Of a stretch of DNA of 64,000 bases, positions 1 through 64,000 are shown one piece after another. The position numbers were made by a program, and so were the translations under genes. This DNA is from Lysinibacillus sphaericus OT4b.31 (GTDB lineage: Bacteria; Bacillota; Bacilli; Bacillales_A; Planococcaceae). How positions within the stretch are numbered: the stretch's first letter is position 1; each line of letters opens with the position of its first letter. The notes under the pieces were generated by a model. That model worked only from the letters and a program-made list of their open reading frames with translations, did not search any database and was not told the DNA's origin. The DNA lies in contig NZ_KB933398.1 of assembly GCF_000392615.1 (NCBI RefSeq), positions 690,391 to 754,390 of the forward strand, written 5' to 3'.

Positions 1-971
1 CATTTAGTGCACATCTAACTTTGTTGCGGATTCGTGAATCTCAGCAGAAGTTGCTATATAACATGCCAAAACTAGATAATCTTGCACAGGAGGTTGGCTA
101 CAAAGAAGGTACATATTTAAGCCGCAAATTTAAGCAGTTGGTAGGGATTTCTCCAACTGCTTATTATAACAAGCAGAAGCGTGTGGTTTCGCTCAACACG
201 AACCATACAGCGTGTCTGCTAGCTCTTGGCATTACCCCTGAATTGGGCGTGTATTCTGAGTGGTTAGAAGATATGAAGCAAGTGAGTTCGGTATATAAGC
301 TGAATAATCATGAACAAAATAGGATGTCCACTTATAAAAACATAGCTGCTACTCAACCTGATTTAATAATTAACTATAATACAGCGAAGGACAATAAGTC
401 TTTACTTTCAGTGGCTCCTGTACTTGAAATTCCTTTTATGCATATAAGTTGGCGAGAGCAGTTTCGCCTTATTGCGGATATTGTAGATAAACAGGAACAA
501 GTGGATGCTTGGTTTAGCCAATATGATAAATTGGTTTCAATTTGTAACGAGCAACTCGATTATGGACTAGGTATAAGGGGGACAGCCATTGTGTGGGAAA
601 TCGGTGCAGACGCTGCTTACTGTATTAATAGTAGCTATGGGAGAGGAAGCCAAATCTTGTATGAAGATATGGGGTTTCACCGACCTCTCTCTATGTTCAA
701 TCAAAATATAGAAAAAAATGGGTATTTCGAGAAAGATATTGAAGCTATTGCTGATTACCCCGCAGATCATATTTTTATCACTGCACTTCCATCGAATAAA
801 GCGGGCCAGAAGCGTGTGAGTCATCTGTTTCAATCAGAGTCTTGGCTTAAGATGGAGGCTGTCAAGCAGAAGCGAGTATATGTGATTGACCAACCAAATA
901 TATTTTATGGATATGATCCGTTATCCACGAAAGCGCAGCTACGTGAATTAATGAAGGTGTTAACATCATAA
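1..971 (+). CDS. AraC-type regulator fused to siderophore-binding domain (5' truncated by window)
   Basis: The frame is open from the window edge to the stop at 971, so the gene begins upstream; the first in-window TTG (21) lies inside the DNA-binding domain and is not the start. The first ~55 visible residues are the C-terminal half of an AraC helix-turn-helix (LAQEVGYKEGTYLSRKFKQ, then the G-SPTAYY motif). The rest (~260 residues) resembles an iron-siderophore periplasmic binding domain. This AraC-plus-binding-domain layout is that of Bacillus Btr (YbbB), a cytoplasmic activator that senses a ferric siderophore and switches on the neighbouring uptake gene. The Fur-box lipoprotein gene follows 105 bp downstream on the same strand, which supports that role. 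The siderophore is not identifiable. Confidence 0.85.
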   Translation, partial: FSAHLTLLRIRESQQKLLYNMPKLDNLAQEVGYKEGTYLSRKFKQLVGISPTAYYNKQKRVVSLNTNHTACLLALGITPELGVYSEWLEDMKQVSSVYKLNNHEQNRMSTYKNIAATQPDLIINYNTAKDNKSLLSVAPVLEIPFMHISWREQFRLIADIVDKQEQVDAWFSQYDKLVSICNEQLDYGLGIRGTAIVWEIGADAAYCINSSYGRGSQILYEDMGFHRPLSMFNQNIEKNGYFEKDIEAIADYPADHIFITALPSNKAGQKRVSHLFQSESWLKMEAVKQKRVYVIDQPNIFYGYDPLSTKAQLRELMKVLTS

Positions 972-1036
972 TAATGAAAGGTTATAGATCATTTCAGTGC
1001 ATAGACAATATTTACTCACCCATTTACAATAACAAA

Positions 1037-1051
1037 TGAGAATCGTTATCA
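1037..1051 (+). promoter_or_regulatory. Fur box upstream of siderophore-binding lipoprotein
   Basis: TGAGAATCGTTATCA is a near-perfect inverted repeat matching the core TGATAATnATTATCA operator of Fur. It lies 25 bases before the TTG start of the binding-protein gene, so iron repression is expected. Confidence 0.75.
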
Positions 1052-1075
1052 ATAGTTAGATATGGAGGGTTTAAA

Positions 1076-2035
1076 TTGCGCTTACAACAATCTCAATATA
1101 GGAAGTTCATCGTTCCGTTATTTCTTTGCTTGTTATTAATGTTAACGGCATGCGGAGAAACAAATAATACGGCGAAACCTAAAGCAAGTGAAGAAACAGA
1201 AGAAACTGCCGTGACAAAAACGATTACAACAGTAAATGGAGAGGTTACAATCCCTATTCACCCAAAGCGCATTGTAGCCGTGGAATACATAGGTAGTCTA
1301 ATCGCATTAGACATAGTTCCAGTAGGAGCGCCTGGATTAACGCTTAAAAATTATTATTTCAAAGATGCGCTAACTGGGATTTCTGACATAGGTGATTACG
1401 GAGCGCCATCTACTGAAAGTATTCTGGCGCTTGGCCCAGATTTAATCATAACTGGGAATGGAGATAACTATGAGGCGTTAAGTAAAATAGCGCCTACAGT
1501 TGTTGTTCCATATGGTGAACTAAAAAATGCTCATGAAGAACTGACTTATTTCGGTCAATTACTTGGAAAAGAAAAAGAAGCTGAAGCATGGTTAGATCAT
1601 TACGATCAAAAGATTGCAGATGCTAAAGCAAAGGTTGATGCAGTTCTTGATGAAGGGTTAAGCTTCTCTATCATGGAATACACTGATAAGGAGACTTATG
1701 TATATGGTGATAATTTCGGTCGTGGTGGACAGCCTATTTATCAAGCACTTGGACGCAAGCCCCCTGCAAATATAGCAAATGAAATTATGGAGAAACAATG
1801 GGCCGAACTTTCAGAAGAAGTGTTGGCAAACTATGCTGGTGATTATATTATTATGACTTCAGACAGTCGAACGGTTGAAGATTTCAAAGCGGATCCACTA
1901 TGGGGAACCTTGCCTGCTGTAAAGAACGATCGTCTTTATGTTTGGCCGGAAGAGCGTTCTTGGTACTACGATCCGACTGCTGTATTAGCTCAGGTTGAGG
2001 AATTAACAACGTGGCTTACAAATCAAAAAAATTAA
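1076..2035 (+). CDS. Iron-siderophore ABC transporter substrate-binding lipoprotein
   Basis: 319 residues, started at TTG 1076 behind GGAGGG. A lipoprotein signal ends in the lipobox LTAC with Cys26 as lipidation site. The mature part is a FecB/FhuD-type class III binding protein: the segment 'PKRIVAVEYIGSLIALDI' is the usual first strand and helix, 'ESILALGPDLIITG' is a family motif, and the C-terminus has the AVKNDRLYVWP and YYDPTAVLAQ motifs. It would capture a ferric siderophore outside the membrane and deliver it to an ABC permease. No permease or ATPase gene is adjacent, so it must work with components encoded elsewhere. Fur box upstream, terminator downstream. Similar to FeuA and YfmC, but the ligand cannot be assigned. 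Confidence 0.88.
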   Translation: MRLQQSQYRKFIVPLFLCLLLMLTACGETNNTAKPKASEETEETAVTKTITTVNGEVTIPIHPKRIVAVEYIGSLIALDIVPVGAPGLTLKNYYFKDALTGISDIGDYGAPSTESILALGPDLIITGNGDNYEALSKIAPTVVVPYGELKNAHEELTYFGQLLGKEKEAEAWLDHYDQKIADAKAKVDAVLDEGLSFSIMEYTDKETYVYGDNFGRGGQPIYQALGRKPPANIANEIMEKQWAELSEEVLANYAGDYIIMTSDSRTVEDFKADPLWGTLPAVKNDRLYVWPEERSWYYDPTAVLAQVEELTTWLTNQKN

Positions 2036-2078
2036 AAAGCGGATTCTCTGTTTACAAAAGAATTAAGAAGGTTATTTG

Positions 2079-2127
2079 AAAAAGAAGCACTATCGTTAGC
2101 TTTATAGCAGATGGTGCTTCTTTTTCA
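2079..2127 (+). terminator. Rho-independent terminator after binding-protein gene
   Basis: Inverted repeat AAAGAAGCAC / GTGCTTCTTTTTC with a T-tract, 44 bases past the stop codon. Confidence 0.8.
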
Positions 2128-2143
2128 TTTGGAATTATAGTTT

Positions 2144-2227
2144 GAACTGACGGATAAAAAGGGCGAAATGACGGATAAAATCTTCAAAGTGACGGATAGA
2201 AAGGGTAAAGTGACGGATAAAATCAAA
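2144..2227 (+). repeat. 21-bp-period tandem array, 4 units (TGACGGATA core)
   Basis: Four consecutive units start at 2144, 2165, 2186 and 2207, exactly 21 bp apart. Each contains TGACGGATA followed by a variable tail (AAAAGGGC, AAATCTTC, GAAAGGGT, AAATCAAA). The same unit recurs at 4079-4183 on the other side of the intervening gene. Twenty-one bases equals seven codons or two helical turns. Function unknown. Confidence 0.85.
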
Positions 2228-2281
2228 CAGCCATTAGAAAAATATTAAAATTTATATTCGAGTGTTTGACATACGTTAGGT

Positions 2282-2445
2282 GACTATATTTTTGTTGCAG
2301 TAGATAAAGCTGTCTTGATGCTGTACAAAAAGATCAGATTTTTGAAATAGATGGATGGAGCTTCTGGTTTTCTGACCCAATTTCAATTTTAGGACAGATA
2401 GAAGAAGTGGCAGCACTATTGGTGGAACACAAAAAGGAAAAATAA
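2282..2445 (+). pseudogene. Remnant of a second siderophore-binding protein (C-terminus only)
   Basis: Two frames read as the end of a FecB-type binding protein: DYIFVAVDKA (from 2282), then after a frameshift and apparent internal deletion DAVQKDQIFEIDGWSFW, SDPISILGQIEE and the stop TAA at 2443-2445. These align with the matching C-terminal segments of both genes upstream (GDYIIM, AVKNDRLYV, YYDPTAVLAQVEE). The upstream part has been lost or replaced by the 21-bp array. Most likely a decayed paralogue of the intact neighbour. Confidence 0.65.
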
Positions 2446-2452
2446 GTTGATG

Positions 2453-2486
2453 TAAAAAGAGAGGAGAGCATGCATATGCTCTCCTC
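2453..2486 (-). terminator. Terminator of the minus-strand secreted-protein gene
   Basis: Read on the minus strand, an 11-bp perfect stem (GAGGAGAGCAT / ATGCTCTCCTC, 2461-2486) is followed by TTTTTAC. It lies about 55 bases past the stop of the gene ending at 2540. Confidence 0.75.
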
Positions 2487-2539
2487 AATGTAATTGCTCT
2501 ATAAATATTTGTTTGTAGTATTGGCTCTTTACGGGTTTG

Positions 2540-3856
2540 TTAATTTCTAATTATTTGGAATGTACCAGATGTTTTCGTTTGAATAATGTGTTGATTGTCA
2601 TTGACTGTGTAAGAAGTCGGTTCTTGATTGCCGAATTCATTGATACGAACGATTGAAGCATCCTTTGGTAAATTTTCGATGATCACTTCTATATCAGCCA
2701 CGAATTCTACAGGTTTTTTATTCAAAGTTGCTTGGAAGGTAATACGATTTAAATTTCTTATGAGCTGGATATCCATTACACCAGAATCTTCATTGACAAG
2801 AGTACCTAGTGGTGGAATGATGACAGTCATGTTTGCTTTTGTTGTTAAAATAAAGCGCTCTGAGCTGATTTCAGAGTCAGCAACATTGATCTTTGCTTTA
2901 TAGGTATTTCTGCTTTTGGACATCACCGTGTTTTTCCCCGGTACTGCTGCTGTGTCTGATAAAATAGGCGTTTTTATCGAATTACCCTTAGACGGGAGCT
3001 TATATTTTCCATTAACATAATCTACTAATATCCCTACATTCGGAACAAGTTGTTGTTGAACAGGTGTTAACGCCTCAAAGGCTGTTTTGACAGCTTGTAC
3101 ATCCTGAGTTGTGGATGTTTTTGGCGATAATGCAGCAATTGCATTTTCCACTTCCTTGGCAGCAGCTTTATCTTTCAAGACAAGTTGTTCAGCATCTAGT
3201 AATAGTTTTTCAGTACCGCTAGGGAAAGAAACATTTGAAAATCTACGTAATGCATTGTATTCAGCTCTTGCTTCAGCGACATCTTTATGGAAGCTAATGC
3301 GAGATGAATTCAACAATTGGATCTTATTAACAACTTTATCAACGGATGTATTGGGCGCGATAGAAGATGTCAGTATTTTTTGTGTATCTGCGCTAACAAA
3401 GGACTTTTGTGCGGCATTCAATGTGTTATACCAATCTCTCGTTTCAATAACGTTTTGATAGTAATTAATGGATGTCGATTCGACAGAAGCTAACTTTTCT
3501 TCGATTTGTGTCGCCAGTCGACGATAGGCTACCCTTGTTTGCTGGTGATTTGACAGTGTGCCATAATTCGTTACGTATTGCTTCTCTGTTTCTGTTAATG
3601 CATTGTAGGCTTTATTAGCCGCCTCTAATGTTGGTTGAAATGATGAAACGGTATCATTAATGTTATTAATGAGCTGTATAACGTTCGAAACATTAGAGTT
3701 GTAGTAATAATAGTAATTGTAACTATAATTGTATATGTATGCTGTCTTTGAATTTGCCGAGATATCAGCAGCAGATGCTGACGTAGTAGGTGTAGTAAGA
3801 ATGAGCGAAGGAACTGCTACTAAAGCAAATAAGGCAAGGCTTCTTTTGTGTTTCAT
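2540..3856 (-). CDS. Secreted tyrosine-rich protein with repeated helical segments, unknown function
   Basis: 438 residues; ATG behind AGGAGG. Residues 1-29 are a Sec signal peptide ending SASA-A. A striking tyrosine/asparagine-rich stretch follows at residues 40-54 (ten Tyr). Between ~70 and ~290 there are several degenerate copies of a helical module containing A-x-x-A-Y-N-A-L-T-x-x-E/Q-K-x-x-V (for example AYNALTETEKQYV and AFEALTPVQQQLV). Such modules are common in S-layer-like and other extracellular Bacillus proteins. The last ~130 residues look beta-rich. I see no SLH domain, LPXTG motif or transmembrane tail, so it is probably released or loosely wall-associated. It stands alone, flanked on both sides by the 21-bp repeat arrays. 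I do not recognise a specific family. Confidence 0.8.
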   Translation of the reverse strand: MKHKRSLALFALVAVPSLILTTPTTSASAADISANSKTAYIYNYSYNYYYYYNSNVSNVIQLINNINDTVSSFQPTLEAANKAYNALTETEKQYVTNYGTLSNHQQTRVAYRRLATQIEEKLASVESTSINYYQNVIETRDWYNTLNAAQKSFVSADTQKILTSSIAPNTSVDKVVNKIQLLNSSRISFHKDVAEARAEYNALRRFSNVSFPSGTEKLLLDAEQLVLKDKAAAKEVENAIAALSPKTSTTQDVQAVKTAFEALTPVQQQLVPNVGILVDYVNGKYKLPSKGNSIKTPILSDTAAVPGKNTVMSKSRNTYKAKINVADSEISSERFILTTKANMTVIIPPLGTLVNEDSGVMDIQLIRNLNRITFQATLNKKPVEFVADIEVIIENLPKDASIVRINEFGNQEPTSYTVNDNQHIIQTKTSGTFQIIRN

Positions 3857-4022
3857 ATACGTGAAAACCTCCTATTTCTATAATTACTAATTTTATCATA
3901 GCTTAGGATATTTTTATGCATTTTTTGGATGAATAGGTAGATAGGTCGTGATTTTTTTATATGAATGTGTATCTTCGGTCCTTATGGGAATGGGAGAGAC
4001 GGATAGAATGGAAGTGTATAAC

Positions 4023-4070
4023 AAACAGCAGGCTATGGACTTTTTGATTTTTTCCTTAGCCTGCTGTTTT
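4023..4070. repeat. Long inverted repeat / possible bidirectional terminator
   Basis: AAACAGCAGGCTA pairs with TAGCCTGCTGTTT across a T-rich loop. It sits in a gap with no convergent gene ends, close to an isolated ACGGATAGAATGG unit at 3999 and just before the second 21-bp array. Confidence 0.55.
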
Positions 4071-4078
4071 CTATTGCT

Positions 4079-4183
4079 GGAGAAACGGATAGAATGGTCG
4101 AACTGACGGATAGAATAGCAAAACTGCTGGATAGCATCCTCAAATCCAAGGATAGAACCTTCAAACTGCTGGATACATTCAGC
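4079..4183 (+). repeat. 21-bp-period tandem array, 5 units
   Basis: Units start at 4079, 4100, 4121, 4142 and 4163, each with a (A/C)(C/T/A)GGATA core and tails such as GAATGGTC, GAATAGCA, GCATCCTC and GAACCTTC. Same strand and same 21-bp spacing as the array at 2144, but more diverged. The array ends directly against the BTAD remnant. Confidence 0.8.
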
Positions 4184-4383
4184 CAGATGGAGAGGAAAGT
4201 TACTTTACACTTATAAGGCTGTATGATGCATTAAATAATACAGTTGCTGTCGAGGAACAATATTTATTACTAAAGAAAATGTTGGAGGAGCAATTAGCTC
4301 TAGAACCGAACGCCAGGATTAAGAACTGGTTTACTAGTTGGGAAAAGAAAAGAGCGTTGTCTGAAGCTGATATTTTGGGCTGA
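4183..4383 (+). pseudogene. C-terminal remnant of a BTAD-type transcriptional activator
   Basis: An open frame without a plausible start runs to TGA at 4381-4383. It encodes LIRLYDALNNTVAVEEQY, then LLLKKMLEEQLALEPNA. This matches the tetratricopeptide-like bacterial transcriptional activator domain (RLYxALGD...A..QY..L...L.EELG.EP), found at the C-terminus of some Firmicute response regulators. About 60 codons survive and the upstream part is missing, the frame starting inside the 21-bp array. Interpreted as a decayed gene; family call is by eye. Confidence 0.5.
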
Positions 4384-4539
4384 GACACGCCTTTTTTGTC
4401 TTGTTTAGATTGTAATGATTTAAAATGTAGCAGAATTTCTGAGATAAACTTAATTTTTCTATGTTAAGTTGTTAAATCTTTTGTTGTGATATGAATATCC
4501 ATACATTATGATTATTTATAAAAAATGGAGGTGTTTGTA

Positions 4540-6642
4540 ATGAAAAAATCCCAAAGTATTGCTTTAAAATTATCTTCTTTAATCATAGGATTATTTTTAG
4601 TGCTGTTTATTACTTATACAGTAGTAACAAGTTTCATCTTATATAATCAAGGTGTGGATGATGCAGAAGATGCAACACTTCAAAATGCTCAATTTTCTGC
4701 TGCGAAGATGAGCGAACGCTTTAAGAAAGCTAATGATACATTACAAACAACTAAACGCATAGTGGAAACAATGCACAATAATGGCGGACTTTCAGCTGAA
4801 GGCTTAATGGATATTTTGGAAACCAATCTAGTAAAGAACGATGATTTGATTGGAGTAGGAGCTATTTTAGAAAAGGAATCTGCGCAAGTAGAGCCGACTA
4901 TTGATGTTACTTTAATTGATACAAAGGAACGTTTCATACCCTATATGTCAAAAAACGGCAATAAAATAGCAACTACTGCTATAGAAGGACTTGAAGAAAA
5001 AAGTAGTGCACAATGGTATTGGGTCCCTAAAGAAGAGGAGCGAGCTATACTTACAGAGCCTTATGATTATAAGGTGAATGGCGAAACAATCTCGATGACA
5101 ACGATATCTGTCCCGTTAGTTAATTCCTCGGGTACATTCTTTGGGGTGTTAACAGCTGATTTATCCATTGATTTTTTAAAGGGACTGGCTGATTCTATTA
5201 AGCCGGATGGTGGGTATGCAGGTATTATTACTGCTAGCGGCATATTAACGGTAAATAGTATTAATGAAAAATTAGATGGTACACATATGCAAGATGTAAT
5301 CGACTGGGCAAGTGTTAATAGTTCCATGGAAAATGGTAAACCAGACAGTATGTATGTGGATTCGAAGCAATTAGGAGAAAAGTCGTATAATGCTTTTGCA
5401 CCTATGGTATTGGACGAAATTGACGAAACCTGGACGGTTCAATTAGTTGTACCAAAATCTAAGATTCTTGAAACCTATAATCAGGTTCTTGTATTCACTA
5501 TCGTAGCGGCAATTATCATTGTTATTTTAATGGCAGCTGTAAGTGCATGGTTTATCTATAAACAATTGAAGCCATTAAAGCTTTTACGTGCATCGATAGA
5601 AACTGCAGCGGATGGAGATTTAACGAAAAAAGTGGATGAAAAATATATTAAAGCAGATGAAATAGGCGCAGTTGCAGTAGCTTATAATCATATGTTAGAC
5701 AAAACGAATGATGCTATACATACGGTGTTGCATTCTACAACGTTGCTCAACCAATCATCAAATCATGTTCATGAAGCATTTAATGAGATTGTAGCTTCTA
5801 GTCAGGAAGTTACAGTTGCGATAAATGAAATTGCTCAAGGTGCTTCAAAGCAATCGGAAGACACGGAAGAAACCAATTATCGAATGATGGATCTTTCTGA
5901 TCAGATTGATACGATTACACAGTTATCCACTCAAATGGAAGAGCTTTCTAGCAAAACGCAAACGACAACTGAAAAAGGTATGAGAGAAGTTGATAGTTTG
6001 CGTGAACGTAATGCGGAAACAAATGACATGAATGGACGAGTACAACAGCAAATTGAAACATTAACTTCTAACATTGCAAATATCAATCAAGTCATTGCAT
6101 CCATTCAGGGGATAGCGGAGCAAACCAATCTGCTTGCACTTAATGCGAGTATTGAAGCCGCTCGAGCAGGAGAACATGGGAAAGGTTTTGCAGTGGTAGC
6201 CGAAGAGGTTAGAAAACTAGCAGAACAGTCGAAAAATGAAACGGATGTAATTAAGACAACCGTAGATAGTATATTAGAAAACTCTAAACAAACAGTACTC
6301 GTAATAGCATCTAATGCTAGTTTAATGCAAGCACAAAATGAATCAGTACAAAGTACGGAGGTAGTCTTTAAGGACAATAGTGAGTTGTCTAGTTCTATTG
6401 CAAATGCAATTAACGAGTTACTTGCTAAACTTTCCAGTATGCTAGAGCACAAAAACCAAGCAATAATGGCTATTCAAAGCATTTCAGCTATTTCAGAGGA
6501 GACAGCTGCTTCTGCAGAAGAAGTAAGTGCTTCAACAATTGATCAGCAGGCAGAGTTAGAAAAGGTTGCAGATTCAATAAGTAATATGAATAAAATTTCG
6601 CAAGAATTACAAGAGGTTGTTCAACGTTTTAAACTTGCCTAA
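4540..6642 (+). CDS. Methyl-accepting chemotaxis protein (dCache sensor)
   Basis: About 700 residues. ATG 4540 is preferred over the in-frame ATG 4525 because the ribosome binding site TGGAGGTG (4526-4533) overlaps the latter. Order: N-terminal transmembrane helix (~10-33), extracellular double-Cache-like sensor (~35-300), second membrane helix (~308-335), HAMP domain (~340-390), and a long cytoplasmic coiled coil with the conserved receptor hairpin tip ([19 protein letters not shown]). It would form trimers of dimers at the pole and control CheA. The ligand is unknown. Monocistronic, followed by a strong hairpin at 6703-6797. Confidence 0.92.
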
Positions 6643-6702
6643 TAAAGGATTTTGCTCAAGGTGGTTTAAATTCTTTCTTCAATCAGAATATAGCATGAAA
6701 AA

Positions 6703-6797
6703 CAAAAATCTGTTGCTTTCTGCGGGTAAGTAGCAAGCCTCTTTGACAGGGGCTTGCCTAAACTTACTTTCCGTGTTGAAGTCTAGCAGATTTTTTT
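6703..6797 (+). repeat. Nested inverted repeat, probable terminator of the chemoreceptor gene
   Basis: Outer arms AAAATCTG / CAGATTTTTTT, middle arms GGTAAGT / ACTTACT, and an inner hairpin GCAAGCC / GGCTTGC. The last seven T residues make it a plausible terminator. It is much longer than needed, and the reverse strand resembles the element near 58803-58867 in outline. Confidence 0.5.
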
Positions 6798-6917
6798 AGA
6801 ATGAAAAATTATTGTGAGCAATCCATTAAAAATGCTCTTTTCAGGTTAGTTGAGGCACATTGACCAGGCAGGCGGATAGTTCTACTATAGAAAGAGATGG
6901 AAGGGGGACTACTACAT

Positions 6918-7844
6918 ATGTATCTTGGCATGATTTTTTTTCAGATTGTTGCCCCTATCTTGGTGCTGCTTGTACTTGGGGCCATGTTGCAGAAGAAATT
7001 TAGATTTAATTTAAAGGCATTATCCCATCTTATTACCTATTGCTTTATGCCTGCTGCGGTTTTTGTAAATTTATATGAAACGAGTGTGGAGCCAGCGGTA
7101 CTAGGGCAGGTGGCGCTATTTATCGTACTTTTTATTGGGAGTCAAATGGCGCTCAGTCATTTTTTAGCAAAGGGGCTAGGTTTAGCGAAAACAGAGACTG
7201 CGGTATTTAAAAATAGTGTTGTGCTCATTAACTCAGGTAACTACGGGATACCGGTGGCCCAAATGATATTCGCGGCCCAACCTATTGGCGTGGCTATTCA
7301 AGTCATCCTCGTTATTTTTCAAAATATGACGACTTATACATATGGTTTGTATAATCTTATTTCCTCGACAAAATCCGGGATGGCTATCCTGAAAGATTTT
7401 CTGAAAATGCCTATTATTCATGCGCTTATTATAGGTGTAACAATGAATTACTTCGACATCAGTATTCCGCAGTTTATTCGAATTCCAATCGACCATGTAG
7501 CAGATGGTTTTATCGCTGTTGCACTCATTACGCTTGGCGCGCAACTATCCCAGCTTGAAATCAAGTCGATGTTTAATAAAACTGTTTTTGTCAGTTGCTT
7601 TACACGATTGATTATTGGCCCAGCTGTGGCGCTTGTCATTATTTTTGCGCTTGGCCTAGACGATGTTGTGGCTCAGTCACTCTTTATAGCTAGTGCTTTT
7701 CCAACATCACGCAATAGCTCAAGCCTTGCTTTAGAATACGATGTTGAATCGGCAACTGCTGCACAAACAGTGTTATTTTCAACCATAGTTAGTTGTATCA
7801 CAGTGACCATAGTTATTTACGTTGCAGAATTACTTTTTACGTAA
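6918..7844 (+). CDS. AEC-family (auxin efflux carrier-like) membrane transporter
   Basis: 308 residues from ATG 6918; the upstream in-frame ATG (6897) overlaps the GGAAGGGGG ribosome binding site. About ten hydrophobic segments are visible, and the protein has the AEC pattern of two five-helix halves. 'NSGNYGIPVAQMIF' (~100) is the conserved NxGNxGxP motif of the family. Bacterial members export organic acids such as malate; the substrate here is unknown. Its stop overlaps tail-to-tail with a minus-strand remnant. Confidence 0.85.
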   Translation: MYLGMIFFQIVAPILVLLVLGAMLQKKFRFNLKALSHLITYCFMPAAVFVNLYETSVEPAVLGQVALFIVLFIGSQMALSHFLAKGLGLAKTETAVFKNSVVLINSGNYGIPVAQMIFAAQPIGVAIQVILVIFQNMTTYTYGLYNLISSTKSGMAILKDFLKMPIIHALIIGVTMNYFDISIPQFIRIPIDHVADGFIAVALITLGAQLSQLEIKSMFNKTVFVSCFTRLIIGPAVALVIIFALGLDDVVAQSLFIASAFPTSRNSSSLALEYDVESATAAQTVLFSTIVSCITVTIVIYVAELLFT

Positions 7845-8010
7845 TTTTACTTGCTGTAGAAATATCGGCCATTACAAATTGAACTTCAAATATTGTCATC
7901 ATGGTTTTAACATATGGCTTCCATCTATTAGCAATATCTGCTACACTAACATCAAATTGAATAGCTTTAACTAGGGGAGTCTGATGAGTCAGGCTGAGAG
8001 GGAAACGCAT
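7837..8010 (-). pseudogene. Minus-strand protein remnant, family unknown
   Basis: A minus-strand frame ending at TAA (7837-7839) reads protein-like for ~43 codons, including ADIANRWKPYVKTMMTIFEV and FVMADISTASK. The part nearest its possible ATG (8010) is antisense to the TPP riboswitch and does not look like protein. It overlaps the convergent AEC stop by 8 bp. I read it as the surviving C-terminus of a lost gene; no family recognised. Confidence 0.35.
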
Positions 8011-8066
8011 TGAGGTTTCTTGACCCTTTGGACCTGATCTGGCTCATACCAGCGTGGGAAAGTTAA
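7967..8066 (+). ncRNA. TPP riboswitch (THI box) controlling thiC
   Basis: Contains the conserved THI-box cores CTGAGAGGGAAAC-type (CTGATGAGTCAGGCTGAGAG), ACCCTTTGGACCTGATCTGG and CGTGGGAAAGTTAA, closed by TTAACT / AGTTAA. It lies 5' of thiC and is followed by an intrinsic terminator at 8117, so thiamine pyrophosphate should stop transcription. Confidence 0.95.
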
Positions 8067-8116
8067 TGATTATCACAGTACTTGCACTTTGTGATAAATG
8101 AAACCCTTACATTCAC

Positions 8117-8150
8117 AGCCGGATCCAATATTTTTTGGATTCGGCTTTTC
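8117..8150 (+). terminator. Expression-platform terminator of the TPP riboswitch
   Basis: AGCCGGATCCAA / TTGGATTCGGCTTTTC hairpin between the aptamer and thiC. Confidence 0.85.
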
Positions 8151-8219
8151 TTATGTAGCAAGTTGTTGGGGTGAGCTAGATGGTCCTTTCATAACAATAT
8201 GTAAAAGGGAGCGAAGTAG

Positions 8220-10001
<1,782 letters not shown>

Positions 10002-10258
10002 CAAGGATTAGATAAAAGAAACGCTATTTATGCTACCTATACACTAAGACAGCAAGAGGACAAGGGCTTTCTAAAAGTCCTTCGAAAAATATACTGCCAA
10101 TTTTCATGTATGGTGAAAAATAGCACGATAGGATAACTCTAAGCATACTGTTGTTACATTTGGGACAACCCCTGTATTTTGATTATATTCACATAATGAT
10201 AGTGGTTTACAAAATGGCATTTCATCTGGTTTCAATACCTTTCTACGTTTATATGAAA

Positions 10259-10292
10259 TAAAAAAAGCCCCATGCGAAGTCGCATGGGGTAA
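10259..10292 (-). terminator. Terminator of katA
   Basis: On the minus strand CCCCATGCGA / TCGCATGGGG is followed by CTTTTTTTATT, 34 bases after the catalase stop. Confidence 0.9.
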
Positions 10293-10325
10293 AAGTTGGA
10301 TTTGGATATCAATAAAACTGGATAA

Positions 10326-11831
10326 TTAAACGTTAGTTGCTTGTTTTACATATGGATTTGACAGGTCCATACCCTCTAATGAAAGACCCATTGCAGTTGC
10401 AACACCTTCACCGTATGCTGGATCAGCTAAATAGCAGTGTAAGATGTGGCGGCGTTTAATGAATTCTTCAACAGACGCCATATCATTAGCTGTATTTTCA
10501 AATAAACGTTGTTGTTCTTCCGCAGTCATTAGGCGGAATAATTTACCTGGCTGCTCGAAATAGTTGCTGTCATCTTCACGGAAGTCATGAATGCCAGCAT
10601 TGCCATCGATACGTAATTCAGGCTCTTTATGGTCTAAGTTGTGTTCCCACTCACCATAGCTATTTGGCTCGTAGCTCATTGTTGAACCAAGGTTGCCATC
10701 AAAACGCATAGCGCCATCACGATGGAAAGTACGGAATGGACATTTTGGTGCGTTTACAGGTAGCATATAGTGATTTACGCCTAAACGGTAACGTTGTGCA
10801 TCAGCGTATGCAAAGATACGACCTTGTAGCATTTTATCTGGAGAGAAGCTAACGCCAGGAATAATGTTAGAAGGTGCAAATGCCGCTTGCTCTACTTCTG
10901 CAAAGTAGTTGTCTGGATTTTTGTTTAACTCGAATTCACCAACTGGAATTAGTGGGAAGTCGCCTTTGTACCAAACTTTTGTTAAGTCAAATGGATTGTA
11001 TGGTAATGCACGAGCTTGTTCTTCTGTCATTACTTGAATGTACATTTTCCATTTCGGGAAATCGCCTTTTTCAATTGCTCCATAAAGGTCACGTTGTGAA
11101 GATTCACGGTCGTTACCGATTACCTCATTAGCCTCAGTTCCCGTTAAATTCTTAATACCTTGTTCTGTACGGAAGTGGAATTTCACCCATACACGCTCAT
11201 TTTGAGCATTGATAAAGCTGTAAGTGTGAGAACCGAAACCATGCATATGGCGGAAGCCGTTCGGAATACCACGATCGGACATAACAATTGTAACTTGGTG
11301 AAGGGCTTCTGGTAATGAAGTCCAGAAATCCCAGTTTGAATTTGCGTTTTTCATATTTGTACGTGGATCACGTTTTACTACATGGTTTAAATCTGTAAAG
11401 TGTAGTGGATCACGGAAGAAGAATACAGGTGTATTATTACCGACTAAATCCCAGTTACCTTCTTCAGTATAGAATTTAAGTGCAAATCCACGGATATCAC
11501 GTTCTGCATCAGCTGCACCACGTTCGCCGGCTACTGTAGAGAAACGAGCGAACATTTCTGTTTTCTTGCCAATGTCAGAGAAGATTTTTGCTTTTGTATA
11601 TTGCGTAATATCATGCGTTACAGTGAAAGTACCAAATGCACCAGAACCTTTTGCATGCATCCGACGTTCAGGGATAACTTCACGGTTGAAGTTTGCTAAT
11701 TTTTCGACTAACCATACATCTTGAAGTAAAAGAGGTCCTCGTGGTCCTGCAGACATAGAGTCATGGTTACTTACTACTGGGGCACCACCTGCTGTTGTAA
11801 AGCGACGGCTACGATCATTTACGTTTGTCAT
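10326..11831 (-). CDS. katA: Monofunctional haem catalase
   Basis: 501 residues, typical of small-subunit clade 3 catalases. ATG preceded by CAGGAGG. Active-site His59 lies in '[13 protein letters not shown]' and the Asn of the [10 protein letters not shown] block is present. The proximal haem tyrosine is in [14 protein letters not shown]. It degrades hydrogen peroxide in the cytoplasm. A PerR-like operator lies ~85 bases upstream, so peroxide induction is expected. Single gene with its own terminator. Confidence 0.96.
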
Positions 11832-11912
11832 AATAGTTTACCTCCTGGAAAAATTGTAAGTCAAACTCTTCATTTATAACTATAACAAATCTAAAATAGA
11901 ATTGCTAGTAGA

Positions 11913-11927
11913 TTATAATAATTATTG
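11913..11927 (-). promoter_or_regulatory. PerR box upstream of katA
   Basis: TTATAATAATTATTG matches 13 of 15 positions of the PerR consensus TTATAATnATTATAA and lies in the katA promoter region. The rest of the 11832-12197 gap is AT-rich, without further recognisable features. Confidence 0.7.
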
Positions 11928-12197
11928 TTAAAGAATTTTTATATTAAGATATAAACTATTAATATATGCATAATCTAATAAGATTATGCATCACTTTTGA
12001 TGAATGACATAAATTTAAAAAGATTTACTTAAATGACGGTAATCCTGTTAGCTGGCACTTTCTGTAGTAAGGCATGTAAATAATAGAATGACTTTAAAGT
12101 AGATAGAAGTGAAGGTTTCTATCTAGTTTCTACTATACGCGTGTTGAAAATAGAGTGTGCTAATTGAAAATATACTAAATTTAAGTGGCTGTATTTT

Positions 12198-13652
12198 TCA
12201 AGTTTTACGATAACGATTAGGTGTAGTACCTATTTGTTGTTTGAATATTTTGATGAAGTAATTTGGGTCATCGAAGCCATTTAGAAGTGCGATTTCACTA
12301 ATCGCAAAATCTGTTTCGACAAGCATTTTTGTAGCATTTTGAATGCGCATTTGCTGTAAAGAGCGTTTAAATGGTAAGCCTTGCTTCTTTGAGAAAATCG
12401 TGCTCAAATAATTGGGGCTAATCCCTAATTTATAGGCAACGAAGGGCAAGGACAATGAACTATCCTGAAACTGTTGCTCGATAATTTCTAGTGCCAGTTC
12501 TACATAGTCTGCTTTTTTCTCCATGCGAGCCTGACGAGCTAAGGCAATCAATGTTTGTGTAAAAGAAATAATGCCATTAAGTATTGTATAAAGTATGGGA
12601 TGTTCAATAATTAAATGAAAAAGCTGACGATAGTTTTGTTCGATAACAGCCTTCTCGTGCAATTTATATTTCAGCATAAAGCGTCGAATTTGAGCCAAAA
12701 CACTTGTCAAATGAATTCGTAAATCATCCTGTTCGTAATAAATCCCTTCATTAGATAATCGATATAAAAAGGCTTTGATTTCTTCAAGATTTCCGTCTTC
12801 TAAACTTTTAATAAGTAATTGTTGCTCTTCTGGTGTTAATAACGGATCAAATGGTTGCGTTTCTAACTGTCTGGTCGCATAAAAAATATGGCCGAATCCT
12901 TCGTAAAAACTTTGATGAAGTGCACGCTTGGTTAAAGTGTACATATTTTTTAATGTTGCAGGTGTGTAGTCGTAAATCCCGATATTAAGAGAACTATTAT
13001 TGGTGAGTCTCCACTCCTTCATCAATGTGCGCACATCTTTTTCAACGGTTTTAATATCTTGTATTTGAAATAGACAGACAATACTTTCTGCTAATGGATA
13101 TATTTTCATATGATGGTAAATTGGCGTTTGCTGAATCCAATTGTACAGTTTATTTAATGTTTCAGGATGCTCAGGCTCAATCATCGTGAAGTGCATATCT
13201 GTATCTAAAGAGCTGGTCTCGCTATCTAAAAATAATCTATAGTAAAATGTTTCGTCTGTATCTTGGGTATAGGCTTTCTTTACCTTCGCCGTATGAATCG
13301 AAATTGTAGCAAGTTTTTGCTTTAAAATTTCTAAATCAATGGGTTTTACAAAAAGGTGTGCAACCTGCAAATCAATTGCTTTCATGGCATTTTTAAATAA
13401 TGGTTCTGTCGTTATTGCAAAAATAGTGCCAGAGTGTTTTTGTAATAGCTGATAAAGCTTCGTTAAACGGTTATTAGGAATTAAATCGATATTCAGTAAA
13501 ATTACCTCAGGTTCAAACTGTTGAATGCTCTCAGTTGCTTCAGAAATAGCCGTACACATTTCAACTATAATATCTCCAGGGAAGTAAGTTTGTAAAAACC
13601 ACCGAATACCTGATAATTCTGTAGGGTCTCTATCAATCAATAAAATTCGCAT
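12198..13652 (-). CDS. REC-AraC response regulator lacking the phospho-acceptor Asp, divergent from hut
   Basis: 484 residues; ATG behind AAGGTGGG. The N-terminal ~120 residues form a receiver domain with the acidic pair (Asp7, Asp9) and the conserved FVKP lysine. The strand-3 acceptor position reads VILLNID, placing Asn54 where Asp is expected; Asp56 is two residues on. A long middle region (~120-370) resembles the linker of YesN-type regulators. The C-terminal ~100 residues are two AraC helix-turn-helices (LPFVAYKLGISPNYLSTIF and ISEIALLNGFDDPNYFIKIF). It is divergent from hutH with 203 bp between, and no histidine kinase is adjacent. I infer it controls hut, possibly without phosphorylation. 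Confidence 0.85.
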   Translation of the reverse strand: MRILLIDRDPTELSGIRWFLQTYFPGDIIVEMCTAISEATESIQQFEPEVILLNIDLIPNNRLTKLYQLLQKHSGTIFAITTEPLFKNAMKAIDLQVAHLFVKPIDLEILKQKLATISIHTAKVKKAYTQDTDETFYYRLFLDSETSSLDTDMHFTMIEPEHPETLNKLYNWIQQTPIYHHMKIYPLAESIVCLFQIQDIKTVEKDVRTLMKEWRLTNNSSLNIGIYDYTPATLKNMYTLTKRALHQSFYEGFGHIFYATRQLETQPFDPLLTPEEQQLLIKSLEDGNLEEIKAFLYRLSNEGIYYEQDDLRIHLTSVLAQIRRFMLKYKLHEKAVIEQNYRQLFHLIIEHPILYTILNGIISFTQTLIALARQARMEKKADYVELALEIIEQQFQDSSLSLPFVAYKLGISPNYLSTIFSKKQGLPFKRSLQQMRIQNATKMLVETDFAISEIALLNGFDDPNYFIKIFKQQIGTTPNRYRKT

Positions 13653-13855
13653 AACAATTAACCCACCTTAAAATAATCTAGTTTCGTAAAAAAGTAATAT
13701 TATATTATTAAAAATAACATAAAAATCATTAATAATTCCTGTTTTCTCTTTTAAAATTCTCTATTTTCTGAAAAAAGGAGTTTGTACAATATAAGTAGAG
13801 GAATTTCTATCGATATAGATAATTTACCCAAGATATAGAACAAGGGGGATATTAA

Positions 13856-15370
13856 ATGATGTCTATCATTGAGCTTGATGGCAATACATTAACAAGACAG
13901 CAAGTAGAGGAAATCGTGAAGGGGCATGTCACTGTTGTGTTATCCACTGAAAGTGAACAGCGCATTCAATTAAGTAGGGAGCGCATTGAAAAGCGTTTAG
14001 CGGAAGGGCAAGCCATTTATGGTGTGAACACAGGATTTGGAAAACTAAGTCATATTCGTATTGATGAGGCGGATAATGAGCTATTACAGTTGAATTTACT
14101 ACGATCAGATGCCACTGGTGTTGGCGTACCGTTTCCGACAGAAGTTGTCCGCGCCATGATGATATTACGTGCTAATGCATTAGCACGTGGATTTTCTGGA
14201 ATTCGACTAGAGACAGTACAGCTATTACTGGATTGCATCAATAAAGGCGTGCATCCGATAGTACCGTCACAAGGGTCTGTTGGGGCAAGTGGTGATTTAG
14301 CACCGCTTTCACATTTGGCTTTAGTGCTTGTAGGAGAAGGGAAGGCGGAGTTTGAAGGTGAGATTGTAAGTGGTGGTATGGCATTACAGCATGCAGGATT
14401 GACGCCTGTACGACTACAAGCAAAAGAGGGGCTAGCGCTAGTTAACGGTACACAGGCAATGACAGGTATTGGTGTCTTAACATTGAATGAGGCAGAGCGC
14501 ATTGGGCTTGCCGCAGATATGGCCGCAAGTCTGTCGCTTGAAGCATTAAAAGGTATTACTTCAGCCTTTGATCCAGCTCTATTAGCTGTAAGACCACACT
14601 CGGAATTAGAGCTTGTTGGTGGGCGAATCCGCTCGTGGCTTGATGGGAGTAAACGAGTGACAAAACAGGGTGAAATCCGGATGCAAGATGCCTATTCACT
14701 TCGTTGTATTCCGCAAGTGCATGGCGCATCATGGCAGTCATTTTTCTATGCAGAGGAACGTGTGCAAACTGAGATGAATGCAACGACAGATAATCCTATT
14801 GTTTTAGAAAACGGAGAAGTATTATCTGGTGGACATTTCCACGGACAGCCAATTGCCTTAGCGATGGACTTTTTAAAAATTGGTGTATGTGAATGGGCCA
14901 ATATTTCCGAACGACGCACGGAACGTATGGTCAATCCACAACTTAACGAAGGTTTACCGCCATTTTTAGCAACAAATCCCGGGATTGAATGTGGGCTAAT
15001 GATTGCGCAATATACAGCAGCTTCAATCGTGTCGGAAAACAAAGTATTGGCACACCCTTCAAGTGTAGATTCGATTCCTACATCGGGTAATCAGGAAGAT
15101 CATGTCAGTATGGGGACAACATCTGCTCGTCAAGTACGTCAAATCGTACACAATGCTGCTCGTGTCATTGCGATAGAAATGATTTGCGCATCACAAGCTA
15201 TTCATTTAGATAGGGCGGAGCAACAGTTAGCCCCAGCTACAAGTCAATTTTTGCAAAAGGTGCGTGCAATTTGTCCGCCGCTTACAACCGATCAACCGAT
15301 TGGAGATGAAATTGAAGCGTTAGCGAACTATTTATTGACGAGCGATGAGTTAGTGGCAATGTCGAAATAA
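13856..15370 (+). CDS. hutH: Histidine ammonia-lyase
   Basis: 504 residues from ATG 13856 (ATG 13859 also possible) after GGGGG. It deaminates histidine to urocanate. The MIO prosthetic group forms from Ala144-Ser145-Gly146 in [14 protein letters not shown], which is intact. First gene of the hutHUI operon. Length and motifs are standard. Confidence 0.97.
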
Positions 15371-15389
15371 AAGCAAAGGGGATGGCAAT

Positions 15390-17066
15390 ATGGAGACAAA
15401 AACAAATATTCGTGCACCAAGAGGAACAACGCTTACATGTAAAGGATGGACACAGGAAGCAGCTATGCGTATGCTGATGAATAATTTGGATCCTGAAGTA
15501 GCGGAAAATCCAGATGAGCTAATTGTCTATGGTGGTATCGGGAAAGCAGCTCGCAATTGGGAAAGTTATGAGCAAATTATTGCTTCGTTGACAAAATTAG
15601 AGAATGATGAAACTTTACTCATTCAATCCGGAAAGCCGGTTGCTGTATTTCGTACGCATGCAAATGCACCGCGGATTCTCATTGCAAACTCAAATCTAGT
15701 GCCAGCTTGGTCAAACTGGGAGCATTTTTATGAACTAGAGGACCGCGATTTAATGATGTACGGTCAAATGACGGCAGGTAGCTGGATTTATATCGGTGCA
15801 CAAGGTATCTTACAAGGAACGTATCTGTCCTTTGTGGAAGCAGGCAAAAAAGTATTTGGTACAGCAGATTTGCGCGGTAAATTTATTTTAACTGGGGGAA
15901 TGGGAGGCATGAGTGGCGCTCAGCCTTTAGCTGGCAAAATGGCTGGTGCCGTGATTTTAGTAGTCGAAGTAGATCGAGCGCGAATCGAACGCAAAATAAA
16001 AGAAGGCTACTGTGATTATATCGTTGAAACGGTAGAGGAAGCCATTCAATTAGTGGATGCACTACGTGAAAAAAAGGAGCCTGCATCAATTGGACTCGTT
16101 GGCAACTGTGCAGATGTAAATCGTGAGCTACTTGATCGTGCTATTATTCCTGACTTTGTAACAGACCAAACATCTGCACATGATCCGATAAATGGCTATG
16201 TTCCAAACGGGATGACATTTGAGGAAGCGCTTGATTTGCGTAAAAAGGATGTAAAAACCTACGAGCAAAGAGCAAAAGAAACGATGGCAGAGCATGTTCG
16301 TACAATGCTTGAATTTCAACAGGCGGGTGCAGAAGTATTTGATTATGGTAATAATATTCGAGCATATGCAAAAGAAATGGGTGTGGCCAATGCATTTGAT
16401 TTCCCTGGCTTTGTGCCAGCGTATATCCGTCCATTATTCTGTGAAGGAAAAGGGCCTTTCCGTTGGGCGGCACTTTCCGGTGATCCACAGGATATTTATA
16501 AAACAGATGCTCTAGCAAAAGAGATGTTTGCACATGATAAAGCTTTAGTGAATTGGATTGATATGGCACAAAAAATGGTGAAATGGCAAGGGTTACCGGC
16601 ACGTATTTGCTGGTTAGGCTATGGTGATCGTCATCGATTCGCACTGAAGGTCAATGAAATGGTTGCTAGCGGGGAGTTATCAGCACCGATTGTCTTTGGG
16701 CGAGATCATTTAGATTCTGGCTCTGTTGCCTCTCCAAATCGTGAAACAGAGGGCATGAAAGACGGCTCGGACGCAGTATCTGACTGGCCTATTTTAAATG
16801 CACTTGTTAATACGGCAAGTGGCGCAAGCTGGGTAAGTGTCCATCATGGTGGTGGCGTAGGAATGGGATTCTCGCAGCACGCTGGTCAAGTATTAGTAGC
16901 GGATGGCTCTCAGCTTGCTTCAGATAAGATTGCTCGGGTATTAATAGCAGACCCGGGGTTAGGGGTTGTGCGTCACGCAGATGCTGGTTATGAAATCGCC
17001 ATCAATACAGCGAAGGAAAAAGGTGTGCATATGCCTATGCTAAAGCAAAGGGATGATGCGAAGTGA
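15390..17066 (+). CDS. hutU: Urocanate hydratase
   Basis: 558 residues, starting 19 bp after hutH. Converts urocanate to imidazolone propionate using tightly bound NAD+. The Rossmann-like glycine block [20 protein letters not shown] and the conserved [12 protein letters not shown] and [17 protein letters not shown] segments are intact. Ends overlapping the GTG of hutI, indicating translational coupling. Confidence 0.97.
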
Positions 17067-18331
17067 CGATTTTAATAAAAAATGCCAATGAAGTCATTAC
17101 CTTAAAATGTGTAGCACAAGGTCCTCGCATAAAAGAACAAATGCGAGATGTTGCAATAGTCCCGCATGGCAGTGTTTTGATAGAAAATGATCGTATCGTT
17201 GCAATTGGTACCTTCGCGCAGTTGGAAGCAGACCACCCTGATTTACTCAAAGCGGCAGAGGTTATCGATGCATCGGGGAAGGTCGTTATGCCTGGCCTCG
17301 TCGATTGCCATACGCATTTAGTACATGGAGGTACGCGTGAGCAGGAGTTTAATATGCGCTTAAATGGCTCCACTTATATGGACATCATGAATGCAGGTGG
17401 TGGGATTCATGCAACGACAAAGCACACAAGAGAAGCTAGCTTTGATGAATTGTATGGAAAGACGCTGCGCCATTTAGATGTATTTCTAAAACACGGTATC
17501 ACAACAGTTGAGGCAAAATCGGGCTATGGCTTGGATTGGGAAAATGAAAGAAAGCAGTTAGAGGTAGCCAAAAAGCTACAAGCTACACATGCTATAGATA
17601 TAGTGAGTACATTTATGGGGGCTCATGCAGTACCGCGTGATTATAAAGGTCGTGAAGACGAATTTGTCGACATACTCGTAGATGAGATGCTACCGAAAGT
17701 GGCCGAACTAGGGCTTGCAGAGTTCAATGATGTATTCTGTGAAAAAGGTGTATTTACACCAGAGCAATCCCGCCGTATTTTAGAGGCAGGAAAAGCGTTA
17801 GAACTAACACCGAAAATCCACGCCGATGAAATTGAACCATATAAAGGAGCGGAGTTAGCCGCTGAAGTGGGGGCAATCTCGGCAGAGCATTTATTGGTTG
17901 CTTCAGATGAAGGGATTCGAAAAATGGCAGCAACAGGTACGATTGCTGTATTGCTCCCTGGAACCGCATTTTTCTTGCGCGCTCCTTTTGCAAGAGGGCG
18001 TCTGATGATCGATGAAGGGGTACCTGTTGCCATTTCAACCGATTTTAATCCTGGCTCGTCCCCGACGATGAGTCTGCCGTTTATTATGAATCTAGCTTGT
18101 ATGTACATGGGCATGACGCTAGAGGAAGTATTAACAGCGACGACTATTAACGCTGCGTATGCTCTTAATCGAGGCAATCAGATTGGTTCACTTGAAGTAG
18201 GAAAGCAAGCAGATGTTATCATGCTCGATGTCGCTAATTATAAGCAGCTACAATATTTTTACGGCATGAATCACACTCATACAGTCATCAAAAATGGGCG
18301 AATTGTCGTCAAGGATGGCATTCTTATATAA
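17063..18331 (+). CDS. hutI: Imidazolonepropionase
   Basis: 422 residues from GTG 17063, overlapping the hutU stop by 4 bp. A metal-dependent amidohydrolase that opens the imidazolone ring to give N-formimino-glutamate. The [16 protein letters not shown] metal motif and [10 protein letters not shown] and [12 protein letters not shown] blocks are present. No hutG or hutP follows, so formiminoglutamate hydrolysis must be encoded elsewhere or done by another route. Confidence 0.97.
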
Positions 18332-18483
18332 ATAATCTGTAAAATTTTACCTAGCTACTGTTTGCCTGGTATCTAGAGAACGTTTGTCTTGATGGCCATA
18401 ATGATAATGGGGTTTAACCTACAGATAAAACGGCAACGTTTTCTGGTAATTGTGTCTAGATTTATACATTTATATTTATAAAA

Positions 18484-18525
18484 AAGCGCAAATAGGGTGA
18501 AATAGACTTATTTGTGCTCTTTTTC
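18484..18525 (+). terminator. Terminator of the hut operon
   Basis: AAGCGCAAATA / TATTTGTGCTCTTTTTC inverted repeat with T-tract, 150 bp past hutI and just before the next gene's promoter. Confidence 0.7.
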
Positions 18526-18570
18526 GTATAGAATAGAACTGTCATCATTATGGAAAGGAAATTATAAGAT

Positions 18571-20418
18571 TTGCAACTTACATTAACATTTATCATTTTA
18601 GGAGCAACGATATTTGCATTTATGACGAATCGTGTACGAGCTGATCTGGTTGCGATAGTGTCGCTCCTTGCATTTATTATTACGGATATTTTAACACCAG
18701 CGGAGGCGTTAGCTGGTTTTTCGAACTCTGTTGTACTAATGATTGCAGGGCTTTTTGTCGTGGGTGCTGGGATATTGCGTACGGGACTTGCAGGGATGGC
18801 AGGGCAGCTATTGCTGAAATGGTCAGGCGATAGTGAGCTGAAGTTATTTGTGTTACTACTTGTGATTGTTGGCTCTGTCGGCGCTTTTATGAGTAATACG
18901 GGTACAGTAGCTTTAATGATGCCGATTGTTGTTAGTATCGCAATTAGTATGAAGGAAAGTCCTTCTAAATTTTTGTTACCTCTTTCTTATGTAGCAAGCC
19001 TATCTGGGCTAATGACATTAATTGCTTCGCCGCCGAATTTAATTGTTAGTCAGCTTTTGGTGGATCGTGGCTATAATAAACTGGGCTTTTTCGAAGTGAC
19101 ACCGATTGGCATTGTTGGGATGATTGTCGGTATTATCTATTTGGTGCTTGTACGAAATGTATTATTGCCCAATGAACAAAATCGTACCCAAACAAATGCT
19201 GGCTACAAACTCTCGCCAAAGAAAATTATTAAGCAATATGATTTGAACAATCGTTTGTTTAAAATATATGTGCCTGAGGATTCTGCAATTATTGGTATGT
19301 CACTAGCAGAATTGAAGCTACCTGCGAAATATGCGCTCTGTATGATGAAAATTCATCGTAAATCGCAAGAAGGTATAAATCTATTGCCAATGACTTATCA
19401 GGAAATGGCTGGTCCAACAAGCGTTATACATGCGACGGATGAGCTCTATGTGCAAGGTGAGGAACAAGATATTCGTCGTTTGGCTATGGATTATGGCTTA
19501 GAAATGCAAGAGTTAGTTGAGGGAGAAGCTGATGAATTGGTATCGAAGCACCTCGGCATTGCAGAGGTACTACTAACGCCAAATTCTAGCTTCACGAATG
19601 AGACAGTCAGCTCATTGGGCTTCCGTGAAAAATACAATCTCAATATTATTGGCATTAATCGTAGAGGTGGCTATAAGCTACAGGATATGGTTTCACATAA
19701 GTTGAAATTCGGTGATGCCATTCTCGTGCAGGGTGCATGGGATGAAATCGTGCTACTCGCAAGGGAAACGCAGGACGTCGTAGTAGTTGGTCAGCCAAAA
19801 GAGCATGCAAGTGTTGCCGCAGCCACAGGTAAGGCGGGAATTGCGGGTGCTATTATGCTTTTAATGATTGTACTAATGGCTTTTGAAGTTTTCCCTGCTG
19901 TTATTTCCGTGATGATTGGTGCAGTACTAATGATTTTAACAGGCTGTTTGCGCAATATGGAGGATGCATATAACAATATGAATTTTGAAAGCATTGTCCT
20001 TGTTGCAGCGATGCTTCCGATGGCAACAGCGCTAGAAAAAACTGGCGGTATGGTAATTTTATCGAATGGAATTATCGATGTACTCGGTAGCTACGGCCCT
20101 TATGGGGTACTTATTGGAATTTATATTTTGACGGTAATTTTCGGGCAATTTATTAGTAATACGGCAACTGCTGTCCTGTTTGCGCCAATTGCCATGAACG
20201 CAGCGATTGCCATGGATGCAAATCCAACAACGTTTATGATTGGCGTAGCGGTGGCAGCAAGTATGGCATTTGCCACGCCAATTGCCTCGCCGACAAATGC
20301 ACTTGTTATGACTGCGGGGGGTTATAAGTTTATGGACTTTGTGAAGGTTGGATTACCACTACAGGTCGTAATGTTTGTCGTCATGATGCTAGCAGTGCCA
20401 TTTTTCTTTCCATTTTAA
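18571..20418 (+). CDS. SLC13/DASS-type anion permease with two RCK_C domains
   Basis: 615 residues from TTG 18571 (GGAAA upstream). Six or so membrane helices (residues 1-205) are followed by two cytoplasmic TrkA-C/RCK_C domains (~210-295 and ~300-390), then further membrane helices to the end. The two halves carry the repeated motifs NTGTVALMMPIV ... ASPPNLIVSQ and NTATAVLFAPIAMN ... ASPTNALVMT, typical of the divalent-anion:Na+ symporter family. Predicted to import a di- or tricarboxylate or sulfate; the substrate cannot be read from sequence. It follows hutI but is separated by a terminator. Confidence 0.85.
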   Translation: MQLTLTFIILGATIFAFMTNRVRADLVAIVSLLAFIITDILTPAEALAGFSNSVVLMIAGLFVVGAGILRTGLAGMAGQLLLKWSGDSELKLFVLLLVIVGSVGAFMSNTGTVALMMPIVVSIAISMKESPSKFLLPLSYVASLSGLMTLIASPPNLIVSQLLVDRGYNKLGFFEVTPIGIVGMIVGIIYLVLVRNVLLPNEQNRTQTNAGYKLSPKKIIKQYDLNNRLFKIYVPEDSAIIGMSLAELKLPAKYALCMMKIHRKSQEGINLLPMTYQEMAGPTSVIHATDELYVQGEEQDIRRLAMDYGLEMQELVEGEADELVSKHLGIAEVLLTPNSSFTNETVSSLGFREKYNLNIIGINRRGGYKLQDMVSHKLKFGDAILVQGAWDEIVLLARETQDVVVVGQPKEHASVAAATGKAGIAGAIMLLMIVLMAFEVFPAVISVMIGAVLMILTGCLRNMEDAYNNMNFESIVLVAAMLPMATALEKTGGMVILSNGIIDVLGSYGPYGVLIGIYILTVIFGQFISNTATAVLFAPIAMNAAIAMDANPTTFMIGVAVAASMAFATPIASPTNALVMTAGGYKFMDFVKVGLPLQVVMFVVMMLAVPFFFPF

Positions 20419-20450
20419 AAAACTCGGTGCCTATACCGGGTTTTTTTCTC
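20416..20450 (+). terminator. Terminator of the SLC13 permease gene
   Basis: AAACTCGGT / ACCGGGTTTTTTT hairpin directly at the stop codon. Confidence 0.8.
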
Positions 20451-20675
20451 GATAAAAAAGAAGGTTATGAAAATATTCTGCATGGACATGGTTGCTAATA
20501 TAAAAAATACCAGTATATTTTGAGTTATTTTTATATTAAAGTGTATGTTAAACTCCTATTCTTAAAAGTGGAAAAAAGAATGAAATGATCATCAAAAAGA
20601 CTCTAGAGTACAAAGAAATATAGAATCATTTATATAGGAAGTTTTCCAACATGTAAAAAAAATATTGAAAAAGTG

Positions 20676-20704
20676 TTGACCTTTATCTATTTAGCGTGTA
20701 GTAT
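20676..20704 (+). promoter_or_regulatory. rRNA-operon-type sigma-A promoter
   Basis: TTGACC (20676-20681) and TAGTAT (20699-20704) are separated by 17 bases. The leader that follows contains CCTTGAAAACTGAACAAG (20752-20769), a sequence typical of Bacillus rrn leaders and spacers. Confidence 0.7.
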
Positions 20705-20876
20705 TATATGAGTCGCCAAGGTGACACGCTAAAACAAGCAAAACATGAACCTTGAAAACTGAACAAGCAAAACGTAATCATAAAGTTTTTAGTAGCGAAC
20801 TTCGGTACGTGAACAAAACAAAATTTTGGACATCAAAATTGATGCCAGCAAAACAATTTGAGCTTATCAAATTTCT

Positions 20877-20942
20877 TTTATGGAGAGTTTGATCCTGGCT
20901 CAGGACGAACGCTGGCGGCGTGCCTAATACATGCAAGTCGAG
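20877..20942 (+). rRNA. 16S rRNA fragment, 5' end only (about 65 nt)
   Basis: The sequence from TTTATGGAGAGTTTGATCC through the universal GCGTGCCTAATACATGCAAG to TCGAG is the exact beginning of a Firmicute 16S gene. After 20942 it departs (TCCATTTAGGCCC...). The remaining ~1.5 kb of 16S, all of 23S and all of 5S are absent, yet promoter and leader lie upstream and tRNA genes downstream. Either a real internal deletion of an rrn operon or an assembly collapse across a repeat. Confidence 0.9.
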
Positions 20943-20963
20943 TCCATTTAGGCCCACCATTAT

Positions 20964-21040
20964 TCCGAAGTAGCTCAGTTGGTAGTAGCACCTGACTGTT
21001 AATCAGGTTGTCGCAGGTTCGAGTCCTGCCTTCGGAGCCA
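20964..21040 (+). tRNA. tRNA-Asn (anticodon GTT)
   Basis: Acceptor stem TCCGAAG / CTTCGGA, anticodon arm CCTGACTGTTAATCAGG with GTT, T-arm GCAGGTTCGAGTCCTGC, and an encoded CCA. In Bacillus, tRNA-Asn commonly follows a 5S gene. Confidence 0.95.
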
Positions 21041-21041
21041 T

Positions 21042-21113
21042 GGCCCGTTGGTCAAGTGGTTAAGACACCGCCCTTTCACGGCGGTAACACGGGTTCGAAT
21101 CCCGTACGGGTCA
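21042..21113 (+). tRNA. tRNA-Glu (anticodon TTC)
   Basis: Acceptor GGCCCGT / ACGGGTC, anticodon arm CCGCCCTTTCACGGCGG with TTC, T-arm CACGGGTTCGAATCCCGT. The 3' CCA is not encoded (TCT follows). One base separates it from tRNA-Asn, so both are co-transcribed. Confidence 0.95.
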
Positions 21114-21118
21114 TCTTG

Positions 21119-21150
21119 CATGTAGCACATTGTTGCTACATGTTTTTTTT
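21119..21150 (+). terminator. Terminator of the rrn/tRNA transcription unit
   Basis: CATGTAGCA / TGCTACATG perfect stem followed by eight T. Confidence 0.92.
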
Positions 21151-21284
21151 ATGAAGACTTCCAGTCAAAAACTTAAATTTGAACAAAGTATTTCATATAT
21201 GCAAAATGTATGTTTACGAGTGGATTTTTTCATGGTGAATCTAGTGCCATTGCTCTAATATGAGGGTAGATGGAGGAAATCGAC

Positions 21285-22331
21285 ATGAATTTACAAGAGG
21301 TACAACGGTTTTTAGCACTTTATCAGTCAGAACAAAATGAGCCTGAAACATGGTTAGCAAATAGATTACAACAGGTTGAATCTGCGGGAGAATATAATCC
21401 CACGACAGAAGAATTAATCTTCGGAGCACGAGTAGCTTGGCGCAATAGCAATAAATGTATTGGTCGTTTGTTTTGGCAATCACTACATGTTGTAGATGCA
21501 CGTGACATTTTAGATGAGCAATCTATTTTCAAAACATTACTTGCACATATTCAATATGCAACAAATGACGGAAAAATTCGCCCGACGATTACAGTGTTTG
21601 CATCAGAACGTGTGCGTATTTGGAATCACCAGTTAATTCGTTATGCAGGTTATGAAACGGAGGAAGGAATTATCGGTGATCCCCATTCTATCCACTTTAC
21701 GAATATATGCAAATCACTAGGCTGGCAAAGTGAGGGAACCGCGTATGATGTACTACCTATTATTGTGCAGGTAGATAAGCGTGCACCACAAGTATTTACC
21801 ATCCCAGAGGAACATATATTAGAGGTGCCAATTCGTCATCCACAATATCCAAAGGTCCAAGAGCTTGATATAAAATGGTATGCAGTACCGATTATTTCGA
21901 GCATGCGCTTTCAAATGGCGGGAATTGATTTTCAAGCAGCTCCATTTAATGGATGGTATATGGGAACAGAAATAGGTGCGCGCAACTTAGCTGATCATGA
22001 CCGCTACAACATGTTACCAGCGATAGCAGAAATTATTGAGCTGGATACGACAAAGCAGGCATCACTTTGGCGAGATCGTGCGTTAGTTGAGCTAAATATT
22101 GCCGTGCTTCATTCCTTTAAAGAAGACGGCGTAAGCATTGTCGATCATCATACGGCTGCGCAACAGTTTAAGCTGTTTGAGGAGGCGGAAGAGAAGGCAG
22201 GACGAGAGCTAACAGGTAACTGGACATGGCTGATTCCGCCACTATCGCCCGCAGCAACGCATATTTTTCACCAGCCTTATGTCAATGTTTACAATACGCC
22301 AAACTATTTTTATCAAAAGCCCCCATACTAA
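21285..22331 (+). CDS. nos: Bacterial nitric oxide synthase oxygenase
   Basis: 348 residues from ATG 21285, which has GGAGGA nine bases upstream; the in-frame ATG at 21270 overlaps that site. It makes NO and citrulline from arginine. The haem-ligand Cys58 is in AWRNSNKCIGRLFW, and the substrate and pterin regions (GWYMGTEIGARNLADHDRYN, WTWLIPPLSP) are intact. Like other Firmicute NOS proteins it lacks a reductase domain and must borrow electrons from cellular flavodoxin-type reductases. It is monocistronic. Confidence 0.97.
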   Translation: MNLQEVQRFLALYQSEQNEPETWLANRLQQVESAGEYNPTTEELIFGARVAWRNSNKCIGRLFWQSLHVVDARDILDEQSIFKTLLAHIQYATNDGKIRPTITVFASERVRIWNHQLIRYAGYETEEGIIGDPHSIHFTNICKSLGWQSEGTAYDVLPIIVQVDKRAPQVFTIPEEHILEVPIRHPQYPKVQELDIKWYAVPIISSMRFQMAGIDFQAAPFNGWYMGTEIGARNLADHDRYNMLPAIAEIIELDTTKQASLWRDRALVELNIAVLHSFKEDGVSIVDHHTAAQQFKLFEEAEEKAGRELTGNWTWLIPPLSPAATHIFHQPYVNVYNTPNYFYQKPPY

Positions 22332-22334
22332 AAA

Positions 22335-22368
22335 GAAGAGGCAGCTCATCATATGAGCTGCCTTAGAT
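22335..22368. terminator. Bidirectional terminator after nos
   Basis: GGCAGCTCATC / ATGAGCTGCC palindrome; the T-tract is better on the minus strand (TCTTCTTTTT). Confidence 0.65.
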
Positions 22369-22393
22369 TGAAGACAAAAGGTATTCAGAATGA

Positions 22394-22501
22394 TCACATA
22401 TCAATAAAGACAAGGTCAGCGCTCAATAATCCTTGATTCGCAATTGCTTCTAAGAGGCGATAGAAAATCTGTTCAAATATAGCTGAGTCTTGCAAGCGAC
22501 G
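22394..22501 (-). pseudogene. IS1182-family transposase fragment
   Basis: Minus-strand frame RRLQDSAIFEQIFYRLLEAI, then NQGLLSADLVFID and a premature stop. This is the core of IS1182-type DDE transposases (RRFQDTDLFEQIFYRIL ... VFIDGTHIKA). Only ~36 codons remain, fused directly to the repeat at 22500. A second copy of the same segment lies at 40360-40690. Confidence 0.7.
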
Positions 22502-22592
22502 AGGAGACTGAAGCCATGCCCGCGAAAAGCGCCCGCCGTAACGGAAATCAACAGTTTCATATAGAACTTTCTATTTTCAAAGAAAAAGACTG
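22500..22592 (-). repeat. Half of an interspersed GC-rich repeat
   Basis: The segment GAGGAGACTGAAGCCATGCC ... CGGAAATCAACAGT ... AGAAAAAGACTGTAAACAA is the inverted counterpart of the stretch at ~40729-40855, with over 70% identity by eye. Elements of this appearance are scattered in Bacillaceae intergenic regions. Confidence 0.6.
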
Positions 22593-22632
22593 TAAACAAA
22601 CTCAATTTTTTGAGTCAGATCAGTTAGATCAA

Positions 22633-23838
22633 TTAATTTACATATTCATCTTTAGAAGCTCTCATAGAGCAGAAGAACAGTAGCGTTACCACCACGACGA
22701 AGAGCCAGCCAGCGATGTTCCAGCCCCCTAATAAATCATGCAAATAACCAAATAGGATGGGTCCAACTGCTGCAAGTAAATAGCCAATAGATTGTGCAAA
22801 ACCTGATAAATCAGCCGCCTCATATGCAGTGCGTGTACGCAGTGTGAAGAACATCATCGCTAACGCAAATGAAGCGCCCCCAGCTAATCCAATAAGTACC
22901 ATCCAGAGAACTGCAAAACTTGTCCACTCCATTACCAAACCAGTAAAGCCGATTAAATAAAATACTGTAAAAATGACGACAAGTGGACGTTGGGATTTCA
23001 TCTTGCTTGCAATAATAGGCACAACTAGAGCCATAGGTATTTGTGAAAACTGCATGGTTGAAAACATCCAGCCAGCACGGTCGGCAGCGAGACCTTGGGC
23101 AATATAAATTTCAGGAATCCATGCCGCTGTCGTATAAAATATGAGTGATTGTAACCCCATTGCGCCCGTAACAGCCCAAGCTACAGGTGATTTCCATAAA
23201 GGTATACGCGTTTTCATAGATGCGACAGTAGGTTCAGGTTTATTTGCTTGCAATTGTGGAATCCAAACCAAAATTGTTAAGACAACTAGAATAAGAGCTA
23301 CCCCGAGAGCGCCTTGCCAACCAAGGGACGAATGGGCTACTGGATAGCTAATACCCGCACCTACACCTGCTGAAAGATTCATCGACACTGTGAAGAAAGC
23401 CATTAGTAAACCAACATGATAAGGAAATTTCAATTTCAGTAAGCCTGGAATAAGCACATTACCAAAAGAAATGGCAACGCCAATTAGTACCGTTCCGAGA
23501 ACGAGTAATGTAGTTGTACCAAGGGAGCGTGTGACAATGCCACATGCTAATAAGATCGTGGATAAAAACAATGTCAATTCAATGCCTAATTTGCGTGCAA
23601 CAACTGGTGCAAACGGTGATACTATCGCAAAAGCTAGTAATGGAATTGTTGTCAAAAAGCCAGCGAGTACGTTGGAAATGCCAAGACTTTCACGAATGAA
23701 AGAAATAATGGGACCAACGACAGTTAGTGGCATCCGTAATGTAGAAGCTATAAAAATAACACCGATGACAAGTAACAGAGTTTTTCCCTTCCAGCTAATT
23801 TTTTTGCTAGGATAAGTAGAATGTTCATTAGTTGTCAA
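22633..23838 (-). CDS. MFS transporter, CynX/NimT (YycB-like) family
   Basis: 401 residues, 12 predicted membrane helices. The start ATG is preceded by a weak GGGGG-type site. The FIASTLRMPLTVVGPIISFI opening, GFLTTIPLLAFAIVSPFAP and CGIVTRSLG segments are typical of the CynX/NimT branch (cyanate or nitroimidazole-type transporters, B. subtilis YycB). Substrate unknown. Monocistronic. Confidence 0.85.
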   Translation of the reverse strand: MTTNEHSTYPSKKISWKGKTLLLVIGVIFIASTLRMPLTVVGPIISFIRESLGISNVLAGFLTTIPLLAFAIVSPFAPVVARKLGIELTLFLSTILLACGIVTRSLGTTTLLVLGTVLIGVAISFGNVLIPGLLKLKFPYHVGLLMAFFTVSMNLSAGVGAGISYPVAHSSLGWQGALGVALILVVLTILVWIPQLQANKPEPTVASMKTRIPLWKSPVAWAVTGAMGLQSLIFYTTAAWIPEIYIAQGLAADRAGWMFSTMQFSQIPMALVVPIIASKMKSQRPLVVIFTVFYLIGFTGLVMEWTSFAVLWMVLIGLAGGASFALAMMFFTLRTRTAYEAADLSGFAQSIGYLLAAVGPILFGYLHDLLGGWNIAGWLFVVVVTLLFFCSMRASKDEYVN

Positions 23839-24015
23839 AATAAATCCCCCTTGAATTAAAACATTAATAATTCGAACAACTATACCACTTTACCATACTA
23901 TTAAAAATGGTAGAAAATTCACAAAATATTGAACATTACTATTGTTATTGAAATGTCAAAGGTCGTATGATAGACTGAATAACATCATAAATTTAATAAT
24001 TACATGCCTCATGTT

Positions 24016-24195
24016 TGTATTGAGGTAGAGGTCGCGGTATTTATAAGTACGCTAATGGAAATGACAAGCATTAAAGATGTTAGCTGAAAGGAAATACCGC
24101 CGAAGTGTGAGGGGACTTGAAAACCTCATGCTGGGGCTGTTTCCGAAAGGAACAGAACTGTCACGTTGGAATGACGTGTTGCGCTATCATTTGAA
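24016..24195 (+). ncRNA. Lysine riboswitch (L box)
   Basis: The conserved L-box elements are present in order: GAGGTAGAGGTCGCG, GCCGAAG (24110 region), CTGGGGCTGTTTCCGAAAGGAAC, and GACGTGTTGCGCTATC. It precedes a LysP-type permease gene and is followed by a terminator hairpin. Lysine binding should terminate transcription. Confidence 0.93.
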
Positions 24196-24213
24196 AGAAC
24201 TGGGGATTAACTT

Positions 24214-24247
24214 AGCCATCACAACGTTCATGTGATGGCGTTTTTTA
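24214..24247 (+). terminator. Lysine-riboswitch terminator
   Basis: GCCATCACA / TGTGATGGC stem followed by GTTTTTT. Confidence 0.92.
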
Positions 24248-24423
24248 TTTCTATTCGGTAGGTATTTTATTACCTACTTACTTAAAAATAGTATCTCCGC
24301 TAACTGATATGTACGCATTAATTTACTGTACCTAAACGCAATGGTTATGAAGCGTAAAAACAATGGGTACAATTACGTCGAGGTGAATATGAGGACCTCT
24401 TATAAAAGGAAGGAAGCTTTAAC

Positions 24424-25887
24424 GTGAGTGAAATAAAAGTTAATCAGCTTGGGCATAAACCGCCGAAGTTGAAAAAAGAACTAAAAAGTCGTCATATAAC
24501 AATGATTTCGTTAGGCGGCACAATTGGTACTGGGCTATTTTTAGCTAGTGGTGGTGCCATTGCACAGGCGGGTCCTGGTGGCGCATTGCTTGCTTATGCC
24601 TTAATTGGCATTATGGTGTATTTTTTAATGACGAGCTTAGGGGAAATGGCTGCCTATATGCCTTCATCGGGTTCGTTTAGTACGTATGCAAGTAAATTTG
24701 TAGATCCAGCACTTGGTTTTGCACTTGGTTGGAATTACTGGTATAACTGGGCTATTACGATTGCAGCGGAAATTGCAGCTGTCTCACTAATTATGAAATA
24801 CTGGTTCCCAGATAGCTCGTCAGCACTTTGGACAGTATTGTTTATTGCCATCGTACTATCATTTAATCTTTTATCGGTAAAAAGCTACGGTGAAAGTGAA
24901 TATTGGTTTGCCATGATCAAGGTGGCAACCGTTATTATCTTCATTATTATCAGTATTCTGATGATATTTGGTATTTTGGGAGGGCAAGCACCCGTAGGCT
25001 TCACGAATTTCTTCATTAGTGATGGGCCATTCCATGGTGGATTCCTTGCTACATTTGGTATCTTCTTAGCAGCAGGATTCTCGTTCCAAGGGACAGAGCT
25101 TCTAGGCATTACAGCTGGGGAAACAGATGACCCAGGAAAAAATATTCCAAAAGCAGTGAAATCTGTTTTCTGGCGTATTATTTTATTCTATATTTTAGCG
25201 ATTGCAGCAATTGGTATGCTCATTCCGTTTACAGATGCACGTTTACTATCTGAAGATATTGCGGTATCTCCATTTACGCTAGTATTTGATCGATTAGGAA
25301 TTGCCTTTGCGGCTTCCCTGATGAATGCGATTATTTTAACAGCTATGCTTTCGGCGGGGAACTCAGGGCTATATGCGTCATCGCGTATGCTATGGCAATT
25401 AGCCGTGGATGGCCATGCACCAAAATTCTTTATGAAGTTAAGTCGCCGTGGGATTCCAATTTATGCTTTAATGGCGACATTAGCAGTAGGCAGTCTTGCA
25501 TTTCTAGCATCATTTTTTGGTGACGGGGTTGTCTATATATGGCTTCTAAATGCCTCAGGTATGTCAGGCTTCATTGCATGGCTCGGTATTGCCTTTAGCC
25601 ACTACCGTTTCCGTAGAGCTTTCGAGGCTCAAGGCTTAGATTCGAAATTACTACCTTATAAAGCAAAGCTATATCCATTTGGACCAATCTTTGCATTTAC
25701 GGTTTGTATGATTGTTGTAGTTGGTCAAAACTACACGGCCTTTACAGGTGAAACCATTGACTGGAATGGTGTATTTGTTTCATACATTGGAATCCCACTG
25801 TTTTTAGCATTATGGATTGGCTTTAAAGTGAAAAATAAAACGAAAATGATTCCGCTTAAGGACTGTGATTTGAAAGTGGAAAAATAG
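24424..25887 (+). CDS. lysP: Lysine-specific permease (APC superfamily, AAT family)
   Basis: 487 residues from GTG 24424 after GGAAGG. Twelve membrane helices. The AAT signature SLGGTIGTGLFLASG opens helix 1, and GEMAAYMPSSGSFSTYAS plus WNYWYNWAITIAAE match LysP-type proton-lysine symporters. The lysine riboswitch in its leader makes lysine the likely substrate. Confidence 0.92.
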   Translation: MSEIKVNQLGHKPPKLKKELKSRHITMISLGGTIGTGLFLASGGAIAQAGPGGALLAYALIGIMVYFLMTSLGEMAAYMPSSGSFSTYASKFVDPALGFALGWNYWYNWAITIAAEIAAVSLIMKYWFPDSSSALWTVLFIAIVLSFNLLSVKSYGESEYWFAMIKVATVIIFIIISILMIFGILGGQAPVGFTNFFISDGPFHGGFLATFGIFLAAGFSFQGTELLGITAGETDDPGKNIPKAVKSVFWRIILFYILAIAAIGMLIPFTDARLLSEDIAVSPFTLVFDRLGIAFAASLMNAIILTAMLSAGNSGLYASSRMLWQLAVDGHAPKFFMKLSRRGIPIYALMATLAVGSLAFLASFFGDGVVYIWLLNASGMSGFIAWLGIAFSHYRFRRAFEAQGLDSKLLPYKAKLYPFGPIFAFTVCMIVVVGQNYTAFTGETIDWNGVFVSYIGIPLFLALWIGFKVKNKTKMIPLKDCDLKVEK

Positions 25888-25896
25888 AACGTAGCT

Positions 25897-25953
25897 AAAG
25901 GGCTATCCTGTAAGTCATTGTAATATGACGAACGGGATAGCTTTTTTGATTTT
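25897..25953 (+). terminator. Terminator of lysP
   Basis: GGGCTATCC / GGGATAGCTTTTTTG inverted repeat just past the stop. Confidence 0.85.
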
Positions 25954-26069
25954 ATATAAAAATATTGCGAATTTCTTTTTTATGGTAAGGTATTATAGAT
26001 ATGGAAAGTTATTATAATCAAAAGGTATTTTTAATGATGAAAAGTTTCTCTTAAGAAGAGGTGCATATT

Positions 26070-26762
26070 ATGCAAAAACATATATTACTAGTAGAAGACG
26101 ATGAAGCCATTCGAGAAATGGTGGAAAATTTTTTATTGATGGAGGGATATCTCGTTACTTCTGTCTTAAATGGTGAAGAGGCTGTACAACAATGCGTAAG
26201 TACTTCGTTTGATTTAGTTATTTTGGATATTATGATACCAAAACTGGATGGATTAGAAGTTTTAAAGATTATTCGTCAAAAAGAAGCACTTCCAATTATT
26301 ATCATGTCCGCAAAAGATAGTGATGTCGATAAAGCACTCGGATTAGGCTTAGGAGCCGATGATTATATTGCAAAACCTTTTTCAATGTTGGAGTTTTCAG
26401 CTAGGGTAAAAGCTGCCATAAGAAGAGCGACAAAGTATGCGCATCATATAGAAGAACAGCAAGATGTATTAATAATTGGTGATTTAACAATTGATATTAT
26501 CAATTTTTCTGTAGAAAAAAATCAGCAAAAAGTCAAGCTTACCTCAAAAGAGTTTGGCATCTTAAAACTGTTTGCGACTAATTGTAATCGAGTATTTACA
26601 AAGCAGCAAATCTATCAACTGATTTGGAATGACGAATACTATGGTGATGAAAATATTATCAATGTCCATATAAGGAGACTACGAGAAAAAATTGAAGATG
26701 ATCCATCCAATCCCCAATACATTAAAACATTATGGGGAATTGGCTATAAGTTAGAAGGTTGA
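26070..26762 (+). CDS. OmpR-family response regulator
   Basis: 230 residues from ATG 26070 with AGAGGTG upstream (an in-frame GTG at 26061 is part of that site). Receiver domain with acidic pocket (EDDE), phospho-acceptor Asp53 (VILDIM) and the YIAKPF lysine, followed by a winged-helix DNA-binding domain from ~130. Four bases separate it from the kinase gene, forming a two-gene unit placed just before an ABC transporter. It probably activates that transporter. Confidence 0.94.
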   Translation: MQKHILLVEDDEAIREMVENFLLMEGYLVTSVLNGEEAVQQCVSTSFDLVILDIMIPKLDGLEVLKIIRQKEALPIIIMSAKDSDVDKALGLGLGADDYIAKPFSMLEFSARVKAAIRRATKYAHHIEEQQDVLIIGDLTIDIINFSVEKNQQKVKLTSKEFGILKLFATNCNRVFTKQQIYQLIWNDEYYGDENIINVHIRRLREKIEDDPSNPQYIKTLWGIGYKLEG

Positions 26763-26766
26763 TCGT

Positions 26767-27702
26767 ATGGTTATGTTACTATCTATTATTATTGTATTAC
26801 TCATCGGAATTACTTGTTTTCAGGTGAAAGACAAGAAAAATCAAAATACAACTATTCATTACATGCGTAAAAAGCTGCAATCCATAATGACTGAACAAAC
26901 AAATGAAAAAATTCTAGTTTCGACAGCTAATCATGAAACAAAGCAATTACTCAATGCTATGAATACATTACTGGATCATAATCAAAGAATATTGGCTACA
27001 CATCGGAAAATGGAAGGTTCTATGAAAAAGATGCTGGCTAATATTTCACACGATCTCAAAACGCCGCTAACTGTTGTCCTTGGATATATCGAGATGCTAC
27101 AACTAGACAAGCCTATAAGCGGTGAAGAGCGACAACGATTGCTCTCAGGGGTTCATGCTAAAACACTGGAAGTATTGAGCATTATCCATACATTCTTCGA
27201 TCTTGCTAAAATTGAAGCAGGAGACACAGATTATCCAATAACTAAGATAAATGTGAGTGAAATCTGTAGAAAAAACATCCTGTCATTTTACGATATAGTA
27301 ACGTCTATGGGACTCAAAATAGACATTGCAATACCAGAAACACCTGTTTTTGCACTCGGCAATGAAGAAGCACTGGATAGAATTTTGAACAATTTACTGT
27401 CCAATGCACTTGCATATGGCGCAGAAGGGAATGTAATTGGCCTAGTGGTTAGACATGACGACGTCGCTATATATGTTGATGTATGGGATCGTGGGAAAGG
27501 TATCGATGAATACCATGTAGATAATGTTTTTGAAAGAATGTATACGCTAGAAGATTCAAGAAATAAATCATTCCAAGGAAGTGGGCTTGGCTTAACGATA
27601 ACGAAAAGACTTGTAGAAATAATGAATGGCTCCATTCACCTTTCCAGTATCCCCTATGAGAAAACGGTTTTTACTGTTTCTCTAAAAAGAATGATGTATT
27701 AA
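26767..27702 (+). CDS. Sensor histidine kinase, single short membrane anchor
   Basis: 311 residues. One membrane helix (1-20), no extracytoplasmic sensor domain, then a HisKA domain with phosphorylated His95 in NISHDLKTPLT and a HATPase_c domain (N box NLLSNALAYG, G boxes DRGKGI and GSGLGLTI). Such minimal kinases usually sense through a partner, here plausibly the downstream ABC transporter as in Bce- and lantibiotic-type systems. That link is inference. Confidence 0.92.
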   Translation: MVMLLSIIIVLLIGITCFQVKDKKNQNTTIHYMRKKLQSIMTEQTNEKILVSTANHETKQLLNAMNTLLDHNQRILATHRKMEGSMKKMLANISHDLKTPLTVVLGYIEMLQLDKPISGEERQRLLSGVHAKTLEVLSIIHTFFDLAKIEAGDTDYPITKINVSEICRKNILSFYDIVTSMGLKIDIAIPETPVFALGNEEALDRILNNLLSNALAYGAEGNVIGLVVRHDDVAIYVDVWDRGKGIDEYHVDNVFERMYTLEDSRNKSFQGSGLGLTITKRLVEIMNGSIHLSSIPYEKTVFTVSLKRMMY

Positions 27703-27710
27703 ACGAATCT

Positions 27711-27748
27711 GCTTGTGGAGCTGATAATGCTCTACAGGCTTTTTACTT
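27711..27748 (+). terminator. Weak terminator between kinase and ABC genes
   Basis: TGTGGAGC / GCTCTACA with one G-T pair, then GGCTTTTTAC. It suggests that the ABC genes have their own promoter in the 27750-27836 stretch. Confidence 0.55.
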
Positions 27749-27836
27749 CATTTAAGAAATAAGTAAGAATCAAGTAATAAAATAGAGAGCTTTACTTTTT
27801 ATAATAAAGAAAGACACATATTAGGGAGAGGTAAAG

Positions 27837-28760
27837 ATGACTTATATTGTGAAAACAAACCAACTTACAAAAGTATATGAAGGAAAAGAAGTTGCTTCTG
27901 ACGTCAATATGCATGTGAAGAAAGGGGAGATATATGGTTTTTTGGGTCCCAATGGTGCAGGGAAAACGACTGTAATGAAAATGCTAACAAACCTTACAAA
28001 GCCAACAAGTGGGGATATCGAAATCTTCGGCGAAAAATTAACGGATCAATCCTACGAAGTACTAAAAAGAATGGGGACCATTATTGAATACCCAATTTTC
28101 TATGAGAAGTTAACTGCCAGAGAAACCCTAGAACTACATTGCGAATATATGGGGTATTACGACAAAAATGAAATTAGTCATGTACTAGATTTAGTAAAGC
28201 TAACCAAAACGGATAGCAAGCGTGTAAAAGACTTTTCACTTGGCATGAAACAGCGATTGGGCATTGCACGAGCAATTATTACAAAACCAGAATTACTTAT
28301 CCTAGATGAGCCAATAAACGGACTTGATCCCATTGGGATCAAAGAGCTCCGTGAGTTATTCGTTATGCTATGTAAAGAATATGGCATAACAATTATTATT
28401 TCTAGTCATATTTTAGGAGAAATCGAACTGTTGGCTGACACGATTGGTGTTATTAATAACGGGAGACTAATAACAGAGGTATCAATGGAAACTATCAATC
28501 GTAGTCAAACAGATTATATTGAAGTGATTGTGAATGATGGGAAAAAAGCTGCATTTATTTTAGAGAATAAATTAAACATAACCAACTTTAAACTAGTTGC
28601 AGAGAACTGCATTCGCATTTATGAAAATTCCATTTCACAAAAGGACATTTCAAAAACATTGATCGAACATGATATAGATATTGAAGGAATCAGCAAGAAA
28701 ACAAGCTCATTAGAGGATTATTTCTTAAAATTAATTAATGGGGGTGTAGTAAGTGCTTAA
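27837..28760 (+). CDS. ABC transporter ATPase, BcrA / lantibiotic-immunity type
   Basis: 307 residues. Walker A GPNGAGKTT (37-45), signature SLGMKQRLG, Walker B LLILDEP, then a ~90-residue C-terminal extension. The QSYEVLKRMGTIIEYPIFYE segment is typical of BcrA/LanF ATPases that pump bacitracin or lantibiotics away from the membrane. Good ribosome binding site (GGGAGAGG). It overlaps the permease gene by 8 bp. Confidence 0.9.
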   Translation: MTYIVKTNQLTKVYEGKEVASDVNMHVKKGEIYGFLGPNGAGKTTVMKMLTNLTKPTSGDIEIFGEKLTDQSYEVLKRMGTIIEYPIFYEKLTARETLELHCEYMGYYDKNEISHVLDLVKLTKTDSKRVKDFSLGMKQRLGIARAIITKPELLILDEPINGLDPIGIKELRELFVMLCKEYGITIIISSHILGEIELLADTIGVINNGRLITEVSMETINRSQTDYIEVIVNDGKKAAFILENKLNITNFKLVAENCIRIYENSISQKDISKTLIEHDIDIEGISKKTSSLEDYFLKLINGGVVSA

Positions 28761-29442
28761 TTTAATGCGTTTAGAAATGAAAAAATATCAGTTAGGCTCC
28801 TATGTAAAAGGTGCTATTATTGCAAATTTCACCATATTAGGCTTTATGTTTCTGATCTTGTTTATCTCGAAAATAGAAGAAGATACTGCCATCGAAAACT
28901 ACCAGACAGCACTAACGGTCATTGACTCTTTTGTAAGAGGGGTATTTATTGTCTTTGCTGGTACATTAATTGCCAAGCTAATTATTGGAGAATATAAAAA
29001 TCGAACAATTACTACAGCATTTATGTATCCCATTAAAAGAAAAAATTTAATTGCCGCAAAGCTTGCAATTGTTATCATTTTTACGTTCAGTACCATTGTT
29101 ATTTCGAATGTGTTTATTACGGCAATATTTTGTTTCATTAGTGCAACCTATCATTTAATTCCAGATACATTAACGAATTCTGTAGTTATGCAACAACTCC
29201 CTTCGATGCTTATGAACGCTGTTGCAGCGACAGGCATGTCACTTATTCCTTTGTACTTTGGCATGAAAAAATATTCGATTCCAGCGACAATACTTTCTTC
29301 CTTGTTAATTGTCATGGTCGTATCTTCTAATACAGGTAATTTTTCTTTAAATGATATTATAGTTATCCCAATAACATTGGCGATCATTGGGATAGGTGTT
29401 GCCTACATATCCATTCGGAATATTGAAAGAGTGGATGTTTAA
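28753..29442 (+). CDS. ABC-2 type permease, BcrB-like
   Basis: 229 residues with six hydrophobic segments. The start overlaps the ATPase gene, so the two are translated together. The motif IIGEYKNRTITTAFMYPIKR is the conserved cytoplasmic loop of ABC-2 permeases. With the preceding kinase-regulator pair this forms a four-gene antimicrobial-peptide detoxification module. The actual inducer is unknown. Confidence 0.88.
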   Translation: MLNLMRLEMKKYQLGSYVKGAIIANFTILGFMFLILFISKIEEDTAIENYQTALTVIDSFVRGVFIVFAGTLIAKLIIGEYKNRTITTAFMYPIKRKNLIAAKLAIVIIFTFSTIVISNVFITAIFCFISATYHLIPDTLTNSVVMQQLPSMLMNAVAATGMSLIPLYFGMKKYSIPATILSSLLIVMVVSSNTGNFSLNDIIVIPITLAIIGIGVAYISIRNIERVDV

Positions 29443-29444
29443 GG

Positions 29445-29551
29445 GTGCCTGGCACGCAAACAATTTGCGAACAATTCTGAATATTGATGTTTCAGATACA
29501 AGATAATGCCAGGCACTTTAACAATGTTGAATTGTTAGAGCGCCTGGCATT
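29445..29551. repeat. Three copies of a GTGCCTGGCAC-type palindrome, including a terminator
   Basis: GTGCCTGGCAC (29445), ATGCCAGGCAC (29506) and GCGCCTGGCAT (29540). The last two pair to form a hairpin with a T6 tail, a plausible shared terminator for the permease and for mntH. This 11-base palindrome is often seen dispersed in Bacillaceae intergenic DNA. Confidence 0.65.
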
Positions 29552-29553
29552 TT

Positions 29554-30819
29554 TTAAGCAAATATAGTTTCCCATAATAGATATATATTTAACGCAACAA
29601 CTATTACTACAACAATCCATCCAAGTCCTGTGGTTACGCGATGATTGACAAGGCTGCCCATAATGTCACGCTTACTTGTGAACATTACAAGGGGCACAAG
29701 AGCAAAAGCAATACCGAATGATAGAATAACTTGACTTAGCACAAGTGCGTAGGTTGCATTGACGCCAGATGCAATAATGGCAAGTGGGGGAATCATAGTA
29801 ATTGCTCGGCGTAGGTACAATGGAATTTTTCTTCGAATAAATCCTTGCATAACAACATCTCCAGCTAATGTACCAACAGAAGAACTTGCAAGTCCTGCAA
29901 TGAGAAGTCCAAGACCAAAGGAAACTGCTGCCATCGGACCAAGTGCATCCCGTAATCCGTTATAGGCTATATCTAGATCCTCTACCACTACACCCTGTGT
30001 ATGGAACACCGCTGCTGCAATGATTAGCATACTCATATTAATGGCACCAGCAATAATCATTGCTATGACAATATCGATAAACTCAAACCGGAAAATTCGT
30101 CGTTTTTCTCCTTCATTTCGCCCAACAATGCGGCTTTGCGTTAATGAAGAATGTAAATAAATCGCGTGTGGCATAACGGTTGCTCCTAAAATCCCTGTTG
30201 CAAGTAATAGTGAATCAACACCTTCAAATTGTGGTGTGAAAATGCCTATTGCTACATCGCTCCAATTCGGTTGCGCCAAAAATGTTTGGAACGCAAATGC
30301 CAACACAACAATTAACACCATGCCAGAAATGCCTGCTTCAAATGCTCTAAAACCTCTACGTTGTAATTCTAGAATAGCGAATGAACCGACAGCTGTAATA
30401 AGTGCGGCAGGTAGCATCGGAATGTTAAACAATAAGTAAAGGCCAAGTGCTGCCCCAATAAATTCTGCAAGATCCGTTGCGATTATGACTAATTCAGCTT
30501 GTATCCATAAAAAGATTGATGTTTTTTTAGAAAAGTTTTCACGTGCGACTTCCGGTAGATTCTTTCCTGTTGCTATACCCAATTTTGCTGATAAAGATTG
30601 AATAAGTACAGCCATTAAATTTGAAAATGCGATGACCCACAGAAGTAAATAGCCGTACTGTGAGCCAGCCGTAATATTTGTTGCAAAGTTGCCAGGATCT
30701 ATATAAGCAACAGCTGCGATGAATGCTGGACCAAGGAAGGGAAGAATGCGTCGCCAGCCTTTGATGTCGCCATCTAAAACTGCTTCTGCTGTCGGCTTTA
30801 TACTGCGTTTATAAACCAT
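29554..30819 (-). CDS. mntH: Manganese/proton symporter, NRAMP family
   Basis: 421 residues, 11 membrane helices. Metal-binding helix 1 motif DPGNFATNI and helix 6 motif MPHAIYLHSS are intact. It imports Mn2+ (and Fe2+) with protons. An MntR-like operator lies ~40 bases upstream of the start, giving the expected manganese control. Monocistronic. Confidence 0.95.
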   Translation of the reverse strand: MVYKRSIKPTAEAVLDGDIKGWRRILPFLGPAFIAAVAYIDPGNFATNITAGSQYGYLLLWVIAFSNLMAVLIQSLSAKLGIATGKNLPEVARENFSKKTSIFLWIQAELVIIATDLAEFIGAALGLYLLFNIPMLPAALITAVGSFAILELQRRGFRAFEAGISGMVLIVVLAFAFQTFLAQPNWSDVAIGIFTPQFEGVDSLLLATGILGATVMPHAIYLHSSLTQSRIVGRNEGEKRRIFRFEFIDIVIAMIIAGAINMSMLIIAAAVFHTQGVVVEDLDIAYNGLRDALGPMAAVSFGLGLLIAGLASSSVGTLAGDVVMQGFIRRKIPLYLRRAITMIPPLAIIASGVNATYALVLSQVILSFGIAFALVPLVMFTSKRDIMGSLVNHRVTTGLGWIVVVIVVALNIYLLWETIFA

Positions 30820-30856
30820 AATGTTCCCTCATTTCAAAAAGTATCCCAAAAGAAAT

Positions 30857-30878
30857 AAAGTTTCCTGTAGGAAAAATA
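30857..30878 (-). promoter_or_regulatory. MntR-like operator of mntH
   Basis: On the minus strand TTTTTCCTACAGGAAACTTT is an inverted repeat close to the MntR site core (TTTGCCTTAAGGAAAC). It sits between the mntH start and its promoter region. Confidence 0.6.
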
Positions 30879-31073
30879 ATATACTACTATTCTATAGCTA
30901 GAAGTGAAAAATGTGAAGTTGTTTGCTCATTTCTTAAAAAAATATAAAATGGCAAAAAACGCATACCTGTTTTTCATTAAGCCATGATGTAACTTTTCTC
31001 ATCATTTTCTAATTAGACTTTGACACCCTATGTAGTTTACGATGAAAAGAAAAACGGTGAGGAATGACACCAC

Positions 31074-31769
31074 ATGACAAATCGAATTTTAATTATAGAA
31101 GATGAAGAAAGTATTGCTCGAGTATTACAATTAGAGCTTCAATTTGAAGGCTATCAGGCAGAGATGGCTCATACGGGAACGGACGGCTTGCTAAAGTATC
31201 GTGAACAACAATGGGACTTGATTCTTCTCGATATTATGTTACCGGAGATGAGCGGGATTGATGTGTTAAAGCGTATTCGTGCAACAGAGTTACAAACACC
31301 TGTCATACTGCTTACCGCTAAAAGTGACGTTGAGGATAAAGTAAAGGGGTTGGATTTAGGGGCAAATGATTATATAACAAAACCTTTTGACATCGAAGAG
31401 TTACTCGCCCGCGTTCGAACAGCATTAAGATTTTCACAGAGATCTAAAGGTCAACAAGCATCACAAATGTACGGGCATTTATCTATTGACGAACAAACAA
31501 GAGACGTTGTTTATTACGATAAAAATGTGCAACTAACACCACGTGAGTATGACCTGCTTTTATACTTACTGAAACATCCGAAACAAGTACTAACACGCGA
31601 ACAGATTTTAGAGGCGGTATGGGGCTACGATTATTATGGCGATACGAACGTTGTGGATGTCTATATTCGCTATGTACGTCAAAAACTTGAAGTTGCTGAT
31701 GATACACCAATTATCCATACAATCCGCGGTGTTGGCTATGTGTTGAAGGAGCACAAGCATGAGACTTAA
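31074..31769 (+). CDS. OmpR-family response regulator (YkoG-like)
   Basis: 231 residues. Receiver domain with Asp53 (ILLDIMLPEMSG) and YITKPF lysine; winged-helix domain with PREYDLLLYLLKHP and VVDVYIRYVRQK. First gene of an overlapping four-gene unit (regulator, kinase, PepSY protein, then a second PepSY protein after a 107-bp gap). The arrangement resembles B. subtilis ykoGHI. Confidence 0.92.
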   Translation: MTNRILIIEDEESIARVLQLELQFEGYQAEMAHTGTDGLLKYREQQWDLILLDIMLPEMSGIDVLKRIRATELQTPVILLTAKSDVEDKVKGLDLGANDYITKPFDIEELLARVRTALRFSQRSKGQQASQMYGHLSIDEQTRDVVYYDKNVQLTPREYDLLLYLLKHPKQVLTREQILEAVWGYDYYGDTNVVDVYIRYVRQKLEVADDTPIIHTIRGVGYVLKEHKHET

Positions 31770-33054
31770 AACAAAAATCCATCTACTAACAACTTTATTA
31801 ATGTTGGTTATATTAGTGGCGACGAATAGTGGCATTTATTTTTTATATGAAAAGTTTGCTTATAATACGGAAGAAAAACAACTCCAGCAGCGTGCAGATG
31901 AGCTGAGTATGACACTCAGTCAACTAGATCAAAACACAAATTTGCAACAGGTTTTACGAGCATATATGCCAACTGACGGAGCGGTTTATATATACGACGG
32001 CGAGCAATTGAAGATGAAGGTACAAACGGAACTTAATATGCCAGACGTACCTTACATTACGTTTGATATGCCTGTAATTTGGGCTGACGGTACGGTGGTG
32101 CAGGTGGAGCTAATGCAGTCAATGGAAGAAGTAGCAAAAATGATGGGACTGCTAAAAATTATTTTAGTCGTAGTGACCATTGTGGCTGTGATTCCTTTAC
32201 TTTTGGCAAGCTTAGCGTTAGGTCAATTAATCTTACAGCCGCTTGAACGTTTAAGTCAAACAATGAAAAAGAGCGCTGCTACAGGGCAATATGAAAAAAT
32301 TGAAATTGCCAATAAAAATAGCGATGAGCTTACTGAAATTAGCCATACATTTAATGGCATGATGGAAAAGCTTGAACAGCATTATCAAAAACAGCAGCAA
32401 TTTGTGTCAAATGCTTCCCATGAGCTGAAAACACCCATTACGGTTATTGAAAGCTATGCGAAATTACTTTTACGCAGAGGCTTTGATAACAAAGAAGTAA
32501 CACAAGAATCGCTTCAAGCCATTGTAAATGAATCTACACGTATGCATGAAATGGTACTGCAATTATTAGATCTAGCGAAAAACAAAGAGCATCTCGATGT
32601 GCAATGGGTACAACTGGAGCTTGATGAGTTACTGAAAAAAGTTGCCTCACAAATGCAACAAGCTTACCATCGCTCATTTCATGTAGATACAGTGCTGCCA
32701 AAATATGTGTATAGTGATGAAAAGATGCTTAAGCAACTCCTTTTCATTTTGCTTGATAATGCTCGCAAATACAGCGAAAGTGAAGTGCAGTTACGTGCAA
32801 CAGAAATCTCTAGCCATGTCCTTATTACCATTCAGGATTTTGGTGTTGGTATTCCACAAGCACATATTCCACATTTGTTTGAAAGGTTTTATCGAGTAGG
32901 TGAGGATCGCAATCGGAAAACTGGTGGAACAGGATTAGGGCTAGCTATTGCACAGGAGCTTGCACAGCAGCTAAACATTACAATTGAGGTCGATAGTGTA
33001 GAAGGTGAAGGTTCGTGCTTTACACTGCGTGTACCAAAGGAGGAACAACGATGA
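31759..33054 (+). CDS. Sensor histidine kinase (YkoH-like)
   Basis: 431 residues overlapping the regulator by 11 bp. Two membrane helices (~10-30 and ~132-158) bracket a ~100-residue extracytoplasmic domain, then HAMP, HisKA with His221 (SNASHELKTPIT), and HATPase_c (DNARKY, GVGIPQ, GTGLGLAI). Extracellular ligand unknown. Its stop overlaps the ATG of the next gene (ATGA). Confidence 0.92.
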   Translation: MRLKTKIHLLTTLLMLVILVATNSGIYFLYEKFAYNTEEKQLQQRADELSMTLSQLDQNTNLQQVLRAYMPTDGAVYIYDGEQLKMKVQTELNMPDVPYITFDMPVIWADGTVVQVELMQSMEEVAKMMGLLKIILVVVTIVAVIPLLLASLALGQLILQPLERLSQTMKKSAATGQYEKIEIANKNSDELTEISHTFNGMMEKLEQHYQKQQQFVSNASHELKTPITVIESYAKLLLRRGFDNKEVTQESLQAIVNESTRMHEMVLQLLDLAKNKEHLDVQWVQLELDELLKKVASQMQQAYHRSFHVDTVLPKYVYSDEKMLKQLLFILLDNARKYSESEVQLRATEISSHVLITIQDFGVGIPQAHIPHLFERFYRVGEDRNRKTGGTGLGLAIAQELAQQLNITIEVDSVEGEGSCFTLRVPKEEQR

Positions 33055-33725
33055 AAAAATGGGTGATTCCAATTTTCGTAATAACCTTATTGAGCAGCTT
33101 CTTACTCTGGTTTTTACAGAATCGTTTCTTTCATGTAGAACCGCTAAGTGAAGCAGGGGCAGTCATGCGTATCGAGGAACTCTATAGTGGACATGTTGAA
33201 CAAGTGAAGAAAAAGGGAGACAACTATAAGATCGTATTCTTACGAAATGGCGCTACCTATGCTGTGGAGTTGAATCAGCATACCCAGCAAGTAGCAAATT
33301 TAACAGTTAAGGATACTGCGAGTAATTTACTAAATGAAGAACAAATTCGACAACGAGCTTTAGCTCATAGCCCTGGCAAGGTAGAAAGTGTTACATTAAC
33401 CGATTCAATCTATACGGTACAAGTTAAAAAAGAGGAAATAGAGAAGAAGCTTACGCTTGATGCTTATACTGGAGAAGTGCTGTCAGAGACAGATGTGCAA
33501 CCGGTGACAGAGCGTGAAAACGGAACAAGTGTGATTTCTGAGCAGCAGGCCATTCAAATTGCCTTACAGCAATTAAATGGTGAGGTCGATTCAGTTGATT
33601 TTGAGGAAACAAAAGATGGCGGCTATTATTTAGTGGAGATTGAGACTGACAAGGATGAGGCTGTTTTTCAAATACATGGCGTTTCTGGTAAAGTCATGTC
33701 CGTTACTTGGGACAAAGATAATTAA
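33051..33725 (+). CDS. Membrane-anchored PepSY-domain protein
   Basis: 224 residues from ATG 33051 with AAAGGAGG nine bases before; the longer frame from 33015 would start inside the kinase. One N-terminal membrane helix (residues 4-22) exposes two PepSY-like modules, the second with the typical ISEQQAIQIALQQLNGEVDSVDFEE. PepSY domains are thought to inhibit or modulate extracellular proteases or to sense envelope conditions. Translational coupling with the kinase suggests it is part of the signalling circuit. Confidence 0.82.
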   Translation: MKKWVIPIFVITLLSSFLLWFLQNRFFHVEPLSEAGAVMRIEELYSGHVEQVKKKGDNYKIVFLRNGATYAVELNQHTQQVANLTVKDTASNLLNEEQIRQRALAHSPGKVESVTLTDSIYTVQVKKEEIEKKLTLDAYTGEVLSETDVQPVTERENGTSVISEQQAIQIALQQLNGEVDSVDFEETKDGGYYLVEIETDKDEAVFQIHGVSGKVMSVTWDKDN

Positions 33726-33838
33726 CTAGGTCGGAAAAGTTTGCAGAGATTTTTCTCATGAAATTCTAATCTTGCTCTTATTATCCTATCATCTTGCTTT
33801 GTTAAGCTGATTATAGATAAAACAAAGGAGAGATGGAC

Positions 33839-34372
33839 ATGAAAAAAATCATCGTTATTCCAGCATTAGTCGCTACACTAGGTGTAGGTGCTGTCATTGG
33901 TTCAACAACATTATTAACAGGTAATGCACAAGAAAAAAAGGTATTGTCAATGCAAGAAATTGAGAAAAAAGCTCTGGCTGTCGTTAATGGTACGGTGTTT
34001 GACATCGAATTCGAAGATAATCACTACCGTTCTATATATGACGTAGAGGTTCGCACAGAAACAGAAGAATATGACTTGAAATTCGATGCCATCACAGGGA
34101 AGCTGTTGAAACAAAAAAAAGAACGATTAGATTATGATGATTTTGACGATGACATAGTAGATGACATGGATGTTACATCTTCAGCCATAAAAATTACAAA
34201 AGAGCAGGCTATTGAAAAAGCGTTAACAAAAGCAAAAGGTACAGTGACAAAAATTAAACTTGATGATGGTGTTTATGAAATCGACATCAAAGATGGACAA
34301 CTCGAATCCGAAATTGATATCAATGCATTAACAGGTGAAATTGTCAGTTTTGAACAAGATATAGAAGACTAG
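33839..34372 (+). CDS. Secreted or anchored PepSY-domain protein (YkoI-like)
   Basis: 177 residues; ATG 33839 chosen because AGGAGAG is correctly spaced from it rather than from ATG 33833. Signal/anchor segment at 1-25, then two PepSY modules (MQEIEKKALAVVNGTVFDIE and ITKEQAIEKALTKAKGTVTKI) separated by a very acidic stretch (DYDDFDDDIVDDMD). Likely a target of the upstream two-component system. Confidence 0.82.
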   Translation: MKKIIVIPALVATLGVGAVIGSTTLLTGNAQEKKVLSMQEIEKKALAVVNGTVFDIEFEDNHYRSIYDVEVRTETEEYDLKFDAITGKLLKQKKERLDYDDFDDDIVDDMDVTSSAIKITKEQAIEKALTKAKGTVTKIKLDDGVYEIDIKDGQLESEIDINALTGEIVSFEQDIED

Positions 34373-34374
34373 TG

Positions 34375-34425
34375 TGGAAAGCTATCTTAAAAGTGAGCGT
34401 ATACTTTTAAGATAGCTTTTTACTT
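34375..34425 (+). terminator. Terminator of the PepSY unit
   Basis: AAAGCTATCTTAAAAGT / ACTTTTAAGATAGCTTTTT, a 17-bp stem directly after the stop. Confidence 0.92.
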
Positions 34426-34565
34426 ATTGAGTCGTCTAGGATTCTTGATAGACTAATGCCACTGAAAAATCATATAAAGAAAAATTTATACTTCCTACAC
34501 TTTTCTCCTTTACTTTTTAAATTTACAAGCGTAATATGACATCATTATAAAAGTTTCAAATTTCT

Positions 34566-34715
34566 AAATCGCTGAAGCACTGAACGCGGGGGAACCAATT
34601 TTGACGGATTGTATAGGCAATCCTTGGGGTGAATCTCTTTATTATTAAAGACGTAGGGCTACTCATGGTCCGAATCCGACAGCTAACCTCGTAAGCGTTA
34701 AGAGCAGAAAAATTG
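34566..34715 (+). ncRNA. c-di-AMP riboswitch (ydaO/yuaA class)
   Basis: Conserved blocks in order: CGCTGAA...GCGGGGGAACC, CTTGGGGTGAATC, GTAGGGCTACTC, and GTCCGAATCCGACAGCTAAC followed by CTCGTAAGCG. Upstream of a KimA-type transporter, the classic target; c-di-AMP should turn expression off. Confidence 0.95.
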
Positions 34716-34730
34716 AAGCTTGCAGACAAA

Positions 34731-34778
34731 AAAACGTCTACAAGTCGTATTTAGTGATGACTTGTAGGCGTTTTTTAT
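34731..34778 (+). terminator. c-di-AMP riboswitch terminator
   Basis: AACGTCTACAAGTC / GACTTGTAGGCGTTTTTT hairpin between aptamer and kimA. Confidence 0.92.
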
Positions 34779-34869
34779 CTTCATTCAGCTATCATGTACC
34801 AAAAAAAGTCTAAGCGAATATTGATTTAGAAATGAGAAACACACTCTATGAAACTAGAAGGTGTTTAGT

Positions 34870-36693
34870 ATGGGATCTTCATTCAAACGTTATGTGATCG
34901 GTAAACCTTTGAAATCCGATGCACTCGGGGAGCAAAAGCTTAGTAAAACAAAGGCGCTTGCCATTTTATCTTCTGATGCATTGTCATCAGTAGCGTATGG
35001 ACCAGAGCAAATTTTACTAGTGCTTATGACAGTAAGTACTGTGGCTTTTTGGTATTCTTTACCGATTGCGGCCGGGGTGGTAGTACTGCTTGTGGCACTC
35101 ATTTTATCATATCGTCAGGTTATTTTTGCCTATCCACACGGTGGTGGAGCATATGTAGTTTCTCGGGAAAATTTAGGTGTCAATGCAGGACTTGTAGCGG
35201 GGGGTTCACTACTCGTCGATTATATATTAACCGTTGCAGTAAGCGTATCTGCAGGAACAGATGCCATTACTTCGGCCTTCCCAAGTTTGCATGCATATAA
35301 CGTAGTCATTGCCGTGTTCTTTGTTATTTGCTTAACGCTGTTAAATTTACGTGGTGTTACAGAATCTGCAACAATTTTAGCTTACCCTGTATATCTATTT
35401 GTTGCAGTAATGCTTATGTTAATTGGGATAGGGGTTTATAATGTGGCAAGCGGGCAAGTACCAGCAGATTTGCATCCAAAAGTAGGTACACCAGTTGCGG
35501 GGATTAGCTTGTTTCTATTATTAAAGGCATTTGCCTCAGGCAGTTCGGCTTTGACAGGTGTAGAAGCAATCTCTAATGCCATACCGAACTTTAAAAATCC
35601 TGCTCCGAAAAATGCAGCGAAAACGTTACTAGCAATGGGAGGTATTTTAGCGGTGCTGTTCATTGGCATCGTGAGTCTTGCCTACTTCTATGGAGTGGCA
35701 CCAAATGCACAGGCAACAGTCGTGTCACAAATTGCAGAGGCGAGTGTTGAGCGCAATGTATTTTACTATATTGTGCAAGGAACAACAGCAATGATATTAG
35801 TGCTTGCTGCCAACACGGGTTATTCAGCTTTTCCGTTACTTGCTGTAAATTTATCGAAGGACGGTTTTATCCCAAGAATATTCCAAATTCGTGGGGATCG
35901 ACTTGGCTATTCGAATGGGATTTTGATGCTTGGTGTCGCAGCAATTGTGTTAATTATTTTGTTTGATGGGGCGACAGAGCATTTAATTCCACTTTATGCA
36001 GTGGGTGTTTTTATCCCATTTACATTAGCACAGACGGGTATGATGCGAAAATGGTGGCGCGAAAAGTCAAGTGGCTGGATTGCGAGATTTACCGTAAATA
36101 CAATTGGTGCAGCCATTTCTTTTATTGTTGCAATGATGTTTTTCGTGACAAAATTAACCCAAGTATGGCCAGTATTTATCTTTTTACCGATCATTATTTG
36201 GCTGTTTCATCGTATTAAGCTACATTATGATGCAGTGGGGGAACAGCTTCGATTAGATCATGTAGCATTACCAAATGTAGAGGGCAATGTCTTCATTGTA
36301 CCTGTTGCGGGTATTACAAAAGTGGTGGAAAATTCATTACACTACGCGCAGTCTTTGAAGGTCGAAAAAATTATTGCTTTCTATGTGGCGTTCAATCAAG
36401 CAGACGCAAAAGCTTTTGAAGAGAAATGGAAAGCTTGGCAACCAGATGTGCGGATTGTAACGTACTATTCACAGTATCGTAGCATTACGCAACCATTGAA
36501 AAAGTTTATCGACAAGGTGGAACATCAATATGCGAAGACTGGTTACCAAGTTACGGTTGTCATTCCGCAATTTTTACCGAAAAAAGGCTGGCATCATATG
36601 CTGCATAACCAATCGAGTCTATTAATTCGCACCTCACTGTTATTTCACAGAAATGTCGTCATTATGACAGTACCTTTCCATTTATCAAAATAA
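34870..36693 (+). CDS. kimA: c-di-AMP-controlled potassium importer KimA
   Basis: 607 residues from ATG 34870 (GAAGGTG upstream; the GTG at 34861 lies in that site), the same length as B. subtilis KimA (formerly YdaO). APC-fold membrane part with 12 helices, beginning SDALSSVAYGPEQILLVL, then a ~150-residue cytoplasmic C-terminal domain. High-affinity proton-coupled K+ uptake, also known to be inhibited by c-di-AMP at the protein level. The riboswitch adds control at the RNA level. Confidence 0.92.
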   Translation: MGSSFKRYVIGKPLKSDALGEQKLSKTKALAILSSDALSSVAYGPEQILLVLMTVSTVAFWYSLPIAAGVVVLLVALILSYRQVIFAYPHGGGAYVVSRENLGVNAGLVAGGSLLVDYILTVAVSVSAGTDAITSAFPSLHAYNVVIAVFFVICLTLLNLRGVTESATILAYPVYLFVAVMLMLIGIGVYNVASGQVPADLHPKVGTPVAGISLFLLLKAFASGSSALTGVEAISNAIPNFKNPAPKNAAKTLLAMGGILAVLFIGIVSLAYFYGVAPNAQATVVSQIAEASVERNVFYYIVQGTTAMILVLAANTGYSAFPLLAVNLSKDGFIPRIFQIRGDRLGYSNGILMLGVAAIVLIILFDGATEHLIPLYAVGVFIPFTLAQTGMMRKWWREKSSGWIARFTVNTIGAAISFIVAMMFFVTKLTQVWPVFIFLPIIIWLFHRIKLHYDAVGEQLRLDHVALPNVEGNVFIVPVAGITKVVENSLHYAQSLKVEKIIAFYVAFNQADAKAFEEKWKAWQPDVRIVTYYSQYRSITQPLKKFIDKVEHQYAKTGYQVTVVIPQFLPKKGWHHMLHNQSSLLIRTSLLFHRNVVIMTVPFHLSK

Positions 36694-36739
36694 TGACTAG
36701 CAAGGTCGAAAATAGTCTGATATAATCAGGACATTGATG

Positions 36740-36765
36740 TGAAACACGAACGTTCACTATCAAAA
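36740..36765 (+). promoter_or_regulatory. Possible PurR box
   Basis: GTGAAACACGAACGTTCACT contains the CGAAC half-site arrangement of Bacillus PurBoxes and lies upstream of the xpt-pbuX leader, a known PurR target. Weak, no second box clearly seen. The rest of the 36694-36879 stretch shows nothing else. Confidence 0.3.
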
Positions 36766-36879
36766 ACAGCTGGAATACCAGTTAATTCCGAAAATTTACA
36801 ATAATCCTATTATAAATATTTATACTGAATGCACGAAATGGCTATTTATAATAAGGACATTCTTACAGCTTAATACTAT

Positions 36880-36955
36880 TTCACTCATATAATAGCGAGA
36901 ATAGGGCTCGCGAGTTTCTACCGATTTACCGTAAATGAATCGACTATGGGTAGCA
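36880..36955 (+). ncRNA. Purine riboswitch, guanine class
   Basis: CATATAAT, then AGTTTCTACC, CCGTAAATG and CGACTATGGGTAG match the purine aptamer. The CGACTATGG context puts C at the specificity position (74 in B. subtilis xpt), meaning guanine/hypoxanthine rather than adenine. Precedes xpt-pbuX. Confidence 0.95.
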
Positions 36956-37015
36956 ATATTTTAGGAAACCTCATACAAATGGTGAGCCGTTTTTCTAATT
37001 GTTTCGACGTTTTCG

Positions 37016-37686
<671 letters not shown>

Positions 37687-37687
<1 letters not shown>

Positions 37688-38979
37688 TGAATAACTTTAA
37701 AGCAACGACGCTTGCAGTCCAACACTTACTTGCGATGTATGCGGGTGCCATTTTAGTACCACTTATTATCGGTGGGGCACTTGGCTTTGATGCTAAACAA
37801 ATGACGTATTTAGTGGCGATTGACATTATGATGTGTGGTATCGCAACACTTTTACAAGTTTATTCTGGTAAGTTTATCGGTATTGGTTTACCTGTAGTAC
37901 TGGGTTGTACGTTTACAGCAGTTAGCCCAATTATTGCCATCGGTACAAATCCGGAGCAAGGAATTACAGATATTTATGGTTCGATTATTGCTTCTGGTTT
38001 AATTGTGGTAGTGATTGCTGGCTTCTTTGGTAAGCTAGTGAAATTCTTCCCTCCAGTGGTAACAGGTTCTGTTGTATCGATTATTGGTATCTCATTATTG
38101 CCAGTTGCATTGAACAATATGGCGGGTGGACCAGATGCACCAGATTTCGCATCAGGTTCTAATGTTGCTTTAGCGTTTATTACTTTAGTAATTATTTTAG
38201 TTGTTTATCGTTTCTCAACAGGCTTCGTCCGTGCCATTTCCATTCTAATCGGATTAGTTGCAGGAACAGTCTTAGGTATATTCATGGGTAAAGTTGACTT
38301 TAGTCCTGTTTCAGATGCAGGTGTCTTGCACATGGTACAGCCATTCTACTTTGGCATGCCAACATTCGATGCAACCGCAATCCTTACAATGACGCTCGTA
38401 GCGATGGTTTCTTTAGTAGAGTCATCAGGGGTTTATTTTGCACTTAGCGATATTTGCAATAAAAAACTAGATTCTAAAGATCTAGCACGCGGTTATCGTT
38501 CTGAAGGTCTTGCTTCTGTTATTGGAGGTATTTTCAATGCCTTCCCATATACAACATTCTCACAAAACGTAGGACTTACGCGTATGTCAGGCGTAAAAGA
38601 TCGCAAAGTCATTTACCTAACAGGTGCTTTTCTTGTAGCACTTGGCTTCCTACCAAAAATCGCAGCGTTAACAACAATCATTCCAATACCCGTACTTGGT
38701 GCGGCGATGCTTGCAATGTTCGGTATGGTTATTACACAAGGTATGGGTATGTTGGTACCTGTTATGAATGAGTCAGCGGAAAATGCCATGATTGCCGCGA
38801 TTGCAGTTGGTCTTGGTGTTGGTGTATCTGTTGTTCCAGATATCTTTGCATCACTGCCACCAGGCGTAGCGATTTTAACTTCAAACGGTATCGTATGTGG
38901 TTCTGTTACAGCGATTATCCTGAACATTTTATTTAACATGATTGGTCCAAAACATAAAAATGACCCGATGCAGGGGTAA
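37687..38979 (+). CDS. pbuX: Xanthine permease
   Basis: 430 residues, about 14 hydrophobic segments of the NCS2 (nucleobase-cation symporter 2) fold. QHLLAMYAGAILVPLIIG, GLPVVLGCTF and the motif NAFPYTTFSQNVGLTRMSGV are diagnostic. Together with xpt it imports and salvages xanthine under guanine-riboswitch control. Confidence 0.96.
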
Positions 38980-38996
38980 TTATAGCGGTAAAGAAA

Positions 38997-39047
38997 AAAT
39001 GCCACCTCCTTTTATCTTTTTAGATATAGGGAGGTGGCATTTTTATA
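38997..39047. terminator. Bidirectional terminator after pbuX
   Basis: AAAATGCCACCTCC / GGGAGGTGGCATTTTT long stem. Confidence 0.9.
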
Positions 39048-39107
39048 ATCTACAATGTTTATTCTGAAACATTGCTGGCATCACTTAATGAGAGTTTTAG
39101 TTTCTGG

Positions 39108-39491
39108 AGCCCATTCACAAATGATGTGTTATCAAGTGCTATGAAAATGGCTTGCTATCATAAATGAGTTAGAAGACACACTAGAATGGAAAGTGAATGA
39201 ATTTCAAACAATAATTAAAATATCACGGACATGTTTACAGGATGCTCTTTCAATGACTTTTGGGCAACAATTCAAAGCAAACCTGATGTTTAATAAAAAG
39301 CAAAAGAGGGAATTGTTAAATCTACAACAAGATTGCTTAACTATTGTAATTGGTGCTAGCTACTGCTGTTGGCGGAGGCATCTAAAACTAATTCTACAAT
39401 TCAAGAAATAGTTATCAAAAAAGGTTTATTAAGCAAAGAATCCGCATATAATCTTTTAAACCCTATTAATTTAGTCAATATAAATATATAA
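39108..39491 (+). pseudogene. Aspartate ammonia-lyase (aspA) remnant
   Basis: Plus-strand fragments in shifting frames align with the fumarase/aspartase family. SPFTNDVLSSAMKMACYHK resembles the TNDVxPTA region. NEFQTIIKISRTCLQDALSM and TFGQQF match EFxxVIKMGRTxLQDAVPxTLGQEF. After a deletion, LAEASKTNSTIQEIVIKKGL and LSKESAYNLLNPINLV match the C-terminus, ending at TAA 39489-39491. About 105 of an expected ~470 codons remain, so the gene is dead. Confidence 0.7.
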
Positions 39492-39624
39492 GAGTAGAAC
39501 TGATAGTAATTTTAAAAGTAAATATATGTTTTTAAGGCGTATTTACTATTAAATGCGACCTTTTCATTACTAGTTAATTATTGATAGGAAATATGTAATT
39601 TTAAAAAAATGAAAGGTTTTGAAA

Positions 39625-40146
39625 ATGCAGAATATATTGCTGATTTTATTACTACAACTAATCTATGTGCCTTTTTTAACATTACGCACAATATTCTTAG
39701 TTAAAAATGTGACGTTACTTGCAGCGATGTTTGGAATGCTAGAAATGTTAATCTATGTGTTTGGTCTTTCGCTTGTATTTAATGGGGATCAAAGTATTTT
39801 AGCAATGATTGTTTATGCAGTTGGTTTTGGTTTGGGCATTTTTGTTGGGGCAAAAATCGAACGCAAACTTGCAATTGGCTATGTCTATACGACAATCAAT
39901 ACACAAAATAAAAACGAAGACCTAGTTAAATTGTTACGTAATGAAGGTTTTGCAGTAACGATTTACGTTGGAGAGGGCAGAGACAGTAATCGTTATAAAT
40001 ATGAAATTTTGACGAAGCGAAATCGCGAGGTAGAGCTGTTTCAATTAGTAGAACAACTTGAACCGAATGCATTTATTATTTCATACGAGCCGAAATCATT
40101 TAAAGGCGGTTTTCTGCTCGACAGAGTTAGAGCCAAAATTAAATAA
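39625..40146 (+). CDS. UPF0316 membrane protein (DUF5698 + DUF2179, YebE-like)
   Basis: 173 residues from ATG 39625, with GAAAGG eight bases upstream. Three membrane helices (~5-75) carrying LTLRTIFLVKNVTLLAAMFGM are followed by a cytoplasmic DUF2179-type alpha/beta domain (VYTTINTQNKNEDLVKLLRN ... VYVGEGRDS-like). Function of the family is unknown; DUF2179 may bind a small ligand. Stands alone. Confidence 0.8.
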   Translation: MQNILLILLLQLIYVPFLTLRTIFLVKNVTLLAAMFGMLEMLIYVFGLSLVFNGDQSILAMIVYAVGFGLGIFVGAKIERKLAIGYVYTTINTQNKNEDLVKLLRNEGFAVTIYVGEGRDSNRYKYEILTKRNREVELFQLVEQLEPNAFIISYEPKSFKGGFLLDRVRAKIK

Positions 40147-40204
40147 GTTTCCCTATTTGGGCGGGCTAAGTACAATAATTTATAACAGTCTCATACTAGA
40201 TAAT

Positions 40205-40233
40205 GACCTCTGTCGTGTAGACAGAGGTTAAAA
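40205..40233. repeat. Hairpin after the UPF0316 gene
   Basis: ACCTCTGTC / GACAGAGGT stem with a 5-base loop. No good T-tract, so terminator function is uncertain. Confidence 0.45.
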
Positions 40234-40359
40234 AATTTCACAGGACATTTATGTACATGATAACGAATTACCGTTCCATTTAAATCTTAGCAAAATCATA
40301 TCGTGAAAGAGTCTTGATGTTATTTTGGTTGAATTTGCTAAAGGTTGTGCAACGTATAT

Positions 40360-40690
40360 ACATAGTAGCCATTCTCAGGTCTGTCGTACTCACCTTAATT
40401 TCTTTCATTACTTCTTTTCAAACTGCTCTGGTGAAAAAGGTTTCTTTCCATGATCCACTCGGTCTTGATTCCGCTCTTCTTGACGTTTCGCCTCAGCGCG
40501 CGTTTTCTTGCGCACGATTTTCTTTTCTATTTTCTGCTTGTTCGCACTAGCTTTCACATGTATCGAATCAATAAAGACATGGTCAGCGCTCCATAATCCT
40601 TGATGGTAATTTCATTTAAGATGCGATAGAAAATGTGTTCAAATATAGCTGAGTCTTGAAATCGACGTTCTTTGTTACCGATAGACGTAC
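40360..40690 (-). pseudogene. IS1182-family transposase fragment with frameshifts
   Basis: On the minus strand: SIGNKERRFQDSAIFEHIFY, then after a frameshift GLWSADHVFIDSIHVKASAN, KQKIEKKIVRKKTRAEAKR, and DHGKKPFSPEQFEKK, then after further lesions KEIKVSTTD and ENGYYV. This is the middle third of an IS1182-type transposase (VFIDGTHIKASANKKK ... GKKPF ... KVSTTDPE-GYYV). Same segment as the fragment at 22394, but longer. Confidence 0.8.
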
Positions 40691-40693
40691 ACT

Positions 40694-40860
40694 AGTTGAT
40701 TGGAGTGCAGGCGGCGACTTCTGCGGGAACAGTTTGTTTTCAGTCTTTTTTCTTTTCAAATAGAAGACTCTATATGAATCCGTTATTTTCCGCTATGGTG
40801 GACGCTTTTCGCCGGCATGGCTTCAGTCTCCTCATCGCTACGCCAGTTCATGCTAAAATG
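40694..40860. repeat. Rearranged interspersed repeat (two halves in opposite orientation)
   Basis: AGTTGATTGGAGTGCAGGCG ... CTGCGGGAACAG is one half. The following TTTGTTTTCAGTCTTTTTTC ... GCCGGCATGGCTTCAGTCTC is the other half, inverted. The latter matches the reverse complement of 22500-22592. The element abuts the IS1182 fragment at both loci. Confidence 0.6.
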
Positions 40861-40876
40861 AGCTGTTTTGTTTCAT

Positions 40877-42187
40877 TCACTCCGAAACTGTTACTAGATC
40901 TTCAAATTTCTCTTCTACCCAAGTTTTGAACAGTTCATAGTCTGCATAAACGATTTCCTTGTAGCGCATTGCTTGTAAAATAGTACTTTCAATAAAGACG
41001 TTGCGCTCTTTACCGATAGCGTTTAAAATTTCATGCTCACTATGGTAGGTAAAAACATCGGAATAATCGATATCAGCCCGTGCGTGAATTTTTGCTGCGA
41101 TACGCCCCATAGTCGATGTTGTGACAAAATAATCCTCTAGGTCTTTGTAATTTTTAGGCTTGACCTTTTTCTTATAAGGTGAGCGCTCACGAATATAATA
41201 TTCTTGCCCATCGATCGTAACATAAGCTAAATGGGGGTCCTCTAGGTGATGCATGGCCTTTTGGGTACCGACAACACGTGCACCTTGATGCTCATACTTT
41301 GCCCAGAATGCCTCATTGTACGGCATGAAGTAAGCAGGAATCGCCGTACGTACTTCCTTCATTTCAAGCACTAAATCTTCTACTCCTAGAGCGTCTGTCT
41401 CACCATCTACCAAAATATAATAGCGTTTTAAACCAATGGATGCAGTCCCTGAGCCATGTTTAATGGCGATATCTTTAATCACATAGTTTGATAGCACATT
41501 AGAAATCGCAGAATGTTCATCTTCAGATACAGGCTGCACCTCTTCATTCCAGAGGAAAACACGCTGTCCGTCATCGTTAATGCTCGTTATATCCTGTAAA
41601 AAATGAGACCGTTGACGGTTCTCAAGCTTTTTTAAGACCTTTTTGATTGGTCCCTTAGTGTTGTCCTTTGTAAATGTCAGTGTTAGAGGATCGTCTTGTT
41701 TACGCTGGAATCGTTTTAATTGATCCATATAGCCTTGTAGAAAATGATGCATGGACATTTTTTGAGCCGCAATATGTAAGCCTTGCTCCTCGAGATATAG
41801 GGCAATACTAACGCTCATACGAACAACATCGTATAAATAAGAGCCAACATAGCCCTCATCAAAATCGTTGACATCAAAAACGATAGCCCCTGTTTCATTT
41901 TGGAACGCACCAAAGTTGTCCAGATGCATATCACCTTGAATCCACGTGGGCCTCACATCGGCTGTATGGAAGATGGACGGCATTTTCGTGACATCAAAAT
42001 AAAATAAATAGGCACTTCCTCGGAAAAAACGAAATGGACTTTCTCGCATTTTACGATATTTCTCTAAACGTTGTTCCTCATTTAGTCCCATACGTTGAAC
42101 ATCAAACTCTTCAAATATTGTTTCTAGTTGTTCTTTTCGTAAAAATATCCGTGTGTGCTTTACTTGCTCAAGTAGGGCATGCTCCAT
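40877..42187 (-). CDS. DUF2252 family protein
   Basis: 436 residues; ATG 42187 is favoured because AGAGGA lies between it and the longer candidate start at 42205. Recognisable DUF2252 blocks are FRFFRGSAYLFYFD, WIQGDMHLDNFGAF (kinase-like HxDxxxxN) and FDVNDFDEGYVGSYLYDVVR. The fold is related to aminoglycoside-phosphotransferase-type kinases, so a phosphotransferase role is possible; the substrate is unknown. Monocistronic. Confidence 0.85.
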   Translation of the reverse strand: MEHALLEQVKHTRIFLRKEQLETIFEEFDVQRMGLNEEQRLEKYRKMRESPFRFFRGSAYLFYFDVTKMPSIFHTADVRPTWIQGDMHLDNFGAFQNETGAIVFDVNDFDEGYVGSYLYDVVRMSVSIALYLEEQGLHIAAQKMSMHHFLQGYMDQLKRFQRKQDDPLTLTFTKDNTKGPIKKVLKKLENRQRSHFLQDITSINDDGQRVFLWNEEVQPVSEDEHSAISNVLSNYVIKDIAIKHGSGTASIGLKRYYILVDGETDALGVEDLVLEMKEVRTAIPAYFMPYNEAFWAKYEHQGARVVGTQKAMHHLEDPHLAYVTIDGQEYYIRERSPYKKKVKPKNYKDLEDYFVTTSTMGRIAAKIHARADIDYSDVFTYHSEHEILNAIGKERNVFIESTILQAMRYKEIVYADYELFKTWVEEKFEDLVTVSE

Positions 42188-42354
42188 CAAGATTCCTCTT
42201 TTCATAATATTGGTATTTTACAGTATTATACGTGCCATTATAGACGAAAGTTTCGTTGGATTAAAAGTTATTTTTGTATGTAGTAAAGTCTAAAACATGT
42301 TCAATTCCATTCTTTCATAATATAGTACATGCTCAGTGCTCGGAGGGAGGTTGT

Positions 42355-42930
42355 ATGCTTTTTTTAAAGAAGGGCTTGGTCATCATTATCGGTAGTATTT
42401 CTTTATCGTTAGGAATCAATTTATTCTTAACCCCTTATGAAATCTTAGATGGAGGAGTTGTGGGATTAGCTTTAATTTTACACTATTTATATAAACTAAA
42501 AATTGGCTTGATGATTATCATTTTAAGTATTCCAATTTTTATCATTGCTTGGTTTAAATATAGGTCTTACTTCTATAATAGTGTGCACGGATTAATCTGC
42601 TCTTCTTTTATCATTGATTTGTTAAAGCCTGTTCGAAACCTGATTGAAATCGATGCAGTCTATAGTGCGATTTTAGGAGGGATTCTTGTTGGTTTTGGTA
42701 TTGGCTTGATGCTCCGATTTCAGACAAGCACTGGTGGAACTGATCTTATAGCTCAGTTTCTATGCGATAAAACAGGCATCAATGTTGGCGTACTCATCTT
42801 CTTTATCGATTCAATTGTTATTGTATTTGGGGGGCTCCTTTTGTCCTCTAGTACATTATTACTTTCTATTATTACTGTTCTAGTAGTTGGGATTACCACG
42901 AGTATTGTTACGAGCAATAATCATCACTAG
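42355..42930 (+). CDS. YitT-family (DUF161) membrane protein, short form
   Basis: 191 residues from ATG 42355, preceded by GGAGGGAGG. Five or six membrane helices. The opening GSISLSLGINLFLTPYEILDGGVVGLAL and FQTSTGGTDLIAQ are YitT hallmarks. The usual C-terminal DUF2179 domain is missing: the protein stops after the last helix with SNNHH. Function of the family unknown. Confidence 0.82.
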   Translation: MLFLKKGLVIIIGSISLSLGINLFLTPYEILDGGVVGLALILHYLYKLKIGLMIIILSIPIFIIAWFKYRSYFYNSVHGLICSSFIIDLLKPVRNLIEIDAVYSAILGGILVGFGIGLMLRFQTSTGGTDLIAQFLCDKTGINVGVLIFFIDSIVIVFGGLLLSSSTLLLSIITVLVVGITTSIVTSNNHH

Positions 42931-42936
42931 GGACTA

Positions 42937-42968
42937 AAAAATAGCTTCAGCAAGCTGAAACTATTTTA
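42937..42968. terminator. Terminator between the YitT-like gene and the DMT gene
   Basis: AAATAGCTTCAGC / GCTGAAACTATTTT stem; usable in both directions. Confidence 0.75.
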
Positions 42969-42996
42969 CATCGACGTAGAAAAGTGCATTTGATTA

Positions 42997-43878
42997 TTAC
43001 CGAGAACTGTTTATCATACGCTTTTTTGGATAGGCGGGTTTAATCTCTGCGATTAGAATCGCTAGTAAAATGAGTGCTGCGCCAACAATCATACGACCGG
43101 TTAACACTTCATGTAAAAATAATACCGATAATACCATACCGAAAAATGATTCGGTCGAAAGAATAATGGCTGCCTTTGTAGCGGTGGTATATTGATTTGC
43201 CACATTTTGAAAAAGGTAAGCAATCGTAGTTGAAAAAATGGCTAAATAGACAATTGAATAGATGGCTTCTTTTTCAAGTGTTGCTGGTATTTCACCTGTA
43301 CTGATTACCACCAAAATTCCTATGAACGATGCTGTTATGAATTGAATAATTGTGAGTGCAATGGCATCTTCCTTTTGAACGAAAAGATTTGTACAAAAAA
43401 TATCAAAAGCAAAGGCAACTGCGCATGCTAGTGATAAAATGTCGCCGATATTCATGGTCATAGATCCTTGTAATGACAAACAACCTATCCCTACGACAGC
43501 CATAATTGAGCCAATTATTTCATAGCCATCAATACGTCGTTTATAAACTGCATAGGCAATGATAGGTACAATGATGACGTTAACAGCGGTTAAAAAGGCA
43601 TTTTTAGAGGGTGTTGTATATTGTAAACCAACTGTTTGAAGAGAAAAGGCAATATACAATATGGTGCCTAATAGAACGCCTTTCCATATAACTGATTTTG
43701 TAGCCTTTTTTAATCTGTATCCAAATAAAACCGTGAGTATAATCGAAGCTAATAAGAATCTTCCTGCCATCACTTGATACGCTGTTAAATATTCTAACGC
43801 AATGGCAGTAATGACAAATCCACTTCCCCAAACAATTGCAGTAATAAGTAGCATACCATCAGCTATGTAGTGTTTCAT
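42997..43878 (-). CDS. DMT-superfamily (EamA) permease
   Basis: 293 residues from ATG 43878 (CAGGAGGAAAG upstream; the longer frame start at 43911 has no site). Ten membrane helices in two EamA halves; AIVWGSGFVITAIAL and the STTIAYLFQNVANQYTTATKAAII block are typical. Likely a metabolite exporter, substrate unknown. It lies downstream of the PucR-type regulator on the same strand, separated by 107 bp. Confidence 0.85.
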   Translation of the reverse strand: MKHYIADGMLLITAIVWGSGFVITAIALEYLTAYQVMAGRFLLASIILTVLFGYRLKKATKSVIWKGVLLGTILYIAFSLQTVGLQYTTPSKNAFLTAVNVIIVPIIAYAVYKRRIDGYEIIGSIMAVVGIGCLSLQGSMTMNIGDILSLACAVAFAFDIFCTNLFVQKEDAIALTIIQFITASFIGILVVISTGEIPATLEKEAIYSIVYLAIFSTTIAYLFQNVANQYTTATKAAIILSTESFFGMVLSVLFLHEVLTGRMIVGAALILLAILIAEIKPAYPKKRMINSSR

Positions 43879-43985
43879 CTTTCTTCCTCCTGACTTAAAT
43901 AAGAATAGCATGTGAAGAAAGAAAATAATTTGACTGTAATTCTAAACATTCAGGCGTTTTTTTGTACTTATTCCAAAGCTACCGT

Positions 43986-45158
43986 TCATTCTTCAACCTT
44001 GCTATGTAGTAAGTACAATTTAACGGCTGTCGATAAGCGTTCATAAAAAACATAATCATTTTCTAATGGTGCTATTAACTGACGTATTTTCGTCATGCGA
44101 TAGCGAATGGTGTTTGGATGACAGTAGTGTGCAACGGCTACTTCTTTAATGTTGCCTTTTTTAATAACAAAGGTTATAGCTGTGTTCAATAAATCAGGGT
44201 CTACCTTACTTTCTAGTAGGGGGCCTAAGTAATTGCTTACATAATTTATAACAAAGGGTGTGTCCTTACGATACAATTCAATAAGCAGACAATCAGAAGC
44301 GAGATTTTTGTAATGACAAGTAGGAGTCATTTCAATTTCTGCCATCATACGAGAAAAGAAGGCTTCTCGAACGGCAAGATGAAGTTCTGTTTGTGTTACG
44401 TGAACGTCACTATAACCTATGGTGATACCCTCTGTTGAAATATCATACATTGTAAGCCATTCGTTCAGTAGTTTTTCAAATTGAAGCTGCTGAGAGTGAT
44501 TGGTCATTAGGATAAAAATACTTTTTTTACAAGTACATACAATGCCAGATTTCAATAGGGGCTCTAAGTTAAAAAAAGGTTGCATCCATTGATTATTTGC
44601 CGTTTGCTTCATTTGAATATTTGCTACGAACACATACTTTTCAAAAGCTTTATTCATTTGTTGTAGAAAGGATTTTATTTGTTCGTCGGAGACATCTTCG
44701 TCAATTAGACGCCTCATAATTGTTGCTATAAAGAATGTATAATCTTGTGTTTTTGCATAGGCCATTGTTTCTAAAATGATTTTTTCAAAAAATTCATCTC
44801 CACCAAACCGTAATATCGGGAAATGATGTTCTTCTGCCAAAGCTAGTACTTCACCGGGCAAATCTTTATAAATAACGGGTTTATAGGCTAAAGCACTAGC
44901 TTCTAGTTGGATCAGACTTTTAACCGCATTCAATAAATATTCTGGCTCTTGTTTTGCAAATAATAAACTGCTTAGAACAACGCTATTAGGTGTGAAAATC
45001 GTTTCTCTAACAGTTTGAATATCAGGTGAAAATTCAAAATCTAGAATTTCAACGTTTTGGACAGGTTTATGTAATCCATTGCTACCAGCAATAACTGTAA
45101 AATCCTTTGTAATAGGTAGTTGCAAAAAGTTTTTTACGTTCATTAGAGGATCTAGCAA
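43986..45158 (-). CDS. PucR-family transcriptional regulator
   Basis: 390 residues (ATG 45143 is an alternative start). N-terminal PucR domain (~1-125: VIAGSNGLHKPVQNVEILDF, VVLSSLLFA), a GGDEF-like middle region without active-site residues, and C-terminal PucR helix-turn-helix (VAVAHYCHPNTIRYRMTKIR). In B. subtilis PucR controls purine degradation. Here it lies 200 bp downstream of an amidase gene on the same strand, so amidase control is the simplest guess. Confidence 0.88.
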   Translation of the reverse strand: MLDPLMNVKNFLQLPITKDFTVIAGSNGLHKPVQNVEILDFEFSPDIQTVRETIFTPNSVVLSSLLFAKQEPEYLLNAVKSLIQLEASALAYKPVIYKDLPGEVLALAEEHHFPILRFGGDEFFEKIILETMAYAKTQDYTFFIATIMRRLIDEDVSDEQIKSFLQQMNKAFEKYVFVANIQMKQTANNQWMQPFFNLEPLLKSGIVCTCKKSIFILMTNHSQQLQFEKLLNEWLTMYDISTEGITIGYSDVHVTQTELHLAVREAFFSRMMAEIEMTPTCHYKNLASDCLLIELYRKDTPFVINYVSNYLGPLLESKVDPDLLNTAITFVIKKGNIKEVAVAHYCHPNTIRYRMTKIRQLIAPLENDYVFYERLSTAVKLYLLHSKVEE

Positions 45159-45316
45159 CCTTTCTGGTAATTGATTTGAGTTAAATAGTTTATATACTTA
45201 TTATAAAATCTATTATCACTTAAATACTATGTTATATTTTTAATTCTCTAATTAATGAATTTTTTCATCTCGATGACCATTGGTAGGGATTACTAGAACT
45301 TTCCTTACAGTGAAAT

Positions 45317-45347
45317 AAATAACCGCCCACGAATGGACGGCTACGTA
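45317..45347 (-). terminator. Terminator of the amidase operon
   Basis: On the minus strand GCCGTCCA TTCG TGGGCGGT followed by TATTTATTT, just past the amidase stop at 45359. Confidence 0.65.
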
Positions 45348-45358
45348 GTATCTACTAT

Positions 45359-46777
45359 TTAAATGTTAGCGAATATATTAGGCTTTCTGTTTTTCTTGGG
45401 GTTCGTTTGTTCAATTGCATAACCAACGTTCAGGATACGGCCTTCTTTAAAGGCTGGTCCAATGATTTGTAGACCAACAGGCAAGTTCCCTTTGAAACCA
45501 CAAGGAACAGAGAGAGCCGGTAAACCTGTTAAGTTACTTGGGCCAGTAAAACGAATTATATTGTCAATTAAATCTACTTTTTCGCCATTTAGTTCGGCAA
45601 AATCATCACCGATACTACTAGCTACAACAGGCAATGTTGGGGTAATCATGACATCAACCTGATTGAAAATTTGAGTGAATTCTTGCTTGATTTGTCTACG
45701 TACCTGTTGAGCCTGTAAATAATCAACAGCAGACGGTAATTCACCAAGTTCAAATAAAAGACGGATATCATCCCCGAAATCTTGTGGTCTCTTCAGTAAG
45801 TCTGAGTGATGGATAGCAGCTGCCTCCGAAAGGGAAGTAATGAGCTCAGCCCATTCGGCATATTGTAAGGATGGGATTTTTACAACCTCAACCCTTGCTC
45901 CTTGGTCAACTAAACTTTGAATGCTTGTACGAACAGCACGATCTACATCTGAATCTACACGATTAAAGAAATAATCCTCATTAACACCGATGACTAAATC
46001 TTTAACATTGCCTGTAAGCTGTTGTACATAATTATCAGTCGGTACATCAACGCATGTTGGGTCGCGATGATCAAAGCCTGAAATAATCTCGAGCATACCC
46101 GCAGCGTCTTTAACAGTCTTTGTCATTGGACCAATGTGATCTAAACTCCAAGCAAGCGGGTAACAGCCGTATTTACTAACACGACCGTGAGTAGGCTTTA
46201 AGCCAACAATTCCACATGCGGATGAAGGGATTCGAATCGAACCTGCTGTATCTGTACCTAATGAAGCTACGCTAGCTCCTGCCGCAACAGCCGCGCCAGA
46301 GCCTCCACTAGATCCACCAGGAATTTTATCTAAATCCCACGGGTTCCGTACAGGTCCGTAATGAGGATTATTATTTGTAATACCCCAAGCATACTCATGC
46401 ATACTCAATTTTCCTGTGAAAATGACACCCGCATCACGGAGCTTTTCCACAACAGTCGCATCATAATGTGACACAAAATCCTTATGAATTTTCGAGGACA
46501 TCGTTGTTATTTTATCTTTAAAGTATAGATTGTCTTTTAATGCCATTGGAATGCCATGGTACATGCCTCGATATTGGCCATTTAAAATTTCTTTTTCTGC
46601 CTCTTTAGCATTAGCTAAAGCTTCATCGTGATAAAAAGCCATGTAAGCATTAATCTTTGGCTGGCTTTCCTCAGCAAAATGTAAAATTGCCTTCGTCAGT
46701 TCGACGGGAGAGAGGGTTTTATTTTCAATTAAGGGTGCCAATTCTTCTACAGATTTCAAATGTAAATCAGTTGTCAA
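45359..46777 (-). CDS. Amidase-signature-family amidase (AtzE/GatA-like)
   Basis: 472 residues from TTG 46777, eight bases after GGAGGTGA. The catalytic Ser-cis-Ser-Lys triad is intact: Lys81 (GIPMALKDN), Ser156/157 (PGGSSGGSG) and Ser180 (GTDTAGSIR). It hydrolyses or transfers an amide; sequence does not fix the substrate. The preceding 61-residue gene overlaps it by 11 bp and looks like a GatC/AtzG-type partner, suggesting a two-subunit hydrolase rather than a tRNA amidotransferase, since no gatB is present. Confidence 0.88.
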   Translation of the reverse strand: MTTDLHLKSVEELAPLIENKTLSPVELTKAILHFAEESQPKINAYMAFYHDEALANAKEAEKEILNGQYRGMYHGIPMALKDNLYFKDKITTMSSKIHKDFVSHYDATVVEKLRDAGVIFTGKLSMHEYAWGITNNNPHYGPVRNPWDLDKIPGGSSGGSGAAVAAGASVASLGTDTAGSIRIPSSACGIVGLKPTHGRVSKYGCYPLAWSLDHIGPMTKTVKDAAGMLEIISGFDHRDPTCVDVPTDNYVQQLTGNVKDLVIGVNEDYFFNRVDSDVDRAVRTSIQSLVDQGARVEVVKIPSLQYAEWAELITSLSEAAAIHHSDLLKRPQDFGDDIRLLFELGELPSAVDYLQAQQVRRQIKQEFTQIFNQVDVMITPTLPVVASSIGDDFAELNGEKVDLIDNIIRFTGPSNLTGLPALSVPCGFKGNLPVGLQIIGPAFKEGRILNVGYAIEQTNPKKNRKPNIFANI

Positions 46778-46952
46778 TATGGTCACCTCCAGGTATGTTG
46801 CGAATAGCGATATCCGCGTCATCAATAGCAATGCCCTCTAAATTGCTGCGAAGTGATTGCATGCCTTCCCATCGTGTTTTAAGTAGCTCAAGGTGTTCAG
46901 ATTTTGCTTCAATTCCTTTGTTCTCCAATAGTTGTTGAATAGACAAACTCAT
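46767..46952 (-). CDS. Small GatC/AtzG-like subunit preceding the amidase
   Basis: 61 residues from ATG 46952, nine bases after GGGAGG (an ATG two codons earlier is too close). Sequence MSLSIQQLLENKGIEAKSEH, helical, with IAIRNIPGGD near the end. It overlaps the amidase start by 11 bp, so translation is coupled. Small partners of amidase-signature enzymes (GatC, AtzG) have this size, gene order and helical character. I infer a stabilising subunit; direct homology is not proven. Confidence 0.6.
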   Translation of the reverse strand: MSLSIQQLLENKGIEAKSEHLELLKTRWEGMQSLRSNLEGIAIDDADIAIRNIPGGDHIDN

Positions 46953-46982
46953 TAACATGATCCTCCCTTGATAATAATTTTT

Positions 46983-47252
46983 CCCGCTTTAACGGTCAGT
47001 AAGACGTCCACCATGAGAACGAGTAAACGAGGTGGTCGATCAACTGACCGTAAAAGCCCGATTGGTTCAACTACCAATCAGTGGGGATGAAGAAACCCCC
47101 ACTGATTGAAGTTTCACTTTATCCCGCTTTAACGGTCAGTAAGGCGCCCACCTAAAATGACGGTGGTTGATCAACTGACCGTAAAAGCCCGATTGGTTCA
47201 ACTACCAATCAGTGGTTTGAAGAAACCCCCACTGATTGAAATTTCACTTTAT
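46983..47252 (-). repeat. Tandem imperfect 140-bp structured repeat in the amidase leader
   Basis: Two copies start at 46983 and 47123 (CCCGCTTTAACGGTCAGTAA), the second ~10 bases shorter. Each has an outer stem ACGGTCAGT / ACTGACCGT around a variable loop, then GATTGGT / ACCAATC and AATCAGTGGG / CCCACTGATT, which share bases and so could be mutually exclusive. Lies upstream of the AtzG-like/amidase genes (minus strand). Could be a duplicated RNA leader element or a dispersed palindromic repeat. Confidence 0.75.
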
Positions 47253-47441
47253 CTAAATAGGTTTACCCTATAAAGAACAAAATTGATGAACTATTCATGT
47301 TTTACTAGATGAAACACATATTCTTATAAAAGGTAATAAAATACTATTATTACAAGCATACACTATCCGCAAATTATATCAAATAAATAGAATGTCATAG
47401 AATGTATTTTATGTAAATTTTACTATGTATGAGGGGAGCGG

Positions 47442-47486
47442 ATGGATTATTTTTATTGTAGCGACTGCAATGCCTTGCTTTGTTAG
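47442..47486 (+). CDS. Possible 14-codon leader peptide upstream of the EAL gene
   Basis: ATG 47442 follows GAGGGGAG at good spacing and encodes MDYFYCSDCNALLC, with CxxC and a third Cys, ending TAG. It sits 95 bp upstream of the EAL gene. No proof of expression. Confidence 0.25.
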   Translation: MDYFYCSDCNALLC

Positions 47487-47581
47487 CAGTATGGTCACTA
47501 GCTCTTTTTACATACTATTCACAGTACGTTTACAATGAAAGCGTACAATAGCTATTAATAACCAATGTAAGAGGTGCCAGA

Positions 47582-48481
47582 ATGGAGTCTGTTGTGAGAC
47601 AAAGCATAAGAACAAGCAATTTATATTCTTATATAAAGTATTTATATGGCCAGCATCAAAATAATGCTTTATATATGAAACGATTAAAAGCATTGAAAAA
47701 GATTATCCAGAACAAGGATTTACATACGTATTTTCAACCTATTGTCGATTTACAAACAAAGCAAACGATGGGATTCGAGGCGTTAAATCGACCAGAGACT
47801 TCGGATTTGTTTAGCAGTGTCGACCAGTTTTATGAGTTTGTTGGACAAACAGACTGTGTTTTTTTATTTGAATGCTTTTGTCGTAATTTCTCATTACAGC
47901 GTTTCAAGGAACGATTGCATGGCGATATGATGGACAAAGATTTTATGATTTTCCTTAATATTCATCCAAATGTATTACTCGATAAAAAGTATCATAGTGG
48001 TGAAACATTTCAATTATTAAAGGAGCTTGGCATAAAACCGCAACAGGTTGTTTTTGAGTTGACGGAGCGTAGCGCAGTAATAGATTTCGTAGAATTTGAA
48101 CGTGTATTATCAAATTACCGTTCACAGGGCTATCGAATTGCGGTGGATGATATGGGCTCTGGCTACAATAGCTTAAAAACGCTTATTTATTTAAAGCCAG
48201 AATTCATCAAGCTGGATCGTTCGCTAATTCATTTTATCGATAAGAACAGCGAACAGCAGCAGCTTGTCACATTGTTAATGAAGTATGCTGTACAAGCTGA
48301 AACAAAAATTATTGCAGAGGGCATTGAACGTCAAGAGGAGCTCGAATATTTACATCAAATGGGCATCCATTATGCACAAGGATACGCGATAGGGAAGCCC
48401 GCAAAGGACATACATTTGGGGAAAATAAGGGTGGGTGACCATGAAAATAGGGGAAGTCATAGAGAACGTTCCTTGTATTGA
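47582..48481 (+). CDS. EAL-domain cyclic-di-GMP phosphodiesterase
   Basis: 299 residues. ATG behind AGAGGTG. After a ~45-residue N-terminus there is a full EAL domain: EAL at 66-68 (GFEALNRPE), LNIHP, FELTERS, VDDMGSGYNSL, FIKLDRSLI, AEGIE and HYAQGYAIGKP. All metal and catalytic positions I can place appear present, so it should degrade c-di-GMP to pGpG. No membrane segment. It overlaps the next gene, which carries a GGDEF domain. Confidence 0.92.
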   Translation: MESVVRQSIRTSNLYSYIKYLYGQHQNNALYMKRLKALKKIIQNKDLHTYFQPIVDLQTKQTMGFEALNRPETSDLFSSVDQFYEFVGQTDCVFLFECFCRNFSLQRFKERLHGDMMDKDFMIFLNIHPNVLLDKKYHSGETFQLLKELGIKPQQVVFELTERSAVIDFVEFERVLSNYRSQGYRIAVDDMGSGYNSLKTLIYLKPEFIKLDRSLIHFIDKNSEQQQLVTLLMKYAVQAETKIIAEGIERQEELEYLHQMGIHYAQGYAIGKPAKDIHLGKIRVGDHENRGSHRERSLY

Positions 48482-49391
48482 TGAATATGTGAAAAATAAA
48501 GAGGTAGATTTGCTTTTTACAAGTAATCCGTCGTTGCGTAGTGTTGTGGTAGTGCAGGAAGGTAGACCAATTGGACATATTACACGCACACATTTCTATC
48601 AAAAAATTGGGACACGTTATGGCTATAATTTATTTATGGGTCGGCAAAATCAGCTAATTATTAAAGATGATCCACTAATTGTCGACCGTTTTACACCTAT
48701 TACGGAAGTAAGTACAGAAGCGATGCGCCGACGAGCAGAAGATTTATATGACGATGTGATTGTGACAAAAGACGATTATTTCTTTGGTGTTGTCAGTATT
48801 CGAGAACTATTATTAAAGTTGGTAGAAACACAGGTAGCCATAGCAAGTTTTTTAAATCCCCTTAGTAGTTTACCTGGCAATAAATTAATTGATGACAAGT
48901 TAGAAGAGACTTTGCATTTTCAGCAATACAGCCTCATTTATTTTGATTTAGATCATTTTAAATCCTATAATGACACCTATGGTTTTAATAAGGGCGATAA
49001 AGTTCTGTGTTATTTGACGGATATCTTGAAAAAGAATATTGCAGGAGTAAACGATTTTCTAGGGCATATTGGCGGCGATGATTTTGTGGCCATTCTACCA
49101 CATTATGAGGTGAAGGCGATTTGTCAAAGGATAATCGACGAATTTGATTCGCAAATTTTAGGATTTTACGACCTTGAAGATATTGTACAGTTACAAATTC
49201 CAAATAGATTAGGTAAACTAGAGCCTTTCACTTGTACTTCACTTTCTATTGCAATCATTACAAATGAACATCGGCAATTTGATTCCGTTGAACAATTATC
49301 AGATGCAGTCACACGCATAAAAAAAGAATGTAAGAAAATCTCAGGAAGCTGTTATCTTATCAATGAACAAGAAGCCTACCTCATCCATTAA
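48441..49391 (+). CDS. CBS-pair / GGDEF-domain protein with variant GGDDF site
   Basis: 316 residues from ATG 48441 (a GTG two codons upstream is possible), overlapping the EAL gene by 41 bp. Two CBS-like modules (~1-130: LRSVVVVQEGRPIGHITRTH and VIVTKDDYFFGVVSIRELLL), then a GGDEF domain from ~138 (NPLSSLPGNKLI, FDLDHFKSYNDTYGFNKGD). The active-site loop reads GGDDF (211-215) instead of GGDEF/GGEEF, and no RxxD inhibitory site precedes it. It may be a weak or inactive cyclase, or a nucleotide-sensing regulator of the EAL partner. Confidence 0.85.
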   Translation: MKIGEVIENVPCIDEYVKNKEVDLLFTSNPSLRSVVVVQEGRPIGHITRTHFYQKIGTRYGYNLFMGRQNQLIIKDDPLIVDRFTPITEVSTEAMRRRAEDLYDDVIVTKDDYFFGVVSIRELLLKLVETQVAIASFLNPLSSLPGNKLIDDKLEETLHFQQYSLIYFDLDHFKSYNDTYGFNKGDKVLCYLTDILKKNIAGVNDFLGHIGGDDFVAILPHYEVKAICQRIIDEFDSQILGFYDLEDIVQLQIPNRLGKLEPFTCTSLSIAIITNEHRQFDSVEQLSDAVTRIKKECKKISGSCYLINEQEAYLIH

Positions 49392-49461
49392 AAGAGGTAG
49401 GTTTCTTGTTTTGTACTAAGCATAAAAAAGTTGAGTTGATTTTATAAAAAATCTCGTGGAA

Positions 49462-50211
49462 TTAGTAAGCACTCCAGTCAGCATCAGCAGCTATTGCTAC
49501 ACCGTAGATGAGTCCAGAATCCTCAGAAGCCAGGAATAGTGCAATATTGGCGATATCTGAATCTTGTCCTGCTTTTGGCATTAAGGTTACGCCACACAGG
49601 TTGCTCCATTCCGAACGGATCTACCTTGTCATCGTTGCTGTGAGGCCTGTTGCTACGTGACCTGGCGCAACGGCATAGCAACGAATATTTTGTGGGCTGT
49701 AGTGAGAGGCGATATTTTTTGCCATGCCAACAACAGCATGTTTAGCAGTATTATAGGCTAGGCAGCACGTTCACCTGTTAAACCAGCGATTGATGGCCGT
49801 ATTGACAATCATTTCGCCACCATTTTCCATAAACACTGGTAAGGCTTGGCGAATAGCACGCATCAACCCTGTAACGTTTGTCCATAATGCATTGCCAGAC
49901 CATATCGTCCGCATTTGTAGCTACGTGTATATTGTCACCAACTCCTGCATTTTTGACTAAAATATCTATACGACCAAAATGAGCAACTGCATCCACCATC
50001 ATTTTTGCACATCTTTTTCTGTAGCTACGTTACTTTCACACCAAAAGCTTCATAACCAGCTTCGATAATTTCAGCAACCTTTGTAAGTACTTTCATTGAA
50101 ATCTGCAATGACAACTTTTGCACCTTCTTGTGCATATTTACGTGCGATTTCTTTGCCGATACCTTCACCACTATCTGAAATAATAGCTACTTTATGTTGT
50201 AATTTCCCCAT
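49462..50211 (-). pseudogene. Decayed short-chain dehydrogenase/reductase gene
   Basis: On the minus strand starting near ATG 50211: MGKLQHKVAIISDSGEGIGK and KEIARKYAQEGAKVVIADFN give the Rossmann NADP motif. Then after frameshifts HFGRIDILVKNAGVGDN (normally LVNNAG), and near the end ADADWSAY and the stop at 49462. At least four frame disruptions exist (for example near 50090, 50030, 49780 and 49620). A full-length SDR (~250 codons) is clearly traceable but not translatable. No intact copy nearby. Confidence 0.8.
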
Positions 50212-50400
50212 GAAATTCTTCACTGGAAAAAAGTTTAGCATTAGTAAATTCATTGTATGGCGTTTTAAGGGCATAATCAAAGAAAAGAACGCCTACCAAT
50301 GCGGGAATTTATTAAACTGAATAAAACATACTTGATTAATAGGTATTGTCGGTATATAATTCGATTTACAATATAATAAAACATCTTAGGGGGCTTTCAA

Positions 50401-51795
50401 TTGTCAACTTTACAAGTCATTCTCAACGTAGCCATATTGCTTGTGTTCGTTGGAATTTTATATGTCATGAATAAAAAACACGTAAAATTTTCAAATCGTG
50501 TTTTTGCAGGTCTAGGCTTGGGTATCGCACTCGGTCTTGGACTTCAATTATTTTACGGTATTGATTCGCAAGTTTTAGCCGAAACAACACCGTGGTACAG
50601 CATCATTGGTACCGGTTATGTAAAATTGCTTCAAATGGTCGCGATGCCATTAATATTCATCTCCATTTTAATTGCCTTTACGAAAATGACTATTGGCAAA
50701 AACTTTGGGAAAATGGCAGCACTTATTTTAGCCATTTTAATTGGTACAACAGCTGTTTCAGCGGGCGTTGGTATTCTATCAGCAACCATTTTTGATCTTG
50801 ATGCAACACAAATTATGCACGGTGATGCTGAAACTGAACGTGGTGCATATCTGGAAGAAAAAACAAGTGGCATGACAGCACCCGATTTACCAACACAAAT
50901 TATTGAATTGTTCCCAGCGAACCCATTCCTTGATTTAACTGGTGCTCGTTCAACATCGACGATTGCTGTTGTTATATTCGCAGCATTCTTAGGTTTCGCC
51001 TATTTACGTGTAGCACGTAAAGATGAAGCAACAGGCGCTACGATTAAAAAAGGACTAGATGCAATCTATGCACTTATTATGGGTGTCGTAACAATTGTTT
51101 TACGCTTAACACCATATGGTATTTTAGCTATCATGGCTCGTACAGTTGCAACATCAGATTTCGGTGCAATTTACAATATGGGTAAATTTGTAATTGCATC
51201 TTATGTAGCATTAATCATTATGTTACTTGTACATTTACTAATCATTTCGTTAAGTGGCTTAAATCCATTTACGTATTTAAAAAAATCAGCGGAAACATTA
51301 TTATTCGCCTTCACTTCTCGTTCAAGTGCGGGTGCGTTACCGATGAATATTAAAACGCAAACAGGGCGACTTGGTGTACCAGAAGGTATTGCAAACTTCT
51401 CAGGTTCGTTTGGATTATCGATTGGTCAAAATGGCTGTGCTGGTGTTTATCCAGCTATGCTTGCGATTATGATCGCTCCAACAGTCGGCATTAATCCGCT
51501 AGATCCTGTGTTTATCATTACTGTAATTGCAGTAGTAGCAGTCAGTTCGTTTGGTGTAGCTGGTGTCGGTGGTGGGGCAACATTCGCAGCCATCCTAGTA
51601 TTATCAGCACTTGATTTACCAATAGCACTTGCGGGAATCCTAATCTCAGTGGAGCCTTTAATTGATATGGGGCGAACTGCACTTAATGTAAGTGGTTCGA
51701 TGACAGCAGGTGTTGCAACCGCACGTGTTACAAAAGAGTTAGATACAGAAGTTTATAATAATAAAGCTGTTAGCGCACAGGTAGCAGATCTTTAA
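50401..51795 (+). CDS. tcyP: L-cystine / dicarboxylate-type Na+ symporter
   Basis: 464 residues from TTG 50401 behind GGGGG, the length of B. subtilis TcyP. DAACS-family transporter with eight helices and two re-entrant loops: AFTSRSSAGALPMNIKTQT (first hairpin), GLSIGQNGCAGVYPAM and the GVGGGATFAAILVLSALDLP block. TcyP imports cystine with sodium. The close match of length and motifs favours TcyP over glutamate/aspartate relatives. Confidence 0.9.
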   Translation: MSTLQVILNVAILLVFVGILYVMNKKHVKFSNRVFAGLGLGIALGLGLQLFYGIDSQVLAETTPWYSIIGTGYVKLLQMVAMPLIFISILIAFTKMTIGKNFGKMAALILAILIGTTAVSAGVGILSATIFDLDATQIMHGDAETERGAYLEEKTSGMTAPDLPTQIIELFPANPFLDLTGARSTSTIAVVIFAAFLGFAYLRVARKDEATGATIKKGLDAIYALIMGVVTIVLRLTPYGILAIMARTVATSDFGAIYNMGKFVIASYVALIIMLLVHLLIISLSGLNPFTYLKKSAETLLFAFTSRSSAGALPMNIKTQTGRLGVPEGIANFSGSFGLSIGQNGCAGVYPAMLAIMIAPTVGINPLDPVFIITVIAVVAVSSFGVAGVGGGATFAAILVLSALDLPIALAGILISVEPLIDMGRTALNVSGSMTAGVATARVTKELDTEVYNNKAVSAQVADL

Positions 51796-51802
51796 GACAT
51801 AA

Positions 51803-51843
51803 AGAGTTACTTCTCCATTTTTTCTGGAGAGTAGCTCTTTTTA
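51803..51843 (+). terminator. Terminator of tcyP
   Basis: AGAGTTACTTCTCC / GGAGAGTAGCTCTTTTT hairpin. Confidence 0.9.
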
Positions 51844-51930
51844 TTTGTATATAATTACAATAAAAAGTAAATTGAACCTTTTTTGTGTTCAATGCATAGT
51901 TTCTATGAATACAAAAAGGGGGGATTTTTA

Positions 51931-52065
51931 GTGGAGAATATTTATCGTGAAAAAGCAACGATGTTAGTGAAAAACAAAAGCGAGCAGATTATTACTTTTG
52001 AAATTAGAGGAAATGTCCAAAGGGAAGAAATTATTCGCCTTGCAGTGTCATATGTTGAAAATTAG
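51931..52065 (+). CDS. 44-residue orphan protein
   Basis: GTG 51931 has a near-ideal AAGGGGGG site nine bases upstream; a longer frame opening at 51883 includes that site. Encodes MENIYREKATMLVKNKSEQI, then a charged segment ending AVSYVEN. No signal peptide or membrane segment. It has its own flanking terminators on both sides, which supports a real monocistronic gene. Family not recognised. Confidence 0.55.
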   Translation: MENIYREKATMLVKNKSEQIITFEIRGNVQREEIIRLAVSYVEN

Positions 52066-52101
52066 ATTAGAGATATAAATTTAATAATTTGTTAAACAAA
52101 T

Positions 52102-52155
52102 GAGGGTTATCTTTAAGTTCGTTGCAAAACAACTTTTGAAGGTAACCCTTTTAAC
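52102..52155 (+). terminator. Terminator of the 44-residue gene
   Basis: AGGGTTATCTTT / GAAGGTAACCCTTTT stem with a 20-base loop. Confidence 0.75.
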
Positions 52156-52300
52156 TTGTCATCATAACGACATTGTGAGCGAGCGTTGATTTATGCGTGA
52201 AATTCTGAAAAAATATTTTAAAATTTATGTTGTTATTTATCATTTTATTTTATAGTATTAATTTACAGAAAATTTCGAATTAAATCCATGAGGTGCTAAT

Positions 52301-53320
52301 ATGATTCATGCATACATGAATAGTTTAGTTGCGGAGAGAAGAATTCCAGGTGGCGTCCTTATCGTACAACAACAAGACAAGCGACTGATGACGCAAAGCT
52401 TTGGAAACTATAATGCTGCAGATTTAACGATACAAAATGTAACGACCAATACATTGTTTGATTTGGCATCGTTGACGAAAGTCGTGGCGACATTGCCTGC
52501 AACTTTGTTATTACTTAGTAGGAATGAAATAAAGCTCACAGATACAGTACAAAATTTTTTGCCAGAGTTTAAATTTCCAACAGTAAAAATTCAGCATCTT
52601 TTACAGCATAGCTCAGGATTAGCAGCTGATTTAATTCCGCCAGTAAGAAGACACCATCAAAGGGATGTCATGAAGGAAGTATTATCATCCGGTATAAAGG
52701 GCCATCCGGGCAAGCAAGTGTTATATAGTGATTTAGGGATGATTTTATTAGGGAAAATCATCGAACGGGTTACCTGCCAATCTCTTGATTATTTCGTAGA
52801 AAGAGAAATTAGTAAGCCGTGGGGGATGCATTATACACAATATAAACTAGTAAAAGAGCAACAAAAGCGAGCAGCTTCGACAGAAATGAATGCAGGTAAA
52901 TTTGTACAGGGGATTGTACATGATGAAAAGGCACTGCAACTTCAAGAAGTATCCGGCAGTGCAGGTTTATTTTCATGTGCAGAAGATTTAGCGACATATG
53001 CACAATATTGGTTAGGTATTACGCAGCAGTCGGTCATACCAAACGATTGGATGACTTTAGCATATACAAAAATAATTGATAACAGAGGGCTTGGCTTTGA
53101 AGTTTGGAATGGAAACGATTCTTCATATTGTTTTGGTAGGAGGTGGACTAGGGGGTCTTTTGGTCATACAGGCTTTACGGGCACTAGTGTCTGGATGGAT
53201 CCGGTGAAAAAAGCCTTCGTCATTTTATTAACAAACGCTGTTCATTATGGGAGAGACACTGGTTTTATGGAGATTAGAGAAAAAATTCATACGAAGATTT
53301 TTGAAGAACTAATTACATGA
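52301..53320 (+). CDS. Class-C-beta-lactamase-like serine hydrolase
   Basis: 339 residues. The SxxK motif is Ser57-Leu-Thr-Lys60 (FDLASLTKVVATLPA), the second motif is YSD (LYSDLGMI, ~147) and the third HTG (FGHTGFTG). No signal peptide is visible, so it is probably cytoplasmic or unusually exported. Such proteins include esterases, peptidases and the B. subtilis mur-cluster member YbbE. Begins a run of genes (hydrolase, binding protein, two permeases, murQ) separated by 7-260 bp. Confidence 0.85.
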   Translation: MIHAYMNSLVAERRIPGGVLIVQQQDKRLMTQSFGNYNAADLTIQNVTTNTLFDLASLTKVVATLPATLLLLSRNEIKLTDTVQNFLPEFKFPTVKIQHLLQHSSGLAADLIPPVRRHHQRDVMKEVLSSGIKGHPGKQVLYSDLGMILLGKIIERVTCQSLDYFVEREISKPWGMHYTQYKLVKEQQKRAASTEMNAGKFVQGIVHDEKALQLQEVSGSAGLFSCAEDLATYAQYWLGITQQSVIPNDWMTLAYTKIIDNRGLGFEVWNGNDSSYCFGRRWTRGSFGHTGFTGTSVWMDPVKKAFVILLTNAVHYGRDTGFMEIREKIHTKIFEELIT

Positions 53321-53336
53321 AAGGTGGATGACGGTT

Positions 53337-54632
53337 ATGAAAGAGACGAACAGATGGTTATTTATGATTTTTTTGTTACTAGTAGCGGCCTTAGTAGGCT
53401 GTTCTTCAAGTGAAAAATCAGCCAAAGAAACAGTGCCTGTTACAAATACGGATGACGATACAGTCGAAGAGGTTTCGTTAACAATTGGTAGTTGGCGGAC
53501 AGAGGATGTTGCCAAATACGAAAAAGTTATTGCCCTGTTCAATGAAAAACATCCTGAAATTAAAGTTTCTTTTAACCCAACAAAAAATACCGAATACAAT
53601 ACAGTGCTTAATACAGCATTACAGGCAGGGGAAGGGCCAGATATTTTCCACTTACGTCCATACGCAGCGGGTTTAAAGCTAGCTGAGGCGGGCTTCGTTG
53701 AAAAAATTAACGATTTGCAGGGTTTAAGCACTTATCCAGAAGAGGCATTAATTGCTTCAAAAGATGCGGATGGCAATCAATATGGCGTCCCGATTAATTT
53801 GAGTTCTACACAGTTCTTCTACAACAAAAAGATTTTTGCAGATAATGGGCTTGAAGTACCAAAAACTTGGGATGAATTTATTGAATTGAATGATACATTA
53901 CTAGAAAAGGGCATTACACCGATTGCAATGGGAACGAAGGAAAGTTGGTTATTATCTCTTCTACACGGTATTGTAGGGCCTGCTATCTATGAAGGGAATG
54001 ATTTTTACAAGGCGGTGCTTGCAGGTGAAAAGGATTTTACTGATCCAGCCTTTATAGAATCCATTCAAGTAATGAATGATTTGAAAAAATATTTTCCTGC
54101 AAATTCAGAGGGGTTAGGTATGGATGATATTCGCACCCTCTTTGCGCTGGAAGAAGCAGCAATGTTTCCTTTAGGTAGCTGGGAGATTCCTGTCGTGTTA
54201 GAAATGAATCCAGATTTAGATTTCGGTTACTTCCCGATGCCATCAAAAGCGGGTAACAAAACTGTGACTACATGGGTGGATGGTTCATTTGCAATTAATG
54301 CAAAATCTAAAAATAAAGAGGCTGCTAAAGTATTTTTAGCATTTTTAACAACAAAAGAATTTGGTGAGCTATTCGTAAAAGAATTCTCAATGATTAGTGC
54401 AATCCCTGGTATTTCATCTGACAACGCATTGTTAAATGATTTAAGTAAATCAACGGAGAGCGAAGCAACGCCATACATGTGGGTAACCAACTTCACTGGT
54501 GGAGACCCAACAACAAAGACCGTGCTTGAAACTGAATTACAAGGTATGTATTTAGGTCAAGTGAAGCAAGAAGAGGTTGCGAAAAAAGTGCAGGACAATG
54601 CAAAAACTTGGTTCACACCATTCCAAAAATAG
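53337..54632 (+). CDS. Extracellular sugar-binding lipoprotein (ABC importer)
   Basis: 431 residues from ATG 53337 (AAGGTGG nine bases upstream; ATG 53328 is too close). The lipobox LVGC ends the signal. The rest is a cluster B (family 1) carbohydrate-binding protein with IALFNEKHPEIKVSF, GPDIFHLRPYA and AMFPLGSWEIPVVL blocks. Follows the hydrolase gene by 16 bp. Expected cargo is an amino sugar or muropeptide fragment because of the murQ gene downstream; this is inference. Confidence 0.9.
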   Translation: MKETNRWLFMIFLLLVAALVGCSSSEKSAKETVPVTNTDDDTVEEVSLTIGSWRTEDVAKYEKVIALFNEKHPEIKVSFNPTKNTEYNTVLNTALQAGEGPDIFHLRPYAAGLKLAEAGFVEKINDLQGLSTYPEEALIASKDADGNQYGVPINLSSTQFFYNKKIFADNGLEVPKTWDEFIELNDTLLEKGITPIAMGTKESWLLSLLHGIVGPAIYEGNDFYKAVLAGEKDFTDPAFIESIQVMNDLKKYFPANSEGLGMDDIRTLFALEEAAMFPLGSWEIPVVLEMNPDLDFGYFPMPSKAGNKTVTTWVDGSFAINAKSKNKEAAKVFLAFLTTKEFGELFVKEFSMISAIPGISSDNALLNDLSKSTESEATPYMWVTNFTGGDPTTKTVLETELQGMYLGQVKQEEVAKKVQDNAKTWFTPFQK

Positions 54633-54660
54633 AAAAGACTTCAACAACAACTCACCCTTT

Positions 54661-54742
54661 AACTGGTACTGATAAAACGACTGCCTAATGGGGGGACTCG
54701 TCATTAGTATGTCCTGAACGTAAGAGAGTACCAAGTGAAAAT
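54661..54742 (+). other. Stable stem-loop between binding-protein and permease genes
   Basis: ACTGGTACT / AGTACCAAGT form an outer stem enclosing CTAATG / CATTAG. It is not a T-tract terminator. A hairpin here could protect the upstream binding-protein message so that it outnumbers the permeases. The 260-bp gap also holds a second hairpin, CCCCAC / GTGGGGTTTTA (54823-54859), which may attenuate transcription. Confidence 0.5.
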
Positions 54743-54892
54743 GACTTTCTACTAAATAACCTTGATGGCATTATGCCTAAATAAAGTAAGAAATGTATTA
54801 TAATTTTTTATTTTTAAATTTGGCCCCACTAGTACTTCAGGAGAAGTTGGTGGGGTTTTACCTTCTAGGACTTGAGAGGGGGGTGTTAGATA

Positions 54893-55837
54893 TTGAAAAC
54901 AGTGACAGTTACGCCTTCAAAAAAGAAGAAAACTTGGGCAAGGTGGACGATACATTTGTTTCCGATACCAGCATTAGTGATATACGGTATGTTTGTGTTA
55001 TATCCGATTTTAGCGGCTCTTTCCTATAGTTTTTTCGAGTGGAAAGGCATGTCCAGAGGGAATTTTATAGGCTTTCAAAATTTCGTGACATTATTTACGA
55101 TAGAGCCTTATGGATCTATGTTTTGGAACGCTTTTAAACATAATGTGATGTATTTTGTAATACAAATGGTCGTCATGAATGGTCTCGCTCTTTTTCTTGC
55201 TTTTATTATTTATCAAAAAATAAAAGGCGCAGCGTTTTTTAAAGCAGCATTTTTTTTACCACGCTTATTATCGGTCATTGTTGTAGGATTTTTATGGAAG
55301 TTAATTTTAAATCCCAATTTTGGTACATTGAATTTTATTTTTGAGAAAATCGGTTTGGAGAGCTTACAACGAGCGTGGCTGGGAGATCCCGATACAGCCT
55401 TAATCGCCATTATTTTAGTGAACTGTTGGTTTGGTTTGGGCTTTGGGGTTCTCATTTTCTTAGCTGGGTTCCAGAGCATTCCGGGGGAGTTAATAGAGGC
55501 GGCAAGGTTAGATGGAGCAAAGGGCTTTACACTATTACGTAAGATCTATCTGCCGTTAATGGTACCTTCAATTACGATTATGGGCGTGTTAACCTTTATT
55601 CAATCATTCGAAGCTTTTGAGCTTGTCTATGCTATGCAGGGGTCAATGGGTGAACCCTATTATTCAACGGATACACTGGCTGTATTCTTTTACCGTTTAG
55701 CATTTGGCAGCTCAACGGCATCCGGTACAACAGCGATTGGTTTAGGTTCAGCACTAGCTACAGTTTTATTTTTATTCATTTTAATTTGTACTACGGTATT
55801 TTTACGTTTTGCCAATAAAAAAGACGTACAGATGTAG
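54893..55837 (+). CDS. ABC sugar-importer permease 1 (MalF/UgpA-like)
   Basis: 314 residues from TTG 54893 after GAGGGGGG. Six membrane helices, with the cytoplasmic EAA loop ELIEAARLDGAKGFTLLRKI that contacts the ATPase. Belongs to the CUT1 carbohydrate-uptake class. Ten bases separate it from the second permease. Confidence 0.92.
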   Translation: MKTVTVTPSKKKKTWARWTIHLFPIPALVIYGMFVLYPILAALSYSFFEWKGMSRGNFIGFQNFVTLFTIEPYGSMFWNAFKHNVMYFVIQMVVMNGLALFLAFIIYQKIKGAAFFKAAFFLPRLLSVIVVGFLWKLILNPNFGTLNFIFEKIGLESLQRAWLGDPDTALIAIILVNCWFGLGFGVLIFLAGFQSIPGELIEAARLDGAKGFTLLRKIYLPLMVPSITIMGVLTFIQSFEAFELVYAMQGSMGEPYYSTDTLAVFFYRLAFGSSTASGTTAIGLGSALATVLFLFILICTTVFLRFANKKDVQM

Positions 55838-55847
55838 GGGGGAGTAG

Positions 55848-56675
55848 ATGAAGCAGGGCACAATCTGGACGCGTCCGTTTTATTATATTGTGGTATTTGC
55901 CGTGGCGACTATTAGTTTGTATCCGATTGTATTAATGTTGTTATCATCTTTTAAGACAAGTGTTGAAATATACAAAAATCCTTTAGGGTTACCGACCAGT
56001 TTTAGCTTAGATACTTACCGTACGTTATTGTCAAAAATTCCATTTACAACGTATTTTATGAATAGCGTCTTTGTTAGCATCGTATCAGTTGTATTGATTG
56101 TCGTAATCTGTTCATTGGCATCCTTCTATATTGCACGCTTTAAATTTTCATGGAATAATGCATTATTTTTCATCTTTTTGTTAGGAATGATGATTCCCAT
56201 TAAGCTTGGTATTGTTCCTTTATTTATATTAATGCGTGACTTAGGGCTTATTAATTCATTATGGTCACTTGTCTTCATGAATATCGCTACTGGCATCCCC
56301 TTAACAATGCTAATTTTAACGGGATTTTTCAGGACAATGCCGTATGAGTTAGAAGAGGCGGCGCGTATTGATGGGGCTGGTAATTTACGCATACTTTGGC
56401 ATGTAGTGCTACCTTTAATGAGGCCTGCACTTGGTACAGTAGTGATTATTAATTTTATCGCTGCTTGGAATGATTTTTTCTTCCCGCTTATTTTCATTAC
56501 CGATAAATCAAAACGTACGATTCCGGTTGGGATGATGTCGTTATTTGGAGAACATTCTGCGGATTGGGGTTCGCTATTTGCAGGATTAACACTTGCGTCG
56601 TTGCCTATGATACTGTTGTTTTTCATAGCATCCAAACAGTTTATGGAAGGATTGACTGCCGGAGCAGTTAAGTGA
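55848..56675 (+). CDS. ABC sugar-importer permease 2 (MalG/UgpE-like)
   Basis: 275 residues, ATG behind GGGGGGAG. Six helices and the EAA motif ELEEAARIDGAGNLRILWHV. Partner of the preceding permease. No ATPase gene follows; the MsmX-type ATPase convergent at 58920 is the obvious candidate. Confidence 0.92.
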   Translation: MKQGTIWTRPFYYIVVFAVATISLYPIVLMLLSSFKTSVEIYKNPLGLPTSFSLDTYRTLLSKIPFTTYFMNSVFVSIVSVVLIVVICSLASFYIARFKFSWNNALFFIFLLGMMIPIKLGIVPLFILMRDLGLINSLWSLVFMNIATGIPLTMLILTGFFRTMPYELEEAARIDGAGNLRILWHVVLPLMRPALGTVVIINFIAAWNDFFFPLIFITDKSKRTIPVGMMSLFGEHSADWGSLFAGLTLASLPMILLFFIASKQFMEGLTAGAVK

Positions 56676-56803
56676 AGCACCTCCATCGTTACGTGAACTT
56701 AGAGAAAGGAACAAGGGTATGCTCAAATATGAAATCGACATCCCTTCAAAGAAATGTAGTGTAATTCAGATAATGAGAATAAGGCAGGAGGGACCTGACT
56801 TCG

Positions 56804-57712
56804 ATGGATCGATTGACAAAGTTGACAACAGAAGGCTGTCATCCAAAAACGACAAACTTAGATTTAATGTCTATCACTGAAATCGTACAGCTTATGAACG
56901 AAGAAGATTTGAAGATTCCGCAAGCAATTGCCAAAGTGTTACCTGAAGTTGAGCGGACGATTGAAGCAGTCATCAAAGCGATAAAAAATGGGGGGCGATT
57001 ATTTTACGTAGGTGCAGGGACGAGTGGTCGTATAGGTTTATTAGACGCAGTCGAGTGTCCGCCGACGTTCAGTACATCATCGGAGCTCGTACAGGCGGTG
57101 TTAGCAGGTGGCTTAGACGCAGTCGTAGTCGCTGTCGAAGGTGCAGAGGATAATGAAGCTTTAGGGCAAGAAGCTTTACAAAATCGATTCTTACAAGCGC
57201 GGGATATTGTTATTGGTATTGCCGCAAGTGGAAGAACCCCATTTGTAAAGGGTGCGCTCGTTTATGCACAACAAATGGGTGCAACAACGGTAAGCCTCAC
57301 GAGTAATCCACAATCAATAATTAGTGACTATGCACATATAGCGATAGAGGTAATGACGGGACCAGAAATTTTAACGGGATCAACAAGACTGAAGGCAGCA
57401 ACTGCCCATAAGCAAATTCTTAATATGATTACGACAACAACAATGATTAAACTGGGGAAAGTGTATAAGAATTTAATGGTGGATGTTCATGCAAGTAATT
57501 TTAAATTACGTGAACGGGCTAAAAAGATTGTTAGTGATGCAACGAGTGTAACCTATAAAGAGGCTGAATGCGTATTAATGCAAACTGATTATAAAGTGAA
57601 ACCCGCCATTATTATGCTTTTAATGGAGACAACGTATGAACAAGCCGAGCAATTATTGGCACAATCAGAGGGACATGTACGTGCAGCAATGGGGTTAAAG
57701 AAAAAACTGTAA
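56804..57712 (+). CDS. murQ: N-acetylmuramic acid 6-phosphate etherase
   Basis: 302 residues. Cleaves the lactyl ether of MurNAc-6-phosphate to give GlcNAc-6-phosphate and lactate, the key step in recycling wall muramic acid. SIS-domain phosphate site FYVGAGTSGRIGLLDAVECP and the GIAASGRTPFV and LTSNPQS blocks are intact; the C-terminal helical lid is complete. The substrate must be phosphorylated, yet neither a MurP phosphotransferase nor a recognisable MurNAc kinase is nearby. Confidence 0.96.
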   Translation: MDRLTKLTTEGCHPKTTNLDLMSITEIVQLMNEEDLKIPQAIAKVLPEVERTIEAVIKAIKNGGRLFYVGAGTSGRIGLLDAVECPPTFSTSSELVQAVLAGGLDAVVVAVEGAEDNEALGQEALQNRFLQARDIVIGIAASGRTPFVKGALVYAQQMGATTVSLTSNPQSIISDYAHIAIEVMTGPEILTGSTRLKAATAHKQILNMITTTTMIKLGKVYKNLMVDVHASNFKLRERAKKIVSDATSVTYKEAECVLMQTDYKVKPAIIMLLMETTYEQAEQLLAQSEGHVRAAMGLKKKL

Positions 57713-57721
57713 TTATAGTAG

Positions 57722-57759
57722 ATGGAGCTAATTCAAATTGTTTTTGAAACAGCTCCATT
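57722..57759 (+). repeat. Hairpin between murQ and the RpiR gene
   Basis: ATGGAGCT...TTCAAA / TTTTGAA...AGCTCCAT, 38 bases, without a T-tract. Possible attenuator or RNA-processing site. Confidence 0.45.
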
Positions 57760-57863
57760 CCCCTTAATAGTTTAAAGTAATACCCACAAATAGAAACTGG
57801 AAACCCGCGAATAGAGAAGATAGTTAATTAGAAGTACATATTGAAAAACGGAGTTGATTGTAA

Positions 57864-58736
57864 ATGGAGAAAATCAATGCAGGGTTAATTATGCTTGCGG
57901 AAATGGAGGAAAGGCTTCCTCCTTCAGAACGCAAGGTGGCTACCTATATTTTAGAAAATCCCACGAAGGCCATTAAAATGACTGCTGTTGAGTTAGGGGA
58001 AGCAAGTAAAACAAGCGGAGCAGCCGTGATTCGTCTCTGTAAATCGTTAAATGTTAGCGGTATACAAGAGCTGAAGTTGCGAATTGCAGGGGATTTACAG
58101 CGTGAAAAGGTAGATGATCGTGATATCGAGCCGAATGAACCCTTACAATCTATTGTAGAGAAGGTGACGACTCAAAGCAGTCAAATTTTACGGGAAACTG
58201 CAGACCTAATTGATGAGAAAGAGCTATTAAGAGCGGTAACCGCACTATCACAGGCAAAACGGATTTTCTTTTTTGGTGTTGGTGCATCAGGTATTGCGGC
58301 AATGGATGCGGGCCAGAAATTTTTGCGTATTAATAAAAATAGTATGGCGCTGATGGACCTACATTTAGGCGCTACAGCAGTTGTCAATGCTGAGGCAGGG
58401 GATGTGGTCGTGGGGATATCATTTTCAGGTGAAACGCATGAAGTGGCAAAAATTTTAGAGGTAGCAAATGAAACACCAGCGACAACCATTAGTTTGACGC
58501 GCTATGGTAACTCGCTAGTGTCTAGCCTGGCAGGTATTTGTTTATATACATCGCCAAATGTAGAAGCAACATTTAGAAGCGGTGCTACATCATCACGACT
58601 TGCACAACTACATGTTATTGATATTTTATTTATGTGCGTGGCTACTAGCTCATATGAACAAACAATCAATTATCTAGACACGACACGCTCTGTAATCGAG
58701 GATTTACATAAGAAGGTAGCAAAACGTAAAAAATGA
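57864..58736 (+). CDS. murR: RpiR-family regulator (MurR-like)
   Basis: 290 residues. N-terminal HTH_6 domain (1-77: LPPSERKVATYILENP, SGAAVIRLCKSLNVSG), then a SIS domain (~125-255: RIFFFGVGASGIAAMDAGQK). In Bacillus and E. coli MurR senses MurNAc-6-phosphate and represses its own recycling genes. Position directly after murQ makes that the likely role here. Its stop codon is embedded in the left arm of the inverted-repeat element at 58735. Confidence 0.88.
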   Translation: MEKINAGLIMLAEMEERLPPSERKVATYILENPTKAIKMTAVELGEASKTSGAAVIRLCKSLNVSGIQELKLRIAGDLQREKVDDRDIEPNEPLQSIVEKVTTQSSQILRETADLIDEKELLRAVTALSQAKRIFFFGVGASGIAAMDAGQKFLRINKNSMALMDLHLGATAVVNAEAGDVVVGISFSGETHEVAKILEVANETPATTISLTRYGNSLVSSLAGICLYTSPNVEATFRSGATSSRLAQLHVIDILFMCVATSSYEQTINYLDTTRSVIEDLHKKVAKRKK

Positions 58737-58915
58737 GGCTGTCCCAAAAGTAAAAACAATATGCTTAGTGGTATCCTATTATGCTATCTTTTGATACAAA
58801 TGTAAAAATCCGCGTAGACTCCTGTGGCTCAGGTCTCGCCCACGGAAAACGAAGCCGATTTTTACCATATAAGAAGATGGGCATTATTGTTTGAAGGGTT
58901 TTTAGACAGCCCCAG
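58735..58915. mobile_element. MITE-like element with terminal inverted repeats
   Basis: Ends GAGGCTGTCCCAAAAG and (reverse) GGGGCTGTCTAAAAAC, 181 bp apart. Internally, GTAAAAATC / GATTTTTAC surround GCGTAGACTCCTGTGG and CCCACGGAAAACGAAG. It fills exactly the space between two convergent stop codons. No coding capacity. The ends look like IS-derived termini; a very long hairpin terminator is the alternative. Confidence 0.55.
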
Positions 58916-58919
58916 ATGA

Positions 58920-60005
58920 TTAATAAATTCGTTCTTCTGTTTCAGGGTCAAAGAAATGAATTTTGTTGTCTTTTATCAGCATGGTTACCCTGTCATTTGG
59001 ATGACATGCTGTATCGGAATTTACACGGGCAATGACAGATTGACCTGCTAATGAAGCGTAGATGAATACCTCTGCACCTAGCAATTCTGCTACATCCACC
59101 GTTGTGTCAAAAGTATAAGAAGCTGTTGTAGATGTAAGTTGTAAATCCTCAGGACGAATACCGAGAACAATATCTTTTCCTAAATAGCCTTTTTCTTGTA
59201 AAGTTCGTAAATAACTTTCAGGAATAGGGAAGTTGAAAGCGCCTATTTTTACCTCATTATCAGTGAGCTGTCCATGAAATAGATTCATGGAGGGTGAGCC
59301 AATAAAGCCTGCTACAAACATATTATTCGGATGGTCATATACTTCTTTTGGTGCACCAATTTGCTGAATGAGCCCGTCTTTCATCACAACGAGACGTGTG
59401 GCCATCGTCATCGCTTCGGTTTGGTCATGTGTGACATAAATTGTTGTTGTTTGAATACGTTGGTGTAGTTTTTGGATTTCGGCACGCATTTGTACACGTA
59501 ATTTCGCGTCTAAGTTGGAAAGAGGTTCATCCATTAAAAAGACTTTAGCATCACGGACAATGGCGCGCCCTAATGCAACACGCTGTCTTTGTCCGCCTGA
59601 TAACGCCTTCGGTTTGCGTTTTAAGTAATCTTCTAAGCCTAAAATTTTCGCGGCTTCTATCACACGTCGGTCGATTTCCTTTTTTTCAACTTTTCTAAGC
59701 TTTAAGCTAAACGCCATATTATCGTAAACCGACATATGGGGATAGAGTGCGTAGCTTTGAAACACCATGGCAATACCGCGATCCTTTGACTCCACATCGT
59801 TCATGAGGACATCATCAATATACAATTCACCCTTTGAAATATCTTCTAAGCCTGCAATCATACGAAGTGTAGTCGTTTTCCCACACCCTGAGGGACCGAC
59901 AAAAACAATAAATTCTTTATCGTGAATATGCAAATTGAAATCTGTTACAGCTTGCACATTTTTATCGTAAATCTTATAGATATGCTCCAAGCGTAATTCC
60001 GTCAT
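58920..60005 (-). CDS. msmX: Multitask ABC sugar-importer ATPase (MsmX/UgpC-like)
   Basis: 361 residues from ATG 60005 with AAGGAAGG nine bases upstream (the longer start at 60014 overlaps that site). Walker A GPSGCGKTT (37-45), signature LSGGQRQR, Walker B VFLMDEP, then a C-terminal TOBE/OB domain (LGIRPEDLQL). MsmX energises several CUT1 importers in Bacillus and would serve the ATPase-less permeases here. Convergent with the mur genes. Confidence 0.93.
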   Translation of the reverse strand: MTELRLEHIYKIYDKNVQAVTDFNLHIHDKEFIVFVGPSGCGKTTTLRMIAGLEDISKGELYIDDVLMNDVESKDRGIAMVFQSYALYPHMSVYDNMAFSLKLRKVEKKEIDRRVIEAAKILGLEDYLKRKPKALSGGQRQRVALGRAIVRDAKVFLMDEPLSNLDAKLRVQMRAEIQKLHQRIQTTTIYVTHDQTEAMTMATRLVVMKDGLIQQIGAPKEVYDHPNNMFVAGFIGSPSMNLFHGQLTDNEVKIGAFNFPIPESYLRTLQEKGYLGKDIVLGIRPEDLQLTSTTASYTFDTTVDVAELLGAEVFIYASLAGQSVIARVNSDTACHPNDRVTMLIKDNKIHFFDPETEERIY

Positions 60006-60113
60006 GTGCCACATCCTTCCTTATAGTCGTGATACGTATAGTGTAAAAAAAGAATACGTAGCAGGATAGAGCAATCATGCACAGTTTTTTAACGTGAAAC
60101 TGTGCAACGTGAC

Positions 60114-60974
60114 TTACAAGGAATCATAAAGGGAAATAGCAAGAAACACCTCAAGCCTATGTTCAAATAGTCGAATATCTTTGTGCGTAAGGTGCTGAAA
60201 CTTATCCATTCGGTTTTGTAAGGTATTGCGATGCATAAATAATTTTTTAGCTGCAAGGGAAATATTCCCTTCGCATGTAATGACTTGCTTGACAGTTTGT
60301 AATAATTCCTGGTGTTCAGCAGCGTCTTTTAAAATTGAAGTAATGAACATAGCTTTTTCCTGTGAGTCTAGCAAAAGTGTTAAATAAGGAATAAGTAATT
60401 CTTGTTGTGTAAGTACATGCTTTGGAGTATGATCCCAGATTGATGATTGTAATGATGAAAACCAGCTAAATCGTGTTTTGGTTATCTTAATATCCGGTAG
60501 TATATCTGATACGAAAATTTTTAAATTCGCTTCTAAATCTTCGCTTAAGAGATCAATATAGTAGGTGAAGTTTAGCAGCTCGTTATCTGTAATTTGTTCG
60601 ATAACTACAAATAGATGCTCATTTAAAGACATTAGTAATATTTTTTTACCAAGCAACGCCTCAAACGTTGTACGTAGGAGATTAGCGTCAGTAAAAACCT
60701 TTTCAAAGTGTAAAAACAGTAGGCGATGGTTCTGAATAGGAGCGGGTATAGTATCAGTTTGATTGGTTAAATACTTATGCCAAGCTGTATCTTGCAAGGT
60801 AGAAATAATAAGTGGACCTGAGAAAATTCGTAAAAGCTCAAGTTCATCTTTTGTAATGGCGTGCTTTGGTATTTCAAAAAGTTGGTCATCAAAGTTAAAT
60901 AAGTAACCCTCGGTATGTATACCTTTAAAAGGCTTTAATAAGGGGAATCGTTGTTGAAGCTTCGAAGGGTCCAT
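60114..60974 (-). CDS. PucR/CdaR-type helix-turn-helix regulator
   Basis: 286 residues from ATG 60974 (AAAGGATG upstream). The C-terminal ~60 residues are a PucR-type helix-turn-helix (GNISLAAKKLFMHRNTLQNR). The N-terminal 220 residues match no domain I recognise. It lies 108 bp upstream of the ATPase gene on the same strand, so control of that ATPase is plausible; homologous arrangements exist next to msmX-type genes in other Bacillaceae. Confidence 0.82.
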   Translation of the reverse strand: MDPSKLQQRFPLLKPFKGIHTEGYLFNFDDQLFEIPKHAITKDELELLRIFSGPLIISTLQDTAWHKYLTNQTDTIPAPIQNHRLLFLHFEKVFTDANLLRTTFEALLGKKILLMSLNEHLFVVIEQITDNELLNFTYYIDLLSEDLEANLKIFVSDILPDIKITKTRFSWFSSLQSSIWDHTPKHVLTQQELLIPYLTLLLDSQEKAMFITSILKDAAEHQELLQTVKQVITCEGNISLAAKKLFMHRNTLQNRMDKFQHLTHKDIRLFEHRLEVFLAISLYDSL

Positions 60975-61045
60975 GTAAACACATCCTTTCAATATCGATA
61001 CGTTATAAGGAATCGATGAATCGCCGAAAACTATAAAATATGAAA

Positions 61046-61079
61046 AATAACGAGGAGTGAAATTTCACTTCTCCTTTTT
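61046..61079. terminator. Hairpin with T-tracts in the leader between divergent genes
   Basis: GAGGAGTGAAA / TTTCACTTCTCCTTTTTT. It lies 70 bp upstream of the minus-strand regulator and 160 bp upstream of the chemoreceptor, where no gene ends. It could attenuate one of the two. Confidence 0.5.
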
Positions 61080-61167
61080 TATGTAAAACATTGAATTTGT
61101 ATCTAAAGAACCGTTTTCAAAATATTTTATTAGTAAATTAGATTGATTTATTCAATTAAATTAATTT

Positions 61168-61175
61168 GTCGATAT
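61168..61175 (+). promoter_or_regulatory. Possible sigma-D -10 element of the chemoreceptor gene
   Basis: GTCGATAT differs by one base from the sigma-D -10 consensus GCCGATAT and lies 62 bases before the start of a chemotaxis gene, as expected. The -35 (TAAA) is not convincing at the right spacing. Confidence 0.35.
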
Positions 61176-61237
61176 TCAGTTAAGAAATATCGAAAGATGT
61201 CGAAATATACATGAATTCAAAAAGGAGAGTATAAACC

Positions 61238-62947
61238 ATGCTACGCAACTTATCCATATTTAAAAAGTTAGTCCTATTAATGTGTATTTCCATTCTAACA
61301 GTTGGTATTATCCAAGTGAATGGATATATCACAATGAAATCTCTGGAGAAAAATACAGAGAATATGTATATAAACCGTCTAGAACCAAGTATTGTTTTAT
61401 CTGAATATCGACTTAAAAACCGGATTATTGTTTCAGATATGTATCGTTCTTTTGTGTTTATAGATGAAGCAACCACTAAACAAATTAATGATGAAGTGAT
61501 GAATGCTTTTAAAGATAATGAAAACAATCTTCAAATACTAAAGGCAGCCAATTTGAAAGCGGAAGAGGATGCATTAATAAGTGATCTGATTCAGCTATAT
61601 CCCAGTTTTAAAACAAACATGGAGCAAGTTTTTCAACTAAGTCTTGTCAATAAGAATGACGAGGCAATAAACCTCTTTAATTCAAAGGCCAAGCCTGTTT
61701 TAGATCAAATTATTTCAAAAGGTAACGCGTTGACAGATTTAAATCAAGAACATGCAAGTACTTTGAATATGGAAAGTAAAGCCCGAGCAAGCAAAGGAAT
61801 CACAACCTCTTTAATCATTTCAATTGTATTAGGAATTCTGTTTGTTGCCGTCGGATTTATGGGTGTACGAAAATATCTAATTTCTCCAATTGAAAAATTA
61901 AAATTTGCTGTTCAACGAGCAGAAGCTGGGGAATTGAATTTTAATGTAGACTATGATTCTAAGGATGAACTAGGAGTCTTAACGTCTTCATTTAGCCATA
62001 TGATTGCTCAATTACGGGATTTAATTGGTCAGGTGAAAGAATCTTCCGATCAGATGGCGGCATTTTCGGCTGAACTTTCGGCAAGTGCAGAACAAACAAG
62101 TGAGGCAAGTGAACATATTGCATCTGTTACGTTAGAGGTGGCTAGCGGTTCGGACGATCAAATGAGAACAATTATAGAAACATCAGATGTTGTGAATCAA
62201 ATGGTACAAGGTGTCCAAACAATAGCTGGAAATTCTACAATCGTTTCTGAGGCTGCTACACAAGCAGAACAACTTTCAGTGGATGGAAATGATATTATTA
62301 AAACCGCAGTTCAACAGATGAACTCTATTCAAATATCTATTGGTAGTTTAGATGATGTAATTAGTGGTTTAGGTGAGCGCTCGGCAGAGATTGGACAAAT
62401 TGTTGAAGTCATTACAGGTATTGCAGCACAAACCAACCTATTGGCGTTAAATGCAGCAATTGAAGCAGCAAGAGCAGGCGAACATGGAAAAGGATTTGCG
62501 GTCGTTTCAGAAGAAGTGCGAAAATTAGCCGAAGAATCGTCTGCGTCGGCACAAAGAATCTCTGAACTAATCACAAGAATTCAAGCAGAAACGAATAAAG
62601 CGGTAGATTCCATGCAGTTCACAACGAATGAAGTGAAAACAGGTATTAACAATGTGAACGTTGCAGGTGAATCCTTTGAAAAAATTCAATATGCCATTAA
62701 CGAGGTATCTGTTCAAATTCGAGAAGTGTCTACTTCCGTTCAACAGATGGTTGCAGGAGCCGATCAAATGTCCAAATCCATGGCACAAATTAATGGAATT
62801 GCCCAAAGCTCCACAGAAGGGACGCAAAATATTTCAGCGGCTACAGAAGAACAGTTAGCCTCTATGCAGGAGATTACTGCATCTACTTCGGCACTTTCTA
62901 AAATGGCTGAAGTTCTACAAGAAAAAACAAATACATTCAAAGTGTAA
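61238..62947 (+). CDS. Methyl-accepting chemotaxis protein (4HB sensor)
   Basis: 569 residues, ATG behind AAAGGAGAG. Membrane helix (~10-30), a ~150-residue four-helix-bundle sensor (4HB_MCP_1 type), second helix (~185-208), HAMP (~210-265) and the receptor signalling domain with [20 protein letters not shown]. Ligand unknown. The following 62948-63200 stretch carries no gene I can support. Confidence 0.93.
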
Positions 62948-63201
62948 AAATTAAAAGATAGAATTAACAGAAACACATGTTCAGGGCTTCGAATTAGTCA
63001 ATGACGTGTATTTTTGTTTGTAATTTAAAATAGCATTCTTAGATGAGTGTGTCGTCATAAATCATAAGTCTTTCAAAAAAAGATAGAAATTAGAAGATAT
63101 AATAAAAGCTTCACGCTTAAAAAGGGTGTCTAATCGAAAGCTGATATGTTGATGCCCCTGTTAAAGCACAACCAATCTATACATTACGAGGATAATTTTT
63201 A

Positions 63202-63240
63202 AAAAAGGAGACATGATGAAGTTTCATCGTGTCTCCTTCG
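63202..63240 (-). terminator. Terminator of the small unknown gene
   Basis: On the minus strand AAGGAGACACGATGAA / TTCATCATGTCTCCTT followed by TTTTAAA. Confidence 0.8.
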
Positions 63241-63244
63241 CATG

Positions 63245-63559
63245 TTAAATAATTTTCACATAAAAATCCTTGCCGTTCATAATTTCAGTAATTTCAAGGT
63301 CGTATGTTGTTTTATAGTAATCATAAATATTGCGTGCCAGACCGGAGTGTCCATTTAAATATGTCCCTTGCTTAATCTCTTTTCGAGGATTATGGAAGTC
63401 AAAATACAAGCGTGAATCGTGGCACATTGTAGCTAAAATGGCTTTGAATTCTTGCTCTTCAATATGAATCCCTCGCGTATATTGGCACTCTCGACGGTAC
63501 GTATCATGTGAGACATTCACAGGTGAGATCTCAGAAATCATTTCGACTTTTCTATTCAA
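63245..63559 (-). CDS. Unknown 104-residue protein
   Basis: TTG 63559 follows AAAGGAG with slightly long spacing (about 11 bases); ATG 63541 is the alternative. Acidic-basic mixed soluble protein with EEQEFKAILATMCHDSRLYF and DFHNPRKEIKQGTYLNGHSG. No signal peptide or membrane helix. Own terminator. It stands 85 bp downstream of ypsA on the same strand. I do not recognise the family. Confidence 0.65.
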   Translation of the reverse strand: MNRKVEMISEISPVNVSHDTYRRECQYTRGIHIEEQEFKAILATMCHDSRLYFDFHNPRKEIKQGTYLNGHSGLARNIYDYYKTTYDLEITEIMNGKDFYVKII

Positions 63560-63644
63560 ATGTCAACAGCTCCTTTCAAGATTCATGCCATCATACTCTA
63601 TTTAGTTTAGTATATAATTGTCAGAAAATTATATCAATATTTAT

Positions 63645-64000
63645 TTACCAATCCTGTTGTTGAATTTCTTCTGCAATTACTTGTAAGTCATACGCAGTAA
63701 TCATTAAAAGGGTGTAGCCGTTCGTTTCCATATATTTTTCAGCTAGCCTCTTCATATATTTTGGCGAGCCTTCGTTTTCTTCGTCATAGACAAGTAGCAG
63801 TCCGTCTGTGTTTTGAATGATAAATTTGTCCTTTTCAATAAACTGCCATGGAGCCTCGTATGGTTTTTTAGTGACACTCGTTACAAAGTCTGCTTGACTT
63901 ACTATGGACAGATATTTTTCTTTTTTTATATCCTGCCAATTTTTCTCCTGCTCTAAAAATGGTGTAATCACAGCAAGTTTTAATTCGGGAAATTCTTTCT
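63645..64000 (-). CDS. ypsA: YpsA (DUF1273, SLOG superfamily), N-terminus cut by window
   Basis: The frame stays open to the right edge (preceding residues KEFPELKLA), so the start is outside the window. Visible part: VITPFLEQEKNWQDIKKEKY, DFVTSVTKKPYEAPWQF, NTDGLLLVYDEENEGSPKY and the C-terminus ITAYDLQVIAEEIQQQDW. These match the C-terminal ~110 residues of YpsA, a Rossmann-like SLOG protein linked to cell division and stress in Bacillus; ligand uncertain. Confidence 0.88.
   Translation of the reverse strand, partial: KEFPELKLAVITPFLEQEKNWQDIKKEKYLSIVSQADFVTSVTKKPYEAPWQFIEKDKFIIQNTDGLLLVYDEENEGSPKYMKRLAEKYMETNGYTLLMITAYDLQVIAEEIQQQDW

Follow-up and report, generated by a model that had tools for sequence, protein, structure and literature searches.

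Probable assembly misjoin behind an apparent rRNA promoter-tRNA fusion in the genome of Lysinibacillus sphaericus OT4b.31

In the assembled genome of Lysinibacillus sphaericus OT4b.31, a ribosomal RNA (rrn) leader and the first 66 nt of a 16S rRNA gene run without interruption into the last 22 nt of a tRNA-Ile gene, followed by two complete tRNA genes. This join, at 20938-20942 of the window (the whole stretch of 64,000 nucleotides analysed here, positions 690,391 to 754,390 of NZ_KB933398.1), is almost certainly an artefact of assembly, in which two contig ends were merged over a chance 5-bp word, TCGAG, and ~6 kb of ordinary operon was dropped. As a piece of biology, the feature most likely does not exist. 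A sequence-only reading of the region had raised the collapse of a repeat as one of two possibilities, and this is now strongly backed by the genome's own other rrn loci, by intact orthologous loci in relatives and by the published assembly method.

Anatomy of the junction

The junction is flanked by two unique genes, and its parts are as follows (all on the + strand).

18571..20418, +, transporter gene, the upstream unique flank (ORF; Pfam CitMHS / Na_sulph_symp with TrkA_C)
20676..20704, +, rrn promoter-like site, TTGACC-17-TAGTAT (consensus scan; the region aligns to an rrn locus of the relative G010)
20705..20876, +, rrn leader (matches leaders of the genome's own other rrn loci and of relatives)
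20877..20942, +, 16S rRNA, first 66 nt (exact match to four other 16S starts of the genome)
20938..20942, +, the join, TCGAG, common to both arms (own-genome 16S and tRNA-Ile templates)
20938..20959, +, tRNA-Ile(GAT), last 22 nt, from T-arm to CCA (exact copies at C1:3627 kb and C1:3633 kb)
20964..21040, +, tRNA-Asn(GTT) (ARAGORN, Rfam)
21041..21115, +, tRNA-Glu(TTC) (ARAGORN, Rfam)
21118..21143, +, terminator-like hairpin followed by a T-run (hairpin / T-run scan)
21270..22331, +, nitric oxide synthase oxygenase gene, the downstream unique flank (ORF; PF02898)

With the genome's own copies as templates, the 16S arm and the tRNA-Ile arm overlap by exactly 5 bp, TCGAG, and the letters of the window contain no N at this position. 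Both arms are repeated in the genome, the 16S start in five copies and the tRNA-Ile tail in three exact copies; the matches to the latter at C1:3627295 and C1:3632994 are both the ends of tRNA-Ile genes.

Much of what had been read from the letters alone is borne out: the leader resembles those of the other rrn loci, close to 65 bases of 16S follow it, and the two tRNA genes are succeeded by a terminator-like element. The sequence after the 16S start, previously taken to be unrelated, is instead the tail of tRNA-Ile(GAT) and a spacer. The promoter-like site is present, and 20655-20942 aligns at 94% with the promoter, leader and 16S start of an rrn locus in G010, but the site's match to the consensus is weak, with four promoter-like sites found against 2.7 expected in shuffled sequence.

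Elsewhere in the window, four riboswitches score above the Rfam gathering score: TPP (7963-8077), lysine (24018-24194), c-di-AMP (34560-34711) and purine (36865-36966).

The same locus in related genomes

A search with the nitric oxide synthase gene hit 30 of 41 genomes, including that of the window; 24 of the 30 are same-genus relatives. Upstream regions were compared for 19 of the 24, comprising 12 long-contig and seven draft genomes; G004, G011, G013, G017 and G022 were left out of the comparison. All 12 long-contig relatives display one order: leader, 16S start, 23S (whole or in part), 5S, a tRNA string, Asn-Glu and the nitric oxide synthase gene, which lies downstream of the tRNA block in every case (12/12). 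The string ahead of Asn-Glu contains 11-19 tRNA genes, the last of them being Gly-Ile, and the transporter gene was matched upstream of the same rrn in ten of the 12. The comparison of synteny with relatives, which had been proposed as a check, thus returned full-length 16S and 23S at this locus in 11 of 12 genomes, G005 being the exception, and the TCGAG join was absent from the locus in all 12.

In G010, the nearest complete relative, whose nitric oxide synthase protein is 91% identical, the two TCGAG sites are separated by 6,064 bases. The earlier estimate that about 4.5 kb of 16S-23S-5S is missing was therefore right as to the absence of these genes but too low as to the extent of the loss, since the interval in G010 also holds ten other tRNA genes along with the greater part of tRNA-Ile. 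Set against the same-genus arrangement of an rrn operon and a long tRNA string, the window corresponds to both ends, with the leader and 16S start at one and the tRNA-Ile end, Asn and Glu at the other; the whole stretch from 16S nt 66 up to the final 22 nt of tRNA-Ile is lacking. A possible parallel to an rrn operon carrying a long tRNA string is rrnB of Bacillus subtilis.

From the order of the locus in the long-contig relatives, Asn and Glu are best read as the final genes of a long rrn-tRNA operon of the ordinary kind. The proposal of an rRNA promoter left with two tRNAs alone to drive is not supported, as these two genes close such an operon in the relatives, behind the same leader.

The contigs of all seven draft genomes begin at the 3' end of 23S or within the tRNA block, and are uninformative about the join; one of them (L108) begins inside tRNA-Ile, 24 nt ahead of the TCGAG word. 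Drafts were discarded as controls for the join, as these seven contigs and eight named Lysinibacillus contigs (8 of 80 loci) end inside the rrn-tRNA block or shortly beyond it, before a 16S start. The rrn-tRNA block is a site at which assemblies of this genus break.

rRNA and tRNA content of the assembly

The assembly consists of 71 contigs with a total of 4,856,819 bp, of which C1 accounts for 4,097,021 bp, and five short contigs that were inspected read as N throughout. No complete 16S was found in it: there were four matches, all partial, among the 26 of 39 candidates scored. The 16S start is present five times, the fifth copy being that of the window, and the other four run for 308, 343, 391 and 425 nt before meeting a gap of exactly 100 N. 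The single 23S match (12 of 45 candidates scored) lies alone on contig C17, of 3,015 bp. At least seven rrn leaders were met, four of them gapped and three joined, and, on a literal reading of the assembly, none of the rRNA operons met is intact. The genome report gives seven rRNA operons and 38 tRNA genes (PMC3910547).

A tRNA family search gave at least 26 matches (150 of 256 candidates scored). A query of the tRNA-Tyr, Trp and His genes had no full-length match in this assembly (G000), only two short and weak ones of 52 and 38 bases (85 and 84%), while all 13 relatives yielded a near full-length match. In 11 of the 13 the Tyr-Trp-His block is present at another locus too, again near full length, one such block having been read directly, so loss of the copy here need not kill the cell. 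The missing genes were for this reason rejected as proof of lethality; they show only that the assembly is incomplete.

Further N-free joins in the same scaffold

Two other rrn loci in the scaffold are joined in the same manner. At C1:29254-29258 (L047), an rrn leader passes into 5S via GAAC(A) with no N, the overlap being 5 bp against the leader of the window and 4 bp against a different leader from this genome. At C1:3918012-3918016 (L051), a leader passes into a 23S-5S spacer via the 5-bp word AACAA, again N-free; the right arm of this join was matched with a shorter word, and the matching contig, C17, ends there. For both joins, all nine relatives searched carry a full 16S no more than a few kb from the corresponding flanking gene, and direct reading of G010 at both loci gave 16S-23S-5S.

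Two features of L051 were seen in passing. A chimeric tRNA-Glu/Tyr gene lies at about C1:3915198-3915273 on the - strand, with 11 shared bases at the fusion; in the counterpart of G010 the Glu, Val and Tyr genes are separate, and the chimera is likely to be another misjoin. In addition, a unit of about 120 bases is present in three tandem copies within the 23S-5S spacer, at 1507-1863 on the reverse strand of L051, and resembles a portion of the G010 16S-23S spacer.

Origin of the join

According to the genome report, the reads for OT4b.31 were 90-bp pairs from 500-bp inserts and were assembled with CLC, after which gaps were filled in repeated rounds of GapFiller and contigs were ordered on strain C3-41 with CONTIGuator, giving a chromosomal scaffold of 4,096,672 bp and a total of 4,856,302 bp (PMC3910547). 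Reads and inserts of this size cannot span 6 kb, and the reach of the gapped 16S copies (308-425 nt) is shorter than one insert length.

Under such conditions the unique flanks, namely the transporter gene with the leader upstream and tRNA-Glu with the nitric oxide synthase gene downstream, would assemble from short reads, whereas the 16S, the 23S and the tRNA-Gly-Ile-Asn block are multi-copy and would hence be unplaceable. One contig end would have run into 16S and the other back into tRNA-Ile, and the two would then have been merged over their chance 5-bp overlap, dropping ~6 kb made up of 16S-23S-5S and about 11 tRNA genes. The merge was probably made by gap-filling after the reference-guided ordering, and the living strain would be expected to keep an intact operon, in which the promoter drives the rRNA and the whole tRNA string.

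GapFiller is described as closing a gap on the overlap of two extensions, with a default of at least 10 nt (PMC3446322). It likely made the join, although it was set aside as a proven cause: words of 4-5 bp do not fit this default, leaving the responsible program or setting unproven. Collapsed rDNA is a known problem in short-read assemblies, and the authors of riboSeed suspect it in several reference genomes (PMC6009695). As in the cases treated in that paper, multi-copy rRNA operons are collapsed here and flanks left gapped; unlike the gaps described there, three of the rrn gaps in OT4b.31 have been closed over 4-5-bp words, without N and finished in appearance.

The principal competing explanation takes the sequence as it stands: recombination at TCGAG would really have removed ~6 kb, from 16S nt 66 to the T-arm of tRNA-Ile, and left the rrn promoter to drive tRNA-Asn and tRNA-Glu only. 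The absence of N and the clean 5-bp word suit this explanation; the word also counts against an artefact, in that one of this length is also the footprint of a microhomology-mediated deletion. Such a loss could moreover be survived, given the second Tyr-Trp-His block in most relatives and the 8-12 16S matches (partials counted) that each relative carries, so that one operon could be spared. It is nevertheless very improbable, as the same type of join recurs at two other rrn loci and four more are gapped with N, both arms end in sequence repeated in the genome, and the join is unseen in the 12 long-contig relatives; furthermore, an assembly accepted at face value would leave the strain with no intact rRNA operon found. 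By title, a literature search returned no real fusions of an rrn promoter with tRNA genes, which is not a claim that they are absent from print.

A chimeric molecule from the library, or a minor variant in the culture, carrying the TCGAG join could also have entered the assembly, and would likewise yield an N-free join at a short common word. This is the least probable of the three accounts, since three rrn joins, each at the ends of repeat contigs, are more simply explained by the merging of contig ends. Misassembly therefore remains the preferred reading of the join.

Consequences for rRNA and tRNA annotation

A scaffold that has no N at a given site can conceal collapses of rrn and tRNA loci joined over words of 4-5 bp. 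Collapses concealed in this way skew the counts of rRNA and tRNA genes, create chimeric tRNA genes and can mimic the biology of promoter swapping. Were the deletion true after all, it would represent a natural promoter swap, tying the dose of two tRNAs to the control of rRNA.

A low number of contigs is no guarantee against such errors, as is illustrated by G005, which is a single contig and in which all eight 16S matches are shortened, ending at model position 546 (for one of them the DNA itself was read). Within its copy of the present locus (L102:7503-8547), spacer-like sequence comes after the 16S start, and of 23S only the 3' part is present. G005 is thus apparently a one-contig genome with collapsed rRNA operons.

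Two other irregularities were encountered among the relatives. In G018, also a one-contig genome, which has nine full copies of 16S, a partial one at C1:1919228-1919991 is in two pieces (model positions 9-546 and 567-754) and may be either a remnant or an assembly error. In G024, one contig (L111, C10:1-7800) carries the tRNA block twice, each time with the nitric oxide synthase gene and with 1,534 N between the two copies, a doubling that is probably a scaffolding duplication.
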